Shown piece after piece: positions 1 to 64,000 of a stretch of 64,000 nucleotides of DNA; position 1 is the first letter of the stretch; every line of letters starts with the position of its first letter. The stretch comes from Brevibacterium aurantiacum (GTDB lineage Bacteria; Actinomycetota; Actinomycetes; Actinomycetales; Brevibacteriaceae). Below the pieces are notes generated by a model that searched no databases, was not told the DNA's origin, and worked only from the letters and a program-made list of their open reading frames with translations. The stretch is from the NCBI RefSeq assembly GCF_900169065.1, contig NZ_FXZB01000021.1, positions 1-64,000 on the forward strand, written 5' to 3'. A program made the position numbers and the translations under genes.

Positions 1-24
1 GCACCTGAGAGGTGCCCCTTTCTT
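1..24 (+). terminator. Possible terminator hairpin of an upstream gene, cut by the window edge
   Basis: GCACCT-GAG-AGGTGC forms a 6-bp stem that could extend to the left of the window, because the right side continues with CCCC. It is followed by a pyrimidine-rich TTTCTT stretch. It probably ends a gene outside the window. Only half the context is visible. Confidence 0.4.
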
Positions 25-94
25 GAACGGGAATGTTGACTTCGAACATCATCATTTTCCCAGTTCAGAAGGGGCATTTCCATTTCACGCGCGG

Positions 95-126
95 CTTGAT
101 CCGGCTACTCGCATCGGTGGATCAAG
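95..126. repeat. Inverted repeat at the truncated betT 5' junction
   Basis: CTTGATCC (95-102) and GGATCAAG (119-126) form an 8-bp inverted repeat with a 16-nt spacer, ending just left of where the reading frame starts to resemble BetT. It may be an operator or an old rearrangement end. Confidence 0.35.
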
Positions 127-141
127 GCTAAGGAAGGCTCC

Positions 142-2034
142 GTGCGTCTGGGACCGGACCATTCCCGCCCCCAGTACAACCTCTTCACTTGGGTTGCGAT
201 GCTCTTCGCCGCGGGCGTGGGCATCGACATGCTCTTCTACTCGGTGACCGGACCGATCACCCAGTTCCTCCAGCCGGTCAACGCCGATCCCGAATCGGCC
301 GCCGCCGCGCAGGACGCCGTCGTGTGGACCATGTTCCACTACGGCATCGCCGGCTGGTCGATGTACTCACTGCTGGGCATGGCCATGGGTTACTTCGCCT
401 ACCGTTGGGGCATGCCCCTGTCGATCCGCGCGGTTCTCTACCCGCTGCTGGGTAAGCGCGTGCGCGGTGCCACCGGTGACGTCATCGACATCTTCGCCCT
501 CGTCGGCACTGTCTTCGGCGTGGCCACCTCGATGGGCATCGGCGTCGTCCTGCTCAACGTCGGCTTCTCCGAACTCTTCGGTCTTCCGCAGGGCCTCGCC
601 CTCCAAATCGCCCTCGTCCTCGTCGCCGTCGTCATGACGATCGCTGCCTGCACCTCCGGTGTGGACAAGGGCATCCGCTTGATCTCCGAGCTCAACCTCT
701 GGGCCTGTGCGGCAATGATGTTCTACATCCTCGTCACCGGCAAGACGGCGTTCCTTCTTAATGCCTTGGTCGAGAACATCGGGCGCTTCATCTTCACCCT
801 GCCCGAGCGCACACTGTCCACGTTTGCCTATGTCGACGACGGGTCCGCCTGGATGGGTGCCTGGACTCTGTTCTTCTGGGCGTTCTGGCTGGCCTGGGGT
901 CCCTTCGTCGGACTGTTCTTGGCCCGCATCTCCCGCGGACGCACCCTGCGTGAGTTCGTCATCGCGGCCATCACGGCACCGGTGCTCTGCGACTTCATCA
1001 TCGTCTCGATCTTCGGCAACTCCGCCCTGTCCGAGGTCTTCAGCGGCAATAGCGACTTCGCACAGCAGGCCATCGACTCTCCCGAGCAGGGGTGGTATGC
1101 CCTCCTCGACATGTTCCCGAGCTCAACCTTCCTCATCGGCCTGGCCACGCTTTCAGGTCTGCTCTTCTACCTCACAAGTGCCAACTCCGGCGCGATGGTG
1201 ATGTCGAACTTCTCGTCGACGATCCCCAACCCCGAAGAAGACGGCGCGAAATGGCTGCGGATCTTCTGGGCAGTCGTCACTGCCGTGCTGACCATCGCCA
1301 TGCTCGTCGCGGGAGGGGTGACGACGATGGAGTACGCGACCCTGATCTTCGCCTTGCCGGTGACGGTCATCGCCTACCTCGTCATGGCCTCCTTCTCGAA
1401 GGTGCTGCGCATGGAGCGAGCCGAACGAGAGGGCCGGACCCGCAAGCGACGGACCACGGCCGCCCACGGTGGCAGGACTCCGGAGAAGACCTGGCGTCAG
1501 CGCCTGGCGACTCTGCGCTCCTACCCGTCGAAGAAGTCCGTCGACAGGTTCGTCAACGAAGTGGTCGAACCCGCGCTGGAAGCCGTGGCCGCCGAGTTCC
1601 GCGAACTCGATTACACCGTCGAGCTGACTCAGCAGACGGGCCCAGAATCGGGAATCACGGAGTTCACGCTCATCGTCGACATGGACGAACAGCGAAACTT
1701 CCACTATCAGGTCGCCGCCGTCGAACACAACGTTCCCTCGTTCGGTGCACGCAATGCCCCGCGCGGCGATGACGTGTACTACCGGATCGAGGTCTTCACC
1801 CAGACCGGCTCCGAGGGCTATGACCTCATGGGCCTGAGTGGGCAGCAGATCATCGACGACGTCCTCGACCGCTACGAGAACCACCTGTCGTTCCTCGCCT
1901 ACTCGCACGAGCACTCGTACCAGTCGGTCGTGACCCCGCCGACTCCCCCTGCCACGGATTCGGTTCCGGCCGTACCCGAGTCACCCGATGACGTGGAGGA
2001 AGTCGAGCCGGAACCGGCAGACGATCCCCGCTGA
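142..2034 (+). CDS. betT: BetT-type choline/betaine BCCT transporter lacking its N-terminal two membrane segments
   Basis: Secondary transporter of the BCCT family, most like choline transporter BetT, which takes up the precursor of glycine betaine at the cytoplasmic membrane. I see RLGPDHSRPQY at the very start, then GVGIDMLFYSVTGP, FHYGIAGWSMY, the conserved WTLFFWAFWLAWGPFVGLFLARISRGR block, and a long hydrophilic C-terminal domain of about 180 residues, as in E. coli BetT. In BetT the GSVKLGP segment comes after about 60 residues carrying two membrane helices. Here those are missing: the frame is open only from position 100, and resemblance begins near EGSVRLG at 133. The GTG at 142 has an AGGAAGG 4 nt upstream. 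The protein may be non-functional, or this is a 5'-deleted relic. A hairpin follows the stop. Confidence 0.8.
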   Translation: MRLGPDHSRPQYNLFTWVAMLFAAGVGIDMLFYSVTGPITQFLQPVNADPESAAAAQDAVVWTMFHYGIAGWSMYSLLGMAMGYFAYRWGMPLSIRAVLYPLLGKRVRGATGDVIDIFALVGTVFGVATSMGIGVVLLNVGFSELFGLPQGLALQIALVLVAVVMTIAACTSGVDKGIRLISELNLWACAAMMFYILVTGKTAFLLNALVENIGRFIFTLPERTLSTFAYVDDGSAWMGAWTLFFWAFWLAWGPFVGLFLARISRGRTLREFVIAAITAPVLCDFIIVSIFGNSALSEVFSGNSDFAQQAIDSPEQGWYALLDMFPSSTFLIGLATLSGLLFYLTSANSGAMVMSNFSSTIPNPEEDGAKWLRIFWAVVTAVLTIAMLVAGGVTTMEYATLIFALPVTVIAYLVMASFSKVLRMERAEREGRTRKRRTTAAHGGRTPEKTWRQRLATLRSYPSKKSVDRFVNEVVEPALEAVAAEFRELDYTVELTQQTGPESGITEFTLIVDMDEQRNFHYQVAAVEHNVPSFGARNAPRGDDVYYRIEVFTQTGSEGYDLMGLSGQQIIDDVLDRYENHLSFLAYSHEHSYQSVVTPPTPPATDSVPAVPESPDDVEEVEPEPADDPR

Positions 2035-2076
2035 TGCGCTGAACCGCAGCCGGCTGCGAACATAGCCGAACGTGAA

Positions 2077-2110
2077 CCGAGGCTGTCCCCGAAACCGGGG
2101 GCAGCCTCGG
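2077..2110 (+). terminator. Hairpin terminator after betT
   Basis: CCGAGGCTG (2077-2085) pairs with CAGCCTCGG (2102-2110). The interior also pairs (CCCC with GGGG), leaving a GAAACC-type loop. It lies 43 nt after the betT stop and has no T tract. Confidence 0.65.
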
Positions 2111-2125
2111 CGCATTCATCGCAGT

Positions 2126-2179
2126 GTTGCGCCACTTCGAGTTTGTGCGCCGCTTCGAGTTTGTGCGCCACTTCGGGGT
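2126..2179. repeat. Three tandem copies of an 18-bp unit
   Basis: Unit GTGCGCCACTTCGAGTTT occurs at 2126-2143 (first base T), 2144-2161 (one internal change) and 2162-2179 (last part diverged to CGGGGTA). It sits between the betT terminator and the next gene. No function is evident. Confidence 0.7.
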
Positions 2180-2274
2180 ATTGCGCGATCTCGCTCCGGG
2201 CACCATAGTCAGAACAGGGAACGGCGTGGGCCCGAGGAGACTCACGCGGACGCGAGAACCGGGAGGTGATCACC

Positions 2275-3816
2275 GTGGACATGACCGCGGTGCTGTCATT
2301 CTTGGCCGCCGGTGACTACACGATCGCCAGAGAGGTCATCCAACGCGGCTTCGCTGCCCTGTTCTTCATCGCCTTCCTCAGCGCCTGGAACCAGTTTCCC
2401 GCTCTCCTCGGTGAGCACGGGCTGACCCCGGCACCACGATTCATCGCGGCCACCACCTCCGCTCAGGCGCCGAGCCTGTTCCGGTGGAAGCGCTTCGCCT
2501 ACACCGACCGCCGACTGCGCATCGTGTGCGGAGTCGGCATGCTCGCGGCCATGACCGTCGTCATCGGCCTCCCTCAGGCGGGGCCCGCATGGACGACGAT
2601 CCCCGTGTTCGGACTCATGTGGTGGCTGTACTTCTCGATCTCGAGCATCGGGCAGCGCTTCTACGGCTTCGGCTGGGAATCACTCCTGCTCGAGGCCGGG
2701 TTCCTCATCGGATTCCTCGGCTCCCACGAGGTGGCCCCCTCACTGCTGATGATCCTCTTCCTCCGCTGGTTCGTCGTCCGCATCGAGTTCGGGGCGGGCA
2801 TGATCAAGATGCGTGGGGACAGCTCCTGGCGGGATCTCACCGCCATGGACTACCACCATCAGACCCAGCCGATGCCGGGCCCACTCAGCCGCCGCGCCCA
2901 CCTCATGCCCGGGTGGTGGCATCGTGGGGAGACGCTGGGCAGCCATGTCGTCCAGCTCATCGCACCGTGGCTGCTCTTCCTCCCTCAGCCCATCGCCTCG
3001 TTCGCGGCCGCCGCCATCATCATTACGCAGCTGGCGCTGGTCATCACCGGCAACTATGCCTGGCTGAACTGGGCGACGATCCTGCTCGCCTTCGCCGGGA
3101 TCAGCGACTCGTTCCTCGCCTGGATCGTCGGTGGGCCCTGGCCCGGATGGGGCTGGCCGATCGGGTCCCTCGCCGAGGTGGCCGGGTCGTCGACGTCGAA
3201 CGCTGAGTTCGGGTCGGCTAACGTCCTTCCCCTGTGGTGGGCGATCCTCATCGCAGTCTTCGTCATCTGGCAGTGCGTGCTCAACGTCCCCGCCCTGCGC
3301 AACCTGTTCTCGTCACGTCAGAAGATGAATGCCAGCTTCAACCGGTGGGGACTCGGCAACGCCTACGGCGCCTTCGGCTCGATGACCGAGTTCCGTGATG
3401 AGATCATCATCGAGGGCACCCTCGACCCGAATGCGACCATGGACTCAGGCGAGTGGCGCCCCTATGTGTTCAAGGGCAAGCCCGGGGATGTGCATCGCCG
3501 CTCCCCCATTGTTGCGCCTTATCATCTGCGCCTGGACTGGCTGATGTGGTTCGCGGCCCTCGGCGACTACCGGCAGTCCTGGTTCTATGCGCTGCTCGAG
3601 CGCATCGGGAACGGGGACTCGCAGATCCGCACGCAGCTGGGCCCCGACCCCTTCGACGGTCAGGCACCGGCCCTCCTCCGGGTACGAGTCTTCACCTACC
3701 GCTACGCCACCGGTCAGGAACGACGGAGGGCACGGGAGGAAGGCCAACCTCGGCCGTGGTGGGTGAGGTCGAAGCCTCGAACCATGGTCGAGCCCACGGA
3801 CCTGCGGGACGGGTGA
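2275..3816 (+). CDS. Lipase maturation factor family membrane protein
   Basis: About 513 residues with roughly eight hydrophobic segments in the first 340. It contains the family's characteristic blocks FYGFGWESLLLEAGFLIGFLG, RWFVVRIEFGAGMIKMRGD and W-DLTAMDYHHQTQPMPGP. The C-terminal soluble part has FKGKPGD and HLRLDWLMWFAALGDY, typical of LMF1-like proteins. In animals LMF1 is an ER chaperone for lipases. Bacterial members are membrane proteins of unknown role. I prefer the GTG at 2275 because GGGAGG lies 8 nt upstream. ATG 2281 and GTG 2266 are alternatives. The gene converges on mntH. Confidence 0.85.
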   Translation: MDMTAVLSFLAAGDYTIAREVIQRGFAALFFIAFLSAWNQFPALLGEHGLTPAPRFIAATTSAQAPSLFRWKRFAYTDRRLRIVCGVGMLAAMTVVIGLPQAGPAWTTIPVFGLMWWLYFSISSIGQRFYGFGWESLLLEAGFLIGFLGSHEVAPSLLMILFLRWFVVRIEFGAGMIKMRGDSSWRDLTAMDYHHQTQPMPGPLSRRAHLMPGWWHRGETLGSHVVQLIAPWLLFLPQPIASFAAAAIIITQLALVITGNYAWLNWATILLAFAGISDSFLAWIVGGPWPGWGWPIGSLAEVAGSSTSNAEFGSANVLPLWWAILIAVFVIWQCVLNVPALRNLFSSRQKMNASFNRWGLGNAYGAFGSMTEFRDEIIIEGTLDPNATMDSGEWRPYVFKGKPGDVHRRSPIVAPYHLRLDWLMWFAALGDYRQSWFYALLERIGNGDSQIRTQLGPDPFDGQAPALLRVRVFTYRYATGQERRRAREEGQPRPWWVRSKPRTMVEPTDLRDG

Positions 3817-3868
3817 AACCGACAGGCTCGCCTGCATGCCCGAGTTCAACTGCCTGCGCGGGCTGACC

Positions 3869-5128
3869 TCAGTCGATGCCGAGTGCCAAGAGCACGATGA
3901 GGACGACGTTGAGGGCGATGATGAGCCCCGAGGCCAGGATCGCGACGATCGTGATGATCCGTGAGTTCGCGTACTGACCCATCACGCTCCGGTTCATCGT
4001 CAGCCTGACCAGGGGAATCATGGCGAAAGGGATACCGAGGCTGAGCACGACTTGGCTGAGGACGAGCGACCAGGTCGGGTCCACGCCGAGGCTGAGAATG
4101 ATGAGCGCGGGAATCATCGTCACCGCACGCTGCCACACGATCGGGACGTTGACCCGCAGCAGTCCCTGCATGATCGATGCCCCCGCGTAGGACCCGACAG
4201 CACTCGACGCCAGGCCGGAGGCGAGCAGTCCGATACCGAAGAACAGGCCCACGATCTCGCCGAGGTTGGCCGTCACGACCGCGTGCGCACCCTCGATCGT
4301 GTCGGTTCCGCTCTGGCCGCGCAGTGAGGCCGCTGCCAGGAGCAGCATCGCGATATTGACCGAGCCGGCGATGACGAGGGAGAGCACCACATCCCAGCGG
4401 CTGGCCTTGAGCAGCTGAGGAATCGAGGCTCGCGGGGCGGTGCCGTGACGATCAACGGACAGCGCCGAATGCAGGTAGATCGCGTGGGGCATCACGGTCG
4501 CGCCCAGCATACTGGCTGCCAGAACCACCGAGTTCGTGCCTTCGAGTCTGGGCACGATTCCACCTGCCGCTTGTCCCCACTTCACATCGCCGACGAACAG
4601 GCCTGCTAGAAAGCCAATGGCGATGATTGCGAGCAGGGTGATGATCACCGTTTCGAAGGGGCGCTGACCGCGGGTGGACTGGATCGAGAGCAGGAACAGG
4701 GACACGACGCCGACGATGAGGCCGCCCAATAACAGCGGCAGATCGAAGAGGATCTTCAGAGCGATGGCGCCGCCGATCACCTCGGCGACGTCGGTGGCGA
4801 TGGCCACGACCTCCGCCTGCGCCCAGTACGCCAGTCGAGACCGACGGCTGAGCCTGTTCCCGAGGAGCCCGGGCAGTGACTGCCCGGAAACGAGTCCGAG
4901 CTTCGAGGACAGGTATTGGACGAGCACGGCGATGAGGTTGGCCGCGACGAGGACCCACACGAGCAGATACCCGTACTGGGCGCCGGCGCTGAGGTTCGCG
5001 GCGACGTTGCCGGGATCGACGTATGCGATTGCCGCGACGAAGGCCGGCCCCAGCAGGAAGAACGTCGAGACCTTCTTCGGGCGTGCAGCAGTGACGGAGG
5101 TGCCGGAGCTGGGCGGATCGACGGTCAT
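3869..5128 (-). CDS. mntH: Nramp-family divalent metal (Mn2+/Fe2+):H+ symporter
   Basis: About 419 residues with 11 hydrophobic helices. The Nramp signature DPGN lies in helix 1 (residues 38-41), and the helix 6 motif MPHAIYLHSAL, whose Met and His line the metal site, is present. This identifies a proton-coupled importer of Mn2+ at the plasma membrane. An in-frame ATG at 5143 would add MYLNF. It lies inside a perfect palindrome (5129-5150), and neither start has a good Shine-Dalgarno, so ATG 5128 just downstream of the palindrome is preferred. Repression by a metal-sensing regulator of the MntR/DtxR type is likely but inferred. Confidence 0.92.
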   Translation of the reverse strand: MTVDPPSSGTSVTAARPKKVSTFFLLGPAFVAAIAYVDPGNVAANLSAGAQYGYLLVWVLVAANLIAVLVQYLSSKLGLVSGQSLPGLLGNRLSRRSRLAYWAQAEVVAIATDVAEVIGGAIALKILFDLPLLLGGLIVGVVSLFLLSIQSTRGQRPFETVIITLLAIIAIGFLAGLFVGDVKWGQAAGGIVPRLEGTNSVVLAASMLGATVMPHAIYLHSALSVDRHGTAPRASIPQLLKASRWDVVLSLVIAGSVNIAMLLLAAASLRGQSGTDTIEGAHAVVTANLGEIVGLFFGIGLLASGLASSAVGSYAGASIMQGLLRVNVPIVWQRAVTMIPALIILSLGVDPTWSLVLSQVVLSLGIPFAMIPLVRLTMNRSVMGQYANSRIITIVAILASGLIIALNVVLIVLLALGID

Positions 5129-5150
5129 AAAGTTAAGGTACATTAACTTT
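5129..5150 (-). promoter_or_regulatory. Palindromic operator at the mntH start codon
   Basis: AAAGTTAA (5129-5136) - GGTACA - TTAACTTT (5143-5150) is a perfect 8-bp inverted repeat abutting ATG 5128 of mntH. Its size and symmetry suit a dimeric metalloregulator (MntR/DtxR class). The assignment rests on context, not on a match to a published box. Confidence 0.7.
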
Positions 5151-5244
5151 CACTCGCGGGCAACACTGCGCACCCCACTTCAATCGACGAGCAATCTGGG
5201 AGACCGCCCTGGTAACTGAACACGGAAAGGCCTATGATCCGACT

Positions 5245-5895
5245 ATGTCCACTGAACATGTTCACTCACGTACCAGTCGTCGCCTGAGAACCGAGGAGAA
5301 GATCATCTCCGCCGCCGCCGACCTCTTCCTCGAGCTCGGCTACAAGGCCACGACGGTCAGAGGCATCGCCAAACACGCCGAGGTGTCCGTGGGCAGAGTG
5401 ATGGCCGCCGGTGACAAGGATGTCCTCCTCGTCCGCTGTTACGACCGATGGATCGGACAGCTCCAATCCGGGACCTACACCCTCCCAGCGCGAGCCCGCG
5501 CCATCACCGAGGAGGCACCTCCTGCACGGGGCGGCGCCAAGCCAGCGGCCACCTCGGCGGTGCAGAATCACCTCGTGGGGATCTTCCTGCCCTTCCTCGA
5601 ATTCTTCGCCGCTCACGAGGACCTATCCCGGGACTATGCGGCCGCGCTGATGCGCGTGGCCGGCAAACCTCAGGTGTTCGAGACCCTGGCGACCGACCTG
5701 CAGGACAAGCTGTCCTCGAGTCTGATCTCGATCGGGATCAGCGAAGCATATTCCCAGGCCAGTGCCGTTGCACTCTACGACTCCTATCTGGGCATCCTGT
5801 TTCGGTGGGCGGCCAGCGATATGAGTCTGCACGAGGCCACCGATGCGCTCTCGCAGAGCATCGCCTTCCACACCCAGCTGCGCAGGCCCGTATGA
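5245..5895 (+). CDS. TetR/AcrR-family transcriptional regulator
   Basis: 216 residues. Residues 14-60 carry a TetR helix-turn-helix (EEKIISAAADLFLELGYKAT, then IAKHAEVSVGRV), followed by a helical ligand-binding domain without recognisable specificity. The HTH lacks the usual YxxFxxKEEL tail (it has VMAAGDKDVLL), so it is somewhat divergent. The ATG is 6 nt after a TATGAT -10 box (5233-5238), so the mRNA is probably leaderless. The DoxX-like gene starts 32 nt downstream and may be co-transcribed. The divergent neighbour mntH has its own operator. Confidence 0.85.
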   Translation: MSTEHVHSRTSRRLRTEEKIISAAADLFLELGYKATTVRGIAKHAEVSVGRVMAAGDKDVLLVRCYDRWIGQLQSGTYTLPARARAITEEAPPARGGAKPAATSAVQNHLVGIFLPFLEFFAAHEDLSRDYAAALMRVAGKPQVFETLATDLQDKLSSSLISIGISEAYSQASAVALYDSYLGILFRWAASDMSLHEATDALSQSIAFHTQLRRPV

Positions 5896-5927
5896 GACTG
5901 CGCCCCGATTCACGGAGATGATTCACC

Positions 5928-6287
5928 ATGACCCTGCTCCCCGATCCCTGGTGGCCGGTGGCGGTGATGGCTTTCATCGTCGGCGTCGACGGACTCCTGA
6001 CCTTCTGGCCGCCGAAGGTCATCGCCGACTGTTTGGACGGAGTCGGACTTCCCCGTGACTGGTGGTGGGTGCTGGCGGTGGTGAAGTTCCTCGCCGTGGC
6101 GGGACTGATCGCAGGCTTCTGGATTCCAGGAGTCGGCCTGGCCGCGATCGTCGGCCTCATCGTCTACTTCCTCACCGCCGCCGGGGCCCATCTGCGCGCG
6201 GGATACATCGGCCGCGACTTCTGGCTCAACTGCCTGGGGATGCTCGTGCTCAACGTCCTCGTCCTCGTGTTCTGCTTCCTCGTCTGA
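5928..6287 (+). CDS. DoxX-like small membrane protein
   Basis: 119 residues, four predicted membrane helices (about 5-22, 44-64, 66-85, 97-118). The pattern VVKFLAVAGLIAGFWIPGVGLAA...FLTAAGAHLRAG resembles the DoxX-like (DoxX_2) family. Function in this family is largely unknown; some members are tied to redox stress. It starts 32 nt after the TetR stop and is probably in the same transcript. Confidence 0.75.
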   Translation: MTLLPDPWWPVAVMAFIVGVDGLLTFWPPKVIADCLDGVGLPRDWWWVLAVVKFLAVAGLIAGFWIPGVGLAAIVGLIVYFLTAAGAHLRAGYIGRDFWLNCLGMLVLNVLVLVFCFLV

Positions 6288-6451
6288 GGTGGCGTCTGGT
6301 CCGCGCTGTCGTCCGGAGTATCCGCGCCTGAGCTGTTGCAGTTTCCGATCATTTTCAGCCCTGCGTGCCCGGTTGCTTGTTTTCCCATCCCGGAGATTTC
6401 ATAGTGGAGTCAGGGCCGAGAGGACGGCACCGTGACGGAAGGATTGGCAGC

Positions 6452-7234
6452 GTGGCCGAATCTGCAGAGGACCGATACGCCCGATGGCAGTGGATCCACG
6501 AGACTGCGGTGATGACCGGGTGGGACTTCGGCGCCCTCGGCTCCCGCCTCGTCGCCGATGATCCGCCCTGGGATTTTGATCTCACGTGCGCCAAGGCGAT
6601 GGCACGTCTGCAGCCGTGCCTCGACATGGGAACCGGCGGAGGCGAGCGCCTGAGCAGACTCGTCAAAAGCGTCAGCACCGTTGGAGGCTTCATCAGCCGC
6701 AGATCCTCGGTTCATGCCACTGAAGGATGGAAGCCGAACCTGGAGTTGGCCACCTCGGCGCTGGAAAAATACGGCATCGAGGTACGTGAGTACGACAGCG
6801 AGACCGGACAGCCTATGCCATGGCCCGACGACTACTTCACCCTCGTGATGAACCGGCATGAGAGCTATGACCCGGCGGAGCTCGCCCGTGTCATCGCACC
6901 CGACGGGCGCTTCCTCACCCAGCAGGTCGACGGCACGGAAGCCGGCGAATTCCGCCTCTGGTTCGGCGGTCGGCCCGAAGCGCCGGAGAACCAGCTCGGA
7001 CCCTGCCTCGAGGAACTCGAGGCCCAGGGCTTCACCATCACCGACGCCGATGAGTGGACCGGCATGATGGAATTCGCCGACGTCGAGGCGATCATCGAGT
7101 ACCTCGCCTATATCCCCTGGGACGTCCCGGGGTTCACGGTGGCCGACAACCTCGTCGCCCTCAATCGGCTCGCGACCCGCAGAACCCCGATCGAGGTGAC
7201 GCAGAAACGCTTCCGCATCGCCGCCCAACGGTAG
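6452..7234 (+). CDS. SAM-dependent methyltransferase, class I
   Basis: 260 residues. The nucleotide-binding motif I is CLDMGTGGGERLS at about residue 53-65, followed by the motif II region (ATEGWKPNLELA) and the motif III region (PWPDDYFTLVMNRHESYDPAELARVIAPDGRFLTQQV). This is the Methyltransf_11-like arrangement in which a domain after motif IV determines substrate. The substrate cannot be told. I choose GTG 6452 because GGAAGGA lies 8 nt upstream and the fold begins at AESAEDRYARW; the frame is open back to 6365. Confidence 0.8.
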   Translation: MAESAEDRYARWQWIHETAVMTGWDFGALGSRLVADDPPWDFDLTCAKAMARLQPCLDMGTGGGERLSRLVKSVSTVGGFISRRSSVHATEGWKPNLELATSALEKYGIEVREYDSETGQPMPWPDDYFTLVMNRHESYDPAELARVIAPDGRFLTQQVDGTEAGEFRLWFGGRPEAPENQLGPCLEELEAQGFTITDADEWTGMMEFADVEAIIEYLAYIPWDVPGFTVADNLVALNRLATRRTPIEVTQKRFRIAAQR

Positions 7235-7328
7235 CCCTCCAGCCCCAGCAGATGGTCAGGTTTTCCCGACCCCGGGTACAGGGAAGCCGCATGGGCGGGC
7301 AGGAGTCGGCGTCGATAGTGTCGAAGAC

Positions 7329-7862
7329 ATGACCTCGCCGGACTTCATGTATCCCCAGCCCACCGATGATGAGTTGGCAGCGCAGCAGCCCTCTACCGCA
7401 GCGTTGGGACTGGGAAATCACGTGCACGGTGCCAGTCACAGTCACGGCAGCGTCGTCGACCAAACACCTGCCTCACTCAACACTGAGACCGACCATGACG
7501 GGACGTCTCCCGCAGGTACGAACCGACCGCTGCTCGGCAAGCTCGCCCTTGTCCTCACCATCATCGCCGCGGGGCTGTCCCTGCTCGTCTCGATCATTCT
7601 CGGCATCACCATCGGCCCGATGGAGAACACAGGCGGCTACTACTTCACCGACGCCCCCAGCTGGTATCAGAACCTCGCGATCGCATTCGCCGGACTGCAG
7701 GTTCTGTGTGCCGCACTCGGAATCACAGGCCTCATCATGGGCATTGTCGCAGCTGCTACCAGCCGCGCCAGGACTCAGGGCGTCGTTGCCATCGCCATCG
7801 CGGTCCTGGCTCCCTTCATCTCCTTCGGGTTCTTCATGATCCTCAGCTTCACCTTCGCCTGA
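7329..7862 (+). CDS. Uncharacterised membrane protein with histidine-containing N-terminal tail
   Basis: 177 residues. A hydrophilic, low-complexity N-terminal 70 residues (including HVHGASHSHG) precedes three membrane helices (about 75-97, 117-142 and 148-175). The layout resembles small DUF4190-like proteins, but I cannot assign a family. The ATG lies 7 nt after TAGTGT (7316-7321), suggesting a leaderless transcript. It converges on the TauE gene. Confidence 0.7.
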   Translation: MTSPDFMYPQPTDDELAAQQPSTAALGLGNHVHGASHSHGSVVDQTPASLNTETDHDGTSPAGTNRPLLGKLALVLTIIAAGLSLLVSIILGITIGPMENTGGYYFTDAPSWYQNLAIAFAGLQVLCAALGITGLIMGIVAAATSRARTQGVVAIAIAVLAPFISFGFFMILSFTFA

Positions 7863-7907
7863 CGCCGCGGGGCAGTTCAGGCTCGGCTTCGTCCGACAGA
7901 CCATCGT

Positions 7908-8618
7908 TCATGCCTGGACGATAACGATGGTGCCCGAGATGATTGCGAAGCCGAGGACGATATAGCGCAGCACCGGTCCATCGAGTCGATGGTGGACGTA
8001 CTTGCTGAGAAACGAACCGAGGGCCAAAAAGGGCAACATGGCCGCGGTGAACAGCATCGCCGGCCCATGTACCTGACCGCTGATCGCGAGGACGATGAGG
8101 GAGATGACTTCCCCGACGAGGAAGCACACTGCGACCGTCGAGCGCAGCTCCGGGCCCGGGCTGTGCTGGTAGGCCAAGGCGTAGGGTGGTCCGCCGACGC
8201 CGGTCGAGGTTTCTGTGACGCCGGTAATGAGACCGACTATGGCCAACACCGGCTTGTTCGGGGTGAACTTCGGGGCGAGGAGTGCGATAACAGCGGCCAC
8301 CAGAGTCGACCAGCCGATGAGCAAGGCAAGTTGGTGGAGGTTGACGATGACGAGAATCCACAGACCGAAGAAGGTCCCAGCGAAGCGACCCACGCTGATC
8401 CATTTCACCCCATACCAGTGGATTTCGGAGCGCTCCCGGGCCGCGATGTAGAAGTTCAGCGGGATCATCAACACGAGCAACATCACGGGGATGAGGCTCG
8501 GGTCAATGATGCTCACGACTGGGGCCGCGACCATCGCAAAGCCCATGCCCGTGGAGCCTTGCACGAAAGCAGAGATCAGCACGGTGATGGCGACGATGCT
8601 GAAAGTGATGATCGTCAT
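7908..8618 (-). CDS. TauE/SafE-family anion exporter
   Basis: 236 residues with about eight membrane helices. The family hallmarks QGSTGMGFAMVAAPVVSIIDPSLIPVMLL in the first repeat and GLITGVTETSTGVGGPPYALAYQ in the second are present, matching the duplicated TauE domain. Family members export sulfite, sulfoacetate or other organic anions; the substrate here is unknown. The start at 8618 has GAGG 7 nt upstream. It is divergent from rlmC. Confidence 0.85.
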   Translation of the reverse strand: MTIITFSIVAITVLISAFVQGSTGMGFAMVAAPVVSIIDPSLIPVMLLVLMIPLNFYIAARERSEIHWYGVKWISVGRFAGTFFGLWILVIVNLHQLALLIGWSTLVAAVIALLAPKFTPNKPVLAIVGLITGVTETSTGVGGPPYALAYQHSPGPELRSTVAVCFLVGEVISLIVLAISGQVHGPAMLFTAAMLPFLALGSFLSKYVHHRLDGPVLRYIVLGFAIISGTIVIVQA

Positions 8619-8786
8619 CGTCGATCCTCATCGAGTTGCTTGTCGACGCGAAGCACCGGAGTTAGGAGCGGAGCACGCAGCTGAGCCATCACGTCCTTCC
8701 TCATCTCAGGGGCTTCGCCGACCCTGCCGAACTTCAAGGTCAACACTATCGCGCTGTTGTCGCCATTTGCTTTCCGCTGAACCCCG

Positions 8787-8792
8787 TAAAAT
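8787..8792 (+). promoter_or_regulatory. -10 box of leaderless rlmC
   Basis: TAAAAT ends 6 nt before ATG 8799, and the two flank a small CCCC...GGGG palindrome. Transcription would begin at or next to the start codon. Confidence 0.5.
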
Positions 8793-8798
8793 GGGGTC

Positions 8799-10004
8799 AT
8801 GACATCATTGCCCCTCACCCCCACCTCGGCGGCTCACGGGCACTTGGACTGTCACTATTTCAACGCGGGACTGTGCCGCTCCTGCACGTTCATCGAGACA
8901 CCCCACCGCGATCAGGTGGCGGACAAGGAAGCCTGGTGCGTCGAGGTGCTGGCCGGCCACTCCCCCGATGCCTGGTTGCCTGCCGCGGTCGGTCTCGACC
9001 GCGATTTCCGCAACCGGGCCAAGCTGGCCGTGGGAGGTTCGGCTGGCTCTGTCACCCTGGGAATCCTGGATCAGGACTTCCACGGCGTCGATCTGCGCGA
9101 GTGCGGAATCCAAGCCCCGCAGATCCGCGCGGTCATCCCGACGATCGCGCACTTCCTCAACGGCACCGGGCTGGCGCCCTATGACGTAAAGGCTCGCCGA
9201 GGTGAGCTGAAGTTCGTCCACATCACCGCGGCTCCCTCGGGTGACCTCATGACCCGGTTCGTCGTCCGCTCCCAGCACGGCCTCGACGTGCTGCGGTCCA
9301 GGGGCCAGGAACTCAGGGCGCTGCTCCCGACGGCGACAGTCATCTCGGTGAATCTGCTGCCGGAGCACAAGGCGGTACTCGAAGGCAGTCGGGAAGAGAT
9401 GCTGCTCGGTGACTCTCTGCGCATGAACCTCGACCGAGTCGACCTGCACCTGCGTCCGCAGTCCTTCTTCCAGACCAACACTGATGTGGCGATCGGTCTC
9501 TACAACCAAGTCGCCGCGTGGGTCGACGAGATTGCCCCGTCCTCACTGTGGGATCTGTACTGCGGAGTGGGCGGGTTCGCGTTGTACTGCGCGAAGGAGT
9601 CTGGTCAGCAGACTTCGCGCACCATCACCGGCGTCGAGCTGAGCGCACAGGCCATCGAATCCGCGAAGATCAGTGCCGTCGAGCTCGGCTTCGACTCCCA
9701 GTCCGGCGCCACGGTCGAGTTCATCGCCGACGACGCCACGGAGTTCGCCGAGGCGAACTTGGCCAGCGGTGAACGACCGGATTGCGTGATCGTCAACCCA
9801 CCTCGGCGAGGAATCGGGGCCAGGCTGTCGACGGCGCTCGAGGATTCCGGGGTCGAGCACATCGTCTATTCGAGCTGCAATCCGCTCACCCTGGCCAAGG
9901 ACCTCGACCAGATGCCGAGCTATACGGTCAGCCAAGCTCGGGTCTTCGACATGTTCCCTCATACGAAGCATCTCGAGGTGGCTGTGGTGCTGCGGCGGCG
10001 GTGA
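8799..10004 (+). CDS. rlmC: 23S rRNA (uracil-747 C5)-methyltransferase RlmC
   Basis: 401 residues. The N-terminus has the iron-sulfur cysteines CHYFNAGLCRSC (Cys18, 26, 29) with a fourth candidate at Cys103 (DLRECG). There is no TRAM domain, which separates RlmC/RumB from RlmD and TrmA-like paralogues. The C-terminal Rossmann fold has WDLYCGVGGFALYCA, and the catalytic block VNPPRRG followed by YSSCNP, whose Cys attacks the uracil. It methylates U747 of 23S rRNA (E. coli numbering) with SAM. The transcript is probably leaderless. Confidence 0.9.
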   Translation: MTSLPLTPTSAAHGHLDCHYFNAGLCRSCTFIETPHRDQVADKEAWCVEVLAGHSPDAWLPAAVGLDRDFRNRAKLAVGGSAGSVTLGILDQDFHGVDLRECGIQAPQIRAVIPTIAHFLNGTGLAPYDVKARRGELKFVHITAAPSGDLMTRFVVRSQHGLDVLRSRGQELRALLPTATVISVNLLPEHKAVLEGSREEMLLGDSLRMNLDRVDLHLRPQSFFQTNTDVAIGLYNQVAAWVDEIAPSSLWDLYCGVGGFALYCAKESGQQTSRTITGVELSAQAIESAKISAVELGFDSQSGATVEFIADDATEFAEANLASGERPDCVIVNPPRRGIGARLSTALEDSGVEHIVYSSCNPLTLAKDLDQMPSYTVSQARVFDMFPHTKHLEVAVVLRRR

Positions 10005-10364
10005 GGGCGCCTGCGCATAGCGCGCGTACCTTCTGGCCTCAGACGATCCTCACACACGTCAGACGAGGCGAAACGGTTGGTAAGTTCTGTTTGATCCAGT
10101 CGCCTGCATCGAGCAGAACTTACCAACCGTTTCGAGCTTTCATGCCCTGAGAGCGGCTGAATCCAGAGAACCCTGTATCCCTTACATATAGGCAGCTGAC
10201 CATCGAGTCGATTAAACTTTGGACCATGACCGGACAGGCTTTCAGCCGCTCACGGATCGGTAACCCGGTCGACTGTTGAGCCGCAGTGGACGCGAGCGCA
10301 GAGTTCGCGGTCCACCCCTTTCGAGAAGTTCTCCCGCACAGAATCCACTTTTCGAAAGGACACC
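10005..10364. other. Intergenic region with two inverted repeats
   Basis: This 360-bp gap holds a long hairpin (10069-10134) after rlmC and a second inverted repeat, GAGCGGCTGAA (10151-10161) with TTCAGCCGCTC (10241-10251), enclosing 79 bp. I find no gene. The second pair could bound a small structured RNA or a decayed element. Confidence 0.5.
10069..10134 (+). terminator. Long hairpin after rlmC (21-bp perfect arms)
   Basis: The arms 10069-10089 and 10114-10134 are perfectly complementary over 21 bp with a 24-nt loop. It lies 64 nt after the rlmC stop. It has no T tract, but tail-less hairpins are common terminators in actinobacteria. Confidence 0.6.
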
Positions 10365-10745
10365 ATGTCAGCAATCTTCAATCACACCATCATCGCCGCC
10401 GCCGATCCGGCGGAATCGGCTCAGTTCTATGTCGACATCCTCGAGGTCGAGCACACTCAGTCGTGGGGACTCTTCTCCAACATCATGCTCGACGACGGCG
10501 TGATGCTGCAGTTCGCGTCTCCCCCTCCGACCGTCGATATCCAGCCCGTGCATATGGCCTTCATCTGCACGGATGATCATTTCGACAGAGCGGTGGCACT
10601 GTTTGACGAACGCGGCCTCGACTACTGGGCAGATCCGCAACGGAAGCGCCTGCACGAGACGAACACCGAGCACGACGGTCGAGGCGTGTACTTCCTGGAC
10701 CCTTCGGGCATGTACCTGGAGCTCATCACGAAGCCATACCTGTAA
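10365..10745 (+). CDS. VOC (glyoxalase/bleomycin-resistance) superfamily protein
   Basis: 126 residues with the paired beta-alpha-beta-beta-beta architecture: FNHTIIAAADPAESAQFYVDILE in module 1, and GRGVYFLDPSGMYLELITKPY in module 2, which carries the usual metal-ligand Glu. Module 1 has a His near the N-terminus (His6). Members are metal-dependent dioxygenases, isomerases or binding proteins; substrate unknown. GAAAGGA lies 6 nt before the ATG. Confidence 0.85.
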   Translation: MSAIFNHTIIAAADPAESAQFYVDILEVEHTQSWGLFSNIMLDDGVMLQFASPPPTVDIQPVHMAFICTDDHFDRAVALFDERGLDYWADPQRKRLHETNTEHDGRGVYFLDPSGMYLELITKPYL

Positions 10746-10786
10746 GGCTCGGACTTCGATGAGCTAGGCTGTGTAGGATCTGGTTC

Positions 10787-11530
10787 ATGCGGCTAAAAGG
10801 CTCAATCCTGGTGATCGGAGTCTTGGTCGCAGCCTTGCTCTCAGCGTGCGCGTCGAATCCGCCCCGAAGCTCTTCCGCTGACGGCACGCCATCTGCGCAT
10901 GCGGTGGAGCTTCCGCCCGCCGGAGGTCTCCCCGACTACCAACTCGGCGGCGCGTACAAGCCGACCGAGGACGTCAGCATCGTTGCCCGTGACAAGTCAG
11001 ACGAACCAGCCCCTGGTCGCTACTCGATCTGCTACGTCAACGGCTTTCAGACACAGCCTGATGAACTCGAGCTCTGGGACTCTGATCTGCTGCTGTCCAA
11101 AAGCCGCGAGCGGCTTGTCGATCCCGAGTGGCCTGATGAAGTTCTGATCGACACGTCGACCGGTGACAAACGTGAGAGGGTCTTCGACACTGTCAGTCCG
11201 TGGATACGCGAGTGCGCAGAGGCAGGCTTCGATGCCATCGAATTCGACAATTTCGACTCGTTCACTCGCTCGCAGAAGGCAATCGACATCGACGACAATG
11301 CGGCTCTCGCGAGCAACTACGTGGAACTCTCTCACCGCCTCGGACTCGCCGTCGGACAGAAGAACGCCGCAGAATTTTCCCGCACCCTGCACGACGAGGT
11401 CGGCTTCGACTTTGCCGTCGCCGAAGAGTGCTCTGCTTTCCGAGAGTGCGGGGAATACAGTCGCGTCTACGGACAGGCGGTCATCGACATCGAATACACC
11501 GACAATTGGCCTCTGGCTGCCCCAGCCTGA
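10787..11530 (+). CDS. Lipoprotein of the GH114 / TM1410-like endo-polygalactosaminidase family
   Basis: 247 residues. A lipoprotein signal peptide ends in LLSAC (Cys21), so it is probably anchored outside the cell. The mature part has ICYVNGFQTQ, WIRECAEAGFDAIEFDNFDS and AVAEECSAF, the TIM-barrel signatures of GH114-type glycosidases, with Glu/Asp in IEFDNFD as likely catalytic residues. GH114 enzymes cut alpha-1,4-galactosaminogalactan; many bacterial members are untested. The ATG lies 7 nt after TAGGAT (10774-10779), so it is probably leaderless. Its 3' end abuts a glycosyltransferase relic. Confidence 0.8.
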   Translation: MRLKGSILVIGVLVAALLSACASNPPRSSSADGTPSAHAVELPPAGGLPDYQLGGAYKPTEDVSIVARDKSDEPAPGRYSICYVNGFQTQPDELELWDSDLLLSKSRERLVDPEWPDEVLIDTSTGDKRERVFDTVSPWIRECAEAGFDAIEFDNFDSFTRSQKAIDIDDNAALASNYVELSHRLGLAVGQKNAAEFSRTLHDEVGFDFAVAEECSAFRECGEYSRVYGQAVIDIEYTDNWPLAAPA

Positions 11531-11532
11531 TT

Positions 11533-11760
11533 TGCCCTTTCCTTGGTGATCAGGCGTTCTGGGCCAACCGGGTCCACGACCTCGGTGCGGGCCCGAGATT
11601 ACTGTCCCGTGCGGATATCACAGCGCACACTCTGGCCGAGCGGATCACTGACCTCGTGGAAACGGAAACCTATCGCAGGAACGCCGTACACCTGGCAGAG
11701 GAGATCACGGCCGAGAACGGGACCGACCGGGCAGTCGAAATACTCGAACGCCTGACATAA
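11533..11760 (+). pseudogene. C-terminal relic of a UGT-like glycosyltransferase
   Basis: In the frame of 11533, immediately after the previous stop, I read CPFLGDQAFWANRVHDLGAG, PRLLSRADITAHTLAERI and RNAVHLAEEITAENGTDRAVE. This matches the last 75 residues of GT1/MGT-type transferases (PFFGDQPFWG...GVGP...LTAEALA). No start codon or N-terminal domains precede it, so the rest of the gene was lost when the GH114 gene was joined to it. Confidence 0.7.
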
Positions 11761-11878
11761 CCGGCCCATTGCGCTGACGCGCCCAGTCCTCTCAAGGGCG
11801 AGAAACCTCACACTCTTCGGCAGAGTGCCGAATCGAGGCAGGCTTTGCTGACATAAGCGCATACACTCGTCACCTACG

Positions 11879-11910
11879 AGGCTCCACGAACACCCCAGTT
11901 CGCGGAGCCT
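11879..11910 (+). terminator. Hairpin with T-rich tail before the second BCCT gene
   Basis: AGGCTCCACGAA (11879-11890) pairs with TTCGCGGAGCCT (11899-11910), one mismatch, 8-nt loop, followed by GTTTCTT. It lies downstream of the GH114 gene and glycosyltransferase relic and 86 nt before the BCCT gene. Confidence 0.6.
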
Positions 11911-11996
11911 GTTTCTTGCCATAGCGCACTACCCCCACCGCCCCCTGACGAAGGCTCCTGCCCGCCGCCGAGGCGGACTCGAGCTTGGAGACCACG

Positions 11997-13652
11997 ATGA
12001 CGATGCTGGACAACCACGTACCCGAACCGGAGCCTGACCCCGGATCTGAAGCCGACTCGGAGCCTGACCCCGCGGCAAGCACCACCGACGCTGAGCAGGC
12101 AGTATCACAAGATACCGGCTCCGCTCGGCGCAGCAATATCGGCAGCGTCTTCTACTGGTCGGTGGCCTTCGTCATCGCCTTCGTGCTCTGGGCCGCGATA
12201 TCGCCGGAGAGCCTGGGCAGCATCATGACCACTGCGATGACCGCCGTGTCATCGGGCTTCGGCTGGATCTACCTCGTCGTGCCGTTCGCCGCGATCGTCA
12301 TGCTCGTGTGGTTCGCCGCCAGCAGATTCGGCCGTCTTCGCCTCGGGTCAGCGGATTCGAGGCCGGAATACAGCACCTTCGCCTGGCTGGCGATGGTCTT
12401 GGCAGCGGTCATGGGCATCGGCCTCGTCAGCTACGGTGTGGCCGAACCGATGTCGCACTTCATGGTCCCGCCGCATGGCCTGGCGGAGCCGGAGACCATG
12501 GACGCCGCAGTCCGCGCCATGCAGTTCTCCTACCTCGACTGGGGCTTCCAAGCCTGGGCGATCTTCGGAGTCTTCGGCCTGGCCATCGGCTATTCCACAC
12601 ATAGGAAAGGTCGGCCGGCTCTCGTCTCAACGATGCTGCGCCCAGTGCTCGGACGGTTCGTCGACGGCTGGGTGGGCAAGTTCATAGACATCCTCACCAT
12701 CATCGCCACCCTATTCGGAACGACAACGTCGCTGGGCCTCGGCGCTTCTCAGATCGGCGAAGGCCTCAAAGTCGTGTTCGGCGTCGACGCCACCCTGACT
12801 CTGCAGGTCGTCGTCATCGGTGTGCTGACGCTGCTCTTCACCGGCTCGGCTCTGTCCGGCGTCGGCCGTGGCATCAAATACGTCTCCCAGATCACCCTGA
12901 CCATGGCGACCATCCTCGGCCTGTTCGTCTTCATCACCGGGCCCAGCGGCTTCGTCGCCAATCTGTTCGTGCGCTCGGTCGGTTCCTTCGCCGGCGACTT
13001 CCTGCAGCTGAGTTTCATGACGCCTTCCAGTGCTGCAGACAGCGAATGGATGCTCGGCTGGACCTACTTCATGATGGCCTGGTGGCTGTCCTGGAGCGCC
13101 TTCGTCGGAATCTTCTTGGCCAAGATCTCCAAGGGCCGCACGATCCGCCAGTTCGTCGCTGGTGTGCTGCTCGTTCCAAGCGCCGTGTTCTTCCTCTGGT
13201 TCACCATCATGGGCGGGTCCGCGATCAAGCTCGACATGGGCGGAGCGAAGATCGGTGAGGCGACTTCGGCCAATCTCGACACCGCCTTCTTCAGCCTCCT
13301 CGAGGAACTGCCCCTGTCGCTCCTGGCCTCGATCTTCACCATCATTATGGTGATCCTGTTCTTCGTCTCCTCTGCTGACTCGAACACCTTTGTGCTCAGC
13401 TCGCTGTCCTCGCGAGGCTCGTTCGAGCCGAACCGACCGGTCATCGCCACCTGGGGATTCCTCACCGGCGCTTGCGCGATCGTGCTGCTCCTCCTCGGCG
13501 GACTCCAGGCTCTGCAACAGGCGGCGATGCTCTCTGCTGTGCCATTCACCGTCATCGTCGTCGTACTCGGAATCGCTCTGATCAAGGAGCTGAAGAGCGA
13601 CCACCAGATCGTCGAAGAGATCGCCCGCGAAAAGCGCGTGCTCGGACTCTGA
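11997..13652 (+). CDS. BCCT-family betaine/choline/carnitine transporter
   Basis: About 551 residues. An acidic, Pro/Asp/Glu-rich N-terminal tail (about 45 residues) precedes twelve membrane segments beginning FYWSVAFVIAFVLW. BCCT motifs are complete: RLRLGSADSRPEYS, MGIGLVSYGVAEPMSHF, and the helix-8 block WWLSWSAFVGIFLAKISKGRTIRQF. It probably imports glycine betaine or a related quaternary amine with Na+ or H+. Unlike the betT copy at the window start it has its first helices and a short C-terminus. GGAG lies 6 nt before ATG 11997; a TTG at 11985 is possible. A hairpin follows. Confidence 0.88.
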   Translation: MTMLDNHVPEPEPDPGSEADSEPDPAASTTDAEQAVSQDTGSARRSNIGSVFYWSVAFVIAFVLWAAISPESLGSIMTTAMTAVSSGFGWIYLVVPFAAIVMLVWFAASRFGRLRLGSADSRPEYSTFAWLAMVLAAVMGIGLVSYGVAEPMSHFMVPPHGLAEPETMDAAVRAMQFSYLDWGFQAWAIFGVFGLAIGYSTHRKGRPALVSTMLRPVLGRFVDGWVGKFIDILTIIATLFGTTTSLGLGASQIGEGLKVVFGVDATLTLQVVVIGVLTLLFTGSALSGVGRGIKYVSQITLTMATILGLFVFITGPSGFVANLFVRSVGSFAGDFLQLSFMTPSSAADSEWMLGWTYFMMAWWLSWSAFVGIFLAKISKGRTIRQFVAGVLLVPSAVFFLWFTIMGGSAIKLDMGGAKIGEATSANLDTAFFSLLEELPLSLLASIFTIIMVILFFVSSADSNTFVLSSLSSRGSFEPNRPVIATWGFLTGACAIVLLLLGGLQALQQAAMLSAVPFTVIVVVLGIALIKELKSDHQIVEEIAREKRVLGL

Positions 13653-13661
13653 GCCTCACTC

Positions 13662-13799
13662 TGGCCCCACGCTACATCGAGCGGACCACTGAGCTTCGAT
13701 GGGAGACGCTACAACCTGCTCCCTCGACGACAAGTGGTCCGCTCGATTGTTCTGGATGAGGATGGTCACCGCAGCCAGAGGTCATTTCGGCGGCGGCAC
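13662..13799. repeat. Direct repeat R1, copy 1 (hairpin plus degraded iclR 3' end)
   Basis: This segment resembles 15181-15337 over its whole length with scattered changes and a short deletion. It contains the hairpin GAGCGGACCACT (13679-13690) / AGTGGTCCGCTC (13733-13744). On the minus strand, 13764-13799 reads AAAEMT, echoing the AAAEVTAKLR end of the IclR gene. It is therefore a second copy of the iclR 3' end and terminator on the other side of the Fic gene. Confidence 0.75.
13679..13744 (+). terminator. Hairpin after the BCCT gene
   Basis: Perfect 12-bp outer arms with further inner pairing (TCGATGGGAG with CTCCCTCGA), 27 nt after the BCCT stop. It is probably a bidirectional terminator, and its diverged twin lies near 15196-15265, next to the iclR stop. 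Confidence 0.6.
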
Positions 13800-13803
13800 A
13801 AAC

Positions 13804-13872
13804 CATAAAGCGCTGACGTCATTTTTATGAGAAACTTATATAATTCATAATTTTTGGGATGGTGACGATGAG
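13804..13872 (+). promoter_or_regulatory. Fic promoter/operator segment R2, copy 1
   Basis: ATTTTTATGA (13821-13830) and TCATAATTTT (13845-13854) are inverted half-sites 14 nt apart in an AT-rich stretch just before the Fic start. The same block, with the same 14-nt spacing, recurs directly after the Fic stop. Conservation in two diverged copies argues for a protein-binding operator, possibly bound by the Fic winged helix itself. Confidence 0.6.
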
Positions 13873-15085
13873 TTCCGGAAACCTCGAACCAGCACGAAGC
13901 AACGCTCTAAACTGGCCGCCGATCGGGGCCGAGACCTACGACTGGACATCGCGCTCAGGCTTTGGCCCGAGCGCAGCGATTCATGCTGGAAGCGTGAAAT
14001 ATGACTCCTCAGTTCCACCGACGATCGCTGACCGAACCCCCGCTATAGACCCTGAAGTAGCCGCAGTCGCTGAGGAAGCAATTCGGGAGCTGAGCCGATT
14101 CGACGCCGAACTGGGATTTCAAATTGCAGGTTTTGCACCAGTCCTCCTGCGGTCAGAGGCAGCATCGTCATCTCAAATTGAAAACCTGACAGCCAGCGCT
14201 CGCGCAATCTTCTCCGCAGAGCTCGGAGCTCGGTCTGGCAGCAACGCTGAGCTGATTGCGGCAAATACGAACGCTCTGCTCACAGCACTCAAAAGCGCTG
14301 ATTCCATTTCAAGCGATTCGATACGAACGATCCATCAAGTTCTCATGGGGACTCAGACTCGACACACTCCGGGCGAGTTCAGGGACGAACAGGTGTGGAT
14401 AGGTACCCGTGCCGATTCCCCTGTAGGTGCGGAGTTCGTGCCACCTCATCATTCCCGAGTGCCGGAACTCATCAAAGACTTGACAGCTTTTGCAGAACGG
14501 GCCGATGTTCCAGCGATGACGGCGATAGCGATCACGCACGCACAGTTTGAGACGATCCATCCGTTCACAGACGGCAATGGGAGAACTGGGCGCGCGATTG
14601 TGCAGACAATGCTTCGACAGCGGGGAATCACTCGCAATGTAGCTGTACCAGTATCAGCTGGACTGCTTGCTGATGTTTCTCGTTACCACAGCGCATTGAC
14701 AGAGTATCGGCGAGGCAATGTCGATCCGATCATTCGAATTTTCGCAGAGGCTGCGTTCCGGGCGATAGATAACAGTACTCAACTCGTGACAGATCTGCGA
14801 AGGATTCGTGAGAGCTGGGATTCGAAATTGACCGCCAGGAAGAATTCAAATGCTTGGAGATTGCTCGACATCCTGATCGAGCACCCGGTCCTCAATTCCG
14901 CCACCGCCGCAGAGGAACTGAGAGTTGCACAACCGAACATCTATCCACCCTTGAAAGCGCTCGTCGATGCAGGAATTGCCAGCTCGAAGGCTGAACATGG
15001 CTTGGGTCCGTTCTGGCGCAGTGACGAAATCCTCGCGGCGATCGATGCCTTTGCCCAGCGTGCCGGACGGCGGCAGAACTCATAA
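13868..15085 (+). CDS. Fic-family AMP-transferase-like protein with C-terminal winged helix
   Basis: About 405 residues. The catalytic motif HPFTDGNGRTGR starts at His231. An N-terminal inhibitory motif SxxxEN (Ser101 to Glu105-Asn106, in SSQIEN) makes it a class II Fic protein, in which the Glu blocks ATP binding until relieved. The C-terminal about 70 residues (LLDILIEHPVLNSATAAEELRVAQPNIYPPL...) form a winged helix. Fic enzymes usually transfer AMP to target hydroxyls; the target is unknown. ATG 13868 is preferred because the duplicated leader downstream has a perfect AGGAG before the equivalent ATGAGTTCC; ATG 13859 is also in frame. AT-richer base composition and nested flanking repeats suggest acquisition. 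Confidence 0.88.
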   Translation: MSSGNLEPARSNALNWPPIGAETYDWTSRSGFGPSAAIHAGSVKYDSSVPPTIADRTPAIDPEVAAVAEEAIRELSRFDAELGFQIAGFAPVLLRSEAASSSQIENLTASARAIFSAELGARSGSNAELIAANTNALLTALKSADSISSDSIRTIHQVLMGTQTRHTPGEFRDEQVWIGTRADSPVGAEFVPPHHSRVPELIKDLTAFAERADVPAMTAIAITHAQFETIHPFTDGNGRTGRAIVQTMLRQRGITRNVAVPVSAGLLADVSRYHSALTEYRRGNVDPIIRIFAEAAFRAIDNSTQLVTDLRRIRESWDSKLTARKNSNAWRLLDILIEHPVLNSATAAEELRVAQPNIYPPLKALVDAGIASSKAEHGLGPFWRSDEILAAIDAFAQRAGRRQNS

Positions 15086-15152
15086 AGCGTTGACGTCATT
15101 TTTATGAGAACAACTTCTAAGTCATAAAAATCAGGAGCGCTGTTTATGAGTT
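15082..15152 (+). repeat. Direct repeat R2, copy 2: duplicated Fic operator and start
   Basis: It repeats the Fic leader: CATAAAGCG-TGACGTCATTTTTATGAGAA, then a perfect inverted repeat ATTTTTATGA (15098-15107) / TCATAAAAAT (15122-15131) with a 14-nt spacer, an AGGAG (15133-15137) and ATGAGTTCC at 15146. The Fic TAA stop lies at its left edge. It looks like the 5' end of a second Fic gene whose body was deleted. Confidence 0.75.
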
Positions 15153-15298
15153 CCACACATCTCTCAACTAGTGAAAGCGGTGGCCCCACGCTTCATCGAG
15201 GGGACCACCTAGCTTCGACGGGAGACGCCACAACCGGCTCTTTCGACACCAAGTGGTCCGCTTTGTTGTTCTGGCTGAGGACGGTCGCCGACGCTTGA
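15146..15298 (+). pseudogene. 50-codon chimeric reading frame from the duplicated Fic start
   Basis: It starts MSSTHLSTSESGG, like the Fic N-terminus MSSGNLEPARS, with a strong Shine-Dalgarno 8 nt upstream. It then runs through the R1 hairpin copy to a TGA at 15298. The body has no protein-like conservation, so it is best read as a relic of a second Fic copy, though it could be translated. Confidence 0.45.
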
Positions 15299-15337
15299 GA
15301 GGTCACCGCAGCTTGGCGGTCACCTCGGCGGCGGCCG
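15181..15337. repeat. Direct repeat R1, copy 2 (terminator and iclR 3' end)
   Basis: Counterpart of 13662-13799. It covers the intergenic hairpin (outer arms weakened by changes) and the last eleven codons of the IclR gene. This is the copy in its original context. Confidence 0.75.
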
Positions 15338-16052
15338 CGAGGACCTTGTTCACGAGCGGTTCGGTGTCGGTATCCTCGGTCAGCACATCACCGGCGAGCG
15401 AAAGACCGATTGCTGCGATCGGGCGGGAGAGAACGTCGTAGACGGGGGCTGCGATGGTTGAGATCCCGGGGGTGACCTCGCCGTGTTCGATCGCCCATCC
15501 GGCCCGCCTGTCCTGGGCCAGGATTGCGTTGAGCGCCTTGACCGTGGTCGGGCCCTGGCCGGTGCGGGTGACGAATCCGGACTCGGATTGGAACATCGCC
15601 AGCACCTCTGACTTGGGCAGATGCGCGAGTATCGCCCGCCCGGTCGCCGTCAGGTAACTGGGCATGCGCACTCCGGTGGCGGTGATGACCGCGACCGATT
15701 TCAACGACTGCTCTTTGAGCACGTACACGGTTTCCCAGCCGCGGATCACGGCCAGCTGTGCCGTTGCCGAGGTCTCCTCGGCCAGCTGCCGCACGATGGG
15801 CTGAGCCAGGCGCTGCAGCGGGTTCGTGCGCAAGTAGGAACTTCCCAGTTCGTGCACGCCGGCGCCCAGCACGTAACCGGATTCGGTGCGCACGACGAGC
15901 CCGAGTTCCTCGAGCACGGTGAGCAGCTCGTAGGCACTCGAGCGCGGGATCTCCAGCGCCCGGACCAGGGCACCGGCGGTGATCGGACGATTCGATGAGG
16001 CCAGGTGCCTGAGAATCGCGATCGAGCGCCGCAGTGACGGAACCTCAGCCAC
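15303..16052 (-). CDS. IclR-family regulator, probable regulator of the hut regulon
   Basis: 249 residues. The N-terminal winged helix is SLRRSIAILRHLASSNRPIT...PRSSAYELLTVLEELGLV. The C-terminal IclR effector domain includes ATSATAQLAVIRGWETVYV, RMPSYLTATGRAILA and GVSTIAAPV-like blocks (here GISTIAAPVYDVLSRPIAAIGLS). It is the last gene of the hutI-hutH-amidohydrolase-hutF operon, 3 nt after the hutF stop, with a GTG start. Palindromes GTCCGA-N4-TCGGAC in front of four nearby units are its likely targets; urocanate or a related compound is the likely effector (inference). A fragment of its 3' end is duplicated beyond the Fic gene. Confidence 0.85.
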   Translation of the reverse strand: MAEVPSLRRSIAILRHLASSNRPITAGALVRALEIPRSSAYELLTVLEELGLVVRTESGYVLGAGVHELGSSYLRTNPLQRLAQPIVRQLAEETSATAQLAVIRGWETVYVLKEQSLKSVAVITATGVRMPSYLTATGRAILAHLPKSEVLAMFQSESGFVTRTGQGPTTVKALNAILAQDRRAGWAIEHGEVTPGISTIAAPVYDVLSRPIAAIGLSLAGDVLTEDTDTEPLVNKVLAAAAEVTAKLR

Positions 16053-16055
16053 GGC

Positions 16056-17423
16056 TCAGTCCTCCATCCCCAGGGCGGCGAACGCAGCCCGGTAGAGTTC
16101 CGAGATCTCGCCGAGTTCGGTGTGCACGCCGTCGCGGACTCGCACATGTGCGCCGCTGACGGTCATTGCCACGTCCGCCGAGGTGGCCGAGAGGATGACC
16201 TGCTCCCCCACCGATCCGAAGGTGCGCATGCTGTCGGTTCTCACAGCAATGAAGTCACACGCCTTGCCCACGGCCAGTTCGCCGACGGGCAGGTCGAGGC
16301 TGCGTGCCCCGCCCGTGGTCAGGGAGCTGATGAGCTCGGCCGGTGAGAATCGTCCTCGTTGGCCCGAGTGCAGTCGCTCCCCGGCTTCCAGGCCCTGGGT
16401 CTCGCGTAGTGCGTCGAGGACGACGTGCTGATCGGAGCCGATCGAGATCGTCGCTCCCGCATCGGCGAGTTCGCGGGCCGGTCCGATGCCGTCGGCCAGG
16501 TCGGCCTCCGTGCAGGGGCACATCACGATGTTGGCTTCGGCCCCGCCCAGGCTCGCGATGTCGTCATTGCTGAGGTGCGTGGCGTGGACGGCCGAAAGGT
16601 TCGACGCGACCACACCCGAGCGGTCGAGGACCTGCGTGGGTGTCGTGCCGTAGGCGGCTTGGCAGGCTTCGTTCTCCGCTGGCTGCTCGGACAGGTGCAC
16701 GTGGACTGGTTCGTCAAGTTCGGCGAATCTGGGCAGGTTGGCTGCCGGGACCGCGCGGATCGAGTGGATGGCCGATCCCACGTGGACGAAGCTCTCGCCA
16801 GGGGAAATGACCGGGAACTCGGTGGCGAAGGACTCCGATAGCGCGGCATGGCGGTCCATGTAACCGTCGATGGTTCCATCACCGAACCGAGCCTGTTCTG
16901 CCGAGAGCTCGGAGTCGATGCCGCCGGTGAGGTAGCAGGTGTCGAGGAGTCGGATCCGCATCCCCGCCGAGGTGGCCGCTCGTGCCAGCGCCCGTTCCAT
17001 CGCGTGTGCGCGGGTGGAATCGCCGGCACCATACGGTGTCCCGTCGGGTGCGTGGTGGACGTAGTGGAACTCGCCCACCGAGGTGTAGCCGCCGGCGAGC
17101 ATCTCCGCGAAGACCGCACGAGCCACGGTCTCGTAGCTCTCCGGAGTCAGGCGAGCGGCCACGGAATACATGACTTCGCGCCACGTCCAGAAGGTCCCGC
17201 CGTCACCATGGGTGCGTCCGCGCAGGATGCGGTGGAAGGCGTGGGAGTGGGCGTTGACTCCACCGGGCAGGGTGAAGCCGGGGACCACCTCGGCGATGGT
17301 GGGTGGGGTGTCGATCTCGGTCTCGACCGAGGTCAGGGTGCCTGTCTCATCGGCGGTGAGCAGGACGCCGGTGGCGACCTGCCCGTCGACCCAGGCGGTC
17401 TCGCACCAGAAGCGCGTGCTCAT
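16056..17423 (-). CDS. hutF: Formimidoylglutamate deiminase
   Basis: 455 residues of the amidohydrolase superfamily. It hydrolyses N-formimino-L-glutamate to N-formyl-L-glutamate and ammonia, step four of the five-step histidine pathway. Visible signatures are the metal site PGGVNAHSHAFHRILRGRTHG, GGYTSVGEFHYVHH, VHLSEQPAENEAC, VHATHLS and SIGSDQHVVLDALRE, the HutF pattern. Its ATG overlaps the TGA of the upstream M20 gene (ATGA), so the two are translationally coupled. It belongs to the hutI-hutH operon. Confidence 0.93.
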   Translation of the reverse strand: MSTRFWCETAWVDGQVATGVLLTADETGTLTSVETEIDTPPTIAEVVPGFTLPGGVNAHSHAFHRILRGRTHGDGGTFWTWREVMYSVAARLTPESYETVARAVFAEMLAGGYTSVGEFHYVHHAPDGTPYGAGDSTRAHAMERALARAATSAGMRIRLLDTCYLTGGIDSELSAEQARFGDGTIDGYMDRHAALSESFATEFPVISPGESFVHVGSAIHSIRAVPAANLPRFAELDEPVHVHLSEQPAENEACQAAYGTTPTQVLDRSGVVASNLSAVHATHLSNDDIASLGGAEANIVMCPCTEADLADGIGPARELADAGATISIGSDQHVVLDALRETQGLEAGERLHSGQRGRFSPAELISSLTTGGARSLDLPVGELAVGKACDFIAVRTDSMRTFGSVGEQVILSATSADVAMTVSGAHVRVRDGVHTELGEISELYRAAFAALGMED

Positions 17424-18640
17424 GATGCGGCCCCCAGTTCCCCTTCGAGGACCTTGACCAGGGCGGAGACTCCGGCGCGCTGGTCATCGACTTCGCAGGC
17501 CTCTTCGGGTGCGTGGGAGACTCCGGTCGGGTTGCGTACGTAGAGCATCGCCGAGGGCACGTGTGGGGCCAGGATGCCCGCATCGTGTCCGGCACCCGAG
17601 GGCAGCAGCGGTGCGTCTGGCAGCACGGAGGTCAGCCGGGAGTTGAGTTCGGCGGTGAAGTAGGTCGTCGGTGAGTAGGACTCCTGGGAGATCGACACCT
17701 CAACGCCGGCACCCTCGGCATGCTCGCGGGCGCGCTTCGAGATCGTCTCGAGCACCTGCTTGACCACGGCATCGTCGGCGTGACGGATATCGAGCCAGAA
17801 GCTCATGCCCGAGGCGATGACGTTCGTCCCGCCCGGGTGGATGAGCGTGCGGCCCACGGTTGCCACGGCACTCGCGTCAGTGGCGGCCGCTAGGGTCGGA
17901 ATATCACCGATCACGCGGGAAGCCGCGACCACCGGATCGGCGCGGTGGCCCATCGGTGTCGTACCTGCGTGGTTGCCCTGACCAGCGAAGGAGAAATGCC
18001 AGCGACCATGCCCGATGATTGATGAGCCGATCGCGACCGGCTGGTCGGTGTTGATGAGACCGATGCCCTGCTCGACGTGGAGTTCGATGAAGGAGCCGAC
18101 CTTCTCCAGCCGTGCGGTGTCGGTGCCGATGCGGTTCGGGTCGAGACCGTAGCCGCGGGCGACATCGGCAAAGGTGTCGCCGTTGGCATCGGTGAGACGC
18201 AGCGCCCGGTCTGAGTCGATGGCGCCGGCGATCAGGCGTGATCCCAGGCAGGCCACACCGAAGCGCGAGCCCTCTTCCTCAGGGAAGACGGCGAGCGCCA
18301 GTGGACGCTGGGCGCGTTCGAGTGCACCGGAGGACTTGAGTTCGTCGAAGGCCGCCAGCGCCGAGGCGACACCGAGGGGGCCATCGAAGGCTCCGCCGCC
18401 AGGGACGGAGTCCAGGTGGGAGCCGGTGACGACGGCATTGTCACCGGGCGCAGTCGCCCACGCCCAGGTGATGCCGTTGTCATCAATCTCGGTGTCGAGG
18501 CCACGACGGGCCGCCTCGGCGAGGAACCAGTCACGCAGTTCGCGTTCGGTGTTCGAGAACCCGGACCGCTGGTAGCCGGGACCGCGAGTGTCACGGCCGG
18601 TGTCCTCGATCTGGGACAGGAGGGAGACGACATCGCTCAT
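17420..18640 (-). CDS. M20-family amidohydrolase (allantoate/N-carbamoyl amino acid hydrolase type), probable N-formylglutamate deformylase
   Basis: 406 residues from ATG 18640. It has M20 dinuclear-zinc motifs GSHLDSVPGGGAFDGPLGV, AVFPEEEGSRFG, ELHVEQG, and GAGHDAGILA near the C-terminus. The family includes allantoate amidohydrolases and N-carbamoyl amino acid hydrolases, and annotations will say so. Its place between hutH and hutF, with ATGA overlap to hutF and TGAGATG coupling to hutH, points to the missing last step, N-formylglutamate to glutamate plus formate. No HutG homologue is visible in the window. The role is inferred from context. Confidence 0.85.
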   Translation of the reverse strand: MSDVVSLLSQIEDTGRDTRGPGYQRSGFSNTERELRDWFLAEAARRGLDTEIDDNGITWAWATAPGDNAVVTGSHLDSVPGGGAFDGPLGVASALAAFDELKSSGALERAQRPLALAVFPEEEGSRFGVACLGSRLIAGAIDSDRALRLTDANGDTFADVARGYGLDPNRIGTDTARLEKVGSFIELHVEQGIGLINTDQPVAIGSSIIGHGRWHFSFAGQGNHAGTTPMGHRADPVVAASRVIGDIPTLAAATDASAVATVGRTLIHPGGTNVIASGMSFWLDIRHADDAVVKQVLETISKRAREHAEGAGVEVSISQESYSPTTYFTAELNSRLTSVLPDAPLLPSGAGHDAGILAPHVPSAMLYVRNPTGVSHAPEEACEVDDQRAGVSALVKVLEGELGAAS

Positions 18641-18641
18641 C

Positions 18642-20351
18642 TCAGTTCGCCTCGCCCGAACCGTTGGAGTCGGCTGCATCCTGGTGAGTCGTTGCCGCAT
18701 CCGTACCGGAGGCTGCGGCGGCAGCGTCGAGGTTGCCCAGTGCGGTGAACTCGGGGTCGTTGACCGCGGGTGATCCGCCTTCGGGCAGCCAGGTTCCGGC
18801 AGCTTCGGTGACGGTGTGCTGCAGCGGTGAGACAGATTCGGCCGCGGCGACCAGGGAGCCGTCCTTGACCTTGGAGATCGTCTCGGCCAGCTCCGGGGAC
18901 AGGAAGCGGTCCGGGCCGGGGCCGGGCACGGTTTCGCGGATCGCGGAGATCACGGCGCCGGTGACCGGTGCCGGTGACGCTTCGCGCATATCGCAGGCCC
19001 GGGAGGCGGCGTAGAACTCGATGCCGACGACGCTGGCGAGGTTGTCGACGACCTTGCGCAGCTTGCGGGCGGCCGACCAGCCCATGGACACGTGGTCTTC
19101 CTGCATCGCCGAGGACGGGATCGAGTCCACCGAGGCAGGGCTGGCGTTGCGCTTAGCCTCGGAGACCATCGCGGCCTGGGTGTAGTGGGCGATCATCAGG
19201 CCCGAGTCGACGCCGGCGTCATCGGCGAGGAACGGGGTGAGGTTCTGGTTGCGGGTGACGTCCATCATCCGGTCGGTGCGGCGTTCGGACATCGAGGCCA
19301 CATCGGCGGCGACGATGGCGAGGAAGTCCAGGGCGTGGGCCAGGGGTGCGCCGTGGAAGTTGCCGTTGGAAGAGACCATGCCGTTGGTGAGCACGACGGG
19401 GTTGTCGATGGCCGCACGCAGTTCGCGCTCGGCGACCTGCGTGGCGAAGGCCACGGCGTCGCGGGCTGCGCCGTTGACCTGTGGGGCGCAGCGCATCGAG
19501 TAGGCGTCCTGGACGAGGTGGGTCGAGTCGCGGTGGCTGGCGGTGATGCCGGAGTCCTTCAGCGAGGTCAGCATGTTCGCGGCTGCCGCGGACTGGCCGT
19601 CGTGGGGGCGCAGTGCGTAGTGGAGTTCGGGGGCGAAGACCGCGTCGGTGCCGAAGAGGCCTTCGATGCTCATGGCAGCGGAGACGTCGACGGCGGTGAG
19701 CAGGTTCTCCAGGTCGGTCAGGGCCATGATGAGCATGCCGAGCATGCCGTCGGTGCCGTTGACCAGCGCCAGGCCTTCCTTCTCGGCCAGGGTCACCGGG
19801 GTGATGCCGGCCGCGGCCAGGATCTCATCGGCGGGTCCGGCGACTCCGTCGGGTCCGGCGGCCACGCCTTCGCCCATGACGACGAGTGCGCAGGCAGACA
19901 GTGGAGCGAGGTCACCCGAGCAGCCCAGCGAACCGTATTCGTGGACGACCGGTGTGATGCCGGCGTTGAGGAGATCGACGTAGGTCTGGAGGACCTCGGC
20001 GCGGACACCTGCCCGGCCGGTGGCCAGGGTGCGGGCGCGCAGCAGCATGAGGGCGCGCACGACCTCGCGTTCGACGGGTTCGCCGACGCCGGCGGCGTGG
20101 GAGCGGATGAGCGATTTCTGCAGCTGGGTGCGCAGTTCGGCGGGGATGTGGCGCTGAGCCAGTGCCCCGAAGCCGGTGGAGACGCCGTAGACGGGCTTCT
20201 CGGCCTGGGCGAGGGCGTCGATGGCTTCGCGGTATTTGTTCACGCGTGCCAGGGTGGTCTCACTCAGGGCCACCTTCGCATCGTGGCGGGCGACGTCGAC
20301 CACCTGGGCGAATGTGAGGGTATCGGGATCGAGATCGATGAAGACTGACAT
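18642..20351 (-). CDS. hutH: Histidine ammonia-lyase
   Basis: 569 residues. It converts L-histidine to trans-urocanate and ammonia. The MIO cofactor forms from Cys144-Ser145-Gly146 in GSLGCSGDLAPL, where most HALs have Ala-Ser-Gly; I recall the Cys form from streptomycetes. Also present are YGVSTGFGAL (55-64) and VQDAYSMRCAPQVNGAARD, plus SSAMQEDHVSMGW. The protein is about 50 residues longer than usual because of a low-complexity Ala/Asp/Thr-rich C-terminal tail. AAAGG precedes the ATG. It lies 51 bp after hutI in the same operon. Confidence 0.95.
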   Translation of the reverse strand: MSVFIDLDPDTLTFAQVVDVARHDAKVALSETTLARVNKYREAIDALAQAEKPVYGVSTGFGALAQRHIPAELRTQLQKSLIRSHAAGVGEPVEREVVRALMLLRARTLATGRAGVRAEVLQTYVDLLNAGITPVVHEYGSLGCSGDLAPLSACALVVMGEGVAAGPDGVAGPADEILAAAGITPVTLAEKEGLALVNGTDGMLGMLIMALTDLENLLTAVDVSAAMSIEGLFGTDAVFAPELHYALRPHDGQSAAAANMLTSLKDSGITASHRDSTHLVQDAYSMRCAPQVNGAARDAVAFATQVAERELRAAIDNPVVLTNGMVSSNGNFHGAPLAHALDFLAIVAADVASMSERRTDRMMDVTRNQNLTPFLADDAGVDSGLMIAHYTQAAMVSEAKRNASPASVDSIPSSAMQEDHVSMGWSAARKLRKVVDNLASVVGIEFYAASRACDMREASPAPVTGAVISAIRETVPGPGPDRFLSPELAETISKVKDGSLVAAAESVSPLQHTVTEAAGTWLPEGGSPAVNDPEFTALGNLDAAAAASGTDAATTHQDAADSNGSGEAN

Positions 20352-20402
20352 CTGGGACCTTTCGGTTAAGCGGTAAGTGCGTACGTTCGTTAACTGTGTA
20401 GT

Positions 20403-21683
20403 TCAGCTTCGTGGTCGGTTGTCGGCGACGAGTTCGCCGCCGCGGTAGACGCGTTCGACCAGTTGGACGCCGGGCCGGTATGCCAGGTGGCGATAGCTGG
20501 GTGCGTCCAGGATGGCCAGATCGGCCCGGGCTCCGGCGCCGAGGTGGCCGACGTCGGTGCGCTGCAAGGCGTTGGCGCCGCCGGCGGTCGCAGCCCAGAC
20601 GGCCTGTTCGACGGTGAAGTGCATGTCGCGCACACCGATGGCGATGGCAAATGGGACGCTGTTGGAGAATCCCGATCCCGGGTTGCAGTCCGTGGCGATC
20701 GCCAGGCGCACCCCGGCCTCGACGTAGCGGCGGGCGTCGGGGTAGGGCTGGCGGGTGGAGAATTCAATGCTCGGCAGCAGCGTGACGACGGTGCCAGCTG
20801 TGGCGAGTGCCGCGAGGTCGGAGTCGGAGGCGAAGGTTGCGTGGTCAACCGAGACGCAGCCGAGTTCCGCGCCGAGCTTGAGCGCTCCTCCCTCGGTGAG
20901 CTGGTTGGCGTGCAGTCGCGGCTTCATGCCCGCGGCCAGGCCGGCTTCGATGATCCGTCGAGTCTGGTCCTCGGTGAAGGCGCCCTTCTCACAGAACACG
21001 TCGATCCACTTCGCCTGGCCGGTCGCGGCCGGGATGATCTCGTCGATGACGAGGTCGACGTAGGCCTCCGGGTTCTCCTTGTGCTCGGGCGGGACCACGT
21101 GGGCAGCAATGAGAGTGGATTCCTCGGTATGCCGATTGATGATCTGCAGTGCGCGCAGCTCGTCCTTGACAGTGAGTCCGTAGCCGGACTTGATCTCAAA
21201 GCTCGTCGTGCCCTGCCTGGTTGCCTGATCCATAAGATGGACGAGGTTGGCCTCGAGTTCCTCATCGCTGGCCGCGCGGGTGGCGGCGACGGTGGTCGCG
21301 ATGCCGCCGGCCGAATACTTCTGCCCCGCCATCCGTGCAGCGAATTCCTCGGACCGGTCGCCTGCGAAGATGAGGTGGTTGTGGCTGTCGACGAAGCCCG
21401 GGATGACGGCCTTGCCACCGAGGTCGATCGTGTCGACCTCGACGCCGGCACTCGCCGAGGTCAGCGTTCCGTTTTCGATGTCATCGTCGTTGACCACCTC
21501 GGCGGGGGTGGGATTCTGATCGCAGAGGTGATCCTGAAGTGCGGTGTCCACCTGAGCGGACGGTCCCGACCACAGGATCCGGCCGTCGTCGACGAGCACT
21601 GCAGCGTCTTCGATGACATTGAGTGCGCCGAGCGTGTTGAGGTCGTTGACGACGAGTTCGCTGATCCCGGTGATGATCTGCAA
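20403..21683 (-). CDS. hutI: Imidazolonepropionase
   Basis: 426 residues, amidohydrolase superfamily. It hydrolyses 4-imidazolone-5-propanoate to N-formimino-L-glutamate, step three of histidine degradation. Visible motifs are PGFVDSHNHLIFAGDRSEEF (zinc His and substrate Arg), EIKSGYGL, AAHVVPPEHKENPE, DVFCEKGAF, LHANQL and ATDCNPGSGFS. The start is apparently TTG 21683 with GAAGGA upstream. It is the first gene of a five-gene operon ending in the IclR gene, with a palindromic operator 87 nt upstream. Confidence 0.94.
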   Translation of the reverse strand: MQIITGISELVVNDLNTLGALNVIEDAAVLVDDGRILWSGPSAQVDTALQDHLCDQNPTPAEVVNDDDIENGTLTSASAGVEVDTIDLGGKAVIPGFVDSHNHLIFAGDRSEEFAARMAGQKYSAGGIATTVAATRAASDEELEANLVHLMDQATRQGTTSFEIKSGYGLTVKDELRALQIINRHTEESTLIAAHVVPPEHKENPEAYVDLVIDEIIPAATGQAKWIDVFCEKGAFTEDQTRRIIEAGLAAGMKPRLHANQLTEGGALKLGAELGCVSVDHATFASDSDLAALATAGTVVTLLPSIEFSTRQPYPDARRYVEAGVRLAIATDCNPGSGFSNSVPFAIAIGVRDMHFTVEQAVWAATAGGANALQRTDVGHLGAGARADLAILDAPSYRHLAYRPGVQLVERVYRGGELVADNRPRS

Positions 21684-21769
21684 GGGAGAGGTCCTTCACG
21701 GTCGAGAGTGATTGCTCTCCCCAGTATGGACCGCCGGGGCGCGCGGCTGAACCGCCATCGTCGAAATTC

Positions 21770-21785
21770 GTCCGACATTTCGGAC
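21770..21785 (-). promoter_or_regulatory. Hut-regulon palindrome 1, upstream of hutI
   Basis: GTCCGA-CATT-TCGGAC, a perfect 6-bp inverted repeat 87 nt upstream of hutI. The same sequence precedes hutU and, with one or two changes, the CoA-transferase and permease genes. Confidence 0.75.
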
Positions 21786-21850
21786 AGATCGTGACGGCCG
21801 ACTCACGCCACTGGCGGCCGGCTCGTCGGCCGTTGTCTCCCCGGTTTCGG

Positions 21851-23167
21851 TCACCTGCAGTTGATCGTGCCTGTGGCGCAGTCGACGAGGGTCAGGAATC
21901 CGTCGTCGTCGAGGAATCCGAGGTCACCGGTGTGCAGCCAGCCATCCTTGAGTGTCTCGGCTGTCACGCCGGGACGGCCGAGGAAGCCGTACATAACGGT
22001 CTGCGCGGAGATGACCACCTCGCCGGCCTCTCCTGCCGGCAGGATCCTGCCGGCAGGATCCTGAATGGCCACGGTGATTCCCGGCAGTGCTGTCCCTGCG
22101 GTTCCGAGGCGGCGGGTGCCGTCGTTGCGGTTGAGGGTCGCCGCCGCCGAGAATTCCGAGGGACCGTACCCTTCAAGGACGGTCACGCCGAACTTCGATT
22201 CGAAACGGGTGGTCGCATCGACCGACATCGGTGCAGCTCCGCTGAGAACGAACCGCAGGGAGGAGGTGTCGACAGTGCGTCTCTTCGTGGCTTCAAGGGC
22301 CGAGTAGATCGCCGGCACAGCCGAGAAGTAGGTCGGACGCACCTCCTCGACGACGTCCCAGAAAGTTCTCGGATCGAACTCCGGCAGCACATGGACGCTG
22401 CCGCCGAACATGAGTGGTGAGAGTGTACCCGCGAGGAGCCCGCGGCTGCTGAAGAGAGGCATCACCAACAGGCTGCGTGCGTCGTCACCGAAGTCGACCC
22501 CGTTGAGAATCGACCACACCATGGCCGAGACGTTGGCGTGGCTGAGCAGGCAGCCCTTCGGCAGACCTGACGTACCCGAGGTGTAGACGATGAGTGATCC
22601 GTCGCTGCCCCGAACATTGAGGTCACGGATCGGCTCGGCACCGCCCAGTTCGGCATCGCCCTGTTCGACACCGCTCTGTTCGGCACTGCCGCGGAAGCAT
22701 TCGTCGGCGGCGGAGAGGAAACCGAGGCCACGGACGTCGGCAACGGCCTCGGCGCGGGAGTCGCCGATGACCAGCACGACACCGGAATCATCAAGTTGGA
22801 AGCCCACCTCGTCGTTGGTCAGAGCAGGGTTGATCGGGGTCAGCACCGCACCGAGGGACCAGGTGGCGAACATCGTCGTGATGAACTCGGGGCCGTTGCC
22901 CAGCAGCACACCGACCACGGCCCCGAGACCGATCCTGAACTGAGTCCTCATGGCATGCGCGGTCGCCGCCACGGCGGATGCGAATCCGGTGTTGTCGAGT
23001 CTGCCGCCGGGCCAGCTCAGGCACGGTCCGTATGGGTCGGAGCCAGCCCGGTTGGCAGGGAGCCCGACCAGATCGGCCACGGGGAAGGCTGAGGTCACTC
23101 CCGCCTCGGCGACCCATGCTGGCGTATAGCTCCTGGTCGGGGCGGAAGTGGTAGTCGAAGTCTGCAT
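21851..23167 (-). pseudogene. Acyl-CoA/AMP-forming ligase lacking its C-terminal domain
   Basis: 438 residues of an ANL-superfamily adenylating enzyme. The P-loop is YTSGTSGLPKG, the A5 region GYGPSEFSA, and the A7 motif LHTGDLGFLDDDG, just before the end. The chain stops at LVDCATGTINCR, where complete enzymes continue with a hinge, the ...GENIYP... loop and a roughly 100-residue lid carrying the catalytic Lys. No lid is readable downstream in another frame, so the 3' end was lost by rearrangement. The residual protein could bind substrate but probably cannot complete thioester formation. A 14-bp tandem duplication (about 22037-22064) lies inside. It diverges from the PucR-like gene. Confidence 0.75.
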
Positions 23168-23313
23168 AGATCAAGCGTATCCAGGCATCGTGGTCAGCAC
23201 ACTGGACCCGCACGTCAAAGCATTTCCCATCATTCGGCCAAAGGTACAAAACAACTTCAGGTACTTTCGACGAAGCCCTCACCACGGATGACAGTTCGCG
23301 CTAGTCTTCTCCT

Positions 23314-24621
23314 ATGGTCGCCTCTCCTTCGCGGACGCCCGGCGACGGGCCCGGTCCCACACATGTCACTCCCGAGGTGATGGCGCAGCTCTCCCGGATC
23401 TCCGCTGAACTGAGTCCGCGCGTCCCAGAGCTGACCCGGAGCGTCTACGAGTATCTGGCGACGCGGATCGCCGAACTCGGTGAGGAGCCCACGCTCCTTG
23501 ATCTTCTCAGCGCGAGCATCGCAGGCAATATCGAGACCATCTTCCATGCGCTCCAGCATGGGATCGCTCCGGACAACCTCGAACCGCCTGTTGCCGCCTA
23601 CGAATACGCCAGACGGCTGGCACAGCGCGGGATCTCAGTGAATGCCTTGGTCAGGGCCTACCGCCTGGGTCAGCAACGGCTGTTGCAGAGCGCCTACGAC
23701 TTCATCACCGCCAATGACGAGCTCCCGGTCGATCTGGCTCCGGCAGTGTTCCAGCGGCTGGTCGATGAGGTGTCAGAATACATCGACTGGATGTCACAGA
23801 AGGTCGCCCTCCTCTACGAACAGGAACGCGAAGCGTGGTTGGCGAACCGCACCACTGCGCGGGAATCCCAGGTCAGAGACATCATCAAAGGCGGGGACGT
23901 CGACGCCGCTGCGGCCGCGGCAACACTGGGCTACAGCCTCACCGCCCGACATGTGGCGGTCGTCGCCTGGACACACCATTCGGCACCGGAGACCGTTGAT
24001 GACCTGGGCAGATTCACCTCCGCCATCAACGCCGCAGGCGCAGCAATGGGTTCCCCACGCTCGAGGCTGATCATCAGTCGCGACCAGGACACCGCCTGGG
24101 GATGGATCACGGTGCCCGAGAGCTGGGAGTACGAGGAGTCCCTCGGCGATCGGCTGGATGCCACCGACGCTGTGCACTTGGCGTTCGGTTCCGCTCACAC
24201 CGGTGCTGAAGGATTCCGGCTCTCTCACCAAGAAGCTATGCGAGTCCAGAACGTCTGCGTGGCCGGACGGTCACCGGCGGCACTGCGCTCCCACGACGAC
24301 CCCGGAATGGCTCTCGTCTCACTGATGTCCACTGATGTCGAGGCGGCGCAGGACTGGGTGCGCTCCGTGCTCGGCCCGTTGGCGGAGAACTCCGAGGCCA
24401 ATGCCCGCCACCGCTCGACGTTGCTGACATTTTTGCGTCACGACCTCAGCTACACAGCGACGGCGACCGCGATGACGATGCACAAGAACTCGATCCGGTA
24501 CCGGGTGGAGATCGCAGTATCGCTCCTCGGCACGGACCTGGGATCGAATCGGCTCAGCATCGAGGCGGCCCTCTATGCCCACAGCTATATCTTTGTGCCG
24601 GGAGAACAGATCCCAGGTTGA
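23314..24621 (+). CDS. PucR/CdaR-type helix-turn-helix transcriptional regulator
   Basis: 435 residues. The N-terminal helical domain (about 1-170, RYLAxR-like region TRSVYEYLATRIAELGEE) is followed by a GGDEF-like middle and a C-terminal PucR HTH: LLTFLRHDLSYTATATAMTMHKNSIRYRVE. These activators often control neighbouring catabolic genes. It is divergent from the truncated ligase and may have regulated it. The ATG follows TAGTCT (23302-23307) by 6 nt, suggesting leaderless translation. It converges on hutU across a long hairpin. Confidence 0.82.
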   Translation: MVASPSRTPGDGPGPTHVTPEVMAQLSRISAELSPRVPELTRSVYEYLATRIAELGEEPTLLDLLSASIAGNIETIFHALQHGIAPDNLEPPVAAYEYARRLAQRGISVNALVRAYRLGQQRLLQSAYDFITANDELPVDLAPAVFQRLVDEVSEYIDWMSQKVALLYEQEREAWLANRTTARESQVRDIIKGGDVDAAAAAATLGYSLTARHVAVVAWTHHSAPETVDDLGRFTSAINAAGAAMGSPRSRLIISRDQDTAWGWITVPESWEYEESLGDRLDATDAVHLAFGSAHTGAEGFRLSHQEAMRVQNVCVAGRSPAALRSHDDPGMALVSLMSTDVEAAQDWVRSVLGPLAENSEANARHRSTLLTFLRHDLSYTATATAMTMHKNSIRYRVEIAVSLLGTDLGSNRLSIEAALYAHSYIFVPGEQIPG

Positions 24622-24655
24622 GCGCCTCACTTCTCGCGGAGGTCGTCCACCACGA

Positions 24656-24726
24656 GAAAGGGGATCGACCGAAGTTTCAGAGCCCCTCTTTGAAGCTGGG
24701 CTGTGAAACGTCGATCGACCCCCTTC
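24656..24726. terminator. Long imperfect hairpin between convergent genes
   Basis: Arms 24656-24685 and 24698-24726 are complementary over about 29 bp with a handful of mismatches; the core includes GGGG-TCGA and TTTCA-AGCC pairings. It lies between the 3' ends of the PucR-like gene and hutU and is a likely bidirectional terminator. Confidence 0.6.
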
Positions 24727-24789
24727 GCAGGCGAGTCTGACCACAAGCAAGTCAGACTTCACGCGAGTCAGACCTCAGGCGACTCCGAA

Positions 24790-26511
24790 TTACTGCGCAG
24801 CGGACTCCTCGTCGCGCTTGTCGAGCTCCGGGATCATCGGAACGCGCATGCCGCGCTCTTCGGCGACCTCGGAGGCACGGTCGTAGCCGGCGTCGACGTG
24901 GCGGATGACGCCCATGCCCGGGTCGTTGGTGAGCAGGCGGGCGAGCTTCTTCGCAGCCAGCTCGGTGCCATCGGCCACGGAGACCTGACCGGCGTGGATG
25001 GAGCGGCCGATGCCGACGCCGCCACCGTGGTGGATGGACACCCAGGTCGCACCCGATGAAGTGTTGACCATGGCGTTGAGCAGCGGCCAGTCGGCCACGG
25101 CGTCGGTGCCGTCGAGCATCGATTCGGTCTCACGGTAGGGGCTGGCGACCGAACCGGAGTCGAGGTGGTCGCGGCCGATGACGATCGGGGCCGAGATCTT
25201 GCCCTCGGCGACGAGCTGGTTGAACAACAGTCCGGCCTGCTGGCGCTCCTTGTAGCCGAGCCAGCAGATGCGGGCCGGGAGACCCTCGAACTCGACGTAC
25301 TCGTTGGCGGCATCGAGCCAGTTGTGAAGGTGCTCGTTCTCGGGGAAGAGTTCCTTGAGCGCCTTGTCGGTGACCTCGATGTCCTTGGGATCACCGGAGA
25401 GTGCGACCCAGCGGAAGGGTCCGAGGCCTTCGCAGAACAGCGGGCGGATGTAGGCCGGGACGAAGCCGGGGAATTCGAAGGCACGTTCGTAGCCGGCCTT
25501 GCGCGCTTCGTCGCGGATCGAGTTGCCGTAGTCGAAGACCTCGGCACCGCGGTCCTGGAATTCGACCATGGCCTGCACGTGCTTGGCCATGGACTCCTCG
25601 GCGCGGATGGTGAACTTCTCCGCATCCTGCTCCGCTTCCTCGTGCCAGTCGTCGACGCTGACGCCGATGGGCAGGTAGGACAACGGGTCGTGGGCCGAGG
25701 TCTGGTCGGTGACGATGTCGACCTCGGCAGCCTCCGGGCGGTCGAGGATCATCGGCAGGACCTCTGCAGCATTGCCGACGAGCCCCACGGACAGTGCCTG
25801 CTTGTTCTTCTTGGCCTCGATGACCTTGGCCAGTGCCGTATCGATATCGGTCTCAACCTCGTCGAGGTAGCGCTTGGACTTGCGACGGTCGAGGCGGGTC
25901 TTGTCGACGTCGATGATGAGGCAGGCGCCGCCGTTGAGCGTCACCGACAAAGGCTGTGCGCCACCCATGCCGCCACAGCCGCCCGTGATAGTCAGCGTGC
26001 CGGCCAGGGTTCCGTTGTAGCGCTTGCGGGCAATGGCACCAAAGGTCTCGTAAGTGCCCTGAAGGATGCCCTGGGTGGCGATATAGATCCAGGATCCGGC
26101 GGTCATCTGGCCATACATCATCAGGCCCTCGGACTCGAGCTTGCGGAAATGCTCCCAGTTGGCCCAGTCGCCGACGAGATTGGAGTTGGCGATGAGCACC
26201 CGCGGGGCCCATTCGTGGGTGCGCATGACACCGACGGGCTTGCCCGACTGGATGAGGAGGGTCTCGTCGTCCTCGAGATCGTCGAGGGTGCGTACGATCG
26301 CGTCGTAGGCCTCCCATGAACGAGCCGCGCGACCGGTGCCGCCGTAGACGACAAGGTCTTCGGGACGTTCGGCGACCTCGGGGTCGAGGTTGTTCATGAG
26401 CATGCGCTTGGGCGCTTCAGTCTGCCAGCTCTTGGCGGTGATCTCGGTGCCCCGGTCGGCGCGGATCACGCGAGAAGGGTCGTGCTGGGTGAAAGTCGGC
26501 TTGGTGGTCAT
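24790..26511 (-). CDS. hutU: Urocanate hydratase
   Basis: 573 residues from ATG 26511, with GGAG upstream in AAGGAGAGTCAC. It hydrates urocanate to 4-imidazolone-5-propanoate using tightly bound NAD+ as electrophile. Diagnostic segments are [13 protein letters not shown], the NAD loop [29 protein letters not shown] with the conserved Cys, [18 protein letters not shown] and [15 protein letters not shown]. It stands apart from the hutI operon but has its own copy of the GTCCGA-N4-TCGGAC palindrome about 98 nt upstream. Confidence 0.95.
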
Positions 26512-26608
26512 GTGACTCTCCTTCGTCGTACGGTCATAGGGTCTGTCCTGCCTACACACTCCAATTCTGACGATTCCCCACAGAAGTGGAAGTGGTACGG
26601 ATCAAGTT

Positions 26609-26628
26609 ATGTCCGACATATCGGACAT
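26609..26628 (-). promoter_or_regulatory. Hut-regulon palindrome 2, upstream of hutU
   Basis: ATGTCCGA-CATA-TCGGACAT, a perfect 8-bp inverted repeat with a 4-nt centre, about 98 nt upstream of hutU. It is the best-conserved member of the set of four. Confidence 0.8.
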
Positions 26629-26895
26629 CATTCATGCCACATACTTCTTAGTCGAGACGAAATCGATTCTGCAAGTAGAGATGTAAAAGGCGAGGGCTAA
26701 CCATCAACAGCCCTGACAGGGATCTCACCGACCAAGCGCTCATCGATCTCTCCACCACTGCGGTCAACCTGGGCGATTCGTCATCGCAGCACTGTCCTCA
26801 CCCTTGGTCACCCGGTTCTCGCTCGGCACCCCGGGGGCCTACATTCTGGCTCTGGGCGGAAGTCGCCGTCTGAGTTGAGTGGGCTGACGCATCCC

Positions 26896-26911
26896 GTCTG
26901 AGATACCGGAC
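26896..26911 (+). promoter_or_regulatory. Hut-regulon palindrome 3 (degenerate), upstream of the CoA-transferase
   Basis: GTCTGA-GATA-CCGGAC matches 10 of 12 positions of GTCCGA-N4-TCGGAC with identical spacing, 55 nt before ATG 26967. It could bind the same regulator more weakly. Confidence 0.5.
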
Positions 26912-26966
26912 GAATGTTGTTCACCACTCATTGTCTTCCACGCCTCCCACCTCGAGGATTATCCTC

Positions 26967-28109
26967 ATGAACGCAACGAAACAACTACTCGACGGGGTCA
27001 GGGTCGCAGACTTCTCGCGCGTGCTGGCCGGCCCTTATGCCACCGCCATGCTCGCCGATCAGGGCGCCGAGGTCTTCAAGATTGAAATGCCGGGCCACGG
27101 TGATGACTCCCGTCACCTGGGTCCCTTCACCGACACGGGATCGACGTACTTCACATCCCTCAACCGGGGCAAACGCTCCATCGAGGCCGATCTCAAGGAT
27201 CCCGAGCAGCATGCGCAGCTGCTTGACTTCATCCGCACCTGCGATGTGGTCGTCGAGAACTTCCGGCCGGGAGTGGCAGCCAAACTGGGCCTGTCCTTTG
27301 AGGACATCAAAGAAGTCAAACCCGACATCGTCTACGCCTCTATCTCCGGCTTCGGACAGACCGGAACACAGGCGAAACGGCCCGCCTACGACACTGTCAT
27401 CCAAGCCCTGAGCGGACTCATGTCGTCCACCGGCTTCCCCGAGGGATCCCCCACCCGGGTGGGGGAATCCATCGCCGATGTCTCCGCCGGAGTCTTCGCC
27501 GCCTTCGGTGTCTCGAGCGCACTCTTCCACCGCCAGACCACCGGGGAGGGTGCCCACATCGACATCCCGATGCTCGACGTCATGCTTGCCATGCAGCCGA
27601 CGAACACGGCCATCCATGCCGCCGGGTCGACACCGAATCGCGTGGGCAACCGGCACCCGATCTCGGCGCCATTCGACACCTATGCTGCCGCCGACGGTCT
27701 CGTCGTCATCGCCGTCGCCAACGACAAACTCTTCGGCGTCCTCACAGCCACGCTCGGCAAACCTGAGCTCCTCATCGACCCGCGTTTCGCCACCGATTCC
27801 GACCGTTCGGACAACGATGAGGCCCTGCGCGCCGAGATCGAGGAGTTCACCACCGGCTACACGGTGGACGAGCTGTGCGCGATCTTCGACGCGGCGGGAG
27901 TTCCCAACTCCCCCGTCCTCAACTTCACTGAGGCGGTCGACGGTCCGATCACCGACGGTCGAGGTCTCACCGCTACGGACGAGCGGACCGGGCATACCTT
28001 CCTGGCCCATCCGATCCTCGTCAACGGCGCCAGGCCCGCGTCTGCACTTCCCGTACCCCACCTCGGCGAGCACAATGCCGCATTCACGACAGAATCTACG
28101 AAGGAGTAG
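26967..28109 (+). CDS. CaiB/BaiF-family (class III) CoA-transferase
   Basis: 380 residues from ATG 26967, with GAGG 10 nt upstream. It has the N-terminal block VADFSRVLAGPYATAMLADQGAEVFKIE, LNRGKRSI, and DVVVENFRPG. The catalytic Asp is Asp171 in GESIADVSAG; GEGAHIDIPMLDVML is also conserved. Class III enzymes move CoA between carboxylic acids through an Asp-anhydride. The acyl-CoA dehydrogenase ATG is 4 nt after its stop, so the two act together. Position inside the hut regulon suggests an imidazole carboxylic acid as substrate (see findings). Formyl-, succinyl- or glutaryl-CoA chemistry remains possible. Confidence 0.9.
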   Translation: MNATKQLLDGVRVADFSRVLAGPYATAMLADQGAEVFKIEMPGHGDDSRHLGPFTDTGSTYFTSLNRGKRSIEADLKDPEQHAQLLDFIRTCDVVVENFRPGVAAKLGLSFEDIKEVKPDIVYASISGFGQTGTQAKRPAYDTVIQALSGLMSSTGFPEGSPTRVGESIADVSAGVFAAFGVSSALFHRQTTGEGAHIDIPMLDVMLAMQPTNTAIHAAGSTPNRVGNRHPISAPFDTYAAADGLVVIAVANDKLFGVLTATLGKPELLIDPRFATDSDRSDNDEALRAEIEEFTTGYTVDELCAIFDAAGVPNSPVLNFTEAVDGPITDGRGLTATDERTGHTFLAHPILVNGARPASALPVPHLGEHNAAFTTESTKE

Positions 28110-28113
28110 GACC

Positions 28114-29253
28114 ATGGCTTTCGACATCAGCACCGACGAGCAGGATCTCGTCGACGCGGTCGCCCAGATCAGCAGGGACGTCCTGGTCCCGCAGGCAGCG
28201 GTCGCGGACGCAAACGAGCGCGTCTCAGATGAGACCCTGAAGACCCTCGCCGAGGTGGGGGTCCTCGGCCTCAATCTGCCCGAGGAATTCGGTGGGCCGG
28301 GCGTGGGCTCCGTAGCGATGAGCCAGATGGTCGCCGCCGTCACGGAGGCATGCGCGTCGACGGCCTCGATCATCACCGCGCAGTTCCTCGCCACCGACTC
28401 GATCCTCCTCGGCGGCACCGATGCGCAGCGCGAGTCGTGGCTGCCGCGTGCTGCTTCAGGTGCAGTCATCGGCGCGTTCGGGCTGACCGAGCCGGGCGCG
28501 GGATCGAACCCGGCCGAGATGTCGACGCGGGCCACACGCGTCGAGGGCGGCTGGCACCTCAAGGGCACGAAGTGCTTCATCACCAATGCCGGATTTGCCG
28601 ACTTCATCGTTGTCTACGCGAAGACCGACGTCGAGGCCGGGCACAAGGGGATCAGTGCCTTCATCGTGGATACGAAGGCGGCTGGTGACGGGCTGAATTT
28701 CAATCCTCCGGAGAAGACGATGGGCCTGCGCGGCAGCCCGGTCTACGAATTCGTCATCGACACCATTGTGCCCACCGACGCTCTCCTCGGCGTCGAGGGT
28801 GAAGGCTTCACCACGGCCATGCGCGTCCTCGACCGTGGGCGCATCGAAGTCGCGGCGATGAGCTTGGGCATCGGCAAGGCCGCACTCGACGCGGCCGTGG
28901 CCTGGGCCGGCGAGCGCAGGATCAACGGCAAGCCCCTCAACCGCCTGCAGGGCATCGCCTTCAAGCTCGCGGACATGTACACGAAGTACCGCTCGGCCTG
29001 GCTGCTGACCATGGATGCCGCGGAGCAGAGGGACGCCGAGGTGGACTTCACCCGGTCCTCGGCGACGGCAAAGCTCGCCGCTTCCGAGGCGGCTGCGTTC
29101 ATCGCCGATGAGGCCCTGCAGATCCATGGCGGGTACGGCTTCACACGGGACTTCCCGCTCGAACGTTATGTCCGCGACGCGAGAATCTACCGCATCTATG
29201 AGGGTTCCTCGGAGATCCAGCGCACGATCATCGCCAGATCGCTGTCGAACTGA
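28114..29253 (+). CDS. Acyl-CoA dehydrogenase
   Basis: 379 residues, the standard soluble ACAD length. The FAD/substrate loop is FGLTEPGAGSN, then KCFITNAG, and the C-terminal EALQIHGGYGFTRDFPLERYVRDARI. The catalytic base is Glu363 in IYEGSSEIQR, the position used by short- and medium-chain dehydrogenases. It should introduce a trans-2 double bond into an acyl-CoA, passing electrons to ETF. AAGGAGTAGG precedes its ATG, and it is coupled to the CoA-transferase. A terminator hairpin follows. Confidence 0.92.
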   Translation: MAFDISTDEQDLVDAVAQISRDVLVPQAAVADANERVSDETLKTLAEVGVLGLNLPEEFGGPGVGSVAMSQMVAAVTEACASTASIITAQFLATDSILLGGTDAQRESWLPRAASGAVIGAFGLTEPGAGSNPAEMSTRATRVEGGWHLKGTKCFITNAGFADFIVVYAKTDVEAGHKGISAFIVDTKAAGDGLNFNPPEKTMGLRGSPVYEFVIDTIVPTDALLGVEGEGFTTAMRVLDRGRIEVAAMSLGIGKAALDAAVAWAGERRINGKPLNRLQGIAFKLADMYTKYRSAWLLTMDAAEQRDAEVDFTRSSATAKLAASEAAAFIADEALQIHGGYGFTRDFPLERYVRDARIYRIYEGSSEIQRTIIARSLSN

Positions 29254-29298
29254 ATCAGTCGAAACAGAACCGAAACCTGCATCGGAATACGATCAGGT

Positions 29299-29335
29299 CG
29301 GGGTTCAAGGGCGATCGATTCGCCCTTGAACCCCG
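29299..29335 (+). terminator. Terminator after the acyl-CoA dehydrogenase
   Basis: Perfect 15-bp arms 29299-29313 and 29321-29335 (CGGGGTTCAAGGGCG and its complement), 7-nt loop, followed by TTTCC, 45 nt after the stop. It separates the two-gene unit from the permease. Confidence 0.8.
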
Positions 29336-29359
29336 TTTCCGGCTCCGCACCCAACAATG

Positions 29360-29375
29360 ATCCGATATGTCGGAC
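29360..29375 (+). promoter_or_regulatory. Hut-regulon palindrome 4, upstream of the NCS1 permease
   Basis: ATCCGA-TATG-TCGGAC matches 11 of 12 consensus positions with the same 4-nt spacer, 79 nt before the permease ATG. Confidence 0.65.
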
Positions 29376-29454
29376 AGTTTGTGTGACTCAGGTCTCGTAT
29401 CGCTCTGATTTCGGGTGTTGACTGGGTCTGATTCATCATTCTAAGGAGAAACCC

Positions 29455-30897
29455 ATGGCGAGCTCATCCAATTCGGGGATCGAGAAACGATCCATCGAAA
29501 TGGTGCCTGACAATGAACGTCACGGCACCGCACGTTCCCAGTTCACGCTGTGGTTCGGCGCCAACACCCAGATCACCGCCATCGTCGACGGAGCACTCGC
29601 CGTCGTCTTCGGTGCCGATGCGCTGTGGGCCATCATCGGTCTGCTCATCGGCAACGTCATCGGCGGCATCGTCATGGCCCTCCACTCCGCGCAGGGACCA
29701 CAGCTGGGTCTGCCGCAGATGATCTCCTCGCGGGCACAGTTCGGCATCATCGGGGCGATCATTCCACTGGTGCTCGTCGTGCTCATGTACATCGGCTTCG
29801 CCTCAACCGGTGCCGTGCTCTCCGGACAGGCCGTCAACCTCATCATCGGTGTCAATACGCCGGCGGTGGGCATCGTGATCTTCGGTGCACTGACTGCCGC
29901 TGTGGCCCTGCTGGGATACAAGTACATCCACGTGCTCGGTCGCGTCTCCTCAGTCACGGGCCTGCTCGGATTCCTCTTCATCACCTACTGCGTGTTCACG
30001 AAGGTCGACGTCCCCGGACTGATCTCGGGCTCGTCCTTCGCATTCCCAGCATTCCTGTCCGCGATCGCACTGTCCGTGGGCTGGCAGCTGACCTACGGTC
30101 CCTATGTCGCCGACTACTCGCGCTACCTGCCGCGCTCGACTCCGGCGTCGAAGACCTTCTGGTTCACCTTCGGCGGATCCGTCATCGGTTCACAGTGGTC
30201 GATGACCCTGGGCGCCCTCATCGGCGCCGCCGCCATGACCGAGACCGGCAACTCCTTCGTCGAGAACCAGGTCAGCTTCGTCGGCGACATCGTCGGGGGC
30301 GGGGTCTACGCTCTGCTCATCTTCATCGTGATCCTGTTGGGCAAGCTCACCGTCAACACTCTCAACGCCTACGGCGCGTTCATGTGCACGCTGACGATCC
30401 TCACCTCTTTCGGGGAGAAGACGAACATCCGCCGCTGGACCCGCGCGGTCTTCGTCATCGGCATCGTCACCCTGACCGTGCTTGTGGCCCTGTTGGCGTC
30501 GGCGGACTTCCTCGCGAACTTCAAGAACTTCGTCCTCGCCCTGCTTATGGTCTTCACTCCATGGAGCATCATCAACCTCACCGACTTCTACCTGATCTCG
30601 AAGGACCGCTTCGACATCCCCGCCTTCTACGACCTCAAGGGTCGCTACGGCAAGTGGAACTGGCGAGCCTTGGTGGCCTATGGAGTCGGTGTCGTTGTGC
30701 AGATTCCTTTCCTCGCCCAGTCCTTCTACACCGGGCCCCTGGTCGAGAAGCTGGGAGGAGCCGACATCTCGTGGATCGTCGGCATCGTGGTGACATTCCT
30801 CCTCTACTTCTTCATGCTCCGCAACCGCAGCGTTGCCCCTTCGGAGACCATCTACCCGGATGTGGAGGCACTGGACGCCCAGCGCAGCCGAGGCTAA
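29455..30897 (+). CDS. NCS1-family (cytosine/purine permease-like) transporter, probable histidine-pathway uptake
   Basis: 480 residues with about 12 membrane helices. NCS1 features are FTLWFGANTQITAIVDGALAVVFG, HSAQGPQLGLPQMISSRAQFG, GWQLTYGPYVADYSRYLP and FTPWSIINLTDFYLI. These symporters normally carry nucleobases, hydantoins or thiamine. AAGGAG lies 7 nt before the ATG. The upstream palindrome shared with hutI and hutU suggests it imports urocanate, histidine or imidazole propionate. I recall that a cytosine-permease-like protein (HutTu) serves as urocanate transporter in Pseudomonas, which would be a precedent. Confidence 0.85.
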   Translation: MASSSNSGIEKRSIEMVPDNERHGTARSQFTLWFGANTQITAIVDGALAVVFGADALWAIIGLLIGNVIGGIVMALHSAQGPQLGLPQMISSRAQFGIIGAIIPLVLVVLMYIGFASTGAVLSGQAVNLIIGVNTPAVGIVIFGALTAAVALLGYKYIHVLGRVSSVTGLLGFLFITYCVFTKVDVPGLISGSSFAFPAFLSAIALSVGWQLTYGPYVADYSRYLPRSTPASKTFWFTFGGSVIGSQWSMTLGALIGAAAMTETGNSFVENQVSFVGDIVGGGVYALLIFIVILLGKLTVNTLNAYGAFMCTLTILTSFGEKTNIRRWTRAVFVIGIVTLTVLVALLASADFLANFKNFVLALLMVFTPWSIINLTDFYLISKDRFDIPAFYDLKGRYGKWNWRALVAYGVGVVVQIPFLAQSFYTGPLVEKLGGADISWIVGIVVTFLLYFFMLRNRSVAPSETIYPDVEALDAQRSRG

Positions 30898-31241
30898 AGC
30901 TGGAATCACCGCAGCAGCGGGAACATCGCGAGTGCATGCGGAAAATGCACATTTCAAGTCAGGCTGAGTAGGTTGCAACCTACTCAGCCTGACTTGAAAT
31001 GTCTGCCGACAGGTATCACCCGGCGACTGGCCCACCTGCACATTCGCGCTTCTCGATTGACCGATAAGAAATGTTACTGATAAGTTCTACCCTCGAGTAG
31101 GATTGTGATGCCTGTCACCATACAGGCCTTGCATCAGAGACGATCGGAAGGACGGGCACACTTGTCCCGTCGGTCGGCGACACCACAACTGTTCGCGCAT
31201 TCTCAATGCCGAGACACATGACAGAACAGGACCAGACACAT
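30898..31241. other. Intergenic region with palindrome and lipase promoter
   Basis: 344 bp. It holds the 54-bp palindrome (30949-31002). A candidate promoter for the lipase follows, TTACTG with an 18-nt spacer then TAGGAT near 31098-31103. No gene is seen. Confidence 0.5.
30949..31002 (+). terminator. 54-bp perfect palindrome after the permease gene
   Basis: The two 27-nt halves, meeting at GGTTG|CAACC (30975/30976), are exactly complementary, with no unpaired loop in duplex form. It begins 52 nt after the stop. The simplest role is a transcription terminator, although there is no T tract. Cruciform or protein-binding roles are possible. Confidence 0.55.
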
Positions 31242-32684
31242 ATGGGCACGTCCCGTCATAGAACGCTTCCACACGCACGACGCTTCGCAATGCTGAGCGC
31301 TGCCACCATCACCGGGCTGACACTCGCACTTGGCACAGTGTCGGCACCCGCCCAGGCACAATCTTTGGTCCCGCAGAGCGAAGACGAAGCCAAGAGCATG
31401 ATCGAGGACAGGCAGGCCGAAGACTCGGACTCCCTGAACAGAAGCAATGTCCCAGAGAGCGTCAGCGTCGAGGATGCGAAGGCAGCCGTCGACAAGTCGG
31501 ATGAGATCTCCACTGCTGATGTCGAGTACGCAGCAGCGCTCGAAGACCTTCCCGACTCCGGCGTCCCCGAGGACTTCTACCAGACGCCGGACCAGTTGCC
31601 GGAGGAGAACGGCGGCGTGGTCAAGCAGACGCCGTCGAAGTTCTACGTCGATCCCATCAAGCTCATTGAGCACAATGCGAAGTCCACGACGTATATGTAC
31701 AAGACCACCGACGAAAAGGGCACAGCACGAGCGGCCACTGCCACGCTGCTGACCCCGGAAGGTGCGGAGGGCGACGCGAAAGACGCTGTCGTCATCTCAC
31801 CTGGCACGCAGGGCATCGCCGATAAATGCGCTCCCAGCCGGCAGATGGCAATGGGCACCGAATACGAGGGCATCTCCGTGACCTCTGCGTTGGCGGCGAA
31901 GCGTCCGGTTCTCGTCGTCGACTATGTCGGGCTCGGCACCGAAGGCGCACACAGCTACCTCAACCGCGTGGAGGAAGGTCGATCCGTCCTCGATGCGGCC
32001 AAGGCAGTTCAGAACGTCGAAGGCAGCACCATCAATGAAGACACGAAGCTTCAGCTGCGCGGCTACTCGCAGGGCGGACATGCCACGACCGCGGCATTGG
32101 AACTCGCGGATGACTGGGCGCCAGACCTCAGCCTCGCCTCCGCCTCGGCGGGTGCCGTTCCGACGGACCTCTACAAGACGGTCTCCGGCCTCTCCAGCAT
32201 GCAGACAGGACTCCTGCTCTACGGAGTCTCCTCGTTCGCCGATCAGGCAGATGTCGACCTGACTGAATTCCTCAATCAGGAAGGCCTGGACAGAGTCGAA
32301 AGCGCCTCCAACCAGTGCACGATCGAAGCAGTCCTGTCGAACGCCTTCCTCGACACGAGCACTCTGACGAAGGACGGAAGTTCATTCCAGGACCTCGTCC
32401 AAGAGAAGTTCATGGATGTTGCCGATAAGCAGCGGTTGGGAGATGCCGAGATCCCAGACATCCCGGTCCTCGTCAACCACAGCCGCCTCGATGACGTCGT
32501 GCCCTTCGAACTGGGCAAAGAACTGGCCTCGAAATGGTGCGACGCCGGCCACAAGGTTGCGTTCGAGGGCAATCTCGGCCCGACGCACATCGGCGGCTAC
32601 ATCGCCTCGCTGCCTCGCGTCGAGTTGTCTACGAATCGCACCTTCGACGGCAAGGCACCCGTTGACAGCTGCTGGAGATTGTGA
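31242..32684 (+). CDS. Secreted lipase family alpha/beta-hydrolase
   Basis: 480 residues. A signal peptide (MGTSRHRTLPHARRF then a hydrophobic stretch) probably ends at APAQAQ-S. The catalytic triad is visible: Ser in RGYSQGGH, Asp in VNHSRLDDVVPF, His in GPTHIGGY. The pattern matches the LIP/secretory lipase family. The region between the signal and the catalytic fold is acidic (about 80 residues), perhaps a propeptide. ATG 31206 in the same frame would add 12 residues; 31242 is preferred because it puts the Arg-rich n-region at the start. A strong terminator follows. Confidence 0.85.
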   Translation: MGTSRHRTLPHARRFAMLSAATITGLTLALGTVSAPAQAQSLVPQSEDEAKSMIEDRQAEDSDSLNRSNVPESVSVEDAKAAVDKSDEISTADVEYAAALEDLPDSGVPEDFYQTPDQLPEENGGVVKQTPSKFYVDPIKLIEHNAKSTTYMYKTTDEKGTARAATATLLTPEGAEGDAKDAVVISPGTQGIADKCAPSRQMAMGTEYEGISVTSALAAKRPVLVVDYVGLGTEGAHSYLNRVEEGRSVLDAAKAVQNVEGSTINEDTKLQLRGYSQGGHATTAALELADDWAPDLSLASASAGAVPTDLYKTVSGLSSMQTGLLLYGVSSFADQADVDLTEFLNQEGLDRVESASNQCTIEAVLSNAFLDTSTLTKDGSSFQDLVQEKFMDVADKQRLGDAEIPDIPVLVNHSRLDDVVPFELGKELASKWCDAGHKVAFEGNLGPTHIGGYIASLPRVELSTNRTFDGKAPVDSCWRL

Positions 32685-32723
32685 GGACAGCACAATGAGC
32701 TGACCCTCAAGACCAACACCATG

Positions 32724-32766
32724 AAGTGCGGTGCCGCCTGTTCACTAAGCAGGCGGCACCGCACTT
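32724..32766. terminator. Strong terminator after the lipase gene
   Basis: Perfect 17-bp arms 32724-32740 and 32750-32766 (AAGTGCGGTGCCGCCTG and complement), 9-nt loop, followed by TTCG on one side. It lies between convergent genes and is likely bidirectional. Confidence 0.85.
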
Positions 32767-32829
32767 TTCGTTGTGCGCTGCACTTGTCGGTAGGCACCGC
32801 TTCGCCTGACCGCGCCGGTCAGACACTCC

Positions 32830-33570
32830 TCAGATCTTGAGGTAGGACAGGAACATCGACACCAGCGTCGCCACGACGACCGAGTTGAAGACGAAGGCGA
32901 CAATGACATTGCTGCGCACCATCTTCCATCCCTCGCGGGTGATTGCTCGCCCTGGCAGAGCTGCCGTCATCGTCGAGGACAGCACCGCGAACGTCAGATA
33001 GTCACCGAATGCCCGCTCTTCCGGCATGTCGAACTCGAGTTGCCTGGCGCCGAGGCTTCCCCCTCCGCCGAGGTCGAGTCGCATGAACTCCAGAGCAAAC
33101 GAGTACACCATGACCGACCACGAAGCGACCACGTTCGCCAGCCCGAGAATCACGGATAGGACGATGCTCCCGTCCGAGCCCATGGTGACGAGGTAGATGT
33201 TGAGCACGATCGCGACGTACGCAGCCAAAGTCGCCCATGACACGGCCCCGCCGTTGCTGAAGTATCGCGACCACCAGCGCCGCTTGCGAGCCAGCGCCCA
33301 GCGCGAGTGCACTATGAGCTCGGTTTCGTCGAGCTCGTGCAGCCCGGCGTGAGTCCACAGCAGATAGATCAGCGCGAAGATCGGCCATGCGAAGAGGAAA
33401 ATCGCGATGAGCTTTTCAACGACATCCCCCAGCTGCCCTGCCTCCGCGCCGAGCGGGTTGAAGTCGAGGCCCAGGACGAGCACGAGGCCGACGACCAGGG
33501 CTGGCACCATCGCCACGTTCGCCCGCATATCGTCGGTGATCGTGATCATCTGGCTGTGCGTGGGCCTCAT
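32830..33570 (-). CDS. DUF1345 membrane protein
   Basis: 246 residues with five to six membrane helices. The segment LLWTHAGLHELDETELIVHSRW, then SFALEFMRLDLGG and FGDYLTFAVLSSTMTAALPGRAITREGWKMVRSNVIVAFVFNSVVVATLVS, matches the DUF1345 family. The FGDYLTFA block resembles a selectivity-filter-like loop, but its role is not known. It stands alone between the lipase and the amidase cluster. Confidence 0.82.
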   Translation of the reverse strand: MRPTHSQMITITDDMRANVAMVPALVVGLVLVLGLDFNPLGAEAGQLGDVVEKLIAIFLFAWPIFALIYLLWTHAGLHELDETELIVHSRWALARKRRWWSRYFSNGGAVSWATLAAYVAIVLNIYLVTMGSDGSIVLSVILGLANVVASWSVMVYSFALEFMRLDLGGGGSLGARQLEFDMPEERAFGDYLTFAVLSSTMTAALPGRAITREGWKMVRSNVIVAFVFNSVVVATLVSMFLSYLKI

Positions 33571-33632
33571 GACGGGGCGGCTCCGCTTCGTTCGTGGCTG
33601 CTGAATTTGTCTTCAGCGTAGCCGAGACCCGA

Positions 33633-34937
33633 TCAGAGCCTAGAGACGAATTCGAGCAGCTTCTCATCACTGCGCGGTGGGCCGACGATCTGCACCGACT
33701 CGGGTTTCGCCTGCTTGGCCGACCCAGGTGAGTTGGCCCCAGCTGCCATGCGGCTCTGGGCCTCCCCCACGGTTGCTCCGATCGGCAACGTCACTGCCGG
33801 CCACCCGAGAACGTTGAAAGGCAAGGAGTAGCGCATGAATTTCGCGGCAGACTCCGGTCCGAGCTCATCCCACGCAGCCACTTCACCGTCCATGGCAGGC
33901 GTGATGATGAAGTCAACGTCGTCGAAGAACGATTCGGCGGTAGCCCGAAGTTCTTCCAAGGAAGCCACATTGGACTGATACTCGGCCTCGGTGATGTTCT
34001 GGCCCGATAGGATCTTCGCCCAGACGCCTGGCTGGTATTGCTCGCCCTGGTCATCCAGGAACTGCTTGTGCAGAACATAGGCTTCATAGCGGCGCACAAT
34101 GTCATAGAAGTCGATCCCCCGCTCAATGAGCTCCGTCAGATAATCGACGTTCGCCGAGGTGGTCGTTGCCTTCCCCGATCCACTGAGATGTTCGCTCGCC
34201 CACGCTCGTACCCCCGCGGCCGATTCGTCTGCCGCGTTGAGTAGGCTCAGGTCGATCCTCGGCGTCTCTGCAGGTGAGGAGACTGCAGGACTTGCATCCG
34301 CCCCATTCCCAGAGATCACCCTGAAGGCTGCGGTGAGCAGCGGCAGGTCTCGTGCGAACAGGCCCACCGTGTCGAAGGACGGCGATAGTGGGAAGACCCC
34401 TTCGGCCGAGACTGTGCCGAAGGTCGGTTTGAACCCGATGACGCCCTGACAGGCGGCGGGCACTCTCACGGAACCTGCGGTGTCAGTTCCCAGCGCCAAC
34501 GGCACCACTCCGGCAGCAACGAGAGCTGCCGACCCCGAGCTTGACCCACCGGTGCACAGCGCGGGGTCAACCGGGTTGATGACTCGCCCGAAAGCACTCT
34601 CATCACCGAGGATGCCGTAGGAGTACTCCTGACAGTTCGTCTTCACCACCGGCAGCGCACCGGCGCGCTCCAAGAGACTCACCACCGGAGCCGATGCACT
34701 CGGGTCGGGTCCACTGCTGACGTTCGACCCCATCGTCGTGGGGAATCCAGCCACATCGATGACGTCCTTGACCGCGAAGGGAATGCCCTCGAGAGCTCGT
34801 GCTTCTTCACCGGCAGCGGCACGCTCCGCTGACTTCTTCTCAAGGGTGCGTGCGCGATCGCCCATCACCGAGGTGACGGCATTGAGGTCTCGACCGATTC
34901 CTTCGACTGCAGCCAGTGTCTGTTCGAGGCTCTGCAT
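33633..34937 (-). CDS. Amidase signature (AS) family hydrolase
   Basis: 434 residues from ATG 34937 (an ATG at 34985 adds 16). The Ser-cisSer-Lys triad is present: Lys in PFAVKDVIDVAGF, cis-Ser in TGGSSSGSAALVA, and nucleophile Ser in GTDTAGSVRVPA. Such enzymes hydrolyse amides, e.g. allophanate, aryl amides or Glu-tRNA-linked amide; length and the short C-terminus argue against GatA. It lies about 60 nt after the second amidase, likely the last gene of the MFS-carbamoylase-amidase set, though the gap allows its own promoter. Confidence 0.87.
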   Translation of the reverse strand: MQSLEQTLAAVEGIGRDLNAVTSVMGDRARTLEKKSAERAAAGEEARALEGIPFAVKDVIDVAGFPTTMGSNVSSGPDPSASAPVVSLLERAGALPVVKTNCQEYSYGILGDESAFGRVINPVDPALCTGGSSSGSAALVAAGVVPLALGTDTAGSVRVPAACQGVIGFKPTFGTVSAEGVFPLSPSFDTVGLFARDLPLLTAAFRVISGNGADASPAVSSPAETPRIDLSLLNAADESAAGVRAWASEHLSGSGKATTTSANVDYLTELIERGIDFYDIVRRYEAYVLHKQFLDDQGEQYQPGVWAKILSGQNITEAEYQSNVASLEELRATAESFFDDVDFIITPAMDGEVAAWDELGPESAAKFMRYSLPFNVLGWPAVTLPIGATVGEAQSRMAAGANSPGSAKQAKPESVQIVGPPRSDEKLLEFVSRL

Positions 34938-35042
34938 TGAACCCTGCTCCCCTTGCGCTCCGTTGGTTTCGCCCACGCTCCTCATCGTGACAGAAGGCTG
35001 AGCGACGTGTCAGACGACATGCTGCTCAGCCGTGGCAAGCAA

Positions 35043-36560
35043 TCACCCTGGTGCGATCCCCGTCCACGGCACCAGCTGCTCGACTGCAGCGGCGACGTCG
35101 AAGGCCGTGCGGTCGTCGAAGGGATGGGCGATGATCTGTAGGCCCGTCGGGATTCCGCAGTCGGCCATGCCGGAGGGCACGTTGACGATCGGCACCCGGT
35201 TGCAGATGTTGAAGGGCATCGTCATGTGCGACTGCCAATAGTGCTCGAGCCGCACTCCCCCGCCGTCGCCGCCAGCGCCATTACCAGCACCGACTTCTTC
35301 CCGGCCCACACCGTTCGAGTCGATCGTGATCCCGTCGAGGTAGCTGGCATCGGCTTCGAGTCCTGCCACCGCCGAGGTGGGGGCCAGGAGGACATCGAAT
35401 CTCTCCATTGCGGTCGCAAGTTCCGCCTGGATCTGCGCCTCAGCGGCCAGCCCTTCGTAGAACGTATGACGGCTGGCGACCGCCTCGGCGTCGGCCATGA
35501 TCTGGAGCGTGTAGTCGGCCAGCGTGTCCTCGTGCCCGCGCGTCGCGGCCCGCATCGCGGGGGCGAGGATATTGCCGAAGTGCGTGAACGCGGTTTCGAA
35601 GATCCGCTCCGCCGTCCACGGCAGTTCGACCTCTTCGACAATTGCCCCCGCAGCCTCGAGCGCCGAGGCGACCGCCCGGGTATTGGCGATGATGTCCTCA
35701 CCGACGGGGAAGTCACCCAGGCGCAGGCAGAGAGCGATCCGCTTCCCCTTCAACCCTTCGACCACCTCGGCGGAGGTGGCATCGAAGCCGTCGAGGAAAC
35801 CGGGTGAGGTGATGGTGGCGTGGTCGCTGGGATCGACGCCGACCATCACCCGGGCAAGCAGAGCGGTGTCGGCGACGGTGCGCGCCATCGGTCCGTCCCC
35901 TCGGTACCAGTCGGCGGCCAAGGGCTGGACGCCGGGAATCCGACCATAGGGTGCCTTGAATCCGACGGTGCCGGTGAACGCGGCGGGCAGCCGGGTCGAT
36001 CCGGCGATGTCCGAGGCTGTGGCCAGGGGCGCGAAGCCCGCCGCCAGCGCCGCGCCCGAGCCGCCCGAGGACCCGCCGGGTGAGAGTTCAGGGTTCCACG
36101 GCTTGCGGGTCACGCCCCACATCGGGGAATGGGTGACCGTCGCGCAGCTGAGTTCCGGCGAGGTCGCTCGGGCATGGACGAACCCTCCGGCTGCGCGGAT
36201 GCGGGCGATGATCGCCCCGTCTGCTCCGGCCACGGTGTCGCGTTCGTGGATGAGCCCCTGGGTCAGCGTCCGCCCGGCGATCGCGTGCTTCTCCTTGGCG
36301 ATCACGGGCAGGCCGAGCAATGGCCGGGCGGCGGCCGCCTCGGTGAGCTCATCATTCGATGCGTGTGCGTAGAAGCCTTCGGCCTCCCTCGCCGAGGTGA
36401 CCGCCTCCTCCACGACCTCCGTGACCGCATTGATGCGCTCGTCCTCGGACGTGATCCGTCCGATCTGGGAGGTGAGGTATTCGACCGGGGAGAGGTCCTT
36501 CGACCGAAACTTCGACAGTGCCTCGGTCGCGGAAAGTGCCCAGGTTTCGGTGTTGGTCAT
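35043..36560 (-). CDS. Amidase signature (AS) family hydrolase
   Basis: 505 residues from ATG 36560, which overlaps the upstream TGA (ATGA). Catalytic residues: Lys in LPVIAKEKHAIAG, cis-Ser in SPGGSSGGSGAA, Ser in ASDIAGSTRLPA. It resembles amidases of the 6-aminohexanoate/mandelamide type more than GatA. A Gly-rich insertion (GAGNGAGGDGGG) lies near the C-terminus. Tight coupling to the M20 hydrolase suggests successive hydrolysis of one substrate that carries both ureido and amide bonds. Confidence 0.88.
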   Translation of the reverse strand: MTNTETWALSATEALSKFRSKDLSPVEYLTSQIGRITSEDERINAVTEVVEEAVTSAREAEGFYAHASNDELTEAAAARPLLGLPVIAKEKHAIAGRTLTQGLIHERDTVAGADGAIIARIRAAGGFVHARATSPELSCATVTHSPMWGVTRKPWNPELSPGGSSGGSGAALAAGFAPLATASDIAGSTRLPAAFTGTVGFKAPYGRIPGVQPLAADWYRGDGPMARTVADTALLARVMVGVDPSDHATITSPGFLDGFDATSAEVVEGLKGKRIALCLRLGDFPVGEDIIANTRAVASALEAAGAIVEEVELPWTAERIFETAFTHFGNILAPAMRAATRGHEDTLADYTLQIMADAEAVASRHTFYEGLAAEAQIQAELATAMERFDVLLAPTSAVAGLEADASYLDGITIDSNGVGREEVGAGNGAGGDGGGVRLEHYWQSHMTMPFNICNRVPIVNVPSGMADCGIPTGLQIIAHPFDDRTAFDVAAAVEQLVPWTGIAPG

Positions 36561-37897
36561 GCGCGTGCCTCGGCGACGGATTTCCCGACCCACACTTCAC
36601 CCTCGCGGTCCTCACTGAGTTCACCGTTGACCAACTCCGTGGCGACGTTAGTGAGGACACCGAGGCCGCGGATCATGTCCTCGTCCGTAGTGAACTCGCG
36701 TTCGCAGTGGGAGACGCCGTCGACGCTGGGCACGAACATCATCACGGCGGGCACCCTGTGGTTCATGGCCACAGAGTCGTGGCCGGCCATGGTCTCGAGG
36801 CGACGGATCGACAGCCCCTCATTGGCCACGGCCTTCTCAGCCAGCTCGACACCGGTCTCCGGGAAATAGAGCTTGCCGCGGACGTCGAAGTCCTCAACCT
36901 TAATCGTGATGTCATGCTCCAGGGCGATGCTCGCGATCTGCTGGTGCAGGGTATCCCGGGCGGCCTTGACGATGTCCGGATCGGAGGACCGGAGGTCGGC
37001 GACCATGTGCACGCGGCGGGGGACGACGATGGGTGAGTTGGGTTCGACGACGTGCTGGCCGACCGAGGACATGAGTGCTTCGTCGGCGAACTCGTTGACC
37101 ACGTCGGCGACGGCGAGGACGATCTTTGCGCCTGCGACGAGGGCGTCGTGGCGATCGGCCATGGCGGTGGCGCCGGTGTGGGACTGTTCGCCGAGGACGT
37201 CGATGTCGAGCTTCTGCGTGTACCAGCTGGATTCGACGACGCCGATGTTCGTGGCCTCACGCTCGAGTATGCGGCCCTGTTCGATGTGGATCTCGGCGTA
37301 GGAGATCGCCTCGGGTGGGGCGTCGGTGCCGTTGTAGCCGATTGCGGCGAGCGCCTCGGCGACTGACGTGCCTTCGAGGTCTTGGACGGCGAGCATCTCG
37401 TCGAGGTCGAAGAGTCCGGCGTAGACGGAGCTGCCCATGATGGACGGGGCGAAGCGTCCGCCTTCCTCGTTGAACCAGTTGACCACGGCGATATTGAATC
37501 GGGGCTTCTGCCCGGATTCGGCGACGTTCTCTTTGACCCGCAGGGCTGCGAAGAGGGCTGCGATGACTCCGTAGGCACCGTCGAAGCGACCGCCCAGAGG
37601 CTGGGAGTCCAGGTGTGAACCGATGAGGACGTAGGGGGCGTCGGGGACGAGTTCGAGGCAGACGAACATGTTGCCGATCGCATCCACGCGAACCTCGAAG
37701 CCGTTGCCTTCGGCCCAGCCGCGCATCCAGTCACGGCTCTGCTTGTCCTCGAGAGTCAGTGCCTGCCGGTCGACGCCGTCGTTGTCGGTGGCGCCGAATG
37801 TGGCGACGTGGTGGAAGTCGGTGAGGAAGGCAGCGTCGCTGGACGCTGCCGCAGACGATGAGGCTGCGGTCGAAGTTCCGGGGGATGCTGTGGTCAT
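36557..37897 (-). CDS. M20-family N-carbamoyl amino acid amidohydrolase / beta-ureidopropionase-like
   Basis: 446 residues. The zinc-binding residues lie in IGSHLDSQPLGGRFDGAYGV, NWFNEEGGRFAPS, YAEIHIEQG, and MAGHDSVAMN. GEQSHTGATAMADRHDA matches the lid-domain substrate loop of hydantoinase/carbamoylase enzymes. It should release CO2 and ammonia from an N-carbamoyl amino acid or act on a related amide. It follows the MFS gene and overlaps the amidase start, so it is an operon member. It is a different subtype from the M20 gene in the hut operon. Confidence 0.87.
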   Translation of the reverse strand: MTTASPGTSTAASSSAAASSDAAFLTDFHHVATFGATDNDGVDRQALTLEDKQSRDWMRGWAEGNGFEVRVDAIGNMFVCLELVPDAPYVLIGSHLDSQPLGGRFDGAYGVIAALFAALRVKENVAESGQKPRFNIAVVNWFNEEGGRFAPSIMGSSVYAGLFDLDEMLAVQDLEGTSVAEALAAIGYNGTDAPPEAISYAEIHIEQGRILEREATNIGVVESSWYTQKLDIDVLGEQSHTGATAMADRHDALVAGAKIVLAVADVVNEFADEALMSSVGQHVVEPNSPIVVPRRVHMVADLRSSDPDIVKAARDTLHQQIASIALEHDITIKVEDFDVRGKLYFPETGVELAEKAVANEGLSIRRLETMAGHDSVAMNHRVPAVMMFVPSVDGVSHCEREFTTDEDMIRGLGVLTNVATELVNGELSEDREGEVWVGKSVAEARA

Positions 37898-37964
37898 GGT
37901 GCGTCTCTTTCTCTTGCGAGTCTGGTGCTGAAGTGGGATTCGGATCGCCGAGGTGGCCCGGCGG

Positions 37965-39284
37965 TCACCCCAGCCGGCCCCGGGTCTCGGGGAGGCGGGT
38001 GACGAAGATGAGGACGAGGACGATCACCGCGCAGATGGTCATGTAGAACCCTGGTGCGGTGTTGACGCCGGTGATGTCGACGAGCCAGGTGCCGACGAAC
38101 GGAGCGGTTCCGCCGAGGATGGCGTAGGAGATGTTGTAGCTGATCGCTGCCGAGGTGAAACGGGTCTTCGTGGAGAAGCGCTCACAGAAGAAGGTGTAGC
38201 AGCCTCCGCCGTAGCAGCACAGGGAGATGACGAAGATCGTCTGTCCGAGGAACGCCAGGCCCATGTTGCCGCTGGTGACCAGGCCGAATGCGGGGATCGA
38301 TGTGATGGCCAGGAGGATGGAGCCGGCGATGAGCATGGGTTTGCGTCCGACTCTGTCGCCGATGGCTCCGGCGATGGGAAGGAAGATCGTGTAACTGGCC
38401 ATGGCGATGGCATTCGTCAGCAGTGATTGTTCGCGGGTGAGGTCGCCGGTGGTCTGGATGTAGGTGACGAAGTAGGCCGAGAGCATGTAGAAGCCCAGGG
38501 CGGTGAGTCCGAGGACGAAGAAGACCTGAAGCATGCCCACCGAGTTCTCGCGGAAGGAGTCGCGGATCGGGCTGAACTCCTTGGGGCGTTCGGCCGCGGT
38601 CTTCTTGAACAGATCGGACTCGTCGGTGCGCGAGCGGATCCAGAGACCGACGGCCGAGAGCGGCAGAGCCAAGAGGAAGGGAATGCGCCAGCCCCAGGAG
38701 TCGAAGGACGCGTCGCTCATCACAGTCGAGAGCAGCAGAATGAGGCCGCCGGCGAAGACAGAGGGCAGAGCAGTGGCGGCCAGGGTGATGTTGATCCACA
38801 GTCCGCGCTTGCCCACCGGTGCGTGCTCGTAGACGAAGGAGGGTCCGCCGACCGATTCGCCGCCAGCGGAGAAGCCCTGGCCCAGTCGGGCGAGGATGAG
38901 CAGGATGGGCGCGAACCAGCCGATCTGGTCGAAGCCCGGCAGAATGCCGATCAGCGCGGTGCAGATGCCGACGAGGAAGATCGTGACGGTCAGAGTCTTG
39001 CGCCTGCCCACCTTGTCGCCGAGGGCACCGAAGAACAGTCCGCCCAGGGGCCGCATGACGAAGGCGACGCCGAAGGTGGCGAAGATGACGAGCAGGCCGG
39101 TGACCCGGTCGCCGTCGGGGAAGAAGTACTCGGAGAGGATGACGGCCGAGAGGCCGTAGAGCGTGAAGTCGTAGAACTCGACGAACTGGCCGATGCTGCC
39201 GCCGACGAGCACCTTTTTCTGCATGCTCGTGGTCTTGCCGGTCGGTTCCCGTGACGTCGTCGCCACCGGTTGTGTTGCGGCCAT
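37965..39284 (-). CDS. MFS transporter, metabolite:H+ symporter (MHS) type
   Basis: 439 residues, 12 helices. MHS hallmarks: FVEFYDFTLYG in helix 1, RPLGGLFFGALGDKVGRRKTL between helices 2 and 3, and RLGQGFSAGGESVGG in helix 5. The family includes ShiA, ProP and KgtP, importing organic acids or betaines with protons. AGGGAG precedes the ATG. It heads the operon with the carbamoylase and amidases and probably imports their substrate. An AACAATTGTT palindrome (39317-39326) lies 33 nt upstream. Confidence 0.87.
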   Translation of the reverse strand: MAATQPVATTSREPTGKTTSMQKKVLVGGSIGQFVEFYDFTLYGLSAVILSEYFFPDGDRVTGLLVIFATFGVAFVMRPLGGLFFGALGDKVGRRKTLTVTIFLVGICTALIGILPGFDQIGWFAPILLILARLGQGFSAGGESVGGPSFVYEHAPVGKRGLWINITLAATALPSVFAGGLILLLSTVMSDASFDSWGWRIPFLLALPLSAVGLWIRSRTDESDLFKKTAAERPKEFSPIRDSFRENSVGMLQVFFVLGLTALGFYMLSAYFVTYIQTTGDLTREQSLLTNAIAMASYTIFLPIAGAIGDRVGRKPMLIAGSILLAITSIPAFGLVTSGNMGLAFLGQTIFVISLCCYGGGCYTFFCERFSTKTRFTSAAISYNISYAILGGTAPFVGTWLVDITGVNTAPGFYMTICAVIVLVLIFVTRLPETRGRLG

Positions 39285-39316
39285 GAGTTCTCCCTCGCCG
39301 TATCCGTAAGTGTGGG

Positions 39317-39326
39317 AACAATTGTT
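39317..39326 (-). promoter_or_regulatory. Candidate operator upstream of the MHS transporter
   Basis: AACAATTGTT is a perfect palindrome in the 93-bp gap between the LysR gene stop and the MFS start. The LysR regulator next door is the obvious candidate binder; short palindromes occur by chance, so this is tentative. Confidence 0.35.
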
Positions 39327-39377
39327 ACCTGGACCACGCCATCAGTCCAACAGATACTTTCTAAGCCCGGGATCAAT

Positions 39378-40316
39378 TCAATCTATGAGTGGCTCTTCGC
39401 TCTCATTCGAACCGAGGATCTCCCGCGTCAGTTCGCTGAATGCGCGGGCCCGTCTGCTCAGGCGCACGTCTTTGGGCCAGATCATGGCGAGGTCGATGCT
39501 GGGGAAGTCATCGAGCAGCGGCACGTCGACGGTCTTCGATCCGATGTAGGTTCCCGAGGACACGGACTGGCTCAGCAGCGAATACCCGTGCCCCATCGCG
39601 ACGAAGGATCGCACGGTCTCGTAGCCGGCGAAGCTGTGTCGCACGTTCGGAGCGATCCCGGCGATGCGGAAGAGCTCGTCGTAGTACTGCCGTGAGAACG
39701 GAAGATCGAGCTGGATGTAGTTCTCCTCTGCCAGCTCGCTCAGATGGATGGGTCGCGGCCCATCAGCTCCCCCGCCGAGGCGGTGCTCCAGGGAGACGAG
39801 GGCGTGCGGCCGGACGACGTCGATGAGGTAGGTATCGAAGCGTTCGGTCAGTCCCAGCGTGTAGGTCAGTGCGATATCGCATTCCCCGGCGATGACCGCG
39901 GTGTGCAGTTCATGGAGGTCGGCTTCGAAGTAATTGACTCTCACGTCGGGGTAGCGTTTCTCGAACTCCGCGTGGATGAGCGGCAGTCGGGTCGGGGCGA
40001 TGGGCGAGAAGACCCCGACCGTGAGATTGCCGCTCAGCGACTGGGCCAGTCCGTGCGCGGTCTCTCCCAGAGCGTCGGAGGATTCGAGGAATGGATTGAC
40101 CTCGAAGAGGAAGCGTCTGCCTGCGGGTGAGAGCACCACGGAACGATTCTTCTGGCGGATGAACAGGTCGATGCCCAGGGTCCGCTCGAGCTGGGCCATG
40201 GCCGTCGAGATCGCCGACTGGGTGACGTTGAGATGCTTGGCCGCCTCGGTCATGTTCTCCCTGCGGGCAACTTCTTGGAAGTACCGGAGTTGGACGAGAG
40301 TGAAGTCGAGGGCCAT
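39378..40316 (-). CDS. LysR-family transcriptional regulator
   Basis: 312 residues from ATG 40316 (an ATG at 40349 would add 11). The N-terminal winged HTH is LVQLRYFQEVARRENMTEAAKHLNVTQSAISTAMAQLERTLGIDLFIRQ. The effector-binding domain begins at LTVGVFSPIAPTRLPLIHAEFEKRYPDVRVNYFE. It lies directly upstream of the MHS transporter on the same strand and probably controls that operon in response to an amide, ureido compound or product. Confidence 0.87.
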   Translation of the reverse strand: MALDFTLVQLRYFQEVARRENMTEAAKHLNVTQSAISTAMAQLERTLGIDLFIRQKNRSVVLSPAGRRFLFEVNPFLESSDALGETAHGLAQSLSGNLTVGVFSPIAPTRLPLIHAEFEKRYPDVRVNYFEADLHELHTAVIAGECDIALTYTLGLTERFDTYLIDVVRPHALVSLEHRLGGGADGPRPIHLSELAEENYIQLDLPFSRQYYDELFRIAGIAPNVRHSFAGYETVRSFVAMGHGYSLLSQSVSSGTYIGSKTVDVPLLDDFPSIDLAMIWPKDVRLSRRARAFSELTREILGSNESEEPLID

Positions 40317-40412
40317 AGACGCAATCATCCCACTCGACGGCACAGACACCTCTCAATCGGTGCACGGCCAATGGAATGTCTCTTCAGGGGGTCGAGGAAA
40401 TAGACTTGCATC

Positions 40413-41336
40413 GTGCTTGCCAACCTTGCGGTCGATGACCTGCCCACGCTGCCCCACGACATTCTGGCCTCCATCCCGAGTCCGAGCGTCTCCAGCTTCC
40501 ACTTGGGCCCCCTGACGATCCACTTCTACGCGCTGTGCATCCTCGCCGGCATCGTCATCGCCATCGTGCTGACCAACCACCGGCTGGTCAAGCGCGGCGT
40601 GCCCGATTGGGAGGTCCTCGACATTGCGACCTTGGCCGTCCCCATGGCCATCGTCGGCGCACGGATCTATCACGTCATCACCCATTACACGGACTACTTC
40701 GGCCCTGGGCGCAATCCGTGGAACCCTTTCGAGCCCGGTTCCGTGTGGGCGATCTGGGAGGGCGGAATCGCCATCTTCGGTTCGCTGATCGGCGGCACCC
40801 TGGGCGCGCTGATCATGTGTCGCCGGCTCAACATCAGACTCTCAACGCTCCTCGATGCCATCGCCCCCGGGCTGATTCTCGCCCAGGCCTGCGGACGATT
40901 CGGCAACTGGTTCAACCAGGAGCTTTTCGGTCAGCCGACGACTCTGCCCTGGGGTCTGGAGATCGATCCGAACAATTCGGCCTTCCCTCCAGGACTGCCC
41001 GTCGACACTCTCTTCCACCCCACGTTCCTCTACGAAGTGGTGTGGAACAGCCTGGGCGCGCTGGTCCTGATGTGGCTGGGACGCCACGTGTTCTTCCAGT
41101 GGGGACGCCTCTTCGGCATGTATCTCGTCTGGTACGGCGCCGGCCGCATCGTGTGGGAGTCCATCCGTCTCGACCCCAGCTTCGTCGTCCTCGGCCTGCG
41201 CACCAACGTATGGGCAGCGATCGGCGCTGTTGCCCTGGGTCTCCTCATCATCGGAGTCCAAAGGCTGCGCCACCCCGAGCCCGAGGAGTCTCCGTTCATC
41301 AAGGGCCGGGAAGTTGAGCCGGAACCCGCGGACTGA
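40413..41336 (+). CDS. lgt: Prolipoprotein diacylglyceryl transferase
   Basis: 307 residues, seven membrane helices. It transfers diacylglycerol from phosphatidylglycerol to the lipobox Cys of preprolipoproteins. Recognisable are GPLTIHFYALCILAGI with the conserved His, ARIYHVITHY, EGGIAIFGSLIGG, and the Lgt signature ACGRFGNWFNQELFG. The GTG start is 6 nt after TAGACT (40401-40406), so it is probably leaderless. An acidic C-terminal tail (EPEESPFIKGREVEPEPAD) is usual in actinobacteria. Three tandem repeats follow. Confidence 0.95.
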   Translation: MLANLAVDDLPTLPHDILASIPSPSVSSFHLGPLTIHFYALCILAGIVIAIVLTNHRLVKRGVPDWEVLDIATLAVPMAIVGARIYHVITHYTDYFGPGRNPWNPFEPGSVWAIWEGGIAIFGSLIGGTLGALIMCRRLNIRLSTLLDAIAPGLILAQACGRFGNWFNQELFGQPTTLPWGLEIDPNNSAFPPGLPVDTLFHPTFLYEVVWNSLGALVLMWLGRHVFFQWGRLFGMYLVWYGAGRIVWESIRLDPSFVVLGLRTNVWAAIGAVALGLLIIGVQRLRHPEPEESPFIKGREVEPEPAD

Positions 41337-41387
41337 GCAGATCTCGCAGAACCCGGCCGACGACGGGCCTCGCCCATATCACTGCGT

Positions 41388-41456
41388 ACTGCAGACCCCC
41401 GTCATAGTGGACTGCAGACCCCCGTCATAGTGGACTGCAGACCCCCGTCATAGTGG
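41388..41456. repeat. Three exact tandem copies of a 23-bp unit
   Basis: Unit ACTGCAGACCCCCGTCATAG-TGG at 41388-41410, 41411-41433 and 41434-41456, 100% identical. Each unit contains CCGTCATAGTGG, which is complementary to a single copy at 41493-41506. Confidence 0.9.
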
Positions 41457-41506
41457 ACGCGCGTTCGACCCAAGGCGATTTTTCGCACGCGAGTCCACTA
41501 TGACGG
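41445..41506 (+). terminator. Hairpin formed by the last repeat unit downstream of lgt
   Basis: CCGTCATAGTGGAC (41445-41458) pairs perfectly with GTCCACTATGACGG (41493-41506); the loop contains a further CGCG pairing and GATTTTT. The two preceding repeat units could also pair with the same right arm, giving alternative structures. Confidence 0.6.
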
Positions 41507-41661
41507 ATTGCGGGAAGGCCCGGGACGCCGTGCGCCGTGCGCACACCCCGTGCACACACGCCGTGCGCCTGCGCTGATGCGCCCGCTGGAGCGCCGGCAT
41601 TGCTGCACCCGCTGCAGCGCCCGGCTGTTGCGCCTGCGGTGTTGCGCCTCGAGCAGAGACA

Positions 41662-41682
41662 GGAGCGAGGACTCCTCGCTCC
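41662..41682 (-). terminator. Terminator of the aminotransferase gene
   Basis: GGAGCGAGG (41662-41670) and CCTCGCTCC (41674-41682), 9-bp stem with a 3-nt loop, 5 nt beyond the aminotransferase stop. Confidence 0.65.
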
Positions 41683-41687
41683 GGCCC

Positions 41688-42884
41688 TTACCCCTGCGCC
41701 AGCCAGTCGCGCAGCTTACCCAGGCCCTCGGTGATGTCGTTCTCGCCGATGCCCGAGTAGGCGAGGCGGATGTAACTCCGGTCTTCCCAGTCCTGCCGTC
41801 TGCCGAAGTGCTCGCGGGTGCAGAAGGAGACTCCCGTGTTGTGCAGGGCTTCGGTGGAGAACTCGGACAACGTCGCGATCCCCTTGGCTTCCATCGCCTC
41901 GGTGACATCAGGGAATACATAGAACGTCGAGCCGGGAACGGCCACGCTCATGCCTGGGATTGAGTTGATGATCGAGCATGTGGCGTCGCGACGTTTGCGC
42001 AGCACCTCGAGCATCCGACCAACTTCGTCCTGCGGTCCCTGCAGAGCGGCGATGCCTGCCCACTGGACGTAATGGGTGGTGCACGATTCGTCGTTGGTGT
42101 TCAACGTCGACATCACCTCGGCGATCTCACGCGGGGCGACCGCGCAGCCCAACCGTGACCCGGTCATCGCGAATTTCTTGCTGAATGTGTAGAGGATGAC
42201 GGTGCGCTCACGCATGCCCTCAAGTGCGGCGATGGACTTCGACCGACCCTTGTAGCGCATCTCGAAATAGGCCTCGTCAGAGAGGACCCAGAGGTCGAAC
42301 TCCTGTGCGATCGCTGCAATTGCTTCGCGTTCGGCCTCGGTCGATTCCGCCGAGATCGGGTTCTGCAGGTCGTTGTAGATGATGGCTACGGTCTTGTCAT
42401 CGATGGAGGCCCGCAGGTGGTCGAGGTCGATGGCGAACCCGTCGGCGGTGGGCACATACCGGTAGGGAAGCGCGTTTCCGCCGAGGTACTCGATCTGGGA
42501 TTCGTAGATTGGGAACCCGGGGCTGGGGTAGAGGACGCCGTCGCCGGGGTCCATGACGACCTGGAGGAATTTCGTGATCACCGGCTTGCCACCGGTCGTG
42601 ACGACCACCTCGGCGGGGTCGATCGTCACGCCACGTCGTTTCCCGATATCGTCAGCCAGTGCCGCGCGCAGCTCCGGAATTCCGGGGCCGGGGCAGTAGC
42701 CGGTCTTGCCGTCCCGGATCGCCTTGTCCATCGCCTCGACGATGTGGGGCGCCATGGGGAAATTGAGATCGCCGAGGTGGAAGGGATAGACCTCATTGCC
42801 GCGGGCTTTCCATTCGGCGGCGTCCTGGGCGACCCGGAACGAGGTCTCGGTGCCCAGATTGCCAAGGCGTTGAGCGGTCTTCAT
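41688..42884 (-). CDS. PLP-dependent class I/II aminotransferase
   Basis: 398 residues from ATG 42884, with GAAGGAG 8 nt upstream. Fold type I signatures: GKTGYCPGPGIPELRAALAD, TGGKPVITKFLQ, NDLQNPISAEST, LSDEAYFEMRYKG, and the Schiff-base Lys in YTFSKKFAMTGSRLG. It has the aspartate-aminotransferase-like arrangement, but amino donor and acceptor are unknown. The usual NPxNPTG is replaced by NDLQNPISA. It stands alone, divergent from the GNAT gene. Confidence 0.88.
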   Translation of the reverse strand: MKTAQRLGNLGTETSFRVAQDAAEWKARGNEVYPFHLGDLNFPMAPHIVEAMDKAIRDGKTGYCPGPGIPELRAALADDIGKRRGVTIDPAEVVVTTGGKPVITKFLQVVMDPGDGVLYPSPGFPIYESQIEYLGGNALPYRYVPTADGFAIDLDHLRASIDDKTVAIIYNDLQNPISAESTEAEREAIAAIAQEFDLWVLSDEAYFEMRYKGRSKSIAALEGMRERTVILYTFSKKFAMTGSRLGCAVAPREIAEVMSTLNTNDESCTTHYVQWAGIAALQGPQDEVGRMLEVLRKRRDATCSIINSIPGMSVAVPGSTFYVFPDVTEAMEAKGIATLSEFSTEALHNTGVSFCTREHFGRRQDWEDRSYIRLAYSGIGENDITEGLGKLRDWLAQG

Positions 42885-43098
42885 TGTCGGCTCCTTCAAA
42901 CGGGTGGGATGACGGTCCTGGTGAGCGGTGTACTCACACCGCCCGATCTTCGTCTCTTCCCTCACGATAGATCACCGTAACCTCGAATGTCAGCGGCGAC
43001 CGGACAGTCAGTTCAGGGCCAATCCGCTTCGCCCAACGACCAGGAACCACAGGTCGATGCCGAGGAACGCTTTTGGAAGGCTGCCTAGACTGGCGACC

Positions 43099-43839
43099 AT
43101 GAATCTCACAGTTTCCACCTTGGCTCAGCGCCCGGACCTCAAAGACGAGCTCCTCAACCTGGAGAATACGTGGCCGGAATTTATCCGGCACGATCCTCTC
43201 GGCAACCTCTACTATCATCGGGACATTCTCGCCCAGTTCGCCGATCACCTAGTCATCGCCCACACCTCGGCGGACGGGATCGTGGGCAAGGCACATGCGA
43301 TCCCCTTGCTTTTCCAAGGTGAGCGCCTGCCAGAAGACGGATGGGACGGGGCGATCCGACGCGGAATCCAGACGAAGGTCCTAGGTGAGGTGCCGAACAT
43401 GTTGGCCGCGCTCGAGATCTTCGTACGATCTGACAAACAAGGGCTGGGGTTGTCCGGCAGGATCCTCGACGCGTTACGACAGCATGCAAAGGACCAGGGA
43501 TTCGCCGAGGTAGTCGTTCCGGTCCGCCCCAATGGCAAGAACGACATCCACGATCCGATGCCTTCCTACGCTTATCGCACGAGGGAGGACGGGCTGCCCG
43601 TCGACCCCTGGCTGCGCACCCATATTCGCGCCGGCGGGACGATCGAGGGAATCGCGCACCGCTCGATGGTGATCGCCGGAACTCTTGAGGAATGGCGGAA
43701 CTGGACCGGTCTGCCTATGGATACCTCGGGACCGGTCGAGGTTTCCGGGGCGCTGACACCTGTGCTCTGCGATATCGAGCACGGCAACGCGGTCTACATC
43801 GAGCCGAACGTGTGGGTGCGGCACCGTACCAGAGTGTAA
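43099..43839 (+). CDS. GNAT-family N-acetyltransferase-like protein
   Basis: 246 residues from ATG 43099, which follows TAGACT (43086-43091) by 7 nt, again a leaderless pattern. The GNAT fold is suggested by ALEIFVRSDKQGLGLSGRILDALRQHAKDQGFAEVVVPVRPNG, where Q-G-L-G-L-S-G is the acetyl-CoA pyrophosphate loop (Q/RxxGxG/A). The substrate is unknown. A hairpin follows. Confidence 0.8.
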   Translation: MNLTVSTLAQRPDLKDELLNLENTWPEFIRHDPLGNLYYHRDILAQFADHLVIAHTSADGIVGKAHAIPLLFQGERLPEDGWDGAIRRGIQTKVLGEVPNMLAALEIFVRSDKQGLGLSGRILDALRQHAKDQGFAEVVVPVRPNGKNDIHDPMPSYAYRTREDGLPVDPWLRTHIRAGGTIEGIAHRSMVIAGTLEEWRNWTGLPMDTSGPVEVSGALTPVLCDIEHGNAVYIEPNVWVRHRTRV

Positions 43840-43906
43840 AGGGTTGGTCCCTTGGTTCAGGCTCTCTGCATTCTGACGATCCGATTCTTCGGCGCAGACA
43901 TCACAT

Positions 43907-43949
43907 ACGCAGAGCCGCCAACGAAGAATTTTCGATGGCGGCTCTGCGT
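43907..43949. terminator. Hairpin between convergent GNAT and aldehyde dehydrogenase genes
   Basis: Perfect 14-bp arms ACGCAGAGCCGCCA (43907-43920) and TGGCGGCTCTGCGT (43936-43949), 15-nt AT-rich loop. Confidence 0.75.
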
Positions 43950-44030
43950 CGAATTGTGCGCTCAGCAAGACAGTGCCGATGTGAACCGCGGAACCTGACA
44001 ACGGACCTGTCTCATTGGAGCTGCACGGAA

Positions 44031-45542
44031 TCAGAGCGCCATAGTCACAGACTTCACCTGTGTATAGAGCTCAATGCTCTCAGGCCCGAGCTCACGTCCC
44101 CAACCCGACTGGTGGAACCCGCCGAACGGAAGTGCACTATCGAGTGCATGGTAGGTATTGACCCACACCGAGCCGGCATTCAACCTGCTTGCGACTCGAT
44201 GTGCCCGGCTGAGGTCTGTGGTCCACAGTCCCGCCGCCAGTCCGTATTCGCTCTTGTTGGCAGCCTTGATCACTTCGCTCTCGTCGGAGAAAGGAATTGA
44301 GACAGCAACCGGCCCGAAGATCTCTTCTCGCACGATCGACATGTCTTCGGTCGTGTCCGTGAAGACAGTCGGTTCCACGAAGTAGCCTGAATCGCCGTGG
44401 CGATTGCCGCCCACCAACGCGTGCGCTCCCTCTTCCTTACCCGCATTGAGGTAGCCGACAACCCTGTTCAGCTGTTCTTCCGACACCAGCGGAGTGATCG
44501 CAGATTCGGGATCGTTGCCCGGGCCTACCTTCAAGGTCCGCACCTGTTCGGCCAGGGCTTGGTTGAACTCGTCATAGATCTTTTCGTGCACATAGACTCG
44601 GGTACCGGCTTCACACGCCTGGCCCGAGTTCAGCGTGAAGCCTTGTAGGACCCCACCCACAGCGCTGGGGATGTCCGCGTCTTCGAAGACAATGTTCGGA
44701 GATTTGCCTCCGAGCTCGAGCGACACCTTCTTAAGATTGCCTGAAGCTGCGTTGACGATCTTCTTTCCGACCTCGGTCGAGCCGGTGAATGCCATTTTGT
44801 CTACATCCTCGTGACCCGACAGTGCAGCTCCTGCGTCCCCGTACCCGGTGACGATGTTGACGACTCCAGCAGGGACACCGGCCTCAACCATGATCTGGCC
44901 GAGGAGCAAAGCTGTCAGCGGTGTCTGCTCTGCCGGCTTGAGGACGAGAGTGTTACCAGTGGCGAGCGCGGGAGCGATCTTCCACGCGGCCATGAGCAAC
45001 GGGAAGTTCCACGGAATGATCTGACCGCAGACCCCAACAGGCTCACGCCGAGTATAGGAATGAAATTCGACTTCGGTCGGAGCCAACAGCATGGAGGGGT
45101 TGTTCGTTGCTCCTTGGATCTTCGACGGCCACCCTGCATAGTAGCGGAAGCAGTCTGCGGCGGCGCGCACGTCGAAGGCATGGGCGATGCCGATCGGTTT
45201 GCCGTTGTCCAGGGATTCCAATTCCGCGAAATCTTCTACTCGTTCCACGATCGCTTGGGAGATCCGCCACAGCAGATCTTCGCGCAGATTGGGCCGCAGC
45301 CGAGCCCAAGAGGTTTCCTCGAAGGCGGTGCGGGCCGCTTTGACCGCATGGTCGATGTCTTCCGGTCCTCCTCGCGGAACCTCAGCGAGGACGTCCCCGG
45401 TGGCGGGATCATAGGTGGTGAAGGTTTGCCCGGAAACGGAGTCACACCATTCGCCGTTGATCAGCATCTTCTGAGGCTGCTTGAGGAACTTGCTGATCTG
45501 GGGTGACTGGACCGTCGTTCGGGTCTCAATTGTTGGACTCAT
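44031..45542 (-). CDS. NAD(P)-dependent aldehyde dehydrogenase
   Basis: 503 residues from ATG 45542. Motifs: [33 protein letters not shown], the base Glu in [13 protein letters not shown], and nucleophile Cys in [14 protein letters not shown], then [13 protein letters not shown]. It oxidises an aldehyde to its acid in the cytoplasm; sequence is close to the betaine/phenylacetaldehyde/general ALDH group. It lies 74 nt after the alcohol dehydrogenase gene on the same strand, and the two probably oxidise an alcohol stepwise. Confidence 0.92.
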
Positions 45543-45616
45543 GATGACCTCTCTCCGACCGGCCCTGCTGGCCAGTCTGTGTTCGTGCAACGTCCGAAAA
45601 ACACTCTCGATTCGCC

Positions 45617-46708
45617 TCAGAATGAGGTGATGATGGAGCGGATGACTTCGCCCTTCTTCAGCATCTCGTAGCCTTCATTGATCTCGCTCAGAGAGATCTC
45701 GCGGGTGACCAGGCCATCGAGTTCGAATCGACCTTGGACGTACATGTCCGCGTACAGCGCTATATCTCGTTTGACGTTGGTCGAGCCCATCAGCACGGCC
45801 TGCAGGCTCCTCTGCGCGAACAGATCAGCCAGAGATGAGTCGAACGAGGTGGTGGCACCGGGAGGGGCGATTCCGATGAGGTAGGCAGTTCCACCCGGAC
45901 GAGTCATCTCCTGCACCTGTCGCTGAGTGGCACTGATTCCGATGACTTCGAAGGCATGGTCGACGCCCCCAGTCAGCTCTTGGATGGCAGCCACTGCATC
46001 CGTCTCAGCCGAATTGATGACATCGGTGGCGCCGAACTTCTTCGCCGCTTCAAGTTTGCTGTCGACGATATCGACTGCGATGACGTTCTTGGCACCGCAG
46101 AGCCTGGCACCGCTGATGGCGTTGAGGCCGATTCCGCCGGTCCCGACCACCGCTACTGTGTCGCCGGGTCGGATGTGAGCGGTATTGATCGCAGCACCGG
46201 CACCCGTGACCACCGAGCATCCGAGAAGTGCGGCCTGGGGGAATGGAATCTCGTTATTGACAACGGCCAGCTGATTCTCATGCACAAGCACCTGTTCGGC
46301 AAAGCCGCCGACGTTGACCGACTGAGCGATCGCAGACCCATCGGCGAAGGAGATCCGGGGACTCTCATCTTCCCCACGAGAGACGGCGGCAGGGTTCAGA
46401 CACAAGGTGCTGTGGCCAGCCAGGCACTCGGCACAGGCACCGCAGAATGGGATCAGGCAGGCGACGACGTGGTCACCGACTTTCATGCTCGTCACCCCGG
46501 ATGCGACAGATCTGACCACTCCGGAGATCTCGTGACCGCCGACAGCTGGCAGTGGCATTCCGTAGTCGTGGTCGATGAGGTGGAGGTCAGAGTGGCACAG
46601 CCCTGAGGCTTTGACGTCGACGAGCACTTCGCGCCCTCGGGGGTCGTCGATCTGTATATCGTGGGTAGTGAATTTGCCGCCCACCTCGGTGGCCAATGAT
46701 GCTTTCAT
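45617..46708 (-). CDS. Zinc-dependent alcohol dehydrogenase (class III / NDMA-dependent type)
   Basis: 363 residues from ATG 46708 with AAGGGA upstream. The catalytic zinc ligands are Cys in KASGLCHSDLHL and His in PAVGGHEISGVV. The structural zinc Cys cluster is FCGACAECLAGHSTLC. The NAD loop is AVVGTGGIGLNAI. The pattern resembles actinobacterial mycothiol/NDMA-dependent dehydrogenases. It is upstream of the aldehyde dehydrogenase and divergent from an AcoR-like regulator, so the three form a likely alcohol-oxidation unit. Confidence 0.9.
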   Translation of the reverse strand: MKASLATEVGGKFTTHDIQIDDPRGREVLVDVKASGLCHSDLHLIDHDYGMPLPAVGGHEISGVVRSVASGVTSMKVGDHVVACLIPFCGACAECLAGHSTLCLNPAAVSRGEDESPRISFADGSAIAQSVNVGGFAEQVLVHENQLAVVNNEIPFPQAALLGCSVVTGAGAAINTAHIRPGDTVAVVGTGGIGLNAISGARLCGAKNVIAVDIVDSKLEAAKKFGATDVINSAETDAVAAIQELTGGVDHAFEVIGISATQRQVQEMTRPGGTAYLIGIAPPGATTSFDSSLADLFAQRSLQAVLMGSTNVKRDIALYADMYVQGRFELDGLVTREISLSEINEGYEMLKKGEVIRSIITSF

Positions 46709-46932
46709 CGGAATTTCCCTTCTCGGTTTCTGATGTGGACCATCGACCACTGCGAGCTGCAACGGTGCGATGGCTCTTGTCCAGGCTAGGGTCGAACCGA
46801 TATGAACAAGCGTCCACATATGAAACACTCTGCATACGTCCGCCTGCTCAGCTGCGCCAGTCCATTTCGGACCTATCATCGGACTGCTTGTGCCGGACAC
46901 TCTTGTGAGATAGGTTTCAAAAGCACGACGAG

Positions 46933-48630
46933 ATGAAGAAGTCTTATGCCCTTGGAGGTCACGTGCCGCAAGTTACATCGCGCAGAAGCGAAGTGGACTT
47001 TGCATGGAAGCGCTCGCAGCTGTGTGGTGTCACCCACGACTCTCTTCCGGAGAACCTCACAGACACGACGAACCTCTTCCCTGCGAAAACCGCGCTGCTT
47101 CGCGCCGCAGGCGCCACCTTGAGCGCTGTCGGCGATGAGCTCGCCGGGTTGGATCTGTCTCTGCTGGTGGCAGATCGTTCGGGCCTTCTCGTGCAGACGG
47201 TCGGCGGAGCACAGTCCCGGATCGGGGCGCAGGTCGAACAACGCGGGCTGATTGCCGGCGCAGACCTCAGCGAAGAGAAGCTCGGCTTCAACGGCATCGG
47301 AACCGCACTGGAGACAGGTCGCGGAATCACCGTCGACGGCGACGAACACTTCGTCGAAGCATTTCGCGATTTCTCCTGCTTCGGCATCCCCATCATCCAC
47401 CCCGGCAGCAAGAGGCTCGAAGGCGCGCTCAATGTCACCGCTCCGACCGAATCGACTACTTCTCTGCTCGAGGGTTTCGGCCGAACGATGGTGCATCAGA
47501 TCGAGCAGCAGCTCCTGCAGAACACGTATCACGACGAGTACTCTCTGATGTCCGAATTCCTCCAGGCTTCCCGAGGCACAGATCAGGCGGTCTGTGCCAT
47601 CGGCGATGAGACCGTGATGAGCAATCAGAAGGCCGAGGGGCTTCTCGAACACATCGACTATGGCGTGCTCCGGAGCACGATTGCCGAGGCACGCCTCGCA
47701 CGCTCGTCCCAGGCTTCCATCGCAGTCGCCTCCGACCGCCTCGTCGCAGTGGATATCCGTTACATTCGATCCGGCGGAGAAATTCTCACGCTGCACCCTC
47801 TGTGGCAGAAGAAGGCGACGATTCCTCGCGGTCGCCCACGCGCGAATATGGCCGGAGAGGTGTGGGGAGGCCGTTTGAAAGCGGTGCAGGGGCGTTCGGG
47901 CTCAGTCGCGGTAGTCGGAGAGCCGGGCACCGGCAGAACCAGCGCGGCCCGCGAGGCATCCCGCCCTCTCGAGCCCACCCTCATCGATTGCGTTGACTTA
48001 CAGACTGCTGGCGCTCAGGTGTGGTCCAAACGTCTGCAGAAGGCAGTGGGCGCCACCACCGGAGCACTCATCATCGACAATATCGATCTTCTGCCGACGG
48101 CACAGCTCAGTTTTCTCCGCCAGCTGGTCAGCGACGATGCTTCCAGTGCCCGAATCGTCATCACCGCGGATTCTCACGCTCAAGAGGCAGACGGGCGTCT
48201 TCGCTCGGTTCTGTCAATGGCAGATCAATACGTGGAGCTCCCCCCGTTGAGAGAACGAGTAGCCGAGTTTCCGATCCTCATCGAGGCGATGGCGCAGAAG
48301 ATTGCCAGCAAGAAACGCTTCACATTCTCTGCAACCGCATCACAGGGACTGGCCCGAGCACATTGGCCCGGCAATTTAGTGCAGCTCCGAAAAGTCCTCA
48401 TGCAGGTGTTGGCCGAGCGAGCCAGCGGGCAGATCACCCTATCCGACCTGCCCGAAATCTATCGACGCGATCAGAATCAGCCTCTCTTCGGATTGGATCG
48501 GGCCGAACGCGCGGCGATCGTCGAAGCCATGGCAGCTGCGGAAGGCAACAAGAACCAGGCCGCCCGAGCGCTGGGAATGAGCCGAACGACTCTTTACCGG
48601 CGTCTGCGGAGCTTGAAGATCGAGTACTAG
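46933..48630 (+). CDS. AcoR/NtrC-like regulator without a sigma-54 contact motif
   Basis: 565 residues. The N-terminal GAF-type sensor (about 60-190) has LVADRSGLLVQT, LSEEKLGFNGIGTALETGRG and FSCFGIPIIHP. A degenerate AAA+ domain (about 315-490) follows: Walker A VVGEPGTGRTSAA has Arg where Lys is usual, and Walker B is ALIIDNID. The GAFTGA loop that touches sigma-54 is absent. A Fis-type HTH closes the protein, GNKNQAARALGMSRTTLYRRLRSL. It is divergent from the alcohol/aldehyde dehydrogenase genes, which it probably activates in response to a volatile diol, alcohol or similar. Confidence 0.87.
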   Translation: MKKSYALGGHVPQVTSRRSEVDFAWKRSQLCGVTHDSLPENLTDTTNLFPAKTALLRAAGATLSAVGDELAGLDLSLLVADRSGLLVQTVGGAQSRIGAQVEQRGLIAGADLSEEKLGFNGIGTALETGRGITVDGDEHFVEAFRDFSCFGIPIIHPGSKRLEGALNVTAPTESTTSLLEGFGRTMVHQIEQQLLQNTYHDEYSLMSEFLQASRGTDQAVCAIGDETVMSNQKAEGLLEHIDYGVLRSTIAEARLARSSQASIAVASDRLVAVDIRYIRSGGEILTLHPLWQKKATIPRGRPRANMAGEVWGGRLKAVQGRSGSVAVVGEPGTGRTSAAREASRPLEPTLIDCVDLQTAGAQVWSKRLQKAVGATTGALIIDNIDLLPTAQLSFLRQLVSDDASSARIVITADSHAQEADGRLRSVLSMADQYVELPPLRERVAEFPILIEAMAQKIASKKRFTFSATASQGLARAHWPGNLVQLRKVLMQVLAERASGQITLSDLPEIYRRDQNQPLFGLDRAERAAIVEAMAAAEGNKNQAARALGMSRTTLYRRLRSLKIEY

Positions 48631-48668
48631 TACCGACAAGCCCGCGGCACGGTGTTCTGGGCTTCGGC

Positions 48669-49055
48669 TCAGCCCTCGCTCGGAGCGATGAACAACTTCC
48701 GCAGCGGTGCCTCGTCGACACACCAGCGGGTCTTCATCCCGTCCTCAAGCCGGACCAGCGACCCCGGTCCCAATTCAACCGGAGCCAATGCGGGTTCGTC
48801 GAACTCGATCCGGCCGGTGCCGCTGATGACGAGGAAGACTTCCTCACCTTCGACGTCGCGCATCGCCCCGGCGCCCATCTCCCACAGCCCGTATTCGGCT
48901 CCGGCAATCGTGCCCAGCTCTGCGAACGCGGTAGTTGCGTCCGGGGCCGTATTTCTTCCCGTCGCCGAGGCAGTCGCATCCGCCCGCTGCCAGTCCTCGA
49001 TGGGCCCGTGGTCGAGAGAATAGTCGTGGGTGCTGATCGGCTCCATTGCGCTCAT
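48669..49055 (-). CDS. Cupin-domain protein
   Basis: 128 residues from ATG 49055 (ATG 49046 is possible). The cupin core is WEMGAGAMRDVEGEEVFLVISGTGRIEF followed by PVELGPGSLVRLEDGMKTRW, with fewer metal-binding His than in enzymatic cupins. It resembles EutQ/DUF861-like small cupins of unknown role. It is divergent from the flavoprotein gene, and the two starts are 138 nt apart. Confidence 0.75.
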   Translation of the reverse strand: MSAMEPISTHDYSLDHGPIEDWQRADATASATGRNTAPDATTAFAELGTIAGAEYGLWEMGAGAMRDVEGEEVFLVISGTGRIEFDEPALAPVELGPGSLVRLEDGMKTRWCVDEAPLRKLFIAPSEG

Positions 49056-49193
49056 GGAATCAGTGTATCCAGCAGCCGGATCGATCGCGCTCCGTGATTT
49101 ATGAAACCATCCCAGGGCCGCACGGATTCCATATGGCAATACGCCACCCCGCAACCATTTACTTAGCTCCAGCGGTGGGATAGAACTGATTCC

Positions 49194-50648
49194 ATGTCCT
49201 ACCTCAACGGCGAGGCCTCCCATTGGCTGACCCAGTCACCGCCCGAGACCACCTCTCCCTCCCCACTTCCCACCGCAAAACAGGACCTCATCATCGTCGG
49301 CGGCGGCATGACCGGCCTGTGGTCGGCCTACTACGCCAGGCAGACTCACCCCGACTGGCAGATCACCATCGTCGAGGCAAAGCACATCGGCTACGGTGCC
49401 TCAGGTCGCAACGGCGGCTGGCTCTCCACACTGATGCCCGGCAACAGGGCCAAGTACGCCGAGGCGGTCGACCGTGCCAACGACACCGACCCAAACGGCC
49501 CGGTCGGCTCTGCCGGACTGAGCGGGGTGGAGTCCGTGAGGTCATTCCAGTCTGCACTCTTCGACTCCATCGACGAGGTCCTCGAGGTTCTCAAAAGCGA
49601 GGGCATCGACGCCCATCAGGTCCGCGGCGGCCATATCGACATCGCCCAGTCCGAGGCCGGAATGACCCGACTGCGCGAACTTTACGAGGGTGACAAACAG
49701 TACGGCTACGGACCCGAGGACATGCAGTTCCTCGACGCCGAGGCGACCAAGGCACACATCAACGTCGACAACGCTCACGGCAGCGTATTCTTCCCCGGCA
49801 CCGCCCGCATTGACCCCGCACTCCTCACGCGTGGCTTGGCAGCAGTCCTCAAGAATCAGGGCGTCACGATCTGCGAGGACACCTCGGCGGGTCACATCGG
49901 CAAGGGTGTGGTCGCAACGAATTGCGGCCCGGTCACCGGGGACACGATCTTCGTCTGCATCGAGGGCTACTCGGACACCGTCACTGGCGACCTGCCCGGG
50001 CTGGAAGGACGTCAGGTCATTCCCGTGTTCTCGTCGATGATCGCGACCAACCCGCTGCCGGCTGAAGCGTGGGAGGAGATCGGCTGGGACGGGCGGGAAT
50101 GCCTGGGCGACACAGCGCACACCTTCATCTACGCTCAGCGTACTGACGATGATCGGATCGCGCTGGGCGGTCGCGGTGCACCCTACGAGTTCGGATCCGG
50201 TCTGCCGGGTGACGGCCAAGTCCCCGCCGAGGTGGTCGATGCGTTGAGTGCGCGCCTGTCCTCGCTCTTCCCCGACCTTGAGCTCGAGGTCGCCCATGCG
50301 TGGCGCGGCGCCTTGGGCGTGACTCGGGACTGGTGCGCCGGCATCTTCTTCGATACCGACCAGCGCATCGGTGTAGCCCGCGGCTATGCCGGTCATGGGG
50401 TGACGGCCACGCATCTGGCGGCGAAGACCCTGCTCGACCGGGCCTCGGGAGCCGCCACGCCGCTGACCGGACTGCCCTGGAACGATCATTTCTCCGGTCA
50501 GTGGGAGCCCGAGCCCATCCGCTGGCTGGGCATCCGCTCGATGTACAAGATCTTCAACATCGCCGACGAATGGGAACGCATCACCGGGGCGAAGAAGACG
50601 AGCCTCCTCGCCCAGTTCGGCTCCCGCCTGGCCGGGCTCCACGAATAG
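49194..50648 (+). CDS. FAD-dependent oxidoreductase, DAO family
   Basis: 484 residues. The dinucleotide-binding motif is LIIVGGGMTGLWSAYYAR (about residue 30-47), then VEAKHIGYGASGRNGGW, typical of GlpA/PuuB/DadA-like oxidases that oxidise secondary or primary amines. The C-terminal AWRGALGVTRDWCAG and GYAGHGVTATHLAAKTL fit PuuB-like proteins. An amine or N-methyl amino acid substrate is likely. The ATG is 7 nt after TAGAAC (49181-49186). The aminotransferase starts 45 nt downstream, so the pair is probably one transcript. Confidence 0.87.
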   Translation: MSYLNGEASHWLTQSPPETTSPSPLPTAKQDLIIVGGGMTGLWSAYYARQTHPDWQITIVEAKHIGYGASGRNGGWLSTLMPGNRAKYAEAVDRANDTDPNGPVGSAGLSGVESVRSFQSALFDSIDEVLEVLKSEGIDAHQVRGGHIDIAQSEAGMTRLRELYEGDKQYGYGPEDMQFLDAEATKAHINVDNAHGSVFFPGTARIDPALLTRGLAAVLKNQGVTICEDTSAGHIGKGVVATNCGPVTGDTIFVCIEGYSDTVTGDLPGLEGRQVIPVFSSMIATNPLPAEAWEEIGWDGRECLGDTAHTFIYAQRTDDDRIALGGRGAPYEFGSGLPGDGQVPAEVVDALSARLSSLFPDLELEVAHAWRGALGVTRDWCAGIFFDTDQRIGVARGYAGHGVTATHLAAKTLLDRASGAATPLTGLPWNDHFSGQWEPEPIRWLGIRSMYKIFNIADEWERITGAKKTSLLAQFGSRLAGLHE

Positions 50649-50693
50649 ACCCGGCCCAACCAACGTGGCTCCACACAGAAGTACGAGGAATCA

Positions 50694-51863
50694 ATGACAC
50701 ATGAGTACCGCCGCATCGCCCCGATGGCCCAGACCTACCCAGCCTCGAACATCCGCAAGATGTTCAACCTAGCCTTGGACTACCCAGAGGCCGTGAAGCT
50801 GACGGTCGGCGAGCCGGACTTCAATACTCCCGCGCACATCAAGGCCGCCGGCATCCGCGGGATCGAGAACAATCAGACTCGGTACGTGGCCAACGCCGGC
50901 ATCCCACCGCTGCGCACGGCGATCGCAGCGAAGTACGCCGGCCGGTGGAATCGCGAGGTCACGGCCAACAATGTCATGGTCTCCTTCGGTGCGATGGAGG
51001 CGCTGACTTTCGCCCTCGACGTCACCGTCTCCCCTGGTGAAGAGGTCATCATCCCCGATCCCAGCTTCCCGAACTATGTGGGACAGATCCACCGCCTCGG
51101 CGGGGTGGCGGTTCCAGTGCCGGTCACGGAGGACAACGACTTCAAATTCCGCGCCGAGGACGTTCGATCGGCCATCACCGACAAGACCGCGGCGATCATC
51201 ATCAACAGCCCGTCGAACCCCTTGGGCTCGGTCATGGACCGGGCCGAATTGGAGACGATCGCGGATCTGGCCGAGGAGTTCGGCTTCACGGTCATCTCCG
51301 ACGAGGTCTATGACCAGATCACCTTCGACGATGCCCAGTTCACCTCCATCGCCGAGGTGCGCCCTGGCTTCGATCGGTTCCTCGTTGTCAACAGCTTCTC
51401 GAAGACCTACGCGATGACCGGGTGGCGCTGTGGATTCGTCATCGGGTCGGTCGATCTCATCGCGCCGATGGCCTTCCTCCAGGAGGGAATCACCTCGAGC
51501 CTTCCCGGGTTCGTGCAGGAAGCGGCACTCGCAGCGATCGAGGGCCCGCAGACCGACGTCGACATGATGGTGCAGTCCTATGCGCAGCGCCGCGACCTCA
51601 TCACCGAGCGCATTGCGGGCATCGACGGCATCAGCATGCTGCGCCCCGAGGCCACGTTCTATGCCTTTGCCAACATCAAGGACTGGGGACTGACCTCGTG
51701 GGAGGCGGCCACCGCTCTTCTGGAGAACCACGGGTTGGCAACGATTCCCGGCTCGGCATTCGGGGCTCAGGGTGAGGGCTACCTGCGACTGACGTTCTCC
51801 GTCGCCCCGGAGACCATTGAGACGGCCTGCGATCGGATCGCCGACTTCGCCGCGACGCGGTAA
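50694..51863 (+). CDS. PLP-dependent class I aminotransferase
   Basis: 389 residues. Visible are LTVGEPDFNTPAHIK, RYVANAGIPPLR, NSPSNPLGSV, SDEVYDQITFDD, Schiff-base Lys in NSFSKTYAMTGWRCGFVIG, and the carboxylate-binding Arg in GYLRLTFS. This is the classical aspartate/aromatic aminotransferase I-gamma pattern. GAGGAA lies 7 nt before the ATG. Association with the DAO-type flavoprotein suggests a small amine/amino acid catabolic operon. Confidence 0.9.
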   Translation: MTHEYRRIAPMAQTYPASNIRKMFNLALDYPEAVKLTVGEPDFNTPAHIKAAGIRGIENNQTRYVANAGIPPLRTAIAAKYAGRWNREVTANNVMVSFGAMEALTFALDVTVSPGEEVIIPDPSFPNYVGQIHRLGGVAVPVPVTEDNDFKFRAEDVRSAITDKTAAIIINSPSNPLGSVMDRAELETIADLAEEFGFTVISDEVYDQITFDDAQFTSIAEVRPGFDRFLVVNSFSKTYAMTGWRCGFVIGSVDLIAPMAFLQEGITSSLPGFVQEAALAAIEGPQTDVDMMVQSYAQRRDLITERIAGIDGISMLRPEATFYAFANIKDWGLTSWEAATALLENHGLATIPGSAFGAQGEGYLRLTFSVAPETIETACDRIADFAATR

Positions 51864-51893
51864 TGCCTGCCGACACCTGTGACCCGGTGAAAC

Positions 51894-52946
51894 TCAGACC
51901 GAGCTCAAGTGGCGACCCGATTGAGGCAGGAACACGTCAGGCACCGCATCCCTCGCGTAACCGGTCAAGTCTGCGAAGTCGTCGTTGGTCAAACCCGCCG
52001 ATCTGAACTGAGCGACGAGACCTGACACCAGCCTCGGCGACTCCACTGGGACACGGTCTTCCTCTGGCTCTTCTGTGCGCCACCCTTTGCGGCTGATCTG
52101 CCGGTAGAAATTCTGCCGATCGGTTCCGCTCGCCAGACCAAGGCGAAATGCCCTCTCGAAGATGGCCTGCATAGAGACTCCCCACTCGAGCTTGAGAGCC
52201 AAGAGATTGGGCAGCTTCAGCGTCTTCAGCTGGTGACGGATCTCCGCCTCCGGCATCAGGAACTCGGCTGCGAACTCATTGGCCTGGGCTTCAACGTCGA
52301 TCATCTCGTCATCGACATATCCGTCTGCGTGCATGACAAGATGCCCCAGCTCATGAGCCAACGTCAGGCGCTTCCGCGAAGGCGAGGACCAGGAGTTGAC
52401 GATGACCAGCGGATAGTCGGAGACCCACTGCGAAAGACCATCGATTCGATGAGTGCCCAGGTCGAGTTCACAGACAATCGTTCCCGCTGTCTCCATCAGG
52501 TCCACCACAGACCTCACTGGCCCAAGTGGCACGCGCCAAGCTGTACGAACTCGACGAGCAGCCTCCGCCGGTTTTGTGAACTGATAATCGAAGGTCGGCA
52601 CATGGGTTGCCGTCTGCAAAGGCGCGCGTTCGGTGAGCATCGACATATGCATCCGGAGCTCGTTCAGTTTCGCTTCGGCAGACTTCCACATCGACACCTT
52701 GGTCGACGACTGGCGGCGCATATGCGCTGACACTCCGATGGCGGCACGCATGCGAAATTCCTTGACGAGGAACGCCGGGGTGACACCAAGCTCGTCGGCA
52801 ATCCTGCGGATTTCAGAGTCCTCAGGCGTCCTGGCCCCCGAAATATATCGGGAAACAGTGGCCTGAGCAGCACCGATCGCCAACGCGAGATCAGCCTGAG
52901 TCAGGCCTCGTGCGCGCATCAGTGTCTCTATGACTTCGCCTTTCAC
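51894..52946 (-). CDS. XRE helix-turn-helix protein fused to an ImmA/IrrE-type metallopeptidase
   Basis: 350 residues. Residues 1-65 form an XRE HTH (LMRARGLTQADLALAIGAAQATVSRYISG). Residues about 140-240 carry an ImmA/IrrE zinc peptidase with HELGH at 198-202 and a third ligand Glu in EAQANEFAAEFLMP. A 110-residue C-terminal extension follows. Such fusions act as antitoxins or stress and phage-response regulators that cleave or bind a partner repressor. The GTG start overlaps the upstream gene's TGA (GTGA), so it is co-translated with the 202-residue protein. Confidence 0.88.
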   Translation of the reverse strand: MKGEVIETLMRARGLTQADLALAIGAAQATVSRYISGARTPEDSEIRRIADELGVTPAFLVKEFRMRAAIGVSAHMRRQSSTKVSMWKSAEAKLNELRMHMSMLTERAPLQTATHVPTFDYQFTKPAEAARRVRTAWRVPLGPVRSVVDLMETAGTIVCELDLGTHRIDGLSQWVSDYPLVIVNSWSSPSRKRLTLAHELGHLVMHADGYVDDEMIDVEAQANEFAAEFLMPEAEIRHQLKTLKLPNLLALKLEWGVSMQAIFERAFRLGLASGTDRQNFYRQISRKGWRTEEPEEDRVPVESPRLVSGLVAQFRSAGLTNDDFADLTGYARDAVPDVFLPQSGRHLSSV

Positions 52947-53551
52947 AGTTCGTCAGTTCCGGTTTCTTCGTCGCTGTCGACGAGGCCACTGAGATCAAGT
53001 TCAGGCATAGAAGTCTCGTAGACGTCTTCCACCCGGATCGTCGCCGGGCGCTCAACTTCGCGCTCGAGTGTGACGGCCCACAGGGCTCGACTATCAAGTG
53101 ACTCTCGATAGGAGATGACGGCAGGACCGATTCGCCCATCCATCCACTTGTACCCGACAGCCAGATGCGTCACCTCAAGCCCATCGAGAGGAAGAGTCGG
53201 CTCATACCAACGTTTCGCCCCTTCGGTGGGGAATGCAGCGATGACGTCCCCCGCCCGGTGGCGCTTCACGCGAAGTTTGAATGAGTTCATCCATCCGATC
53301 TCACGTACCGGCTCGTCGTCAATGATCGTTGACTCCGGGGACGCGTCGATTCGACGAACGAGTTCTGCCCACACTCGCTCGTGGATGAAGCTGCTGATGA
53401 ATCGCTGCGTGAATGTCGGAAACCAGGCGGGTCTGAAATCCTGGAAGTCACCCAGGTCAATGCGGGCTTGATCGACCGAATCGATCAGGGCAGTCTGAAA
53501 TTCGTGCCCAACTGCGTCAAGAATCTCGTGTCCATTTTTCGCCGAAATCAT
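52943..53551 (-). CDS. Uncharacterised protein paired with the XRE-ImmA/IrrE gene
   Basis: 202 residues from ATG 53551, which lies 7 nt after TATATT (53559-53564 read on the minus strand), so the operon is probably leaderless. No recognised domain. Visible features: WFPTFTQRFISSFIHERVWAELVRR, MNSFKLRVKRHRAGDVIAAFP, and an acidic C-terminus (DSDEETGTDEL). It has no signal peptide or membrane segment. As the first gene, overlapping the peptidase-regulator, it is the candidate toxin or effector. A longer start (53593) would run through the promoter and is disfavoured. Confidence 0.72.
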   Translation of the reverse strand: MISAKNGHEILDAVGHEFQTALIDSVDQARIDLGDFQDFRPAWFPTFTQRFISSFIHERVWAELVRRIDASPESTIIDDEPVREIGWMNSFKLRVKRHRAGDVIAAFPTEGAKRWYEPTLPLDGLEVTHLAVGYKWMDGRIGPAVISYRESLDSRALWAVTLEREVERPATIRVEDVYETSMPELDLSGLVDSDEETGTDEL

Positions 53552-53647
53552 ACCAGTAAATATACCACCGCATTCGGAATACTGAGCCGACATCCGGACT
53601 TACACCAGGGAACCAATAGAACGCACTCCACCATTTGAGAGGCAGAC

Positions 53648-54331
53648 ATGTCGACTATCACGATCATCGGCGGCCACGGAAAAGTTGCGATGCTGGCGGC
53701 ACCGCTGCTCAACAATGCCGGGCACACGGTCCGCTCGGCCATCCGCAAGGAGGAGCAGTCCTCCGAAATCGAGGCGGCGAACGCGACGCCTGTCGTCGCC
53801 GATGTCGAAAACCTCGACACCGATGCCATCGCCGAGGTGCTGGCCGGCAGTGACGCAGTTGTCTGGTCCGCCGGTGCTGGCGGATCGGGTGAGGACCACA
53901 CATGGGCGATGGATCGCGATGCCGCCATCCGCGTGATGGATGCAGCCCAGAAGTCGGGTATCCGCCGCTTCGTGATGGTCTCATACTTCAATTCCCGGCT
54001 CGTCGACGGCGAAGTTCCCGGCGTCGAGAAGGGCGACGGAATGTACGCCTACTACAACGCGAAGTCACAGGCCGACGAACATCTGCGCACGAAGACCGAC
54101 CTCGACTGGACGGTCCTCGGCCCCTCAGTTCTGACCCTCGAACTTGCGACACAGAAGATCACCGTGGACAGCGCCGGCGAGACCCGCGACCTGGACGTGC
54201 CCTCGACGTCTCGCGACAACGTCGCACATGTCATCGCCGCAGCCATTGCCGAGCCCGCGAGCTTCGGTAAGACGCTGAACTTCCACGACGGTGACACCCC
54301 CATCGCCGAGGCGGTCGCTCAGGGAGTCTGA
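53648..54331 (+). CDS. NAD(P)-binding NmrA/SDR-like oxidoreductase
   Basis: 227 residues. An atypical short-chain dehydrogenase: the nucleotide motif is TIIGGHGKVAMLAAPLL at the N-terminus, then VVADVENLD, AVVWSAGAGG, and RRFVMVSYFNSR, with a YNAKSQADEHLR segment in the place of YxxxK. This is the SDR_a5/NmrA-like pattern of redox-sensing or quinone/flavin-linked reductases. GAGAGG precedes the ATG. It stands alone between the XRE module and the RraA gene. Confidence 0.85.
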   Translation: MSTITIIGGHGKVAMLAAPLLNNAGHTVRSAIRKEEQSSEIEAANATPVVADVENLDTDAIAEVLAGSDAVVWSAGAGGSGEDHTWAMDRDAAIRVMDAAQKSGIRRFVMVSYFNSRLVDGEVPGVEKGDGMYAYYNAKSQADEHLRTKTDLDWTVLGPSVLTLELATQKITVDSAGETRDLDVPSTSRDNVAHVIAAAIAEPASFGKTLNFHDGDTPIAEAVAQGV

Positions 54332-54349
54332 GATCTGACCGTTCCCCGG

Positions 54350-54997
54350 TCACCCCGGCAGTAGCTCCCGCAGGTCCTCCCCCGCGGCAATTCGCGCGAG
54401 AAGTGCTGGTTCGCCCCAGTCGGAGGCCAGCGCCGCCTGCAGGACCTCATTCCCCGGGCCCGTCGGTGGCAGTACAAGCACTCCCTGCCGGTCACCGAGA
54501 ACCAGATCACCGGGGCGGACTGTGACGCCGTCGATCTCGACCTCGCAGTCAAGGACATCATCGCCGAGGCGGCCGGTGCGTTTCGTCGTCCGCGCGATCA
54601 GTCCGGTGGCGAAGACCGGGAGTCGGTCCTGCACACGGCGCAGCGCGTCGGCGTCGGTGACGGGGCCGTCGACTACGATGCCTGCGGCACCCTGGGCGAT
54701 CGCGGCCGCGGCGGTGACTGCCCCGACAGGAGCATGGAGACCGCTGGCAACCCGGATGACGAGGACGTCACCAGGCCTCAGTGTGTGCAGTGCCCGGTTG
54801 ACGGCGAGCGCATCGGGTTCGCGCAGATCGAGGGTTCTGGCCGGGCCGACCATCTGCGGCCCTTCGTTGATCGGCGCCATACGCGGTGTGCAGAATCCGT
54901 CTTCGAGGAAGTGACCGAGCGTCGGGAGCTCGACCTCTCTCAGTGAGGCGATCAGTTCCTCAGAGGCCAGGTCCTCACAGTCCAGGTCCACCGCCAT
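54350..54997 (-). CDS. RraA-family protein (4-hydroxy-4-methyl-2-oxoglutarate aldolase-like)
   Basis: 215 residues from ATG 54997. The RraA fold is shown by MVGPARTLDLRE, LRPGDVLVIRVASGLHAPVGAVTAAAAIAQGAAGIVVDGPVTDADALRR, LPVFATGL and VTVRPGDLVLGDRQGVLVLP. Members include class II HMG aldolases, oxaloacetate decarboxylases and the RNase E inhibitor RraA; operon context favours a catabolic enzyme. It starts 5 nt after the RidA stop. Confidence 0.83.
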   Translation of the reverse strand: MAVDLDCEDLASEELIASLREVELPTLGHFLEDGFCTPRMAPINEGPQMVGPARTLDLREPDALAVNRALHTLRPGDVLVIRVASGLHAPVGAVTAAAAIAQGAAGIVVDGPVTDADALRRVQDRLPVFATGLIARTTKRTGRLGDDVLDCEVEIDGVTVRPGDLVLGDRQGVLVLPPTGPGNEVLQAALASDWGEPALLARIAAGEDLRELLPG

Positions 54998-55002
54998 ACC
55001 GC

Positions 55003-55401
55003 TCACGCCCCACCCGCAGCTTCGGAAGATTCGCTGACAACCGCGACGCATTCGACCTCAAGCGAGATGTCCCAGATCGAGACGCACACGGTGGTCCGTG
55101 CAGGCTTCGCCTCTCCGAAGAAGTCCGCATAGACACGGTTGAACGGTTCGCGTTGTTCGGGCGCGGTCAGATAGGCGTTGACCTTGACGACCTGGTCGAT
55201 GCTGCTGCCGGCGGTATCAAGGACAGAGCGCAGGTTGCCCAGGCACGTTCTCACCTGGTCTTCGAACGCTTCGGGCGTGATGCCGTCGGCGGCGAAGGGC
55301 ACCTGCCCGGTGGTGAAGACGAACCCATTGGCAACCACTGCCTGTGAGTACGGGCCGATACTCGGGGCCAAACCCGGGGCTGTTTCAATGCGGCGGATCA
55401 T
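55003..55401 (-). CDS. RidA/YjgF-family deaminase
   Basis: 132 residues. The family pattern is complete: GLAPSIGPYSQAVVANGFVFTTGQVP, AFEDQVRTCLGNLRSVLDTAGSSIDQVVKVNAYLT, PARTTVCVSIWD. RidA proteins hydrolyse reactive enamine/imine intermediates; the catalytic Arg-equivalent lies in KPARTTV. Its start overlaps the MFS stop by 4 nt (55398-55401). Combined with MFS and RraA genes this suggests uptake and breakdown of an amino-acid-like compound. Confidence 0.88.
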   Translation of the reverse strand: MIRRIETAPGLAPSIGPYSQAVVANGFVFTTGQVPFAADGITPEAFEDQVRTCLGNLRSVLDTAGSSIDQVVKVNAYLTAPEQREPFNRVYADFFGEAKPARTTVCVSIWDISLEVECVAVVSESSEAAGGA

Positions 55402-56807
55402 CGGTTCTCCACCCCCACCTCGGCGGTGGTGTCAGCGTTGACTCCGGCCTCGGCGGTATCGGCACGGTCGATGCTCTGCAGGCGGTTTTCGGTGAGCAGG
55501 AACAGGGCGATGAGAGACAGGACCGCGGAGCCGGCGATGTACCAGGCCATCGAGTCGGACTTGCCGGTGACGTCGAGCAGCCACACGGTGATCGCGGGGG
55601 TGATTGCCGAGCCCAGCAGGCCCGAGAGCATGTAGGACACGGACAGTCCGGAGTAGCGGATCTTCGCGCCGAAGAGCTCGGCGAGGAAGGTCGCAATCGG
55701 TCCGTAGTTCGCGCAGAAGGCGATCATCATCAGCCCGTAGGCGAGGAAGACTGCGGCGGGACTGCCGGTGTTCATGAGCCAGAAGAACGGGAAGGCGAGG
55801 ATGACTTCGCCGGCGATTCCTGCGGCGATGATCGGGCGCCGTCCGACCTTGTCGGAGAGGCGGCCGAAGACCGGGATGAAGATGAGTCCGATGATGCAGG
55901 CGACAAGGACGACCCAGAGCATGAAGTTGCTCGACAGCCCCTTTTCCTGGGTTCCGTAGTTGACGCCGGAGGCAACCATGAGCGTGAATGTTGACCCGGT
56001 CGACAGGGTAGCGACGCCGCCGAGGATGACGGGCTTCCAGTAGTGGCGCATGAGGTGGGCGAAGGGCAGTTTGGCCTTCGCACCCTGTTCGCGGACCTGC
56101 TGGAAGCTCGGCGTCTCCTCGATGTTGAGGCGGATGTAGATGCCGACGGCCACGAGCAGCACGGAGGCGATGAACGGGACCCTCCAGCCCCAGGAGATGA
56201 GTGCTTCTTCGGACACGAGACCGGTGACGATGAGGAAGGCGAGGTTGGCCAGCAGGGTCCCCACGGGCACGCCCACCTGGACCATCGAGCCGTACCAGCC
56301 TCGGCGCTCCTCAGGTGCGTGTTCGACGGTCATGAGAACCGCCCCGCCCCATTCGCCGCCGAGCGCCAACCCTTGGATGATGCGCAGGGTGAGCAGGATG
56401 AACGGGGCGGCGATGCCGATCGTGTTGAAGTCGGGGACCAAGCCGATGGCCAGGGTCGCACCACCCATGACGAGGAGGGAGACGAGCAGCATGGACTTGC
56501 GTCCGAGGCGGTCGCCGAAGTGTCCGAACAGGACCGCGCCGACCGTGCGCGCCAGGTAGGCGGCGGCGAAGGTGAGGAACGCGAGGATCGTGCCCAGCGC
56601 CGGTGAGAGTTCGGGGAAGAAGACCTGGTTGAACACCAGAGCCGAGGCGGTGCCGAAGAGGAACAGGTCGTACCATTCCACGGTGGTGCCGATGACGCTG
56701 GCGGTCGCGATTTTGCGCATCTTCGCGCGATCGAGGCGAGCGCTGGCGGCTGTGCCGGTGCCCGAGTTGTCGACGGAACCGTCGTCGGTGCGAGTTGGCG
56801 AACTCAT
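55398..56807 (-). CDS. MFS transporter, metabolite:H+ symporter (MHS) type
   Basis: 469 residues, 12 helices. Helix 1 has GTTVEWYDLFLFGTASALVF, and the helix 2-3 loop GHFGDRLGRKSML. RIIQGLALGGEWGGAVLM and EERRGWYGSMVQVGVPVG are hallmarks of the MHS family (shikimate, proline/betaine, dicarboxylate uptake). It is the first gene of the MFS-RidA-RraA operon. It is a different subtype from the MHS protein at 37965. Confidence 0.88.
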   Translation of the reverse strand: MSSPTRTDDGSVDNSGTGTAASARLDRAKMRKIATASVIGTTVEWYDLFLFGTASALVFNQVFFPELSPALGTILAFLTFAAAYLARTVGAVLFGHFGDRLGRKSMLLVSLLVMGGATLAIGLVPDFNTIGIAAPFILLTLRIIQGLALGGEWGGAVLMTVEHAPEERRGWYGSMVQVGVPVGTLLANLAFLIVTGLVSEEALISWGWRVPFIASVLLVAVGIYIRLNIEETPSFQQVREQGAKAKLPFAHLMRHYWKPVILGGVATLSTGSTFTLMVASGVNYGTQEKGLSSNFMLWVVLVACIIGLIFIPVFGRLSDKVGRRPIIAAGIAGEVILAFPFFWLMNTGSPAAVFLAYGLMMIAFCANYGPIATFLAELFGAKIRYSGLSVSYMLSGLLGSAITPAITVWLLDVTGKSDSMAWYIAGSAVLSLIALFLLTENRLQSIDRADTAEAGVNADTTAEVGVENR

Positions 56808-57003
56808 GGTGGTGCCTCCGAGAGTGCAGATGAACAGAGTTGGAAGTGACTGTCATCACTCTTCCCTGTGCGCACTCCGCCAACAATGAAATTTCACACC
56901 AGGGTGAGGCTCAGAATTGTGTATTTGCACATTTCGGCATCATCGAGCCATCCCGTGGTGGCTTGAGAATCCGTGCTCGGCCTCTTACCTCGCGGTCAAA
57001 CCC

Positions 57004-57645
57004 TCACCCCGCCGAGGCGAGTGCCGCGTTCCAGCTTCCGTAGAACTTCCGCACTGCGGCGGCCGAAGGAACTTCGCCCTTGTGTTCGGCGGCGTATTCG
57101 CCGTAGGCCTTGTAGGTGGCACCGAGGTCCCGGTCGTCACAGTCAGCGACGAAGTCGGCGATCGCCTTGTCATACGCGGCTTCGTCGAAGCGCAGCTGGC
57201 CCCGTGCTCGACCCACCGAGCTGGTGGCCAGGCCCGCGGCCTTGAGCGCCTCGTTCCAGGAGCCGAAGCGTTGGACGGCGGTCTGGCTGGTCGGCGGCCA
57301 CACACTGGCGCCCTTGGTCGAGGCCACACCCAACTGCCTGAGGACTGTGGTGCGCGCCTTCTCGTATTTCGCCGCGGTCAACGCCACCGGGCTGGGTGAG
57401 CTGCGCACGCTGGCAATGGATCCGGCCACCTCGGCGAGGGCCTTCTTCACGCCATTCTCATTCAACGTCTGATTGCGGAGTGCGACCTCAACCTCGGCGA
57501 GGATCTCGCTGTCCTTGGGACTCAGCGCGGACGTGGCAGTCGGGGCCAGGCCAGCGTCGGTCGCGGCGAGGTGGAGCAGCGCCCCGATGAGTGCGGGGGC
57601 GGCGGTGTGGGACCTGTCGGTGTCGGAGTCAGTCATCGCCTTCAT
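57004..57645 (-). CDS. Protein with homing-endonuclease-associated (HNH_repeat) repeats
   Basis: 213 residues. Two copies of the homing endonuclease-associated repeat are visible, TAVQRFGSWNEALKAAGL (about 126-143) and AAVRKFYGSWNAALASAG (about 196-213), each ending a helical unit. These repeats bind DNA in some nucleases, but no HNH or other nuclease motif is present. The N-terminal 100 residues are helical and unassigned. The ATG is 1 nt after the stop of the membrane gene upstream, so it is an operon member. Confidence 0.75.
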   Translation of the reverse strand: MKAMTDSDTDRSHTAAPALIGALLHLAATDAGLAPTATSALSPKDSEILAEVEVALRNQTLNENGVKKALAEVAGSIASVRSSPSPVALTAAKYEKARTTVLRQLGVASTKGASVWPPTSQTAVQRFGSWNEALKAAGLATSSVGRARGQLRFDEAAYDKAIADFVADCDDRDLGATYKAYGEYAAEHKGEVPSAAAVRKFYGSWNAALASAG

Positions 57646-57646
57646 C

Positions 57647-58066
57647 TTACGTGCGATGCCTTTCCTGCGACGCCCCTTCTCTGCGTTGGAGGAGAATGCT
57701 CATCACGAGCGGCAGGCTGCAGACGGCCACGGCCATGAGCAGTGCGGCGATCGCGGAGTCGACGATGAGGAAGTAGCCTCCGCCGAGGAGCACCATCGAG
57801 GTCGCGGCCGACACCAGGCGACCGGTCATCGTTCCGCCGATTTCGCTGCCGTCGAGGATAACGTCGATGAGCCGGGATATGACGAACCAGGCGACGAAGA
57901 TGCCGAAGGTCGCCAGCAGTGACTCGGAGAGGGCCAAACGCATCGGCACCTCGAGCGCCCAGCCCAGCAGGGTAGCCGAGAACGGCATGAGCAGTGGAAG
58001 GACCGTGGCCGCCAGAGCGATGGCCGAATAGGTGAGGATCTTCCTGTGGCGGTAGGCGGTGGTCAT
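57647..58066 (-). CDS. Small membrane protein, unknown
   Basis: 139 residues with four hydrophobic segments (about 12-35, 47-68, 82-103, 106-124). No family is recognised. It lies between the small multidrug-export protein (17 nt apart) and the HNH-repeat gene (1 nt apart) and is therefore in the same transcript. GGAAAGGAAG precedes its ATG. Confidence 0.7.
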   Translation of the reverse strand: MTTAYRHRKILTYSAIALAATVLPLLMPFSATLLGWALEVPMRLALSESLLATFGIFVAWFVISRLIDVILDGSEIGGTMTGRLVSAATSMVLLGGGYFLIVDSAIAALLMAVAVCSLPLVMSILLQRREGASQERHRT

Positions 58067-58083
58067 GGTTCTTCCTTTCCGGT

Positions 58084-58713
58084 TCAGCCGGTGAACAGGG
58101 ACAGTGCTCCGGTTGCGATGAGTGTGGTCAGCGTCGTCCAGACGACGATGGCGATGCCCTGCCAGAGCAGGATCCATGAGGTCTTGACTCCTGAGCTGAC
58201 CAAGATCGTCGAGGTGATCTGAGTGGGAATGGCCAGGGGTCCGAGCAGGCTCGCGCCCGGGACTCCGAAGCGGTTGAGAAAGCGTTTGAACTTGATCCGG
58301 CCCTTCGATTCGGGCTTCTTCTGAGCGGGTGGCTCGTTGAGGAACCTTGCTTCGCCCTCCGCAGGCCCGCGTTCGTCGGCAAGGGTTGCGCTCTCGTCGG
58401 CGACGGTGGCGTCGGCCCCAGCTCCAGCCGCGCCAACCCCGACGGGAACGCTTTCCCGAGCTCGGCTCCGGCGAGCAACCACGGCCTCGCGAGCCCGGGC
58501 ACCGAGCAGCACGATGACGGTGACGCAGATGAAGTTGCCGATCGCCCCGGCGAGGCCTGCGACGATCGGGTTGAGGCCGGCCCACACGCCGATGACAGCC
58601 GAGACCTCGCCCTCGACGAAGGGCACGGCCCCGGCGAGCGCGATGATGAACGGCTGCACAAGCTCGGGGACATGTGAGGCGAGACCTTGGAAGAAGGTGA
58701 TGAGGGAGTTCAT
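58084..58713 (-). CDS. Putative small multidrug-export (PF06695-type) membrane protein
   Basis: 209 residues. The N-terminal half has helices with ALAGAVPFVEGEVSAVIGVWAGLNPIVAGLAGAIGNFICV. The C-terminal half has FLNRFGVPGASLLGPLAIPTQITSTILVSSGVKTSWILLWQGIAIVVW. The two DedA-like re-entrant halves and GxxGP motif match the 'small multi-drug export' family. A 70-residue acidic, low-complexity cytoplasmic linker sits between. A MerR regulator is directly upstream. Transport function is by annotation tradition only. Confidence 0.78.
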   Translation of the reverse strand: MNSLITFFQGLASHVPELVQPFIIALAGAVPFVEGEVSAVIGVWAGLNPIVAGLAGAIGNFICVTVIVLLGARAREAVVARRSRARESVPVGVGAAGAGADATVADESATLADERGPAEGEARFLNEPPAQKKPESKGRIKFKRFLNRFGVPGASLLGPLAIPTQITSTILVSSGVKTSWILLWQGIAIVVWTTLTTLIATGALSLFTG

Positions 58714-58748
58714 GATGTCCTCTGGAAGTAGTCCGATTGATTACTTCC

Positions 58749-58779
58749 AGTGGAAACTGTGTTCTCAGAACAGGGTCAA
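58749..58779 (-). promoter_or_regulatory. MerR-type promoter/operator before the membrane-protein operon
   Basis: On the minus strand TTGACC (-35, 58779-58774) is followed by a 19-nt spacer and TCCACT (-10). TGTTCT-G-AGAACA (58760-58772), a near-perfect palindrome, sits inside the spacer. An over-long spacer with a central palindrome is typical of MerR-activated promoters. The -10 is weak. Confidence 0.5.
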
Positions 58780-58845
58780 GCCCTGATGGTCGAACACCGG
58801 AAATTCACAGCTGAGCGGGCTTTCACACCATCACCTCGGCGGACT

Positions 58846-59631
58846 TCAGTTGGATTCCTTGGCCGCCTGGGCCTTCACGAACTCGATGAAGTGCTCGCGT
58901 TCTTCGTCCGAGATGTCCAAGGTCGGGAAGATCTGGAGGAAGGCTCGTTGGATGACATCGACCTGGGCGCTGTTGTAGAGCTCGGTGATCGAACCGGCGA
59001 TGGCCGACTGTCCGATGCTGATGTCTCCGCGCATGCCGTGTGCTGGTGCGAGCAGCCAGGGATTCGCCTCGAGATGCGCCTTCATGCTCGGCGCGACGAC
59101 CTCGGCCAGCCGCGCTCGCGTGGCTTCATCGGCGTCCTCGGCGAGATCGTCGATTTCCCTATCGGCGGGTGAATTCGTGGCCATGATCGACTTGATCTCG
59201 GTCATCGTCGTCTCGTCATAGAGCCGCGAATACAGTGACATCAGGTTGCGGTCGGGAGCTGACATCTTCGCCGCGATGTCGATGAAGCCGGCGGCGGTGT
59301 CGATCGGGGCGCCGTACTCGAGCAGCTCCGCAATCTGCCCGCGCGCCTTCTCCAGCTCGGCGATGGTCTCGCCGAGTTCGACGTCGAGACGTTTGAGCGT
59401 CAGCTGCTGCGCTTCATGATCATCTTGAATGGAGCCGATGTCAGTCAGCGGAATTCCGAGGTCGCGCAGCCGCCTGATCTGCAGAAGCCTGAGCACGTGG
59501 GCCGCCCCGTACTGCTTGTACCCGTTGCTCATCCGTTCGGGCTGAGCCAGCAGCTCGAGCTTGTGATAGTGCCGGATCGTGTTGACCGTGGTGCCGGTCA
59601 ACCGCGCCAATTCGCTGGTGCTCCACCCCAC
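58846..59631 (-). CDS. MerR-family transcriptional regulator
   Basis: 261 residues. N-terminal MerR winged HTH: STSELARLTGTTVNTIRHYHKLELLAQPERMSNGYKQYG, then LLQIRRLRDLGIPLTDI. A dimerisation coiled coil (about 75-110) and a 150-residue C-terminal helical domain follow, without metal-binding Cys, so the effector is probably an organic compound. It lies upstream of the multidrug-export operon and probably activates it at the palindrome in the gap. Confidence 0.87.
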   Translation of the reverse strand: MGWSTSELARLTGTTVNTIRHYHKLELLAQPERMSNGYKQYGAAHVLRLLQIRRLRDLGIPLTDIGSIQDDHEAQQLTLKRLDVELGETIAELEKARGQIAELLEYGAPIDTAAGFIDIAAKMSAPDRNLMSLYSRLYDETTMTEIKSIMATNSPADREIDDLAEDADEATRARLAEVVAPSMKAHLEANPWLLAPAHGMRGDISIGQSAIAGSITELYNSAQVDVIQRAFLQIFPTLDISDEEREHFIEFVKAQAAKESN

Positions 59632-59720
59632 TGGCCGTTCCCCTCGCCGCCGCTGCGTCTTTGTCGGACAGTGACTAGTGTATTGGCCCAGCCAGAACGC
59701 GAGCGTGTTTAGACTGAACC

Positions 59721-59891
59721 ATGACTGAGTTCAAGATCGGCGACACCGTCCAAGTCACCTCCGGAGCCATGGCCCACAGCGTCGGCACCGTCGTCTACCT
59801 CTATGAGGAGACAGGCAAGTACCTCGTACGCACGGGCGTGGGCGCACAGGACTACTATTCCCCGGACGAGATCGAGCTGTTCAAGCCTTGA
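59721..59891 (+). CDS. Small KOW-like protein
   Basis: 56 residues: MTEFKIGDTVQVTSGAMAHS, followed by GTVVYLYEETGKYLVRTGVG and a terminal YYSPDEIELFKP. The FKIGDTVQV...GTVV pattern is that of short beta-barrel KOW/SH3-like proteins. Function unknown. The ATG follows TAGACT (59710-59715) by 5 nt, so it is likely leaderless, and codon use is normal for the genome. Divergent from merR. Confidence 0.65.
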   Translation: MTEFKIGDTVQVTSGAMAHSVGTVVYLYEETGKYLVRTGVGAQDYYSPDEIELFKP

Positions 59892-59944
59892 ACTGCCTCC
59901 GTGACTCCATGCAGTCACGGATACCGTCGCGCTAAAGTGTATGC

Positions 59945-60313
59945 ATGGTCGTCGAACCACCAGCCGCCGAACGGCGAGAAACGCTGGGCGTCTACTTGAT
60001 TCCCTTCAGCGTGTGGGCCCTGGCAGCACTTGCTGCCGTCGTTATGTGGGCTGTCGCTCCGGCCCACAACGTCGATGGGTCGTGTGAAGGCATTGGTTTC
60101 GGCTGCTCTCCATCTCCACGCGACACGATCGCGATGCTCGCCATGTTCTTCGGCATTCCCGCGACCATCGGCTGGCTGGGGTTCTGTGCAATCGTCACGG
60201 CCCTCCTGAACAAGACGATGCGGGCGAAATGGTGGGTGCGAGGGCTTGCGTCCCTGGCTATCTGCCTCACAGTCAGCGCGATCACCGTCGCTCTCATTCT
60301 CCTCGCAGGGTGA
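59945..60313 (+). CDS. Small membrane protein, unknown
   Basis: 122 residues with three hydrophobic segments (about 17-40, 56-84, 98-120) and a loop containing two Cys (GSCEGIGFGCSPSPRD). No family recognised. ATG lies 6 nt after TAAAGT (59933-59938). It stands alone 53 nt after the KOW-like gene. Confidence 0.65.
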   Translation: MVVEPPAAERRETLGVYLIPFSVWALAALAAVVMWAVAPAHNVDGSCEGIGFGCSPSPRDTIAMLAMFFGIPATIGWLGFCAIVTALLNKTMRAKWWVRGLASLAICLTVSAITVALILLAG

Positions 60314-60332
60314 CGCCACCCCTCGACGGTTC

Positions 60333-60641
60333 TCAGCGCAGTCGATCCAGCGCATCCTCGGCGCGGGCGAGTCGCTTGTCTGCGCACAGCTGCCACCAGT
60401 AGTCGCCCCGTTCGCCGAGTCCGTGCTTGGCGATATTGACCCGATTGCGGGCCGCGCTCACGTCCTCGTCCGTGCCTGTCTTCTTTGCAGTCCGGACAGC
60501 GTTGCGCGCTGTGCCGAGGTGGCTTTTCAGTTCTGCGACCATATCCTCAGGCAGTTCCGGATCGGTTCTGCGCCATTTCCGGCCCTTGATGACCATCCAT
60601 TTCTGCGCATCGGTGTATTCGCACTCCCCCTCGTGGCCCAT
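60333..60641 (-). CDS. Conserved small actinobacterial protein (often labelled 'biopolymer transporter Tol')
   Basis: 102 residues from ATG 60641. The pattern KWMVIKGRKWRRTDPELPEDMVAELKSHLGTARNAVRTA...NIAKHGLGERGDYWWQ is a widespread actinobacterial family of unknown role. I recall it being annotated as a Tol transporter, which this soluble, Arg/Trp-rich, helical protein does not resemble. It is divergent from the SNF2 helicase. A longer frame to 61241 overlaps the helicase and is not real. Confidence 0.7.
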   Translation of the reverse strand: MGHEGECEYTDAQKWMVIKGRKWRRTDPELPEDMVAELKSHLGTARNAVRTAKKTGTDEDVSAARNRVNIAKHGLGERGDYWWQLCADKRLARAEDALDRLR

Positions 60642-60749
60642 GATCAACAGTCTGTTCTCCTTCGAAGACTGTGTCCACATCGCGTGTCCACACGATGTTC
60701 TGTGGGCGCTGAGAACCGACATGTCCGCCCTCAATGAGAAGATGGCACA

Positions 60750-63700
60750 GTGCCCGACACTGACCATGCTTCGTCCCATCACGCTGCCGGCTGGCGTGAT
60801 GCCTTCGCCTCCCTCGCCGAGGTGGCTCCGCAGCAGCATACGCCTGTGGCCCTGGGATTCGAGCTCGTCGAGGTCGTGGCCCGCACCTGGTTCGAACCGA
60901 AGCACTCCGTCGTGCTGGAGAAGCAGGAGGTCTCCCCCGGCTCCAATCCCAGCCTTGCGATCCGCCCGCTGATCCTCAGCGAATCCGGCAACTGGGTGAA
61001 GAAGTCCCTGACCTGGCGCACCATCGATCGCATGGCCAGACAGTTCAACGTCGATCCCCGCCACCAGGAATGGTTCACCCAACTTTCGGGACTGCGCACC
61101 CGGGACAAAACCGACTTCACACCCGATGGCGCGCCGTACAACCTCGGCGATTTTCACACTCCGCTGCTGTGGGACATGTTCGCTCAGGCCGCCGAACTTG
61201 GGATCGAACTCGTCGGCGTCAATCAGGGCATGGACGTGCACATCGGGCGTGAGTCAAAGGCGATCATCGACGTCAACCGGGTGAAGAACCAGCTGCGGGT
61301 GCAGCCACGGGTCACGATCGATGAACGCGAATTCTCACCAGGACTGACCAAGCCCATCTGGACGCACGGGTTCTTCGGTGTCGACCTGCGCACAGGGTTC
61401 ACGGTGACCTTGGCTCCGGCGGCCAAACCCACCGCGCAGTCGGCACTCTCAGTCTTCCAATCAACTGGCCCAATCACGATCCCGGCGAACGAGTCCGAAG
61501 AATTCTTCGAGGAGTACTACCCATTGCTGCGTACTTCCGCCGAGGTCGTGAGCACCGACGAGACGGTGAAGTTTCCCCAGTTCAGCCAGCCGCGGCTGGT
61601 CCTCTTCATGGTCTACGGTGCGAAGGACCACCTGAGCCTGCAGTGGTACTGGGAGTACTCGGGACCGCGCCGGACCCTGCCCGTGGTGCCCCTGTCGAAA
61701 CTCGGCACCTCCGCCATCCGCACCACAGCCGGCGCTCGCCCCACCCCGACTCCGGACCCGCGCGACAATCGCGACCTTGAGCATGAGGGCGCTGTGCTCG
61801 ACCAAGTCGCGTCCGTCCTCGCCGAGACCCAACCGCCGGGCCACCCCCGCGACATGGAGCTCTCCGACGTCGACACCGCGGACTTCGTCGTCAACGTCCT
61901 GCCCGGGCTCGAGGAGATCGAGCACGTCAAGGTCATCACGCGCGGGAAGAAGCAGCCCTATCGTGAGCTCGGCGGGGAACCGAACATCACGATCACCTCG
62001 GTCGAGTCGGAGAAGAACGACTGGTTCGACCTCGGCTTCCAGATCACCATCGACGGCAAGCCCATCCCCTTCGTCAAGCTCTACAAAGCCCTGGCGTCGG
62101 GGACGAAGAAGATCAAACTCGTCGACGACACGTTCCTGTCGCTGAACAAACCCGCCTTCGACAAACTCAAGGCACTCCTGGCCGAGGCCGATCTCATCCC
62201 CGAGTGGGAACCCGAGTCGCCCAAGATCACGCGCCTGCATGTGGGCCTGTGGTCGGAGTTCGAGGAGCTCGCCGATGAGACTCTGCCCGCCCAGTCCTGG
62301 CAGGAATCCGCGCAGGCACTGCTCGACCTCGACCACCTGCCCGCCGTCGAAGTCCCTCACCTGAACGGCGTCACCATGCGGCCCTACCAGGTGCAGGGAT
62401 TCCGGTGGCTGGCGCTGCTGCACAAGTGCCACCTCGGCGGGATTTTGGCAGACGATATGGGCCTGGGCAAGACCCTGCAGACCCTGGCACTCATCGCCCA
62501 CGCAAAGGCCGAGCACGCGAACTCTGGGAGCGGGGAACCGCACCCGCCGTTCCTCGTCGTCGCTCCCACCTCGGTGGTGGACAACTGGGCAAAGGAGTCC
62601 GCGAAGTTCACCCCTGACCTCGACGTTCGTGTCGTTTCCGAGTCGACGAAGAAGAGGCAGAAGCCCCTCGCCGAGGTGGTCGCCGGTGCCGATCTCATCG
62701 TCATGTCCTATGCGATGCTGCGCCTGGACGAGGACCCGATCTCCCGCCTGGACTGGGCAGGGTTCATCCTCGATGAGGCACAGTTCGTGAAGAACAGCTC
62801 CTCGCAGGTCCACAAGGCCGCGAAGTCGGTCAACGCACCCTTCCGCCTGGCTCTGACGGGCACTCCGCTGGAGAATTCTCTACGCGATGTGTGGTCACTG
62901 TTCTCCATCACCGCACCTGGACTCTTCCCCAGCTCGCATCGTTTCGAGAAGGAATACGTGCGGCCCATCGAAGGTGGTGAGGATCCGGGACGAATGGGAC
63001 AGCTGCAGAAGCGGATCAGGCCGTTCATGCTGCGCCGCACGAAGGATCTCGTCGCAGCCGATCTGCCGGAGAAGCAGGAGCAGGTCATCAATGTCGAGCT
63101 CAATGCCGCGCACCGCAAGCTCTACGATCGGGTGCTGCAGAAGGAGCGGAAGAAGATCCTCGGCTTCATCGACAGCGAGTACGACAAGCAGCGGTTCATC
63201 GTCTTCCGGTCTCTGACCCTGCTGCGCATGCTCGCCCTGGACCCGCGCATCGTCGACGGCGAACACGAAGGTGTGCCCTCGTCCAAGCTCGCCGCCCTCA
63301 TGGAACGCCTCGAGGATGTCGTGGCGGAGGGCCATCGCTCGATCGTATTCAGCCAGTTCACCTCCTTCCTCGACAAGGTGGCCGAGGATCTCGATCGCCG
63401 AGGTGTCCCCTGCGTCGTCCTCGACGGCTCGACTCGCAATCGCGGGCAGGTCGTCGACGAGTTCCGGTCCGGTGCGGCTCCGGTGTTCCTCATCAGCCTC
63501 AAGGCCGGCGGGTTCGGCCTCAATCTCACCGAGGCCGACTACGTCTTCCTCATGGATCCGTGGTGGAATCCGGCAACGGAGAATCAGGCGATCGACCGGG
63601 CGCACCGGATCGGGCAGACGAAGAATGTCATGGTCTACCGTTATGTCGCCGAGGGCACGATCGAGGAGAAGGTCCTGGCCCTGCAGAAGAAGAAGGCCGA

Positions 63701-63815
63701 GCTCTTCGACTCCCTCATGTCCGATGGCGGAGCCTTCGAAGGGCGCGGCCCCAACGGTCAGGCCTTCAGCCAGACGGTGACGGCCGAGGACATCCGGGGA
63801 CTGCTCGAGGAGTAG
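60750..63815 (+). CDS. SNF2-family DEAD/DEAH-box helicase
   Basis: 1021 residues. The C-terminal half carries the Swi2/Snf2 ATPase: Walker A in LADDMGLGKTLQTLALI, motif II LDEAQ, motif III LTGTPLENSLRDVWSLFSI. The second RecA lobe has KAGGFGLNLTEADYVFLMDPWWNPATENQAIDRAHRIGQT. The N-terminal about 550 residues are unassigned, with GFFGVDLRTGF-like beta-rich segments. Bacterial members remodel nucleoprotein or RNA polymerase (HepA-like), and some serve defence systems. Here no methylase or nuclease partner is seen. A GTG start is assumed, and no SD is obvious. Confidence 0.9.
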   Translation: MPDTDHASSHHAAGWRDAFASLAEVAPQQHTPVALGFELVEVVARTWFEPKHSVVLEKQEVSPGSNPSLAIRPLILSESGNWVKKSLTWRTIDRMARQFNVDPRHQEWFTQLSGLRTRDKTDFTPDGAPYNLGDFHTPLLWDMFAQAAELGIELVGVNQGMDVHIGRESKAIIDVNRVKNQLRVQPRVTIDEREFSPGLTKPIWTHGFFGVDLRTGFTVTLAPAAKPTAQSALSVFQSTGPITIPANESEEFFEEYYPLLRTSAEVVSTDETVKFPQFSQPRLVLFMVYGAKDHLSLQWYWEYSGPRRTLPVVPLSKLGTSAIRTTAGARPTPTPDPRDNRDLEHEGAVLDQVASVLAETQPPGHPRDMELSDVDTADFVVNVLPGLEEIEHVKVITRGKKQPYRELGGEPNITITSVESEKNDWFDLGFQITIDGKPIPFVKLYKALASGTKKIKLVDDTFLSLNKPAFDKLKALLAEADLIPEWEPESPKITRLHVGLWSEFEELADETLPAQSWQESAQALLDLDHLPAVEVPHLNGVTMRPYQVQGFRWLALLHKCHLGGILADDMGLGKTLQTLALIAHAKAEHANSGSGEPHPPFLVVAPTSVVDNWAKESAKFTPDLDVRVVSESTKKRQKPLAEVVAGADLIVMSYAMLRLDEDPISRLDWAGFILDEAQFVKNSSSQVHKAAKSVNAPFRLALTGTPLENSLRDVWSLFSITAPGLFPSSHRFEKEYVRPIEGGEDPGRMGQLQKRIRPFMLRRTKDLVAADLPEKQEQVINVELNAAHRKLYDRVLQKERKKILGFIDSEYDKQRFIVFRSLTLLRMLALDPRIVDGEHEGVPSSKLAALMERLEDVVAEGHRSIVFSQFTSFLDKVAEDLDRRGVPCVVLDGSTRNRGQVVDEFRSGAAPVFLISLKAGGFGLNLTEADYVFLMDPWWNPATENQAIDRAHRIGQTKNVMVYRYVAEGTIEEKVLALQKKKAELFDSLMSDGGAFEGRGPNGQAFSQTVTAEDIRGLLEE

Positions 63816-63857
63816 CTTCAGGGACTAAGCCGTATCGGAACGGCCGTCCGGTGTAGG

Positions 63858-64000
63858 TGTCAGACGATCGACTCAGTCGCGACAGAACACGGAGCGTCCC
63901 GGGCTGCTGCATTTCGCGCTCTCGTCGAGCTCACCGAGGCCGGAATACTCAGACGCACGACGAATCACAAGGGCAAGATCGTCTGCTTCACTGCAGATCG
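63858..64000 (+). pseudogene. C-terminal winged-helix fragment of a Fic-type protein, cut by the window end
   Basis: In the frame of 63858 I read IDSVATEHGASRAAAFRALV followed by ELTEAGILRRTTNHKGKIVCFTAD. This is the terminal winged helix of many Fic proteins (xxLGVSRxTALRALxxLxEAGILxxxxGxxRxRxYxAD). No start codon or Fic domain lies between it and the helicase stop, so the N-terminal part is missing. The right end is outside the window. Confidence 0.55.

Follow-up and report, generated by a model that had tools for sequence, protein, structure and literature searches.

Why should a class III CoA-transferase (CoAT) and an acyl-CoA dehydrogenase (ACAD) be encoded in the hut region of Brevibacterium aurantiacum? 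We addressed this question in a window of 64,000 nt (assembly GCF_900169065.1, contig NZ_FXZB01000021.1, positions 1–64,000; Table 1). Pfam searches, alignment and coordinates agreed with the first-pass annotation, which had placed the two genes, 4 nt apart (28110–28113) and with catalytic residues Asp171 and Glu363, between hutU and a permease gene. The pair probably gives the Hut pathway an additional point of entry, leading from imidazole propionate to urocanate. This reading draws on the enzyme families, the catalytic residues, the gene order, shared palindromes, recurrence and the common ancestry of the pair; from these we infer the substrate, the direction and the CoA loop, as well as the identity of the transporter and the regulator.

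Table 1. Coordinates of the hut-region features in the window
Feature	Position	Strand	Remarks
Class III CoA-transferase (CoAT)	26967..28109	+	ATG start, 380 aa; candidate imidazole propionate/urocanate CoA-transferase
Acyl-CoA dehydrogenase (ACAD)	28114..29253	+	ATG start, 379 aa; candidate imidazolepropionyl-CoA dehydrogenase
NCS1-type permease	29455..30897	+	PF02133; candidate importer of urocanate/imidazole propionate
hutU, urocanate hydratase	24790..~26511	-	TIGR01228, 895.6 bits (cut-off 375)
hutI, imidazolonepropionase	20403..21683	-	37–40% identical to HutI of L124, L125 and L127; start per ORF finder
hutH, histidine ammonia-lyase	18642..20351	-	74% identical to L252 locus
M20 amidohydrolase	17420..18700	-	NF006770, 541 bits (cut-off 372)
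hutF, formimidoylglutamate deiminase	16056..17423	-	NF006681, 511 bits (cut-off 362)
IclR-family regulator	15303..16052	-	PF01614 and PF09339; candidate hut regulator
Palindrome of hutI unit	21770..21785		GTCCGACATTTCGGAC, exact match
Palindrome of hutU	26611..26626		GTCCGACATATCGGAC, exact match
Palindrome of CoAT-ACAD unit	26896..26911		GTCTGAGATACCGGAC, 2 mismatches; exactly 71 nt before CoAT ATG
Palindrome of permease	29360..29375		ATCCGATATGTCGGAC, 1 mismatch

The CoAT matched PF02515 over its full length (E 1.9e-113, residues 8–370), and its catalytic aspartate, located in the motif ESIADVSAG, was conserved in 69/69 aligned rows, including E. coli CaiB, Frc and YfdE. The ACAD possessed the N, middle and C domains of its family (PF02771, PF02770 and PF00441). 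Its catalytic glutamate lies near the C terminus in the motif IYEGSSEIQ and was found in 55/55 distinct loci of its clade, compared to 52/54 other ACADs. As for the surrounding genes, hutU was scanned as a longer ORF (24790–26559) and its start codon was placed by inspection. An ergothioneine-type hydratase was rejected for this HutU (896 bits for urocanate hydratase vs 646 and 695 for the thiourocanate models); the HutU of locus L124 yielded 986 bits vs 677 and 711. We assigned hutI by identity to homologues such as the L125 protein, which passes TIGR01224, and hutH through L252, whose hutH (G434:C19) passes TIGR01225. Judging from its position, the M20 amidohydrolase may act as the N-formylglutamate deformylase in histidine degradation.

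None of the NCBIfam equivalog cut-offs was reached by either CoAT or ACAD, and the substrate is therefore argued from context alone. The carnitine system (CaiB/CaiA) was rejected with scores of 108.7 (cut-off 413) and 164.8 (cut-off 540), and the glutarate system (SUGCT/GCDH) with 299.4 for CoAT (cut-off 750) and 229.9 for ACAD (cut-off 470). In gene trees with E. coli CaiA and CaiB as outgroups, the CoAT fell into a hut-linked clade (support 0.967), while the ACAD clade received a support of 1.0 together with the clostridial ACAD2 described below. Two residues, Ser85 and Asp95, distinguish the ACAD clade: both were present in 55/55 distinct loci, vs 0/54 (Ser85) and 1/54 (Asp95) among other ACADs. 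We take Asp95 to occupy a likely pocket position, and Ser85 and Thr88 presumably correspond to the pocket-base positions Thr96 and Glu99 of medium-chain ACAD.

Related systems offer a precedent for such a pair. In the E. coli carnitine pathway, the class III CoA-transferase CaiB and the ACAD CaiA, members of the same two families, convert a saturated acid into its unsaturated counterpart and back, both as CoA esters, with the ETF genes fixAB alongside; in contrast, no CaiC- or CaiD-like gene occurs in the CoAT-ACAD-permease unit of the window. In caffeate reduction (CarA/CarC-DE) and the Stickland system FldA/AcdA-EtfBA, CoA is passed back and forth between arylacrylate and arylpropionate by a CoA-transferase, while an ACAD and EtfBA carry out the redox step. 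The window pair would work the same way, but is expected to act oxidatively on an imidazole ring and to supply HutU with substrate. No Car, Fld or AcdA model was among the NCBIfam matches listed, and CarC was only a distant PDB match of the ACAD (6fah_C, 234.6 bits vs 294.5 for the best match). Succinyl-CoA:glutarate CoA-transferase and glutaryl-CoA dehydrogenase belong to the same two superfamilies, but the window pair did not reach the cut-offs of their models. Coote and Hassall reportedly described in 1973 that Pseudomonas testosteroni degrades imidazolylpropionate via urocanate, as biochemistry without genes; the window pair is a candidate genetic basis for a route of this kind. Urocanate reductase (UrdA) is not known to be a CoA-ester enzyme, whereas the window proteins showed CoA-transferase and ACAD domains only (Pfam). 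Its substrate pair, imidazole propionate and urocanate, is named in passages of a study on this enzyme (PMC13320830).

The first-pass annotation had further claimed a palindrome common to the pair, hutU, the permease and hutI. All four sites were located, and the operator-like site common to CoAT, permease, hutU and hutI makes the pair a probable member of the hut regulon. Among the nearest congeners, the palindrome preceded CoAT by 71–72 nt with 0–1 mismatches in 25/25 loci, and it occurred at –95 to –97 of the permease, likewise in 25/25. Moreover, the CoAT site was kept in 11 congener genomes in which the pair lies 12–35 kb from hutU. Taken alone, the CoAT palindrome of the window would be weak evidence; the congener counterparts strengthen the reading. 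In the 4.15 Mb genome, GTCCGA-N-AT-N-TCGGAC with at most 1 mismatch was found in 7 places, 3 of which are these hut-region sites; of the other 4, 3 were inside the main ORF there and 1 lay shortly beyond a long ORF. With a free centre, one further exact copy was found in the genome (C55:104589, where a Nudix-like ORF begins), as well as 3 more 1-mismatch sites in the window (5443, 27797 inside CoAT, and 31415).

The IclR gene adjoins hutF also in loci L043, L057 and L253. A PucR regulator encoded at 23314–24621 is unlikely to control the hut genes, since PucR and an AMP-ligase were found only in L038 among 29 congener regions, 13 of which contained hutU. The AMP-ligase gene, truncated in the window, is near the pair, as it is in B. 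antiquum, so that an external CoA donor would be possible there.

The first-pass annotation had held that finding the pair mostly outside hut loci would count against its reading. Among 22 non-Brevibacterium loci carrying the same CoAT/ACAD clade, however, 16 had hutU within ~10 kb. In three further loci (L126, L128 and L183; Halomonas), hutU was not adjacent, and CoAT was preceded by TGTATATACA and by a HutC-like gene whose product was 54–55% identical to L124 HutC. In L260 and L276, the same TGTATATACA stands ahead of the HutU-CoAT-ACAD genes. The remaining three (L133, L277 and L282) were without a hut gene over the length examined; L277 and L282 have a LysR gene in common with the hut-linked L278. 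In a Pseudomonadota sample chosen by ACAD similarity only, CoAT was present in 8/8 loci and hutU in 6/8, the latter corresponding to a binomial P of ~2e-13 under random gene placement, with relatedness ignored. In L276, the pair is followed by a permease 50.7% identical to the NCS1 permease of the window.

Within the genus, this permease follows the pair in 26/30 loci (window included). The ACAD was absent at E <= 1e-80 from 27/57 Brevibacterium genomes, 21 of which carry hutU, and five pair-bearing Brevibacterium genomes had no visible hut link, the pair being on another contig in four and 766 kb distant in one. A survey of other actinobacteria, as proposed in the first-pass annotation, was negative: the ACAD was found at E <= 1e-95 in 0/395 other sampled Actinomycetota genomes, the sole match being its own genome. 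Since, in addition, all matches in the order (20/396 genomes) belonged to Brevibacterium, the pair seems confined to this genus within the phylum, as far as these samples go.

The Halomonas operons were informative about direction. They are arranged as HutC-HutI-HutG-HutU-CoAT-ACAD-EtfB-EtfA-Gate transporter, and most pair-bearing Halomonas contain a hutH-type gene. In two drafts of uncertain completeness (G418 and G421), hutH was undetected with TIGR01225 and PF00221, while each has a single hutU, located inside a HutI-HutG-HutU-CoAT-ACAD operon; Halomonas citrativorans is among the Halomonas in which no hutH turned up. Urocanate must thus come from another source in these strains, and imidazole propionate would be the obvious one. 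In L124, L126 and L276, the module genes are packed back to back, so that a gene for a ligase or a thioesterase would not fit between them. Together with operator sharing, these features fit a CoA loop that converts imidazole propionate to urocanate, and they lend support to the first-pass reading at the level of gene content and arrangement. We propose that the CoA-transferase would move CoA onto imidazole propionate, whereupon the ACAD would strip the alpha,beta hydrogens to yield urocanyl-CoA and pass the electrons to electron-transferring flavoprotein. In Halomonas this acceptor is encoded by the operon itself (EtfBA); Brevibacterium presumably relies on a housekeeping ETF. In the last step, the CoA-transferase would hand the CoA of urocanyl-CoA over to another molecule of imidazole propionate, and the urocanate so released would go on to HutU and HutI. 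Import of the substrate may be the task of the adjacent permease, and a single hut regulator, probably IclR, may act on all units via the GTCCGA-N4-TCGGAC palindrome.

Since the reaction is reversible in principle, the same enzymes could, with reduced ETF, turn urocanate into imidazole propionate as an electron sink, comparable to caffeyl-CoA reductase for caffeate. Four clostridial anaerobes (L145, L154, L157 and L169) indeed carry an ACAD1-Gate-CoAT-ACAD2-EtfB-EtfA module, in which ACAD2 is a sister ACAD, with hutU at or near it. We nevertheless consider this direction unlikely for the pair, because Brevibacterium and Halomonas are aerobes and because operons with HutU, HutI and HutG would be of no use to Halomonas genomes that lack a detectable hutH unless urocanate were produced or taken up and then burned. 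The clostridial Gate transporter was 48% identical to that of Halomonas; the grouping of the clostridial CoAT with the hut-linked CoAT clade was unsupported (0.435). Surveyed in its order, the Oscillibacter ACAD2 matched 1/394 genomes at E <= 1e-120, namely itself. According to their records, some of these anaerobes originate from animal guts. Tentatively, a CoA- and ETF-dependent, UrdA-independent interconversion of urocanate and imidazole propionate may exist in several phyla, in which aerobes would burn imidazole propionate and clostridia, with the sister ACAD, would make or consume it.

It is also improbable that the true substrate is some unrelated acid, for instance glutarate or a branched acyl compound, and that the pair resides in hut loci through shared regulation by nitrogen or carbon supply. 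Succinate-glutarate CoA-transferase and dehydrogenases acting on other acyl-CoAs were indeed among the models scoring below their cut-offs, but every named model stayed far below, as with the glutarate scores given above, and Thr83 presumably aligns with the glutarate-binding Arg of glutaryl-CoA dehydrogenase. Furthermore, two phyla show the hut link, as does a third with the sister ACAD, under different regulators. A close relative of imidazole propionate as substrate, for example cis-urocanate (isomerised by being reduced and then oxidised again) or a compound with a methylated or thiolated ring, would suit the same genetic context, and Asp95 at its presumed pocket position could bind any imidazole, but this is very improbable given that HutU of the window and of L124 fits urocanate hydratase better than the thiourocanate models and that imidazole propionate is the simpler compound and occurs naturally.

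Imidazole propionate oxidation thus remains our preferred reading. A literature search, judged on titles and abstract starts, retrieved no paper on genes for bacterial imidazole propionate breakdown, and queries for urocanyl-CoA and imidazolepropionyl-CoA in variant spellings gave no matching papers. Passages of the urocanate reductase study (PMC13320830) tie gut-bacterial imidazole propionate to cardiometabolic disease and deal with its formation by that enzyme. The CoAT/ACAD pair provides specific candidate genes for imidazole propionate breakdown, Ser85 and Asp95 offer a residue signature for finding such ACADs, and there is reason to examine gut anaerobes for imidazole propionate sinks or for a second source of this metabolite.

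Re-examination of the window bore out what the first-pass annotation had described, namely a pair of genes for a class III CoA-transferase (CoAT) and an acyl-CoA dehydrogenase (ACAD) with its neighbours and palindromes, and both catalytic residues were as stated there. Four palindromes of the GTCCGA-N4-TCGGAC type were found in the window, ahead of hutI, hutU, CoAT and the permease gene; when the centre was left free and 0–1 mismatch was allowed, a few additional ones appeared elsewhere in the window and genome. An AMP-ligase and a PucR gene lie between hutI and hutU, an arrangement that recurred only in B. antiquum (L038) among 29 fetched congener regions.

Coordinates of the features in the window and in loci of other genomes (L numbers)
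Feature	Position	Strand	Remark
hutI, hutH, M20 amidohydrolase, hutF, IclR regulator	15303-21683	-	
AMP-binding acyl-CoA ligase	21851-23167	-	438 aa, early end
hutU	24790 to about 26511	-	divergent from CoAT
CoAT	26967-28109	+	catalytic Asp171
ACAD	28114-29253	+	catalytic Glu363
NCS1 permease	29455-30897	+	after ACAD
ACAD1-Gate-CoAT-ACAD2-EtfB-EtfA, at or near hutU	L169 10001-19092; L157 4069-11609; L145 8601-17140; L154 8397-17224		anaerobe cluster
hutU divergent from ACAD1-type gene	L146 10-3449		Lachnospiraceae MAG contig
Split ACAD match	L183 10001-11470		Halomonas salina MAG

Among 57 Brevibacterium genomes, the window's own included, the ACAD was detected in 30 (E <= 1e-80), with CoAT directly upstream in 30/30 and the permease downstream in 26/30. 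hutU was present in 51 of the 57, including all pair-bearing genomes, where its distance from the pair was at most 5.2 kb in 14, 12–35 kb in 11 and 766 kb in one; in four it lay on another contig. In the main group of congener loci (L034–L058, 25 loci, window excluded), the palindrome preceded CoAT by 71–72 nt (0–1 mismatches) and the permease by 95–97 nt (0–1 mismatches, two in L044) in every locus. It also stood ahead of hutU in 13/13 regions containing this gene and ahead of hutI in 10 of 11, hutI directly following hutU in L057. The site ahead of CoAT is thus kept in the 11 genomes in which the pair is far from hutU. Three of four divergent Brevibacterium loci retained a variant palindrome within 2 mismatches, and none was found within this limit in the fourth, L062. 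In B. mcbrellneri, the site of hutU, GTCCGACATACTGGAC, and that of CoAT, GTCCGACTAGCTGGAC, had one altered half-site in common.

A contig scan with 13 aligned Brevibacterium ACADs showed that, among the best 80 of 420 relatives, the nearest beyond the genus belonged to Halomonas/Billgrantia, an Aromatoleum MAG and an Osedax symbiont (51–59% in the best segment), the remainder reaching 37–44%. Within the Halomonas family, nine of 201 genomes searched gave a match; seven of these were already known, and L259 and L260 were added. The cleanest test of hut linkage is a sample of 398 evenly drawn Pseudomonadota genomes, in which the Halomonas ACAD was the sole criterion of selection (matches at E <= 1e-100): there were nine matches, one being the query genome, and the other eight had CoAT upstream in 8/8 and hutU within 10 kb in 6/8. 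The pair lies within a hut operon in L279 and L281, and the order in L276 is HutC-HutU-CoAT-ACAD-NCS1, its permease belonging to the family found in the window.

Altogether 22 clade loci were read beyond Brevibacterium (L124–L133, L135 and L183 from the scan, L259 and L260, and L276–L283 from the Pseudomonadota sample). CoAT adjoined ACAD in 22/22, and HutU occurred within about 10 kb in 16 (L124, L125, L127, L129–L132, L135, L259, L260, L276, L278–L281, L283), counting L129 and L131, where hutU was seen just as a fragment at the contig end. In L126, L128 and L183 a HutC-like regulator gene was present, together with a TGTATATACA site ahead of CoAT, and no hut gene was found within the stretch read in L133, L277 and L282. 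The LysR genes of L277 and L282 are 65% and 46% identical, respectively, to that beside the pair in hut-linked L278. As a control, 45 loci of the contig scan with other ACADs only contained HutU in one case (L146), many of these contigs being short and from other taxa. A LysR-type regulator family was observed beside the pair in L133, L277, L278, L280, L282 and L283 (35–65% identical in the pairs compared); it is a third regulator kind there, after the palindrome system and HutC. The ACAD match of L183 was split by about 400 bases, an assembly fault or a disrupted gene.

In FastTree phylogenies of 105 and then, with eight new rows, 113 ACADs, the hut-linked enzymes and ACAD2, the second ACAD of a module in four anaerobes (L145, L154, L157, L169), grouped in a single clade of 59 rows and 55 distinct loci (support 1.0). 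For the hut-linked ACADs alone, support was 0.969, compared with 0.468 before the new rows were added. The CoAT tree gave a corresponding clade from which the anaerobes were absent (support 0.967; 56 rows, 52 distinct); its grouping with their CoAT was not supported (0.435). Against the other 54 ACAD rows, mostly next-best matches of the scan and not a random ACAD set, Ser85 was found in 55/55 distinct clade loci versus 0/54, Asp95 in 55/55 versus 1/54 and Thr88 in 53/55 versus 2/54. By comparison with medium-chain ACAD, the first marker positions presumably lie at the base of the acyl pocket, a place in which an acidic residue could bind an imidazole N-H.

The Halomonas operons L124, L125 and L127 share the order HutC, (Gate protein), HutI, HutG, HutU, CoAT, ACAD, EtfB, EtfA, Gate transporter; the first Gate protein is encoded on the opposite strand and is in pieces in L127. 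The enzymes added are those expected for imidazole propionate, with EtfBA as the electron acceptor expected of the ACAD. The draft genomes G418 (L124) and G421 (L127) gave no match to hutH TIGR01225 or PF00221, and their single hutU is located in the CoAT-ACAD operon; urocanate would therefore be imported or formed from another compound, the absence being no proof because the genomes are drafts. The sole lyase of G419 (L125) fell below the hutH cut-off, which 7/10 Halomonas/Billgrantia genomes examined passed. In G580 and G600 a PF00221 lyase lies near the pair operon, in G600 next to a second hutU copy. G424 and G426 each carry four hutU copies with nearly equal scores, several at contig ends, which suggests recent duplication with separate hut modules.

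In the clostridial anaerobes Oscillibacter ruminantium (L169) and Pseudoflavonifractor phocaeensis (L157), HutU directly follows the ACAD1-Gate-CoAT-ACAD2-EtfB-EtfA module; it passes TIGR01228 in L169 (433 bits, cut-off 375) and runs into the contig end in L157. The same module occurs in Clostridiales bacterium CCNA10 (L145) and an uncultured Clostridium (L154; chicken sample by title), where hutU-hutI lies on the contig of the module at a distance of several kb. An agmatinase/HutG-like gene was seen upstream of the cluster in both. The Gate transporter of L169 is 48% identical to that of Halomonas, and a survey of 393 further genomes from the order detected no ACAD2 (E <= 1e-120). The cluster could serve production or consumption of imidazole propionate. 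PMC13320830 deals with production by HutH and UrdA, and also with competing use of histidine. Full-text literature searches, mostly outside subscription journals and judged by title and beginning of the abstract, listed no paper about genes that break down imidazole propionate. Pseudomonas testosteroni reportedly degrades imidazolylpropionate.

In the proposed mechanism, CoA would be handed from urocanyl-CoA to imidazole propionate, a CoA loop of the kind used by the caffeate and carnitine systems. The module genes of L124, L126 and L276 are consecutive, with no space between them that could hold a gene for a CoA ligase or a thioesterase, which fits such a loop. An AMP-ligase gene does lie close to the pair in the window, but it looks truncated, since its 438 aa compare with an ORF of 576 aa in the B. 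antiquum counterpart. The interpretation of the pair between hutU and the permease as candidate enzymes of a route from imidazole propionate to urocanate is supported.
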